A stretch of 22,459 nucleotides of DNA from a virus: positions 1 through 22,459 of the IMG/VR virus record IMGVR_UViG_3300012954_000095; one strand, written 5' to 3'. The position numbers were made by a program, and so were the translations under genes. The notes under the pieces were generated by a model. That model saw only the letters and a program-made list of their open reading frames with translations, did not search any database and was not told the origin of the DNA. Position 1 is the stretch's first letter. The number at the start of each line of letters is the position of its first letter. Below, piece by piece: positions 1 through 22,459 of this stretch.

Positions 1-353
1 ACGCCAGTATCACGCAAATAGTGAATACGAGGGTTTTGAAGATTATCGATAATAGGTGTGAGAACATCTAATCTATGTGAGTTGTTTAAGTTGCAATCAT
101 GATTACCGGTAATAAGTATCGTTTCTCTTAACTTTGCACATTCTGTCAAGAACCATGATATTTCTTTTACTAACTCTGGTGACATCTCAGTTTTAGCATG
201 AGCAATATCTCCAGCTATATAAATAACTGAATCTTCGATTTTATCTTCTTTTACTTGTTTTAAGAATTTTTTGAATACTCCTCTGTATTCTTTGTGTCTT
301 TGGAGATTACGAATATGTAAATCTGCCAAGTGGTAAACTTTATTTATTATCAT
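1..353 (-). CDS. SbcD/Mre11-like (T4 gp47-type) recombination nuclease subunit, N-terminal part
   Basis: This is a calcineurin-like metallophosphoesterase, cut by the window start after 117 codons. The translation shows the metal-binding series in order: DLH at residues 11-13, GDIAH at 48-52 and GNHD near 82-85. That order and spacing fit the SbcD/Mre11 family, including T4 gp47, which pairs with an SbcC/gp46 ATPase to process DNA ends in recombination and replication. The ATG at 353 lies inside the stop of the primase gene (ATGA overlap) and has AAAAGG just upstream, so the two proteins should be co-translated. No SbcC partner is visible; I would expect it further downstream, beyond position 1. 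A general phage phosphoesterase is the alternative, but the primase neighbour favours the recombination nuclease. Confidence 0.85.
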   Translation of the reverse strand, partial: MIINKVYHLADLHIRNLQRHKEYRGVFKKFLKQVKEDKIEDSVIYIAGDIAHAKTEMSPELVKEISWFLTECAKLRETILITGNHDCNLNNSHRLDVLTPIIDNLQNPRIHYLRDTG

Positions 354-1294
354 AAACCTTTTAATTTTTGTGATATTATATCACCGAAACCAGTCTCTTC
401 TGTTTCTTTAAGTTTTGAATTAATTTTAGAGAATCCCATATCAGATGCATCTTTATCTGATGGTTTAATGTTTTTGGTATTTATTCCTTGATTTTGGAAT
501 TGCATAGTATAATATAACGCCTGGTCTTGAGCATCTTTATCTAATAAAATATTAATACTCTTTACACCTTTTTTATATATAGTATCGTTTAAAGTTTTTG
601 GTATAAACTTACCAAGTAAAGGAATTGAATTTCTTTTAACTGCCATAGCATCAAAAATACCTTCTACTAATGTAATTGGTTCATCCCAATTTATTTGGTT
701 TTCGAACATGATAACATTTTTAGAAACTGGCGGATTTTTGTATTTAAACTTTTCCTCAGAAAATACAGACCTCGCGATGAAGTAATTGAGTCTGTTGTCT
801 CTATCATAAGAAGGAATAATAATACGATTGGCATAATGACCAGAATCACAATAACCGATATTATATCTTCTAATATCCTCGGTAGTGATGCCTCGTTGTT
901 TAGCATATTCCTTCACCTTTCTGAATAAGGGATTGATTTTTCCCTTTGGTTCTTTTAGTAGTGATTGAAACTCATTAGGTAACCTTAGTTCTACCTTTTC
1001 ATCTTCGGTATCTTTACTATAAACAACATAATCATCACCATAGATTTCGTATATTTTCTTTAATTTACGAGAATCTACATGAAGTCGTTTTAGTAACCTT
1101 TGTATCTTTCTACCCTTTGCATCACAAACCCAACAATGCCAGTATTGAGTTTTTAAGTTAATTTGTAACTTTTTCTTATGGTGATGACAAAATGGACAAT
1201 AGTGAGCTTGTTCATCATTTTTCATTGATGTACCAACTCCCAACACCTCATCTAATATTGTTATAACCTGTTGTTTATCGTGGTGTGCAAGCAT
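350..1294 (-). CDS. DnaG-type DNA primase (zinc finger plus TOPRIM)
   Basis: This protein should make RNA primers for phage DNA replication. At 314 aa it is a compact primase without a fused helicase. The N-terminus carries a four-cysteine zinc-binding site (C33, C36, C54, C57), the CHC2-type template-reading finger. A TOPRIM catalytic core follows: VEGIFDAMA with E211 and D215, then LLDKDA with D252 and D254. The segment at 155-196 with RIIIPSYD and FIARSV matches the linker seen in DnaG-like and marine phage primases. The ATG at 1294 follows TAGGT, a weak ribosome binding site. The stop overlaps the next gene start by 4 bp, so expression is coupled to the SbcD-like protein. The replicative helicase is not in this window. 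Domain content is clear; the exact family (DnaG versus T4 gp61-like) is less so. Confidence 0.88.
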   Translation of the reverse strand: MLAHHDKQQVITILDEVLGVGTSMKNDEQAHYCPFCHHHKKKLQINLKTQYWHCWVCDAKGRKIQRLLKRLHVDSRKLKKIYEIYGDDYVVYSKDTEDEKVELRLPNEFQSLLKEPKGKINPLFRKVKEYAKQRGITTEDIRRYNIGYCDSGHYANRIIIPSYDRDNRLNYFIARSVFSEEKFKYKNPPVSKNVIMFENQINWDEPITLVEGIFDAMAVKRNSIPLLGKFIPKTLNDTIYKKGVKSINILLDKDAQDQALYYTMQFQNQGINTKNIKPSDKDASDMGFSKINSKLKETEETGFGDIISQKLKGL

Positions 1295-1310
1295 AATTTA
1301 CCTATAAAAC

Positions 1311-1322
1311 AATGTAAATATA
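1311..1322 (-). promoter_or_regulatory. A/T element upstream of primase (degenerate copy)
   Basis: The sense strand reads TATATTTACATT, two mismatches from the TATATTTATATA element found in five other gaps. It sits 16 nt before the primase start, in the 39-bp gap after the GIY-YIG gene. It is the weakest member of the set and is included because of its position. A role as a promoter is inferred. Confidence 0.4.
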
Positions 1323-1333
1323 CGAAAAAAATA

Positions 1334-1801
1334 TTAAATATCCAAGTCTTTTCGAAAAAATTTACCTAAAATATTATCGTTGAGAGATAATTTATCCTCT
1401 AAAACCCTATTATTGAATAGTTCTTCTGTCTCATAATAAGTTAATGATTTTGGTGTTTTACAAAATCTTAATATTTTTAATTCTAAAGAATCGTTAATTT
1501 CATCCCTATTATCATCTAATTTTGCTACTTCGTTTTCATGAAACCATAGTTGTACTGATGGATTTGAAGAACGATAATCTAACCATTTAGATTCTTTTAC
1601 CACTTTTCTTTTTCGTTTATAACCTTTAAGTGGTGGTAAAGTTCTTTTTGCATATAAGGATTTTTTTCCTATATAATATTCACCTGTTTGGTGATTTGTT
1701 ATTTTGTAAATAAATCCGATAGTCCCCTCGGGCATATCAGAAATTTCTGTTATTGGTCTACCTTGGTATGTCCATCCCATAGTTAAAAATCTTGAAATCA
1801 T
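1334..1801 (-). CDS. GIY-YIG nuclease, Seg-like free-standing homing endonuclease
   Basis: The 155-aa protein contains a GIY-YIG variant: GFIYKIT at residues 29-35 and YYIGKK at 42-47. The segment SKWLDYRSSN (71-80), the glutamates in TYYETEELF (121-129) and NDNILGKFF (141-149) match the layout of phage Seg-like GIY-YIG nucleases. These usually cut DNA of competing phages and promote their own spread. The start at 1801 has AAGGA 11 nt upstream. It lies 44 bp inside the sulfotransferase gene; the alternative ATG at 1780 would shorten the overlap to 23 bp but has no better ribosome binding site. No separate DNA-binding domain is evident apart from the Lys/Arg-rich stretch at 59-70. The family call is firm; homing activity is inferred. 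Confidence 0.8.
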   Translation of the reverse strand: MISRFLTMGWTYQGRPITEISDMPEGTIGFIYKITNHQTGEYYIGKKSLYAKRTLPPLKGYKRKRKVVKESKWLDYRSSNPSVQLWFHENEVAKLDDNRDEINDSLELKILRFCKTPKSLTYYETEELFNNRVLEDKLSLNDNILGKFFRKDLDI

Positions 1802-2336
1802 TGTAATATGTTTCCTTCACAAAATCCTGCGCCCATCTATTATTCTTATACATTGATAAATAATATTTATTTTGATTTAATAATGGATGTGCATCATAAA
1901 TAGGATTTCTATTTAAATGTTCAAGATTACCTTGAACTTTTATTTTGCTCGAAACTACTTGAAAATCTTCTTTTAAGTTTTCATATTTTCCTATAAAGTT
2001 TACCTTTTTGTTTTCAGTTTTACCTTCATTTATATAATAAGTTTGTGGTAAAAACCAAGTATCATCTAAGTTAATATTTTGGATAAATTCTTTCAAATCT
2101 GGTGAGTACTTATTTTTTCTAATTCCATGTTTCCATGCGGATAAAAATCTTGTATATGGATTTCTTACAAATGTAAATGTAAATAAATCATTTGATGGTA
2201 ATAACCTTATAGAATCGTGTGAAGTTAGAAACTCAGTATTTTTATCAGATTCTAATACTTTGTTAATAGATGTACCACCAGTTTTTGGGATATGGATAAA
2301 TGCCCAATTACTAGAAAGATTGTAGAGTAAACTCAA
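1758..2336 (-). CDS. Sulfotransferase family protein
   Basis: The 192-aa protein has both PAPS-binding signatures of the sulfotransferases. The 5'-phosphosulfate loop HIPKTGGTS is at residues 15-23. The 3'-phosphate motif FVRNPYTRFLSAW is at 56-68, with the expected Arg58 and Ser66. FIGKYENL at 114-121 and the FKIFNY end are typical of the Sulfotransfer_2 type. It should move sulfate from PAPS to a hydroxyl, probably on a sugar; the acceptor cannot be read from sequence. The start is odd. There is no ATG before the PAPS loop, and the best candidate is TTG at 2336, preceded in frame by TAA and CAT with no clear ribosome binding site. Translation therefore probably depends on reinitiation after the 60-aa gene. 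The end overlaps the GIY-YIG gene by 44 bp. The role may be to alter host or virion surface glycans. Confidence 0.82.
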   Translation of the reverse strand: MSLLYNLSSNWAFIHIPKTGGTSINKVLESDKNTEFLTSHDSIRLLPSNDLFTFTFVRNPYTRFLSAWKHGIRKNKYSPDLKEFIQNINLDDTWFLPQTYYINEGKTENKKVNFIGKYENLKEDFQVVSSKIKVQGNLEHLNRNPIYDAHPLLNQNKYYLSMYKNNRWAQDFVKETYYNDFKIFNYGMDIPR

Positions 2337-2339
2337 ATG

Positions 2340-2522
2340 TTAATATTTTACATTATCAGAATATCTGTTCTGATTTAATTTTCCACCTCTTGCATTTGCA
2401 AGTGCCTTTTCGTCTTTATGAAGTTTATTTCCTTCATCTGCAGATATAGGAGTTTTATCCTTGTTAGATTTACCTAACTTGGAAAATTCTGATTTGTTGT
2501 ATAAGTCTTGTATTGAAGCCAT
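2340..2522 (-). CDS. Small lysine-rich hypothetical protein (60 aa)
   Basis: I do not recognise this family. The product is short, hydrophilic and rich in Lys, Asn, Asp and Ser. It has no membrane segment, signal peptide or cysteine, and looks largely disordered. It is likely a real gene because its ATG at 2522 has one of the best ribosome binding sites in the window (AAAGGAG, 8 nt spacing) and a copy of the shared A/T element just upstream. It leads the patch containing the sulfotransferase, whose TTG start is only 3 bp after this stop and in the same frame. A virion or head-associated small protein is possible but unproven. Confidence 0.6.
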   Translation of the reverse strand: MASIQDLYNKSEFSKLGKSNKDKTPISADEGNKLHKDEKALANARGGKLNQNRYSDNVKY

Positions 2523-2541
2523 AATTAGTTCTCCTTTGTAT

Positions 2542-2553
2542 TATATAAATATA
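2542..2553 (-). promoter_or_regulatory. A/T element TATATTTATATA upstream of the 60-aa gene
   Basis: This is an exact copy of the 12-mer on the sense strand, 19 nt before the ATG at 2522 and just upstream of an AAAGGAG ribosome binding site. It occupies most of the 33-bp gap. A promoter role is inferred from recurrence in every gap over 30 bp. Confidence 0.55.
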
Positions 2554-2555
2554 GA

Positions 2556-3650
2556 TTATGTATCGAAACGAACAATAAAGTTCACATCGTAATCTGGTAA
2601 ATTTTTAATTGGTTTTGGTAATTTTGCAACAGCAACCATATTGTTATCTTTATCGTATAAACCAATAGTTGTGATATATGGTGCTAAATATGAACCAGTT
2701 GGGTCTACTGAAGATGAATCAAAATAATCATCCCACGAACCACTTACTGCTGCATTAACTGTACTTTCATAAGTACTTTTTCTTGTAATATCTCTTACTT
2801 CTCTGATTTTTTTAGTTCCAGCTGGGAATGCGTTATTAACTGCAGTAGTTGTAAAATCATAGGAACCACTTAGAACTACATCAACTGCAGATGGGTTTTG
2901 TGAATAATTAAATTGTCCTTCATTCACACTAACCAATACTTCAGTCTCATGTATAGTTTTAGTACTTTTATATTTTAACAAATAGTTATTTCCTATACCA
3001 GCATTTTGTGTAAATACAAATAAACCATCCGAATAAAATACATTACCATAAGCAACTTTATCGATTGATAAACCACCAACTTCAATATCAGTTGTTGTTG
3101 TTAATGTGCCGTTTTCAAAATCAACAACTCCAAAAATAATTGAATCTGAATCGGCTCCAAATGATAATATTGTTGCACCTGTATCTAAATCTAAATCATC
3201 AATTGTTAATGTAAATGTTTCTCCGTCATTATCTTCGATTACTAATTCTGCAGCATGAAAATCTAATGATACAAGTGTATATAAAGGAGTAGTAGATGTT
3301 AATAAAGAATTTCCATCATCAACGAAAGATACAGAATTATCTAAATCAGTAAATTCAATCGAATTGGGTTTTATTTGTTCACCATACTTTTCTTGTGGTA
3401 AAGAAATAATTTGTATTGTATTAGCTCTTGTTCTCTCTGAACCTAGGTTCGCTATATTAGAAGTTCTTCCATAAAAAGTAAAAACATTTGCATCTGCATT
3501 ATAATATTTACTTAATATCGATTTATACTTTGATTTATTGTTTGATATCGAAGCAGATTCTATTGGATATGCACCATTATCAACAGTAAACTCTTTGTAA
3601 ACACTAAAAGAGCGTTTGGTAATATTCGATTTTGGTATTGTTTTTAACAT
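2556..3650 (-). CDS. Probable phage tail or fibre-associated structural protein (364 aa), paralogue of the 401-aa neighbour
   Basis: No enzyme motif is visible. The protein is acidic and rich in Ser, Thr, Asn and beta-prone stretches, as in virion proteins. The C-terminal end shares a clear pattern with the 401-aa protein encoded upstream. TTIGLYDKDNNMVAVAKL here matches TTVGLFNTSNEMIAVAKT there, and both end in a short basic/acidic strand. FNYSQNPS here matches FNYSNNPS there. The segment GNVFYSDGLFVFTQN near residues 202-216 resembles a motif I associate with uncharacterised marine phage structural proteins. The ATG at 3650 has GAGGAA 8 nt upstream. The gene lies between a terminator plus A/T element on one side and the accessory patch on the other, so it may be transcribed separately from the 401-aa gene. 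Structural role: likely; exact part of the virion: unknown. Confidence 0.65.
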   Translation of the reverse strand: MLKTIPKSNITKRSFSVYKEFTVDNGAYPIESASISNNKSKYKSILSKYYNADANVFTFYGRTSNIANLGSERTRANTIQIISLPQEKYGEQIKPNSIEFTDLDNSVSFVDDGNSLLTSTTPLYTLVSLDFHAAELVIEDNDGETFTLTIDDLDLDTGATILSFGADSDSIIFGVVDFENGTLTTTTDIEVGGLSIDKVAYGNVFYSDGLFVFTQNAGIGNNYLLKYKSTKTIHETEVLVSVNEGQFNYSQNPSAVDVVLSGSYDFTTTAVNNAFPAGTKKIREVRDITRKSTYESTVNAAVSGSWDDYFDSSSVDPTGSYLAPYITTIGLYDKDNNMVAVAKLPKPIKNLPDYDVNFIVRFDT

Positions 3651-3663
3651 AGTGTAATTCCTC

Positions 3664-3675
3664 TATATAAATATA
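3664..3675 (-). promoter_or_regulatory. A/T element TATATTTATATA between terminator and 364-aa gene
   Basis: This exact sense-strand copy is only 13 nt from the ATG at 3650 and directly abuts the GAGGAA ribosome binding site. It follows the rho-independent terminator, which is where a fresh promoter would be expected. The very short spacing is awkward: a start 6-7 nt after a -10 box would remove the ribosome binding site from the message. The active part may therefore be the upstream half, or the element may act differently. Confidence 0.5.
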
Positions 3676-3680
3676 TGGAA

Positions 3681-3710
3681 ATAAAAAACCCCATTCACGA
3701 TGGGGTTTGT
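3681..3710 (-). terminator. Rho-independent terminator after the 401-aa gene
   Basis: On the minus strand, AAACCCCAT, a 5-nt loop and ATGGGGTTT form a perfect 9-bp stem (plus-strand arms 3686-3694 and 3700-3708). The stem runs into a stretch of six T followed by ATTT. It lies 27 nt after the 401-aa stop. It is the only strong intrinsic terminator I can see, so it probably marks the end of the long baseplate/tail transcript. Confidence 0.85.
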
Positions 3711-3735
3711 TATGTTTGAAATGTGTACCTACGGT

Positions 3736-4941
3736 TTAGAAATCAAGTTTTACTTTGATTAATACTTCTTTATCAAATGATTTTGGAATTGGTTGTGATG
3801 TTTTAGCCACAGCAATCATTTCATTTGAGGTATTAAATAAACCAACAGTTGTAATAAATGTTCTTGGGTCAGTTTCAAAAGTTGATTCTGCAAATGAACC
3901 ATCTGAACCAGTTACAAATGATGGGTTATTTGAATAGTTAAATTCTCTGTTAGTAGCTCTTACAAAATAGTGAGATGTAGAAACATTTTCTGTTCTTCTT
4001 GCTTCGAAGTCAGCACCTAATTTAATAGATTCAACTAATCTTAATTGATTCTTTGTACTTGCATTTGTTACTAAACTTCCTGCTAAATCTCTACCATGTA
4101 CACTTCCAAGTGAACTTGAAAGAGCAGTTGGGTTAAGTACTATTAATCCTTGGTCAGGATAGAACAATCCAAATCCTTCTCCATTTACACCATAGTTTGT
4201 ATTGATTGTTGCAGCGTTCTCTGTACCTAAGTTAAGTGAACCACTTACAACATTAAATACTCTACCTGCTTTTCCAACTGTATCATCAAATTTCTTTCCA
4301 CTATCATCAATCAATGTAGTTGAACCTAATGAACCACTTAATGTAAGTGACCAGTTTCCAGCATCCATTTTTTCTTTATATCTTCCTCTTGCAACATTGA
4401 TTACATAGATGGCATCTGAATCATGTGTTCCTGCTGTTGATGAAGATACAAATGTAAATTGGCTATCATCTGTTTCTAATAAAATTTGTTTATATTGTGC
4501 ATAAGTTGCTTTTGTTTCTAAAGTGGATGTATCATCACCAGATAATGCTGGTGAACCTAAACCTGTTCTATTTCCATATGCAACTGAAAATTGTATGGAT
4601 GAAGTTGCTGCAGTGTCATAAACATTATAATAATATTTACCACTTGTTGCGGCTACTTGAGCAGATGATGTAAAGAAAGTTGTTAAACTTCCAGTATCTC
4701 CACTCCATAGACCAGTAGTTACTACTTCTACTTTACCTGTGATTTGGTCAAACTCACCAAAACTTTTGTAGATACCATTTGATATCTGACCTCCTGTGCT
4801 ACCTAATTTATCACCACCACTTAAGTACTGGTTGATAATCTGTGTTAATTGTTCAGAAGTATAGTTACCTTGGTTTTCCGATAGGTAAGTAGCTAATTCT
4901 TGAGATAAATTTACTCCTGCTTGTCCTTGTATTGTTGCCAT
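3736..4941 (-). CDS. Probable phage tail or fibre-associated structural protein (401 aa)
   Basis: The family is not assigned to a named function. The N-terminus (1-45) is a polar helical stretch with ATYLSENQGNYTSEQLTQII. The rest is Ser/Thr/Gly-rich and beta-prone, with repeated SGS and GSL turns, as is common in fibre and adhesin proteins. FNYSNNPS and the C-terminal TTVGLFNTSNEMIAVAK pattern are shared with the 364-aa protein, so the two are probably diverged copies. The ATG at 4941 has AGGAAA about 9 nt upstream and lies 17 bp from the previous stop. The gene ends a run of tail genes and is followed by a strong terminator. No cysteine, signal peptide or membrane span is seen. It may attach to the baseplate or form part of a fibre. 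Confidence 0.68.
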   Translation of the reverse strand: MATIQGQAGVNLSQELATYLSENQGNYTSEQLTQIINQYLSGGDKLGSTGGQISNGIYKSFGEFDQITGKVEVVTTGLWSGDTGSLTTFFTSSAQVAATSGKYYYNVYDTAATSSIQFSVAYGNRTGLGSPALSGDDTSTLETKATYAQYKQILLETDDSQFTFVSSSTAGTHDSDAIYVINVARGRYKEKMDAGNWSLTLSGSLGSTTLIDDSGKKFDDTVGKAGRVFNVVSGSLNLGTENAATINTNYGVNGEGFGLFYPDQGLIVLNPTALSSSLGSVHGRDLAGSLVTNASTKNQLRLVESIKLGADFEARRTENVSTSHYFVRATNREFNYSNNPSFVTGSDGSFAESTFETDPRTFITTVGLFNTSNEMIAVAKTSQPIPKSFDKEVLIKVKLDF

Positions 4942-4958
4942 CTTATTATTTTCCTATA

Positions 4959-5588
4959 TTAACTTGGTTGTACATAAGTAACTGTTACTGGTATTGATTG
5001 TGAACCTCCAGTCTCATTACCATATACAGTAATAGTTGTTTTAATTGTTGTTGTAATATTCGGATTAGGAATAAATACAAATGTTAAACCTGTCTCAACA
5101 GCAGCAGTTGTAGTAATTTCATCACCTAAGAATGAAGGTACAGTTCCTGCTCCACTTGATATTCCACTTCCAACAATCGAACCTGCGTTCTTATTAGAAA
5201 GAATTACAGTATATCCACTTTGTGTATTACCACTTGGTGAAGTTGTTGGTGAAAGTTGTACTTGTCCTGAATTTTGGTTGACTGATATTGAAGGGACACC
5301 AAACTCAACTTTAGGAATTTTAGTAGTACCTTTTGGTAAGGTAACTAACTTATATTTTAAAACTTGAGTTTCATCAGGAGATGCTTCAGTAATTGGTATT
5401 GCCTTAATTGCTGAATCATAATATGCACTTCCTTTTGGATGTGCTGGTTCATAAAGGGTATAATCTACTTCGTCATCACCCAAAGCGAACTTTGTGATGT
5501 TTAAACCTTGTCCAGCTGCTAACTTCTCTCTACCCTTCTTAGTAAGAATCGCATCTACTGTGATTTCGGTGTTATCTAAATAAGCCAT
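4959..5588 (-). CDS. Conserved phage structural protein of unknown function (209 aa)
   Basis: The first 65 residues (ITVDAILTKKGREKLAAG near 9-26, then FALGDDEVDYTLYEP) are a conserved start I associate with uncharacterised virion proteins of marine phages. The pattern suggests a baseplate- or tail-joining domain. Residues from about 100 onward are Thr/Ser/Gly-rich and beta-prone, ending in a likely Ig-like strand pattern (ITVYGN...IPVTVTYV). No catalytic motif is seen. The ATG at 5588 has AAGGA 10 nt upstream, and the preceding 69-bp gap holds an exact A/T element, so this gene may start its own transcript. That transcript would include the 401-aa gene and stop at the terminator at 3681-3710. 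Confidence 0.65.
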   Translation of the reverse strand: MAYLDNTEITVDAILTKKGREKLAAGQGLNITKFALGDDEVDYTLYEPAHPKGSAYYDSAIKAIPITEASPDETQVLKYKLVTLPKGTTKIPKVEFGVPSISVNQNSGQVQLSPTTSPSGNTQSGYTVILSNKNAGSIVGSGISSGAGTVPSFLGDEITTTAAVETGLTFVFIPNPNITTTIKTTITVYGNETGGSQSIPVTVTYVQPS

Positions 5589-5617
5589 AATTTAAATTCC
5601 TTGTTAATGTTATTCAA

Positions 5618-5629
5618 TATATAAATATA
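5618..5629 (-). promoter_or_regulatory. A/T element TATATTTATATA upstream of the 209-aa gene
   Basis: This exact sense-strand copy is 29 nt before the ATG at 5588, the most promoter-like spacing of the set because the AAGGA site stays inside the message. The 69-bp gap holds nothing else I can identify. Confidence 0.6.
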
Positions 5630-5657
5630 ACTATTTTAAAAATTAGTTAAATTACTT

Positions 5658-8600
5658 TTAATCTACTTCTAAAATTGGTTCACCACTACCTCTACCCGCA
5701 TCTGATACTCTAAGAGTATTTGGATTAGTTGTAAATGTTTGAACTGGTGCACCACCATCTAAAGTAGTTGATTGTGTTTGTTTAGAGCCATTAAAAAATG
5801 AGTTCTCTAAACCAGTTGTTAAATCTGTTGTGTTTCTATAATGTGTTGGGAAATATCCATCTAATGGAGTTACAGTAACTATATCTCCACCACTTGGTGT
5901 CGATGATTCTAATCCATTAGAACCTGTCCATGGTAATATAGATACCTTATGTCTAAATTTAGTAACTGTTTCAACTTCCCTACCCAATGAAGAATCATTT
6001 GGATTAATATTTTTTGGTATATCTTCTGTAAAAGATTGTTTTAGTAAAAATACTTTTACTCTATCTTTTACGATATTATTGTTAAATAATCTTGTTCTCA
6101 GTACAGTTCCATCTTTTCCATATAAACCAAATCCTGCTACTGATAGTGAATCAGGTTCCATTCCAACTGATTGATATTGAGTAGATTCAAATTGTCCTTG
6201 TACTGAACCAGTCACTTGAGCATCAACTCTTATAGAAATACCACCCATATCGGAACCTGAATTTCTTGTTATTGTTCCTTCTAATGTTGTATTATCAGTA
6301 TTTGTTATAGTACCTGCAAAATCTGATTTTGTACCTGTTAAAACTGTATTTGATTCTGCATCTACAATACCTGAATATTGTGGGTTATCTCCTTCAAGAG
6401 TTATTTCTTGAGATGCAGTTAATAATGCATTATATTGTGGGTTTGTAGAAATAACATTTACATCTTGTTCTACATCTATTGATGAAGTAAGTGAACTAAG
6501 TGTACCACTTGGTTTTGTCCATTTAGTTTTACTTCTTTCTAATACATGGGGTTCAATTAATAATCCACTTGAAACTTTTGCTCTTGCAGGTACAAGTGAT
6601 TCTAAAGTTTTGAAAAGTGATTTATCAATATATCTTACTAATTGAATATATTCGTGTAAATTTAAAGTATATCTACTAAAATAATAATTTCTTAATGTTT
6701 TTAAATCAGTATATTCATCTGAGTATTCATCTGCGGGATTACCGATATAATTGTCAATATTAAAATCACCTAAACTTTTTACGATATCTAAGTTAATTTC
6801 TTTTATTGGAGAAAAGAATAAACCTAATCTGTTTGAATCAACTGGTGATTGGTCAAATGATTTTTTGGTTGCTCTTTGTCTATATGATAAATCAATTAAT
6901 TTTGTTTGAGTTTCAAATCTTACTTTATTAGCAAAATTAAATCCTGTTGAAGGTACATTTGCCGTTACATCTCTATCATATGGAATGTATTGATAAGGAT
7001 AAGTTGTATTATTATCAAAATTACTTGCTGTTGAAAATGCCGAATATGTTGATGTTACTGCAACATTTTTGATTGCTGTATCTCCACTTGAATGTCTATT
7101 CTTTGGATATTCAAAATCATTTCTAAAGAATAAATCATGAGTAGAAGCAGATATGTGGTTACCATCAATTGCTTCAGGCATTAATGTATGGTTTTCTATT
7201 CTTGATTGAGATAATGGTGTTCTCCATAATCTAAATTCATCAACTGAACCTACAAATGTTTTACCTAAATGTAATTCACTACCACTTGTCCAAGCTTTGG
7301 TTGTAGCAGTTAAAGATGAACTTGTCTCACTTCTAATTCTTCCTTGGAATCCCTCTTTTACAAAAACTTCAAATGTATCTGTACTACCACTTGTTCTGTT
7401 AACAACAATATGTGTGTACTCATCATTAAATAATGGTATTGTTTCTGTACTCGCTGAATCTGGCCCAACTGTAAGTTGTACTTTTGCAAGTGAACCAGTA
7501 TCTTTTAAAATATCTAATGATAAATTTGAACCACTTAAAATTTGATGGTCTTGTCTATTTTCTGTGTTTAATCTTATTTCAATAGAATTAGGCCAATCGT
7601 TACTTAAACCACTATCATATTGTTTCCATGGTACTATAATTGAACTTCCACTTACTAATTCTATAGCCGCAGTTCTATCTTCAAAAGTAAACTGTGTAGT
7701 ACCTGTTTGAGTTGGGTCTTTTGGCCCACCAAATTCCATTATTGTTAATAAAGAATTAGGTACTCCATAACAACTCATGGCAGCATGTAGTGCTCTTTTA
7801 GTTCCTTTGTGTTTATTCAGATATGGTAAATTATTTAATAATCTTCTCCAAATTTGATGTTGTCTATCTTTTGGTGTCAATACTGATTTTTGACTTCCAT
7901 CTCCTCTTGTCTCTTTTTCTTTGTTCCAATATCCAAATGCATATTCCCAAAGTAATTGACTTTCAGCACCTGAATCTGCATTAAATCCAAATGATTCCAA
8001 TAAATGATAAACTAAATCATCTTTTAAACCAACATCATATTTGTGTTCTAATTTTTTAGAACGAGATATTCCTTTAATATGTGTATGTAAAATATCAAAA
8101 TGTTGACCAATCATATCGAAGAACAATGTAAACTCATCGTTCTTGTCATCCAATTTTATATACTCTGGTAAATTAAATGATAATCTTGATGGATTATGAG
8201 AATCATAATATTGAGATGAAGAAACAATACTTTCATACCAACCTGATACAGATAAATCATTTGAAGCTGATAGTTCGTTTAATCCTGCACCAGGATATGT
8301 TAAAGAACCAGTTTCATTGTATAGATACTTTTCAAAAGAATCAAATCCTTTTTTAACATCATTAATTTGTTTTTGTAATTTAGTTTTTTGATTTGATAAA
8401 GAAACAGTAGAAACTTTTGTATCAATTTCATCTATTTTACTATTATACGATTCTATTAATTTAACTTTATAGAAAAAGTTTTCACTTCTTTCTTCTGCAG
8501 ATGAATATTTTACAAACTCTTCCCAATTGTAAACCTCATCACCATATGGTAAAACTAAATTAGCAGAACCACTATATTCTTCAAATAATTTTTCTTTTCT

Positions 8601-10988
8601 CTTTCCAAATTGAATATTAAAGCTTGATAAATTAAAACTACTTGAGGAAACAAATTCGTTTACAATTTCAGTTGATGATGATGAACCACTTGCGATTATA
8701 TCATCCAACATTTCATATCCAATAGAATCTGTTACATCTAAATTAAAGTTTGGTGTTAATGGTGTACAATGTTTAGAAAAATCTTCTGTTATTTCTACTA
8801 CATCAACCAATGGTACTGATTGTATTTTCGATACCCAAACCACATCATTCGTAGTAATATTTCTTGGAAGAGGTTCATATAGTTTTAATACAAGTGACTT
8901 TTCAACATTTCTATATTTTGTTTGATTTGTTTCTTCATCAGTATATTCTTCTGCAAATGTTAAATCATCAATACCCCAAGTCGAAATCAGTTTATTATTA
9001 CCATCTCCAATGTGTAAGTAATGAGAAAGTAAAGGTGAAGTATCTCTTATTAGTTTTTTTGAATCAATGTTATTTACAAATGCCTGTCTTAAATCAGCTA
9101 CTACATTTCCTCTTCGTAATTTTAAATCCCCTTTATCAAAAGTTATTGTGATATTTTCTTCTTTACCTTCTGTTAAAGAATCTCCCTCTTCATTAAAAGG
9201 TACAAAAATTAATTTAAATAAAACTATGTTTGCATCTGTATCTAAATTATTTCCTGCTACTCTTAGAACATCTTCTACATTAAAATCAGCTGAAGTTGAT
9301 GGAGAAAACTGTCCTAAAAATGTATCCTTACTTCTTTTTCCTACAAATACCCTTACATAATTTGTATTGATAGATTGCCAAGTTACTCTAAAAGGTACAT
9401 TATATTCTTGAAAATCAGCTCCTTTTATATTTTGTGGATAATTAATGTGTGTAATATCAGGACCAGGTAAATAATCTTTTTGAATTACATTTACTAATAT
9501 TTTTTTGTAATCACCACTACCACCTCTTTCTGAAACAGGTTGTAAATATATTGTGTAATTACCAACTCCATTTAAAAAATCAGATTGAGTTAAAATTAAT
9601 GAACCACTTCTTGATATTTTCTTTTTTGTTTTACCAAGTTGATAATATACTAAATCTGTATATGTTGTTTCATATCCTATCTTTAATGGTTCTTTACTGT
9701 TAATATTATATGTTATTGAATCAACCTCAGTTCTCAAATTTGGTTTTGTTGGAGGAGGCGTGATTTCTGCTCTTTTTGCAGATACTTTTATAGTTTGATT
9801 GTATGGAGATACAACAAATTTTGCATCAATGTTTGGTATTTTTTTAATAGGTTCACCACCTTTTTTATTACCTGTAAAATATTCATAACAAACATCATGA
9901 GTATATGAGGAAATACCTACACCAAAAAATTCAATAGTTGCTTTAGTTAAATTTTCACCACTTAATTGTAATTTACCTGAACTTGGTAATTTACCACTAT
10001 CACCCCAAGATGTAGTATATTGTATGATACCATCACCCGCTAAATCTGATTCAATATCAACTATGTATGGAATTGGTAATGGTGGTGGATTAATTGATTC
10101 TAAAGTAAATGATAAAGCTGCACTTGCCTTTGGTGATTTGTTATCATTACCAAGAATAGGAACTATTAACCCTTTTGTATCTAATTCAGAATCATATGGT
10201 TTTGCAATTGCAATCTTTTTTGATTGGAAACCTTTCTTTTGAATTATGAAAGTATAATATTCATAATTTATATTTCCAAGAATTAGTTCAGGTCTTTTTA
10301 TTGTTTTTGGTTTTACAGGTTGTGTATATCCAAGATATAAATTAGGTATTGCTGTATTTCCAAATCCACTTAATTGTAAAGGTGAAGTTCCAATATTTCT
10401 TATTTCAGGTGCACTATATGTACCATATGACTTTATTGCCTCACCACTTATATTAACACCAACATCAGTAAATCTAGCTTCTTCTAAGATTACATCTGCA
10501 TCTGGCAAAATATCTACAATAGGTTTTATTTCTTTAGTTATAGTTTGTTTTAAAGCAAAAATAGTATATTCTTCCTTTGCTCTACCATTTACATTTGAGA
10601 TAGAAATAGTTTTTGGAGTTAAAACTTCTTTAGCAGAAAGGACTAATGTATTCTTAAGTTGTTTGTCTACTCTCTCACCATTTAAAAGTATATCTCTAAA
10701 TGGTTCGTTAGCATTTAAACTTAGTTCTATAACTTTATCTTTAATAGGTTGAGTTGGTACGGCATATGAACAACTTCCATCATCAACTGTTGCAAGTGGA
10801 TTATAGTTCAAAGAAGTAGGGTCTGTACATCCTCTAATTATATTAACTGGTTTAGAACCTCCACCTCCGCCATTTCTAGGTGGCTCAAAAAGAACATCAT
10901 CTCTAACACCAAAGTTATCAGCACTACTGAATCCTCCTAGATTTAGGTCTGATTGTTGGTCAAAAAATATTTTTTCCTCTCGTGCCAT
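5658..10988 (-). CDS. Giant tail/baseplate protein with GCTDP motif, Ig-like repeats and LamG-like domain (1776 aa)
   Basis: This is the largest product here and almost certainly a virion tail or fibre-network protein. From N to C there is a Gly-rich linker (39-44) and a Cys-bounded GCTDPTSLNYNP...DDGSC motif (53-73). A long beta-rich region (about 80-620) follows, with Pro-rich spacers that suggest Ig-like repeats. Residues 840-890 are a charged helical stretch. A helical module at about 940-1090 contains NNLPYLNKHKGTKRALHAAM and YGVPNSLL. I associate such GTKRA...YGIP modules with tail-tip proteins of large phages. A LamG/concanavalin-like fold (about 1095-1275) ends in VGSVDEFRLWRTPLS, a typical carbohydrate-binding signature. 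LVPARAKVSSGLLIEP is at 1466-1480, followed by a polar, repetitive tail. The ATG at 10988 has AAGGA and is 1 bp after the previous stop. It may carry host-binding sites; the named family is uncertain. Confidence 0.8.
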   Translation of the reverse strand: MAREEKIFFDQQSDLNLGGFSSADNFGVRDDVLFEPPRNGGGGGSKPVNIIRGCTDPTSLNYNPLATVDDGSCSYAVPTQPIKDKVIELSLNANEPFRDILLNGERVDKQLKNTLVLSAKEVLTPKTISISNVNGRAKEEYTIFALKQTITKEIKPIVDILPDADVILEEARFTDVGVNISGEAIKSYGTYSAPEIRNIGTSPLQLSGFGNTAIPNLYLGYTQPVKPKTIKRPELILGNINYEYYTFIIQKKGFQSKKIAIAKPYDSELDTKGLIVPILGNDNKSPKASAALSFTLESINPPPLPIPYIVDIESDLAGDGIIQYTTSWGDSGKLPSSGKLQLSGENLTKATIEFFGVGISSYTHDVCYEYFTGNKKGGEPIKKIPNIDAKFVVSPYNQTIKVSAKRAEITPPPTKPNLRTEVDSITYNINSKEPLKIGYETTYTDLVYYQLGKTKKKISRSGSLILTQSDFLNGVGNYTIYLQPVSERGGSGDYKKILVNVIQKDYLPGPDITHINYPQNIKGADFQEYNVPFRVTWQSINTNYVRVFVGKRSKDTFLGQFSPSTSADFNVEDVLRVAGNNLDTDANIVLFKLIFVPFNEEGDSLTEGKEENITITFDKGDLKLRRGNVVADLRQAFVNNIDSKKLIRDTSPLLSHYLHIGDGNNKLISTWGIDDLTFAEEYTDEETNQTKYRNVEKSLVLKLYEPLPRNITTNDVVWVSKIQSVPLVDVVEITEDFSKHCTPLTPNFNLDVTDSIGYEMLDDIIASGSSSSTEIVNEFVSSSSFNLSSFNIQFGKRKEKLFEEYSGSANLVLPYGDEVYNWEEFVKYSSAEERSENFFYKVKLIESYNSKIDEIDTKVSTVSLSNQKTKLQKQINDVKKGFDSFEKYLYNETGSLTYPGAGLNELSASNDLSVSGWYESIVSSSQYYDSHNPSRLSFNLPEYIKLDDKNDEFTLFFDMIGQHFDILHTHIKGISRSKKLEHKYDVGLKDDLVYHLLESFGFNADSGAESQLLWEYAFGYWNKEKETRGDGSQKSVLTPKDRQHQIWRRLLNNLPYLNKHKGTKRALHAAMSCYGVPNSLLTIMEFGGPKDPTQTGTTQFTFEDRTAAIELVSGSSIIVPWKQYDSGLSNDWPNSIEIRLNTENRQDHQILSGSNLSLDILKDTGSLAKVQLTVGPDSASTETIPLFNDEYTHIVVNRTSGSTDTFEVFVKEGFQGRIRSETSSSLTATTKAWTSGSELHLGKTFVGSVDEFRLWRTPLSQSRIENHTLMPEAIDGNHISASTHDLFFRNDFEYPKNRHSSGDTAIKNVAVTSTYSAFSTASNFDNNTTYPYQYIPYDRDVTANVPSTGFNFANKVRFETQTKLIDLSYRQRATKKSFDQSPVDSNRLGLFFSPIKEINLDIVKSLGDFNIDNYIGNPADEYSDEYTDLKTLRNYYFSRYTLNLHEYIQLVRYIDKSLFKTLESLVPARAKVSSGLLIEPHVLERSKTKWTKPSGTLSSLTSSIDVEQDVNVISTNPQYNALLTASQEITLEGDNPQYSGIVDAESNTVLTGTKSDFAGTITNTDNTTLEGTITRNSGSDMGGISIRVDAQVTGSVQGQFESTQYQSVGMEPDSLSVAGFGLYGKDGTVLRTRLFNNNIVKDRVKVFLLKQSFTEDIPKNINPNDSSLGREVETVTKFRHKVSILPWTGSNGLESSTPSGGDIVTVTPLDGYFPTHYRNTTDLTTGLENSFFNGSKQTQSTTLDGGAPVQTFTTNPNTLRVSDAGRGSGEPILEVD
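10770..10832 (-). repeat. GCTDP...DDGSC motif copy in the 1776-aa protein
   Basis: This encodes a 21-residue Cys-bounded unit (residues 53-73). It is almost identical at protein level to the second copy in the neighbouring 628-aa protein, while the DNA differs at several third positions. It follows a poly-Gly linker, so it probably folds as a small disulphide- or metal-stabilised knob. Confidence 0.8.
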
Positions 10989-10989
10989 A

Positions 10990-12876
10990 TTAATAATTAT
11001 TCCTTATTTGTATTGGTTGTTGTACTACCTCAAGTGGATTATCATTTGGTGTTGGAATACCACTTCCCATATTTTCTTCAACTGTGAAATCAGGTCTTTG
11101 GAAACCTCCACCACCTCCACCACCAGAACCAGCCGTACTGCTAGTTGAAGTTGGAGCTTGTGTTACCATTCCCTCACCACAAGGTTCTCCTTTTATAACT
11201 TGAATACCAGGCATTTCTGATACACTTCCTTCTTGTGCACACACTAGAATAGAGCCTCCAATTTCTATTTCAAGTGATGTAACTGTATTACCTAATTCAT
11301 CTTTATAAGATACTGATATATTTTGTCCTTTAAATCCTAAAATACCTGCACCACTATCTTCAAAATTATAAGTTGATGTAAATGTATTTCCTCTTTTGTT
11401 TTCTCCAAATATATTATTTTCAAAGAAATCAAAATCATTATATCCTCTATCATAGTTTGGAGTTCTATAATTTCTTGTAGATGATTGATTTATAATTCTA
11501 TAAAAATATGTAGCTTTTTTTGCTGTTAATTTAGGTACTTCTCGAATATCTCCATTAAATGTAACTTTACCAATTTGATGGACTACTGTGAATGAATCAA
11601 ATTCAACTCCACTTTTCATCTGGCCTTGTCCATTTTTATCTGTATATTTTATTTCACCTGTTGCAGACCAAACATAATATTTCTTTTTTACAATACTTAC
11701 TTCTTCAGCATATTCACAACTTCCATCATCAACTGTTGCTAATGGATTGTAATTAAGTGAAGTTGGGTCTGTACATCCTTTTACTATTATATCTTCTTCC
11801 TCGTATAAACAACTACCATCATCTTCTTTAGCCAAAGGATTGTAGTTTTTTGAGTTAGGGTCTGTACATCCTCTGATTATTCCACTAATACTATCTGGTA
11901 TTGAACTTTCATATACCGAAGTAGATGTTGTGGTTTTTAAAATATCTTTTACTTTATCTAAGGTAATTTGTTCTTCTTTTGATAAAATGTTATCTTTAAT
12001 AATATCTCTTTTAAATAAAAATTTATCTATAATGTTTATTAAAGAAGTTTCTAAATCAGATTGTAATTCTTTTAACGAAAGCTCAATACACTCTTGTTTA
12101 TTACCAAGAGGTTTACCATAATTTAAATTATTAATATCCCACCCATATCCATCAACATAATATTTTATAGATTCAATCCATTTATCTTTAATTTTAAGTA
12201 AGAATGATTCAAAATCACTTATTTTAAATTCTTTTTTAATTAAGTGAATATATTGCTTACCTGCCTCTTCAGTTCCTTTTCTAAAGGTGATAAACTCCTT
12301 TATCTTTTCTAAGTTAATACTATCAACATATTCTCTAATATTGTAGATTATATCATCTCTAAATTCTTTTTTATCTGTAAAAACTGAATATCTTTTTTCT
12401 AAATCTTTATCTACTGCTTTATTTTTTAAAGGAAGGATTCTTACTTCTGTACGAGAGGGTGATATTTCATGTATCCATGTTTTATCCAATCCTACTTCAG
12501 AACCAACTCTTCTATTTAAAAATGTAACTTGAGTTTTAAAAATACCATTGTTATATCCTGAATCTAATATAAGTTGTTGTAAATCAACAACATAATCTTC
12601 AGAATCATTCATTTTGTTTGTGTAAGGATTTTTTGGTAAATTTAAAAAGTATTTTTTGTAATCTTCATCTTCAGTTGAAATATATCTAACTAATTTTCCT
12701 TCTTCACCTTGGGGCAATTGATTATCATTTGAATCATAAAGAATGAACTCAATCATATCATTACAACCCAATCCATAGTTTGATTTAGTTAGCTCTTGTT
12801 CGAATATCTTTCTATCCTCAGATTCAACTAAATAACCTTTTCGGTCTACTATTTCTTTAAACTCTTTAATTGCCAT
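10990..12876 (-). CDS. Baseplate/tail structural protein with two GCTDP motifs (628 aa)
   Basis: No named family is recognised for the whole protein. Residues 1-150 look like a folded domain rich in beta strands (NYGLGCNDMIEFILYDSNDN, then WIHEISPSRTEVRILPL). I associate this with uncharacterised baseplate-region proteins of T4-like phages. Residues 155-310 are strongly helical and charged. Two Cys-bounded 21-residue units follow (336-356 and 367-387), separated by an acidic spacer. A beta-rich domain follows at about 400-550. The C-terminus holds a run of seven glycines and polar low-complexity sequence. The ATG at 12876 has AAAGG upstream and is 1 bp after the previous stop; the next gene follows after 1 bp. 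Sharing the GCTDP unit with the 1776-aa neighbour suggests both sit in the same extracellular part of the virion, possibly the baseplate rim or fibre base. Confidence 0.7.
   Translation of the reverse strand: MAIKEFKEIVDRKGYLVESEDRKIFEQELTKSNYGLGCNDMIEFILYDSNDNQLPQGEEGKLVRYISTEDEDYKKYFLNLPKNPYTNKMNDSEDYVVDLQQLILDSGYNNGIFKTQVTFLNRRVGSEVGLDKTWIHEISPSRTEVRILPLKNKAVDKDLEKRYSVFTDKKEFRDDIIYNIREYVDSINLEKIKEFITFRKGTEEAGKQYIHLIKKEFKISDFESFLLKIKDKWIESIKYYVDGYGWDINNLNYGKPLGNKQECIELSLKELQSDLETSLINIIDKFLFKRDIIKDNILSKEEQITLDKVKDILKTTTSTSVYESSIPDSISGIIRGCTDPNSKNYNPLAKEDDGSCLYEEEDIIVKGCTDPTSLNYNPLATVDDGSCEYAEEVSIVKKKYYVWSATGEIKYTDKNGQGQMKSGVEFDSFTVVHQIGKVTFNGDIREVPKLTAKKATYFYRIINQSSTRNYRTPNYDRGYNDFDFFENNIFGENKRGNTFTSTYNFEDSGAGILGFKGQNISVSYKDELGNTVTSLEIEIGGSILVCAQEGSVSEMPGIQVIKGEPCGEGMVTQAPTSTSSTAGSGGGGGGGFQRPDFTVEENMGSGIPTPNDNPLEVVQQPIQIRNNY
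11716..11778 (-). repeat. GCTDP...DDGSC motif copy 2 in the 628-aa protein
   Basis: This encodes residues 367-387. It shares GCTDPTSLNYNPLATVDDGSC-type sequence with the copy in the 1776-aa protein, differing mainly outside the motif. The closest relative is in the other gene, not the adjacent copy, which points to recent exchange between genes. Confidence 0.8.
11809..11871 (-). repeat. GCTDP...DDGSC motif copy 1 in the 628-aa protein
   Basis: This encodes residues 336-356 and is the more diverged copy (GCTDPNSKNYNPLAKEDDGSC pattern). It keeps both cysteines, the NYNPLA core and the DDGS turn. It lies 31 bp upstream, in the sense direction, of copy 2. Confidence 0.8.
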
Positions 12877-12877
12877 T

Positions 12878-14086
12878 TTAATTTGCCTTTATATATCTTT
12901 GATAAAGTTTATCTCCACCATATAAATCATAAACCATATAAGAGAAATATTTACCCACCCATTGAGTAAACTGTCCTCTTAAATTATTTTTTGGTAATAC
13001 ACCTAAATCATATGCCATCCATTCTGTCCATGGTTTACATAAGAAATATATTATTGGAGTGTACTGAGGTTTTCTTCTCATAAACTCCACAACTTTTCTT
13101 GCCCACATCTGATATCCAATTACCAACTTAGGGTCTGTAATGAATCTTTTATCACCCCATCTTTCATCTGCATCCCATATGTGTTCTGGTAAATAACCTT
13201 GATGATATAGTTCATTACAAATAATTTTTTTCTTCTTAGAGTTTGCTGCATTTGCTGCTGTTGCCTGAGCAGCTTTAACTTGTTGATTTGCTTGTGCTAT
13301 TTGTTGTTCAAATATTTGTGCATTTGTTTCGATTGTTTGTTGTAATGTTTCATTCGCAGCTTGTAATGATTTTACAATTTCTTTTTCTGAATCTAACTGA
13401 GATTGTAGTGTTTCTTTTTGTGCCTCTAATCCTCTTGATTGTGCAGTTAATGAAACTCTTTCTATACCCTCTCTAGTACCTTTGATTACTGCGTTTTGGA
13501 AATCTAAAGATAACTCTCCAAACTTTGTAGTAAGTTTTCTAAATTCTTCCTCTTGAAAACTTATTTGTTCTTGAAGTGTTAGAATTTGTGCATTTAAAAC
13601 CTCAACACTACCTTCTAGTGTTTCTACATTTGATAATAAATTATCCCTTTCATTAGTAACATCTTGAAGTTGCTGATTTAAATCTTTTATTTCATCTAAC
13701 TTCTTTTGATATTTTTCATATAGTATGTATCTTGGTTTCTGAGGTTTTCTTTTCTTTACTAATTCATCAACTTCTACATCAACCGCTTTTACTAACTCCT
13801 CTTCATTATATTTTGGTTTAACTAAGTTTATATCAGCTTCACCAGAAAATGTTTCTTGATTTGGGTTTATTTCATCATCTCTATATACTAAATCTTCTTT
13901 TAGTTTATCTTTTACTAACTTTCCTTTTATTCTTTCTTCACCAAATGGTTTTGCAAGTTTTGGTGACGGCTTTACTTCTTTGCCATCTTTTTTACGCACA
14001 ACGATTTTCTTAGATTCTTCTCTACGAATCCCTTTATCGCCTTTTTTGACTAACTCGTCTATTCTAAATTTATCTTTTAACGCCAT
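12878..14086 (-). CDS. Coiled-coil structural protein with Trp-rich C-terminal domain (402 aa)
   Basis: Three parts are visible. Residues 1-120 are Lys/Glu-rich and probably disordered. Residues about 123-280 form a long heptad-like coiled coil rich in Gln, Leu and Glu, ending in an Ala/Gln-rich stretch and KKKK (284-287). Residues 290-402 form a compact domain rich in Trp, Tyr and Met (CNELYHQGYLP, GYQMWARKVVEFMRRK, CKPWTEWMAYD). A similar domain occurs, as far as I recall, in uncharacterised phage and bacterial proteins, with no function I can name. The protein is likely an elongated oligomer in the tail or baseplate region. The ATG at 14086 follows TAGAGAAG and is 1 bp from the preceding stop, with the 628-aa gene 1 bp downstream. 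No signal peptide or clear membrane segment is seen. Function is unproven. Confidence 0.65.
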   Translation of the reverse strand: MALKDKFRIDELVKKGDKGIRREESKKIVVRKKDGKEVKPSPKLAKPFGEERIKGKLVKDKLKEDLVYRDDEINPNQETFSGEADINLVKPKYNEEELVKAVDVEVDELVKKRKPQKPRYILYEKYQKKLDEIKDLNQQLQDVTNERDNLLSNVETLEGSVEVLNAQILTLQEQISFQEEEFRKLTTKFGELSLDFQNAVIKGTREGIERVSLTAQSRGLEAQKETLQSQLDSEKEIVKSLQAANETLQQTIETNAQIFEQQIAQANQQVKAAQATAANAANSKKKKIICNELYHQGYLPEHIWDADERWGDKRFITDPKLVIGYQMWARKVVEFMRRKPQYTPIIYFLCKPWTEWMAYDLGVLPKNNLRGQFTQWVGKYFSYMVYDLYGGDKLYQRYIKAN

Positions 14087-14087
14087 T

Positions 14088-15149
14088 TTACTTCTCTACG
14101 GTGAAAGTTAAATCCTTATCAGCAAAGTATTCAATTACACCACTTCTATCTACTTTTATTTCTATATAGTAATCTCTGTTATATTCAAAGTTACTCAAAT
14201 TTAATTTAAAATAATTACCATTAGCATCACAACTTACTTTTGTATAGTTGTCATTAAATGGAACCACCACTTCATCTGTTACTATATCCTTAATCTGATA
14301 GTAAGTAGTTGATGGTAAATAATATACATCTGTATAAGCATATCGGTTGGCGTAAGTTTTTAGAGGATATTTTTCTCTTCCAAAAACTCTGATTTCAGGT
14401 TTACTTCCTCGTTTATATCTTACTTTTAATCTCTTGAATGTAATATGAATATCATCGGCTGTTAATGCTTCAAGAGAACCAGTAGAGAAAGAAGAATCAT
14501 CCCAACCAATTCTTAACTTCGGTTGGTATATAGTGTTTGTTTCTTTTCCAAAAAACTTTAATTGACCGTAATCTATTGTGTTGTTTTCAAATGAAGATGT
14601 ATGTTTAAGTATCCAACCTTCATTTGGTATAGAACCACTAATCCATGAATTAAGTGGAGTCAAAACATTCATATCTAAATCAGTTGTTTGATATGAAAAA
14701 GATTGTGAAGATGCTGAACCTGTGTACCAAGTTCCACCCTTACCATTGAACGAACCAGTTGTACCATTTGCAAATCCATTACCTAACCAGTTAGTTGATG
14801 TGTTTCTTTTTTCCCAAGAACAACCATCAGTAGATATATCATCAAATCTTGTTCCTATACCCACTTCCCATGATTGAGATACAGGATATGCATAGATTGT
14901 ATAGTCAGTTGGTATTTCTGATGCTTCACATTCTCGTAAAACTAAGTGAGCAGAACTCATTGTTACCTCACCACTTGCAATTGATTGAGATAAAGGAGTT
15001 GTATCAAATTTAATTAAACTTCTAGCAATATCTTTTAAATTACCATAATAAGTTTTAGATATCTCTAATATTTCATCCCTACCAGTATTTTGGGTTGGTT
15101 GTTGTAAGTAGATACTTGAATCTTTAGATGCTGTTACGAAATAATACAT
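14088..15149 (-). CDS. DNRLRE-like phage structural protein next to gp6 (353 aa)
   Basis: The N-terminal 200 residues look like a DNRLRE-type beta-sandwich. They begin with ASKDSSIY, then NTGRDEILEI, a conserved ARSLIKFD strand, SSAHLVLRECEASEIPTDY and YPVSQSWEVGIG with the typical Trp. In bacterial surface proteins this fold is found in large adhesins; here it is probably virion surface material. The C-terminal part (about 230-353) is beta-rich with FTFTVEK-like end strands. The start is an ATG at 15149 overlapping the gp6-like stop by one base (TAATG), with a strong GGGAGGG ribosome binding site upstream, so it is coupled to gp6. T4 places gp7 and gp8 after gp6, but I see no clear similarity to them. 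It may be a baseplate wedge accessory or fibre-attachment protein. Confidence 0.65.
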   Translation of the reverse strand: MYYFVTASKDSSIYLQQPTQNTGRDEILEISKTYYGNLKDIARSLIKFDTTPLSQSIASGEVTMSSAHLVLRECEASEIPTDYTIYAYPVSQSWEVGIGTRFDDISTDGCSWEKRNTSTNWLGNGFANGTTGSFNGKGGTWYTGSASSQSFSYQTTDLDMNVLTPLNSWISGSIPNEGWILKHTSSFENNTIDYGQLKFFGKETNTIYQPKLRIGWDDSSFSTGSLEALTADDIHITFKRLKVRYKRGSKPEIRVFGREKYPLKTYANRYAYTDVYYLPSTTYYQIKDIVTDEVVVPFNDNYTKVSCDANGNYFKLNLSNFEYNRDYYIEIKVDRSGVIEYFADKDLTFTVEK

Positions 15150-17182
15150 TATACAACCCTCCCTCTTATATCTTTATTTGGAAACTTAACTTCAAATATT
15201 GATGGGTCTAAAGAAGGATATACCATCTTTCCTTTTGTTGCATCTAATATGTTATATGAGTGTTCTGAATAGTTTCCTAAACATTTGTTAGTAATTTCAC
15301 ATTTTGGTACTGATTGAACTCCTTCCACACCTGCTATTAATAATTCAATTTCAGATATGTTTATTGGCATATTAAATGTCCAATTACTAATATCAAAATA
15401 TTCTTTCAATTCGTTAATACATTTAGTAAGTACTTCTCTCTTTGTATAACCACCGTAAACTCTAATTTCAAAATCTAATCCAATATTAATAATGTAACCA
15501 TCAATAAAGTTAACACCATCTGTTAACATTCTATACTCACCTAAATATGTTTTTAAGTTTTCTTTTACTGCTCTGTTAAGAGTTTGTAGTTTTCTATTAG
15601 TATCATATCCAAGTAAATACAAATTAATTGCAAATGGATTATTTTTTTCATTTTGATTTGATTTTTTACTTGCTAAAAAGTTTCTTAATTCATCTTTTAT
15701 TTGTTGTTCTGTGAGTTTCTTTTCTCCTAGGGTTTGTACTAGTCCTGCAAATTCTTCTAGTGAATTAGGATTGTTAAGGATAGAAGAAGGAGAGTTATTA
15801 TCTAACTCACCATCTGGTGCACAGAATGCTTTAGCAACTCCACCAAATTTTGCTGGAAGTGATAGTGCTCTTACTTGATAATCTTTTCTTGTTACCGCTC
15901 TGTTTTGTGAACCAAAGTTTGCTAATGCATTTTCTCTGATTTCATCTATTGTTTCTTCCCCTCTACCACCTGTTGCTGGTGATTCATTATCACATGCAAT
16001 AGATGCTTTACCTTGATTATACAATCTTAATTCACTTGGAGTAAATATTGTTGTATCTTCATCATATTCTATTCTTTGTATAGATGTAAGTTCACCTTTA
16101 GCAACATTAGATTCTACACCACCACCAACTAAATACTGTATTGTGAATGTTCCACTTGGTGCCTGACCATAAGATTTTGTTTTCAAAAAGTTTGATGGGT
16201 CAAATGATGCTCCTAATTTATCAATAGAATTATTTAATCCTAATCCTACATTTTTAAAGTTTGGTATTAATGTTTCATCATCACTTGCAGTTCCACCACC
16301 AAAAACGAGTGAGGTAGTATTATCATCATTAACTTGTGTTGTAAATCTTCTTGATGTTTTTAGTGTCTTTAATATTCTTGGAACAGTATCTCCAAATTGT
16401 GAAAGGTCTTTATCATATTGTTCTGTTGTAGGGTAATCAATATAAACCAATTCTTGTGCTAGATATGGAACACCATACCATTTATTACCATTTGAATCTC
16501 TTACATCTACAATATCAACTACATTAGTATCTCCTATATTAATTTTAGAAAAAGAAGTATTTCCATTGAAAGTTTCAGAAAATTCTTTTAATTCTGCAGA
16601 TATTGCTTTAATTTTTTTCTTCACAAGATACTGAAGTGGTTTTGTGTTATCATTAGGGTCATATGCCCATACTGAAATTTCTCTATCGTTTTCATCGTTA
16701 AAATCTAATAGTTCACTTGTTCTAAATCTTGTATTTGATTTTGAAGATTGAATAATCATTCCTTCTTTTACTCTAAGGTAAAATCTTGAATCTGGTTCAT
16801 AGTTAGTACCTGATTTACTATTTGAGTTGTATATTGATGGAACGAGTTGATAAACTGATATCTCTGCTACCGCTGGTGAAGTTACTTTGGGTTGGTATCC
16901 TAAATACTTTGCAAGGGCTATAACATTTGCCTTATCTTCAGCATATAACATTAAGGATTCTTTTAACGAATCATCAGTATAGTAAGAAAGAATATCTCCT
17001 ACATATGATGCCATTTCTATAAACATCATACCTGGTGAGGATTCGTTGAAATCGGAGTATGTTTTTGGGAAATATGTTTTAGCGTACTCAATTAGATTTT
17101 GTCTAAACTGTGCAAAATCTTTATTAAGATATTTTATATCTCTTCCTTTGTTACTTTTAAATGTTGCTGAATTTAATGCCAT
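15149..17182 (-). CDS. gp6-like baseplate wedge protein (Baseplate J-like)
   Basis: This 677-aa protein matches the T4 gp6 family, similar in length to T4 gp6. It forms the inner ring of the contractile-tail baseplate, and gp6 dimers hold the six wedges together. Evidence includes the N-terminal KYLNKDFAQFRQNLIEYAKT segment and FNESSPGMMFIEMASYVGD (45-63), a conserved start of the family. The J-like core at 401-450 reads SPATGGRGEETIDEIRENA, then QNRAVTRKDY and FGGVAKAF. This GG...R.A...NRAVT..DY pattern is typical of baseplate J/gp6 proteins. The ATG at 17182 follows AAGGAAC and is 1 bp after the gp25-like stop, the classical gp25-gp6 pairing. No oddities are seen. The family call is firm. 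Confidence 0.92.
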   Translation of the reverse strand: MALNSATFKSNKGRDIKYLNKDFAQFRQNLIEYAKTYFPKTYSDFNESSPGMMFIEMASYVGDILSYYTDDSLKESLMLYAEDKANVIALAKYLGYQPKVTSPAVAEISVYQLVPSIYNSNSKSGTNYEPDSRFYLRVKEGMIIQSSKSNTRFRTSELLDFNDENDREISVWAYDPNDNTKPLQYLVKKKIKAISAELKEFSETFNGNTSFSKINIGDTNVVDIVDVRDSNGNKWYGVPYLAQELVYIDYPTTEQYDKDLSQFGDTVPRILKTLKTSRRFTTQVNDDNTTSLVFGGGTASDDETLIPNFKNVGLGLNNSIDKLGASFDPSNFLKTKSYGQAPSGTFTIQYLVGGGVESNVAKGELTSIQRIEYDEDTTIFTPSELRLYNQGKASIACDNESPATGGRGEETIDEIRENALANFGSQNRAVTRKDYQVRALSLPAKFGGVAKAFCAPDGELDNNSPSSILNNPNSLEEFAGLVQTLGEKKLTEQQIKDELRNFLASKKSNQNEKNNPFAINLYLLGYDTNRKLQTLNRAVKENLKTYLGEYRMLTDGVNFIDGYIINIGLDFEIRVYGGYTKREVLTKCINELKEYFDISNWTFNMPINISEIELLIAGVEGVQSVPKCEITNKCLGNYSEHSYNILDATKGKMVYPSLDPSIFEVKFPNKDIRGRVV

Positions 17183-17183
17183 C

Positions 17184-17621
17184 TTAATTTGTTCCTTGTA
17201 CTGTAAATGTTAATTCATGTAAATCAATATTATTACCAACTGTAAACTCTAAACTTAAGTTTACTCTATTTTGGTCTTTCAATTCATCTGTCATTTCAAC
17301 ATCTATATTTTTTATGTTAACATATGGTAACCAATAGTTTACATTATTTGTTATTGTTTCTTGAACTCTTGATTCAAATGTATCATCTATTTGTTCAAAT
17401 AATAAAGAATGTAAACCAGTACCAAAGTTTGGTTGCATAACTCTTTCTCCCTTTCTCGTAAGAAGTAGATTTTTTAAATTTGATTTCGCTTGTTCAAATG
17501 AAACAAAAGCTTGTTCAAAAAAACCTGTTTCTCCTTTTCTTAAAGGTAGGGTAATACCATAGGCATAGGAATCAAACTCTTTCGTATCCTTTACAACTTT
17601 TCTACCGATTACATATGCCAT
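17184..17621 (-). CDS. gp25-like baseplate wedge protein
   Basis: At 145 aa this fits the gp25/W family, small wedge proteins that join gp6 and help start sheath polymerisation. Visible hallmarks are the early YAYGITLPLRKGETGFF segment (19-35) and SNLKNLLLTRKGERVMQPNFGTGL (47-70), ending in LLFEQ. GER.M.P.FG.GL..LLFE is the core of the family. It includes residues related to the EPR motif in contractile systems, although the strict EPR triplet is not seen here. The ATG at 17621 has TAGGAGA upstream, 10 bp after the preceding gene. It lies directly before gp6, as in many contractile-tail phages. Despite the older name, gp25 is not a working lysozyme in this family. Confidence 0.92.
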   Translation of the reverse strand: MAYVIGRKVVKDTKEFDSYAYGITLPLRKGETGFFEQAFVSFEQAKSNLKNLLLTRKGERVMQPNFGTGLHSLLFEQIDDTFESRVQETITNNVNYWLPYVNIKNIDVEMTDELKDQNRVNLSLEFTVGNNIDLHELTFTVQGTN

Positions 17622-17631
17622 TTATAATCTC

Positions 17632-18186
17632 CTATCTTTTAAACTTTTTTACAAGTTCGGAATTATCTCTATTTAATATTCTATCTAAACCAGGTAATCC
17701 TGTCTTAACTCCAAGACCTGTTTTACTTGGTTGTTGTTTCATATCACCATAACCCATTTGTGCCGCCATGTTTGCTCTCATTCCAGCTACACCAGCACCA
17801 GCTCCTTGTTGATTAAAAGTAACTGTCTTATCCATACTTTCATTTACAGGTTGTTGAAAATTATCTAAAACTGATTTCTGACCAGTTGAACCTTTTCTTT
17901 GTTCTGCTGTAAATGGTTTTGTATTATTTAATGCCTCATTTATCGCTTCATTCTTAGTGAATTGTTTTTTAGGCTGTGTTCTTTCTTCTTCTAAAGCAAT
18001 CTCTGCTTGTTCGAATGGGTCTACTTCTGTTGTTTGTTCTACAACTTTTGGAGTAGATTTCATTCTACGAGAAACTTCTTCCTCTAATATTTTAGGAAAA
18101 GTTTTCGTAAGAAACTGTGTGTGTTTTTTAGCCACTTCAGCTTCAACTAATGTTTTGATTACTTTAACTAATTGTTTATTATTCAT
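17632..18186 (-). CDS. Hypothetical protein between the cell-wall hydrolase and gp25 (184 aa)
   Basis: I do not recognise this family. Residues 1-45 are helical with alternating charges (VKVIKTLVEAEVAKK). The middle is acidic and Gln/Thr-rich. Residues 125-150 are Gly/Ala/Met-rich (GAGAGVAGMRANMAAQMGYG). The end is basic (NSELVKKFKR). The protein looks largely disordered and may be a virion assembly or scaffold-type component. The ATG at 18186 was chosen because the frame is long and the gene sits in the operon. A better-spaced upstream ATG at 18193 encodes only four codons (M-N-Y-E) before a TAA that overlaps the main start region. The AAGGA site is 17 nt from the main ATG, which is longer than usual. 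A shared A/T element lies just upstream of it. Confidence 0.55.
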   Translation of the reverse strand: MNNKQLVKVIKTLVEAEVAKKHTQFLTKTFPKILEEEVSRRMKSTPKVVEQTTEVDPFEQAEIALEEERTQPKKQFTKNEAINEALNNTKPFTAEQRKGSTGQKSVLDNFQQPVNESMDKTVTFNQQGAGAGVAGMRANMAAQMGYGDMKQQPSKTGLGVKTGLPGLDRILNRDNSELVKKFKR

Positions 18187-18209
18187 AATTCATTTAATTT
18201 TCCTTGTCT

Positions 18210-18221
18210 AATATAAATATA
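18210..18221 (-). promoter_or_regulatory. A/T element TATATTTATATT upstream of the 184-aa gene
   Basis: The sense-strand copy has one mismatch at the last base, lies 23 nt before the ATG at 18186 and is followed by AGACAAGGA. It would place a promoter upstream of the gp25-gp6 block, in the 47-bp gap after the cell-wall hydrolase gene. Confidence 0.55.
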
Positions 18222-18233
18222 TTATTATCTATT

Positions 18234-19643
18234 TTATGGTTCAACACAATCAGGTGGAATTACAAAACCTAAATATTTTTTTGGTACTTTCCTAAAAGCA
18301 CCACATCCGTTTCTATTAAATCCCCCTCCACTTGTGTTTCCTTCTATTGTCATTATACCACCAGATTTAGTTACCGCTGATACAATTCCTATGTGATGAG
18401 CATCTGCATGAGAACCATATAACACTGCTGCTCCTATCTTTGGTGTATCAGACCAATATCCATTTTGCTTTCCCCATTGCATCCAAAAATCACATCCTGC
18501 TCTTCCATTTGGTGGTAAAGGTAATCCTGCTTCTTTCCACCAAGTTGTTACTGCAGCAGCACACCAATAATAACCACTACCAGTTTTTCTAACCTTAGCT
18601 TGGTTATCCAATCCACAATTATCAAACATTTCATCTATTCTACCAGGTTCATCTTTTTGAACTCCACCAGGAAAACCACCATAATTATTACCAGGCGGTG
18701 AACCTGTTTCGAGAATACCAATATCTCTTTTAGCTATCTGAACTACTTTTTCTCCTGATTCACATTTATATTCTTCTGGTGTTTCTTTTTCTAATTCCTC
18801 TGCTTCTTCATCAGATATATCAGCAGGAACACTATTTACTTTTCCTTCGTTAAGTTGAGTTTGTTTAAGTTTAGAATATTCTTGTGCAGATGTTCTTCCT
18901 TGTGATGGTAAAGAAGTATCATTAGCAACCGCATCAGCTTCCAACTTTTCTTTTTCTGCTTCTTCTTTGTGTTCCTCATCCATCTCATCATTCTTTAAAA
19001 GATTTCCAAGTTTCTTTAAAACTTTTGTAAGAAAACTTTCTTGTGTAGGTTCTGATGCTGTTGTAGATGGTGCTCCACCACCGACAACTGTATATCCTTG
19101 AAATTGTAATACTCCTTGATTTGGTATAGGAGAAGGTACTGAGGGATATAATGATAAAGTAAAATAAAATCCTTGGATAGTTGTCAAGTGTTGTTGTATT
19201 CCTAAAATAAAACTATCAAGTAAAATGTTTGAATCTTCATTTGGTGGTGTAGGTGGTTGTGGTGTCCATACCCCTATATTTGAAATGATTGCAGAATCTA
19301 AAAGAATATTTCCTATCGTGGCAATAGCTGGTATTACAGGTGGTACTCCTACAATAAACTCAGCTTGAATCCAATATTGTCTTGTTGCATCTCCCAAATC
19401 ATTTACAAAATCATGCAACCCTTTATCTTTTTGTAAGGCCTTTCTACATGCATTCTCAACTGATGTACGCATCAAATCAGTATTACCACTTATTACTTTA
19501 TTATTGTTAATAGTTTGAAAACCTGATTTTATCAGTAAATCATATTCAAAAACAATCTTATCAGCAAAATCCTCAAACTTATCTATGCCGTTAGGATTTT
19601 GCATATATCTTAACAAGTTATTTTTGAACGAAGAAAGAGACAT
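18234..19643 (-). CDS. Baseplate-associated protein with C-terminal CHAP/NlpC-like cell-wall hydrolase
   Basis: The C-terminal half (about 295-465) is a papain-like peptidoglycan hydrolase of CHAP/NlpC type. Catalytic Cys361 lies in YYWCAAAVTTWW, His417 in HHIGIV and a polar partner in TIEGNTS (432-438). It should cut peptide bonds or the amide link of peptidoglycan, opening the wall for DNA entry or for lysis. The N-terminal part (1-190) resembles a baseplate-attachment domain: helical at first, then hydrophobic beta with Pro-rich turns. The linker (200-290) is acidic and low-complexity. There is no signal peptide, and the gene sits between the spike and gp25 genes, so a virion-carried lysin is more likely than a cytoplasmic endolysin. 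The ATG at 19643 is 2 bp after the spike stop and has no clear ribosome binding site, suggesting coupling. The exact bond cut is unknown. Confidence 0.83.
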   Translation of the reverse strand: MSLSSFKNNLLRYMQNPNGIDKFEDFADKIVFEYDLLIKSGFQTINNNKVISGNTDLMRTSVENACRKALQKDKGLHDFVNDLGDATRQYWIQAEFIVGVPPVIPAIATIGNILLDSAIISNIGVWTPQPPTPPNEDSNILLDSFILGIQQHLTTIQGFYFTLSLYPSVPSPIPNQGVLQFQGYTVVGGGAPSTTASEPTQESFLTKVLKKLGNLLKNDEMDEEHKEEAEKEKLEADAVANDTSLPSQGRTSAQEYSKLKQTQLNEGKVNSVPADISDEEAEELEKETPEEYKCESGEKVVQIAKRDIGILETGSPPGNNYGGFPGGVQKDEPGRIDEMFDNCGLDNQAKVRKTGSGYYWCAAAVTTWWKEAGLPLPPNGRAGCDFWMQWGKQNGYWSDTPKIGAAVLYGSHADAHHIGIVSAVTKSGGIMTIEGNTSGGGFNRNGCGAFRKVPKKYLGFVIPPDCVEP

Positions 19644-19645
19644 GA

Positions 19646-20908
19646 TTATTCAGTAAAGTTTGTTGTGGATAATATTGTTTCCAATTCACTTTTAATATTT
19701 TTAAAAGTTCCACTATTGGTTGGCCCTACAGCAGTTGGTCCTGATGGGGTTTTATATATTTGTTGATTGATTGCATCTATTAGTTCTCCTAAAAGTTTAA
19801 CCAATGTTTGACCTCGTACTATCGGTTCATTTTCGTTTTCTATGTTAAGGTATAGTTTACCTTCTTCTCCTTGACCTAAAATATATATCGGATTATCATT
19901 GGTAGTCATTCTAACCTCACCATTAAAATCCATCTGAGCTCCATCAAGTCCATTATCAATTGTAAGTTTACCATCCGAAATAAATGAATAATTTCCTTTT
20001 GAAAAAAATATCATCTCTGAATCTTTAGCAGATAAAACTATTCTACCACTATTCATAAGGATTTGGTCTGTTCCTTTTAATTCAGGTGCCTCATAGTAAA
20101 CTACATTATCATCTGTTTCTAAGGTAACTTCATCATTACCTGGTGCAAATGGTATTTCATACTCACCACTTGCTAATACAATTGATGAACCATCATTTAC
20201 AACATCTTCTTCTGTTGGTTCAAACTCTTTCAAATCCTCAAGAGATTTATCGTTTTGTCTGTTACGGATGATTATAGTAGGTGCAAAAAGATTATCTTCG
20301 TTATTGTATCCACTAAATCTTATTGATTGTCCAAATCTTGATTGAATAAGTTTATCACCTTCATATAATCGTAAAGGATTTATTTGTGTTGGTTCAAAGT
20401 ATTCACCAAGTTTTGTTTCTCTAACAGAGTTATCAGTATTTGTTGTATTATTTGCAATACCTGTCTGTGATGATTCATTATAAGATGATGCTTGACTACC
20501 TGGCTGTTCTTCTTTAGGTGTTCCTTCTAATAATGCATTTTCTTCTGAATTACCTGCGTTAATATCAATACTTGGTATTCGTTTATAAAATAGAGTACTA
20601 CCAATCTTTACTAACTGTACAACTTCTCCTATTAATGGAACTCCTTCATCAGGATTTGCAGGTGCGTATTCTGGTATGTTTGTTAAATCGTGTGTGGAAT
20701 CGGTTCTACTTGCAACTTTAGCATGACCTATAACCATTTCTTTATCAGATACTATATCAATTAAGTCATCTATTAATGAAATACCTGTAGCCTCACTATC
20801 ATCAAGGTGTACATATACAACAACACCAGTACTTCCTTCAAGTGCGTTATTAGAAACTTTTTTCTTATTAGAAAAAAAACTACTATTTGATATTGCCTTT
20901 CTAATCAT
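19646..20908 (-). CDS. gp5-like baseplate spike/hub protein lacking lysozyme
   Basis: The 420-aa protein has the layout of T4-like spike proteins without the lysozyme module. Residues 20-115 include GVPLIGEVVQLVKI (89-102), an OB-fold-type core strand pattern. Residues 120-165 form a disordered Ser/Asn-rich linker. QSRFGQSIRFSG (189-200) and a NRQND segment follow. A repeating beta stretch with NSGRIVLSAKDSEMIFFSKG and YSFISDGKLTIDN (about 286-319) resembles the beta-helix of gp5/VgrG-like spikes. It should form a trimeric needle that pierces the host envelope. The hydrolase function is on the adjacent CHAP gene instead of being fused. The ATG at 20908 overlaps the upstream stop by 8 bp and lacks a clear ribosome binding site, so coupling is likely. 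Homology to gp5 is by pattern and context, not a run search. Confidence 0.78.
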   Translation of the reverse strand: MIRKAISNSSFFSNKKKVSNNALEGSTGVVVYVHLDDSEATGISLIDDLIDIVSDKEMVIGHAKVASRTDSTHDLTNIPEYAPANPDEGVPLIGEVVQLVKIGSTLFYKRIPSIDINAGNSEENALLEGTPKEEQPGSQASSYNESSQTGIANNTTNTDNSVRETKLGEYFEPTQINPLRLYEGDKLIQSRFGQSIRFSGYNNEDNLFAPTIIIRNRQNDKSLEDLKEFEPTEEDVVNDGSSIVLASGEYEIPFAPGNDEVTLETDDNVVYYEAPELKGTDQILMNSGRIVLSAKDSEMIFFSKGNYSFISDGKLTIDNGLDGAQMDFNGEVRMTTNDNPIYILGQGEEGKLYLNIENENEPIVRGQTLVKLLGELIDAINQQIYKTPSGPTAVGPTNSGTFKNIKSELETILSTTNFTE

Positions 20909-21311
20909 TATTTACTTTTTGTTTTAATTCTTCAACCTCATTGGTTAAATCATCAACTTTGGTTTTTTCGTTTTCAACTTCGTAAACTGTATCTTCTAAT
21001 TGTTGTAGTAATTGTTCTTTTTCTTTATCGGAAAGGAAGCCAGTATCTCCCTCTGATTTATCTTTTGATGCAATCATTCTTTGTGCAATTGCTGCCATCT
21101 TGATTAGTGACTCATCGTTTCTAACTGAAGTATCAACTAAATCTTTTATGATTGGGCCAATTACTGCCATATCACCAGAATGTCTAATTACCTTTTTCAT
21201 TTCAGCAATTAATTCTGATATCCTTTGTTTCTTGTTTTGTTGATTATCATAGATATCTTCAAACAATCCACTTAGGTTTTTGCCAGGAAATAATTCAAAA
21301 TTCGTACTCAT
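20901..21311 (-). CDS. Coiled-coil hypothetical protein upstream of spike (136 aa)
   Basis: The family has no function I can name. The N-terminal half starts with LFPGKNLSGLFEDIYDNQQNKKQRI, then a helical stretch with IGPIIKDLVDTSVRNDESLIKMAAIAQRM. I associate this with small conserved proteins of marine T4-like phages. The last 40 residues form a charged coiled coil (LLQQLEDTVYEVENEKTKVDDL). It could be a scaffold or assembly helper for the spike. The ATG at 21311 has a weak ribosome binding site. An upstream ATG at 21318-21320 opens only two codons (M-V) before a stop. A 7-bp inverted repeat and a shared A/T element sit just ahead of it, so this gene may begin the baseplate transcript. It overlaps the spike gene by 8 bp. 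Confidence 0.65.
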   Translation of the reverse strand: MSTNFELFPGKNLSGLFEDIYDNQQNKKQRISELIAEMKKVIRHSGDMAVIGPIIKDLVDTSVRNDESLIKMAAIAQRMIASKDKSEGDTGFLSDKEKEQLLQQLEDTVYEVENEKTKVDDLTNEVEELKQKVNND

Positions 21312-21317
21312 GATTAT

Positions 21318-21345
21318 ACCATATTATGTTGTATATAAATATGGT
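21318..21345. repeat. Inverted repeat ACCATAT...ATATGGT before the 136-aa gene
   Basis: Two perfect 7-bp arms (21318-21324 and 21339-21345) are separated by 14 bp, lie directly before the ATG at 21311 and cover the A/T element. This could be an operator or a hairpin in the leader, but short A/T-rich repeats also arise by chance. Confidence 0.35.
21332..21343 (-). promoter_or_regulatory. A/T element CATATTTATATA at the polymerase-baseplate junction
   Basis: The sense-strand copy has one mismatch at its first base and lies 20 nt before the ATG at 21311. It sits in the 49-bp gap between the DNA polymerase stop and the first baseplate-region gene, where a switch from replication to structural transcription is plausible. 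Confidence 0.55.
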
Positions 21346-21360
21346 AAATCAAAAATGTTG

Positions 21361-22459
21361 TTATTTAAAGAACTTTTCCATTTTGTGTTCTGTACTACCA
21401 TGTAGGTTATAGCATCTGAAATCTTCTACTTCTATGTGTGTAGAATTGTGTTCGGTTTTTTCGAATCCCCAACCTTCAATACAAGTATAATAACCGAAAG
21501 GAAACTTTTTATTTATAATCAAATCAAGATACTTTCCATTATCAACTCCAACAGTCATTAGAACACAGTTCCATTTACCTCTACGAAGTTTTCTAAAGTT
21601 ACCTACTATTCCATTGAACCAAACTTGATTACCTTCTTTTTCCGCTCCCATCTTTGGTAAGAATGAATATGAATCCCACCAACCTGTCTTTGTAAACTGG
21701 TCGTATGAACTTCCTCGTTGTTGATTACGAATCCACACACCAGCATCTAATGCCTCTCTACGATGAACCCATTTTTTGTAAGATGATTGATTGTGTTTTA
21801 AAGTTGATTCCCAAAACTCTCTAGGTCTACGAGCTTTGTGATATGCAAGAGCCCAAACCATTTGACCATAAGCAAGTGAGTGTCCTTTTGCAAAAGAATA
21901 CTTTCTAAGATGAGTTAGTTCTTTCCAAATAGATTCATCTTTGATTTTGGATTTAAACTCATCCATAATTTTTTTATTACAATTTTTAAATCCTCTTCTG
22001 TATCTATCTGCGTGTGAAAGAGAACAACCAAGTGTAGATGATATAAAGGTTAGAGCATCTTCATCATAGATAAACTTTGCTTTACCTTCTCTAAAGTAAC
22101 TTGCCTTTCTACCACCATCAGCCGCTGCTGGTCTGATTAATGCAAGAGCAAGTGCAACATCATACATAGTTTTAGGTTGTAGAGCAAGAATAGTTTTTCT
22201 CATTGTTCTACTTTCTGATTGTGTTAACCCTAACACATCACCTCTACATAAAAGTTCTGATGTTAGTTCATCATCAATTGGATAATCACAAAGTTTTGTT
22301 TCTCCATCTAATTCTCTTAATTGTGCCAAACCTCGATTACAAAGTAAATCAATCTTAATCCAATTGTTATCTTCTACATCGTACTTATCAACTGCAATCT
22401 GATTATCTTTTAAAATTAGATTCTCTGGTATTCCATCTTTCCATATTACGATACCACCA
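21361..22459 (-). CDS. Family C DNA polymerase (PolIII alpha/DnaE-like), C-terminal part
   Basis: The reading frame stays open to the window edge (22458), so this is the last 365 residues of a longer protein. The apparent TTG at 22329 is an internal Leu, not a start. Visible segments in order follow DnaE: GIVIWKDG then KYDVEDNNWIKIDLL (3-38), like the palm-to-fingers link; LCRGDVLGLTQSESRTMRK (70-88); IRPAA (108-112); YDEDALTFISSTLGCSLSHADRYRRGF (131-157); and the fingers motif FAKGHSLAYGQMVWALAYHKA (189-209), matching FNKSHAAAYA in bacterial DnaE. An HhH-like stretch and an OB fold (about 279-318) follow. It ends soon after the OB fold, with no room for the large tau-binding tail of cellular PolIII. 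It would copy phage DNA. The catalytic palm aspartates lie outside the window. Confidence 0.88.
   Translation of the reverse strand, partial: GGIVIWKDGIPENLILKDNQIAVDKYDVEDNNWIKIDLLCNRGLAQLRELDGETKLCDYPIDDELTSELLCRGDVLGLTQSESRTMRKTILALQPKTMYDVALALALIRPAAADGGRKASYFREGKAKFIYDEDALTFISSTLGCSLSHADRYRRGFKNCNKKIMDEFKSKIKDESIWKELTHLRKYSFAKGHSLAYGQMVWALAYHKARRPREFWESTLKHNQSSYKKWVHRREALDAGVWIRNQQRGSSYDQFTKTGWWDSYSFLPKMGAEKEGNQVWFNGIVGNFRKLRRGKWNCVLMTVGVDNGKYLDLIINKKFPFGYYTCIEGWGFEKTEHNSTHIEVEDFRCYNLHGSTEHKMEKFFK

Follow-up and report, generated by a model that had tools for sequence, protein, structure and literature searches.

Sulfotransferases of the Sulfotransfer_2 family (PF03567) and their occurrence in phages are already known. 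The phage and viral sulfotransferases collected in phrog_3347 belong to the same family as the protein described here, and relatives among predicted viral structures (BFVD) come from Ralstonia phage phiRSL1, Prochlorococcus phage P-SSM7 and Synechococcus and Roseobacter phages. The available part of one paper states that the biological role of sulfotransferases in phage genomes is unclear (PMC10580990), and among the titles and abstract beginnings listed in searches of open-licence literature, none announces experimental work on such an enzyme from a phage. Proteins of the family are also encoded by Stenotrophomonas phage DLP6 and Pelagibacter phage Mosig.

Another well-described way in which phages act on glycans is seroconversion, in which glucosyl- and acetyltransferases encoded by the phage change the O-antigen. 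The sulfotransferase would be like these enzymes if its acceptor were the host envelope, where the receptor would be altered and later phages shut out; however, its chemistry and its position beside tail genes are different. What is added here is a conserved, swapping sulfotransferase locus in one phage lineage.

The window, i.e., the whole stretch of DNA that was analyzed, is a single viral record (22,459 bases) that contains one sulfotransferase copy, and its main genes are on the minus strand. The sulfotransferase gene (1758..2336, minus strand) has a TTG start and encodes a 192-aa protein that matches PF03567 at 1.3e-14 (55.4 bits, curated cut-off 22), the sole Pfam family to match it at E 0.1, and phrog_3347, labelled 'Galactose-3-O-sulfotransferase', at 8.6e-18 (66.1 bits). 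Both scores are far beyond chance, and so they confirm the sequence-only reading that a sulfotransferase is encoded here. Galactose-3-O as the acceptor would follow from the phrog_3347 label, i.e., from a profile match, and this profile is matched by all 77 rows of a wider alignment that combines the alleles from the same genomic slot in related phages with 13 cellular or other viral relatives. Compared with PF03567, the protein has an above-cut-off score, both PAPS motifs and the conserved His, but it is shorter than the 252-position profile and comes from a bacterial virus.

The same reading had both PAPS motifs and the key Arg and Ser intact, and they are present. The first motif, HIPKTGGTS (residues 15-23; codons 2268..2294, minus strand), is presumably the one that binds the 5'-phosphosulfate of PAPS; VRNPYTRFLS (residues 57-66; codons 2139..2168, minus strand) is the 3'-phosphate-binding motif and contains Arg58 and Ser66. 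In a slot alignment of 65 different alleles, taken from the two samples of loci described below and including that of the window and one short allele (L062), 20 positions are identical in all 65. They are H15, P17, K18, T19 and G21 in the first motif, V57, R58, N59, P60 and S66 in the second, and H40, Q98, E119, N142, N144, Y159, Y177, D180, F181 and Y186; G20, T22 and S23 of the first motif differ in seven to nine rows. In the 77-row alignment R58, N59, P60, S66, E119 and Y186 are invariant, and H15, K18 and H40 occur in at least 90% of the rows. His40 (codon 2217..2219, minus strand) is a candidate catalytic base; in a profile alignment it falls on the conserved His of the cytosolic sulfotransferase SULT7A1 (5x2b, E 1.2e-5), which we take to be the catalytic base of that enzyme. 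Loss of key residues in relatives, which would have spoken against an active enzyme, was looked for and none was found among the 65 slot alleles.

A sequence search of the PDB with the window protein alone gave a best E of 0.23, so only profile and fold comparisons are informative. The AlphaFold2 model of the protein has a mean pLDDT of 92.4 and a pTM of 0.88. Foldseek matches to the PDB were weak (best E 8.7e-3, with none of 242 at 0.001 or below). In the VIA comparison each of the 50 entries listed has a title that names a sulfotransferase, with Z from 10.9 to 8.1, middling values of a kind that is common. A heparan-sulfate 2-O-sulfotransferase heads the list (Z 10.9, 159 residues, 3.1 Å), followed by a heparan-sulfate 6-O-sulfotransferase (Z 9.9, 162 residues, 3.8 Å), and small-molecule and peptide sulfotransferases are included too. 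The predicted fold is like that of the heparan-sulfate 2-O- and 6-O-enzymes (3f5f, 4ndz, 5t03 and 5t05, the nearest solved structures) over 158-162 residues, but the window protein is just 12-18% identical to them. Among viral models (BFVD) there were 22 matches at E of 0.001 or below, the top one being the sulfotransferase-like protein of Ralstonia phage phiRSL1 (6.1e-11).

The sulfotransferase is under purifying selection. Its dN/dS (Nei-Gojobori) is 0.06-0.41 in all 17 chosen pairs and, of the 16 pairs measured for both genes, 14 have a lower value for the sulfotransferase than for the adjoining 364-aa fibre. With key residues in all 65 alleles, a predicted sulfotransferase fold and purifying selection, the earlier judgement that the enzyme is probably active appears sound.

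The gene was also described as sitting among tail and replication genes, and this holds. Three fibre-like tail genes precede it on the minus strand: a strongly conserved 209-aa gene (4959..5588; weak phrog_1780 match), a 401-aa gene (3736..4941; assigned by synteny in relatives) and a variable 364-aa gene (2556..3650; assigned by synteny and weak tail matches). Just upstream of the sulfotransferase is a conserved 60-aa gene, here called S60 (2340..2522, minus strand), which neither Pfam nor PHROG profiles match at E 0.1. The sulfotransferase stop falls within the annotated frame of a SegE-type GIY-YIG gene (1334..1801, minus strand; PF19835 1.2e-23; phrog_447), the start of which therefore overlaps the sulfotransferase end, although an alternative GIY-YIG start at Met8 (1780) is possible. 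Next is a DnaG-like primase gene (350..1294, minus strand; phrog_47 8.7e-48). Other minus-strand genes of the window encode a CHAP-domain protein, gp25- and gp6-like baseplate proteins, a 1,776-aa protein and a DNA polymerase III-like protein, the gene for the last being truncated by the window end.

A search with the sulfotransferase produced 79 viral loci, including three from the first draw, and in 73 of them the gene has the neighbours of the same slot. One more (L079) is a fragment at a contig end with the same downstream genes as the slot, and five (L077, L078, L080, L081 and L082; 23-36% identity) have none of the slot neighbours. A sample blind to the sulfotransferase was drawn by primase, taking the best 80 of 188 relatives. 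Sixty-five of these records have a whole sulfotransferase, four have one cut by the contig end (L062, L073, L074 and L079), six are without it, and five (L113, L157, L171, L174 and L176) are unreadable because contig ends are too near. Seventy-six of the primase-drawn loci are new, and the slot is readable in 71 of them, 65 with and six without the gene, but several records are near-copies of one phage and so the counts are not independent. The six absences imply that the sulfotransferase is dispensable.

In five of the six records without the gene (L159, L161, L162, L175 and L178), S60 directly abuts GIY-YIG. In the sixth (L134), a 234-aa frame without a Pfam match (3337-4041) and an 85-aa S60-like frame precede GIY-YIG; its primase sits within a branch of sulfotransferase carriers, so L134 probably lost the gene. 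The GIY-YIG frame of L134 (at 4397) opens with MISKFLTM, which by eye resembles the MISRFLTM that overlaps the sulfotransferase end in the window and is perhaps a scar of the lost gene. The same gene order with an empty slot is also found in farther phages, L279 (by BLASTP), L280 and L281 (the last two as read from L285 and L286), whose primases are 54-58% identical to that of the window. A quick primase tree has 72 rows, 67 of known state (55 with the sulfotransferase and 12 without), and four changes of state. This number fits a single gain and a few losses, although gain and loss are indistinguishable from the count, and one carrier on a long branch (L004) is not grouped with the other carriers against L279-L281.

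At least one swap of the sulfotransferase between phages has taken place. At the DNA level the window and L047 are fully identical in the 209-aa gene (100%) and share 92% over the last part of the 1,776-aa gene, 88% and 80% in the two remaining fibre genes, 82% in S60 and 85% in GIY-YIG, but only 66% in the sulfotransferase. The fibre data make the two phages sisters (support 98/96 from the 364-aa gene, and an unstarred 83/92 when the 209- and 401-aa genes are combined), whereas the sulfotransferase data reject this pairing (AU p 2.1e-5). Instead, the sulfotransferase tree groups the window with L002, L007 and L008 (support 100/100), a grouping that the fibre data reject (p 0.0017 and 3.5e-45). 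L059 and L061 display the reverse case, with nearly the same sulfotransferase (dS 0.14) between flanks with a dS of 0.66-1.22. A special recombination hot spot at the sulfotransferase was considered but is not proposed, since mixing is general at this locus: across 49 phages its distances correlate with those of other genes at 0.43-0.66 (Spearman), and GIY-YIG (0.15-0.44) and S60 (0.15-0.52) have values that are no higher.

On the coding strand, the 60 nt ahead of the 209-aa fibre gene contain the word TATTTATA in 49 of 50 loci; the corresponding figures are 53 of 61 for the 364-aa fibre gene and 39 of 63 for S60, with 0.2-2.5 loci expected from shuffling. None of 58 loci has it in this interval before the 401-aa fibre gene, none of 64 before the sulfotransferase, none of 64 before GIY-YIG and none of 59 before the primase. 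In the window it appears on the plus strand as TATAAATA at 218, 2544, 3666, 5620, 18212 and 21334, and five of these six copies are 16-32 nt ahead of a minus-strand gene start. We take the window word, TATAAATA on the plus strand and TATTTATA on the coding strand, to be the reverse complement of the T4 late consensus. The copy at 2544..2551 (minus strand) is 22 nt before S60 and looks like a late promoter. A phage moron, as an independent transcription unit, would have a promoter and a terminator to itself; no promoter-like word of the two types examined, TATTTATA and sigma-70-like, was seen for the sulfotransferase, and sigma-70-like sites before it are rarer than in shuffles (14 versus 20.6). 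We infer that TATTTATA is a late promoter that would serve both S60 and the sulfotransferase.

The sulfotransferase start codon (window 2334-2336) is TTG in 56 of 64 alleles and GTG in the other eight, never ATG, and no allele of the 64 has an in-frame ATG within the first 20 codons or a Shine-Dalgarno-like word within 20 nt upstream. The neighbouring genes start with ATG in most loci. Of 113 loci, 111 have a Shine-Dalgarno-like word before the 209-aa fibre gene, but just nine of 130 have one before the primase (both counts take in near-copies), and so the lack of this word alone is no proof of weak translation. The conserved weak start suggests either a low dose of the enzyme or coupling of its translation to S60.

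A sulfotransferase of this type needs PAPS, and a phage-encoded supply was considered. Five of 14 large records tested have a divergent APS-kinase-like gene (L185 2988-3461, L186 2959-3429, L187 2777-3247, L188 2893-3363 and L189 2744-3217). The four such proteins that were scanned match PF01583 at 53-72 bits but stay under the NCBIfam cut-offs, and the best solved relative is 5cb6 (2.5e-13); as a control, the Pfam kinase search was positive in 11 of 14 well-known genomes. The gene is widespread in viral contigs (360 relatives, of which the best 80 were retained). Thirteen of 17 kinase-bearing records are without PF03567, which is present in four of the ten that have the primase of this lineage. 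The kinase distribution does not track the sulfotransferase, and phage-made PAPS was dropped as support, although the kinase-like gene might add PAPS. By eye, an NMNAT-like frame adjoins the kinase or is one gene off in L185, L186, L187 and L189, the frame of L189 having also been scanned.

PF03567 is single-copy in all ten of the 14 records that have it, and a second type of sulfotransferase (PF13469) was above the cut-off in none of 25 records and beneath it in one. A 274-aa frame beside the kinase of L186 that looked motif-like by eye has no family match and no BLASTP similarity to the window protein. In L003 a 2OG-Fe(II) oxygenase-like gene (6947-7486; weak Pfam matches, below the cut-off) comes immediately after the primase.

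By the gp6-like protein, the nearest cultured phages are listed as phages of Microcystis (41.7% identity) and Flavobacterium (37.6%). Nine of the 17 genes in the window have a Shine-Dalgarno-like word before them, as against 2 of 17 for a control stretch; in the Microcystis phage Mel-JY01 the count is 14 of 40 genes and in the Flavobacterium phage immuto one of 53. According to the available parts of two papers, Bacteroidia seldom use such words (PMC6847099, PMC9976891), and therefore a Flavobacterium-like host is doubtful.

The family, the conserved active-site residues, the predicted fold, purifying selection, the fixed place and one swap are direct observations, and upon them we infer an activity, late and low expression, a glycan acceptor and a purpose. 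The most likely product is a late, low-level glycan O-sulfotransferase, with host-envelope glycans as the most likely acceptor and virion glycans as a less likely one. Host PAPS would be bound via HIPKTGGTS and Arg58/Ser66, and His40, the probable base, would activate an acceptor hydroxyl so that the sulfuryl group moves onto a glycan. Since the gene appears to be transcribed with the tail genes and translated from a conserved weak start, expression would be expected late and in small amounts. Because the nearest structures are those of glycan enzymes and the gene is beside tail genes, an envelope or virion glycan is a likely acceptor. A sulfated envelope glycan could then make the infected cell surface, or its debris, a poorer receptor for progeny and rival phages. 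That the enzyme is, in full, a late, low-dose, PAPS-dependent O-sulfotransferase that weakens the receptor by sulfating a host-envelope glycan has, in our judgement, somewhat less than an even chance. A broader version, in which a polymorphic, swapped and near-fixed glycan sulfotransferase of the late tail module, its dose held low by the conserved non-ATG start, sulfates host surfaces or virions and controls re-adsorption and competition, is rather unlikely.

The late position suits a change to the virion more naturally than a change to the envelope before lysis, and this counts against the envelope reading. The phage might instead sulfate itself, on glycans (or tyrosines) of the fibres encoded upstream, and so alter adsorption or stability. 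In the lineage the sulfotransferase follows directly after the three fibre-like genes and S60, apparently shares their transcription, and has distances that track those of the 364-aa fibre (Spearman 0.66) and of the 401-aa fibre (0.65); however, the primase is tracked equally well (0.66), relatives without the sulfotransferase retain the same fibre genes, and no fibre glycans are known here. We consider virion sulfation unlikely. An intracellular target, whether a small molecule, a nucleotide, DNA or a protein, is a quite improbable acceptor. The superfamily has diverse acceptors, as the small-molecule and peptide enzymes in the VIA list illustrate, the primase is the second gene downstream, and the available part of one paper suspects nucleotide or protein modification by viral sulfotransferases (PMC10829341); yet the best structural matches are glycan enzymes and the gene is placed among late tail genes.

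The sequence-only reading saw in this locus an acquired host-modification gene beside a mobile nuclease, and both descriptions need revision. Recent host-derived cargo, carried by or hitch-hiking with the GIY-YIG nuclease, would explain the adjacent GIY-YIG gene and the relatives with an empty site. However, GIY-YIG is present without the sulfotransferase in all six empty-slot records of the primase sample, in L279-L281, in Mel-JY01, where a tail gene, GIY-YIG and primase are consecutive, and in immuto, where GIY-YIG comes after tail genes. Nuclease and sulfotransferase thus do not travel together as nuclease cargo, and the GIY-YIG genes standing beside empty slots speak against hitch-hiking. 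GIY-YIG and primase form a conserved pair instead, kept by phages with an empty slot, although the pair is not universal since BLASTP at 1e-3 detected no GIY-YIG in L282 and L283, which are more distant again. A tree built from 94 sulfotransferases places the 64 slot copies together in a single deep branch (support 99, starred), and its only other rows are L038 and L052, whose contigs stop short of GIY-YIG. A homologue search had been proposed, and it found relatives as same-slot copies in phages, but not a close host donor: in one scan of genome contigs the best of 26 cellular loci is 29% identical (E 4e-20), the remainder are 20-38% identical except for one 22-residue match at 64%, and none of the 26 has the slot neighbours. 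A tblastn search of 50,697 phage records gave three weak matches to the protein (26-35% identity). With the gene near-fixed in the lineage, and only four changes required by the 67 rows of known state in the primase tree, recent cargo is very improbable; as judged from these sequences, the sulfotransferase has long belonged to this phage lineage.

Several papers describe sulfotransferase genes in phages, but with no role assigned to them. In this lineage the gene has one place and forms one clade, some relatives have an empty site, and an allele has been swapped naturally between close phages, so a comparison of phages whose main difference is the sulfotransferase could serve to test its role. 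If sulfation of the host surface, or of the phage's own virions, controls re-adsorption and competition, it would be a sulfate-based counterpart of seroconversion in a whole lineage of tailed phages.
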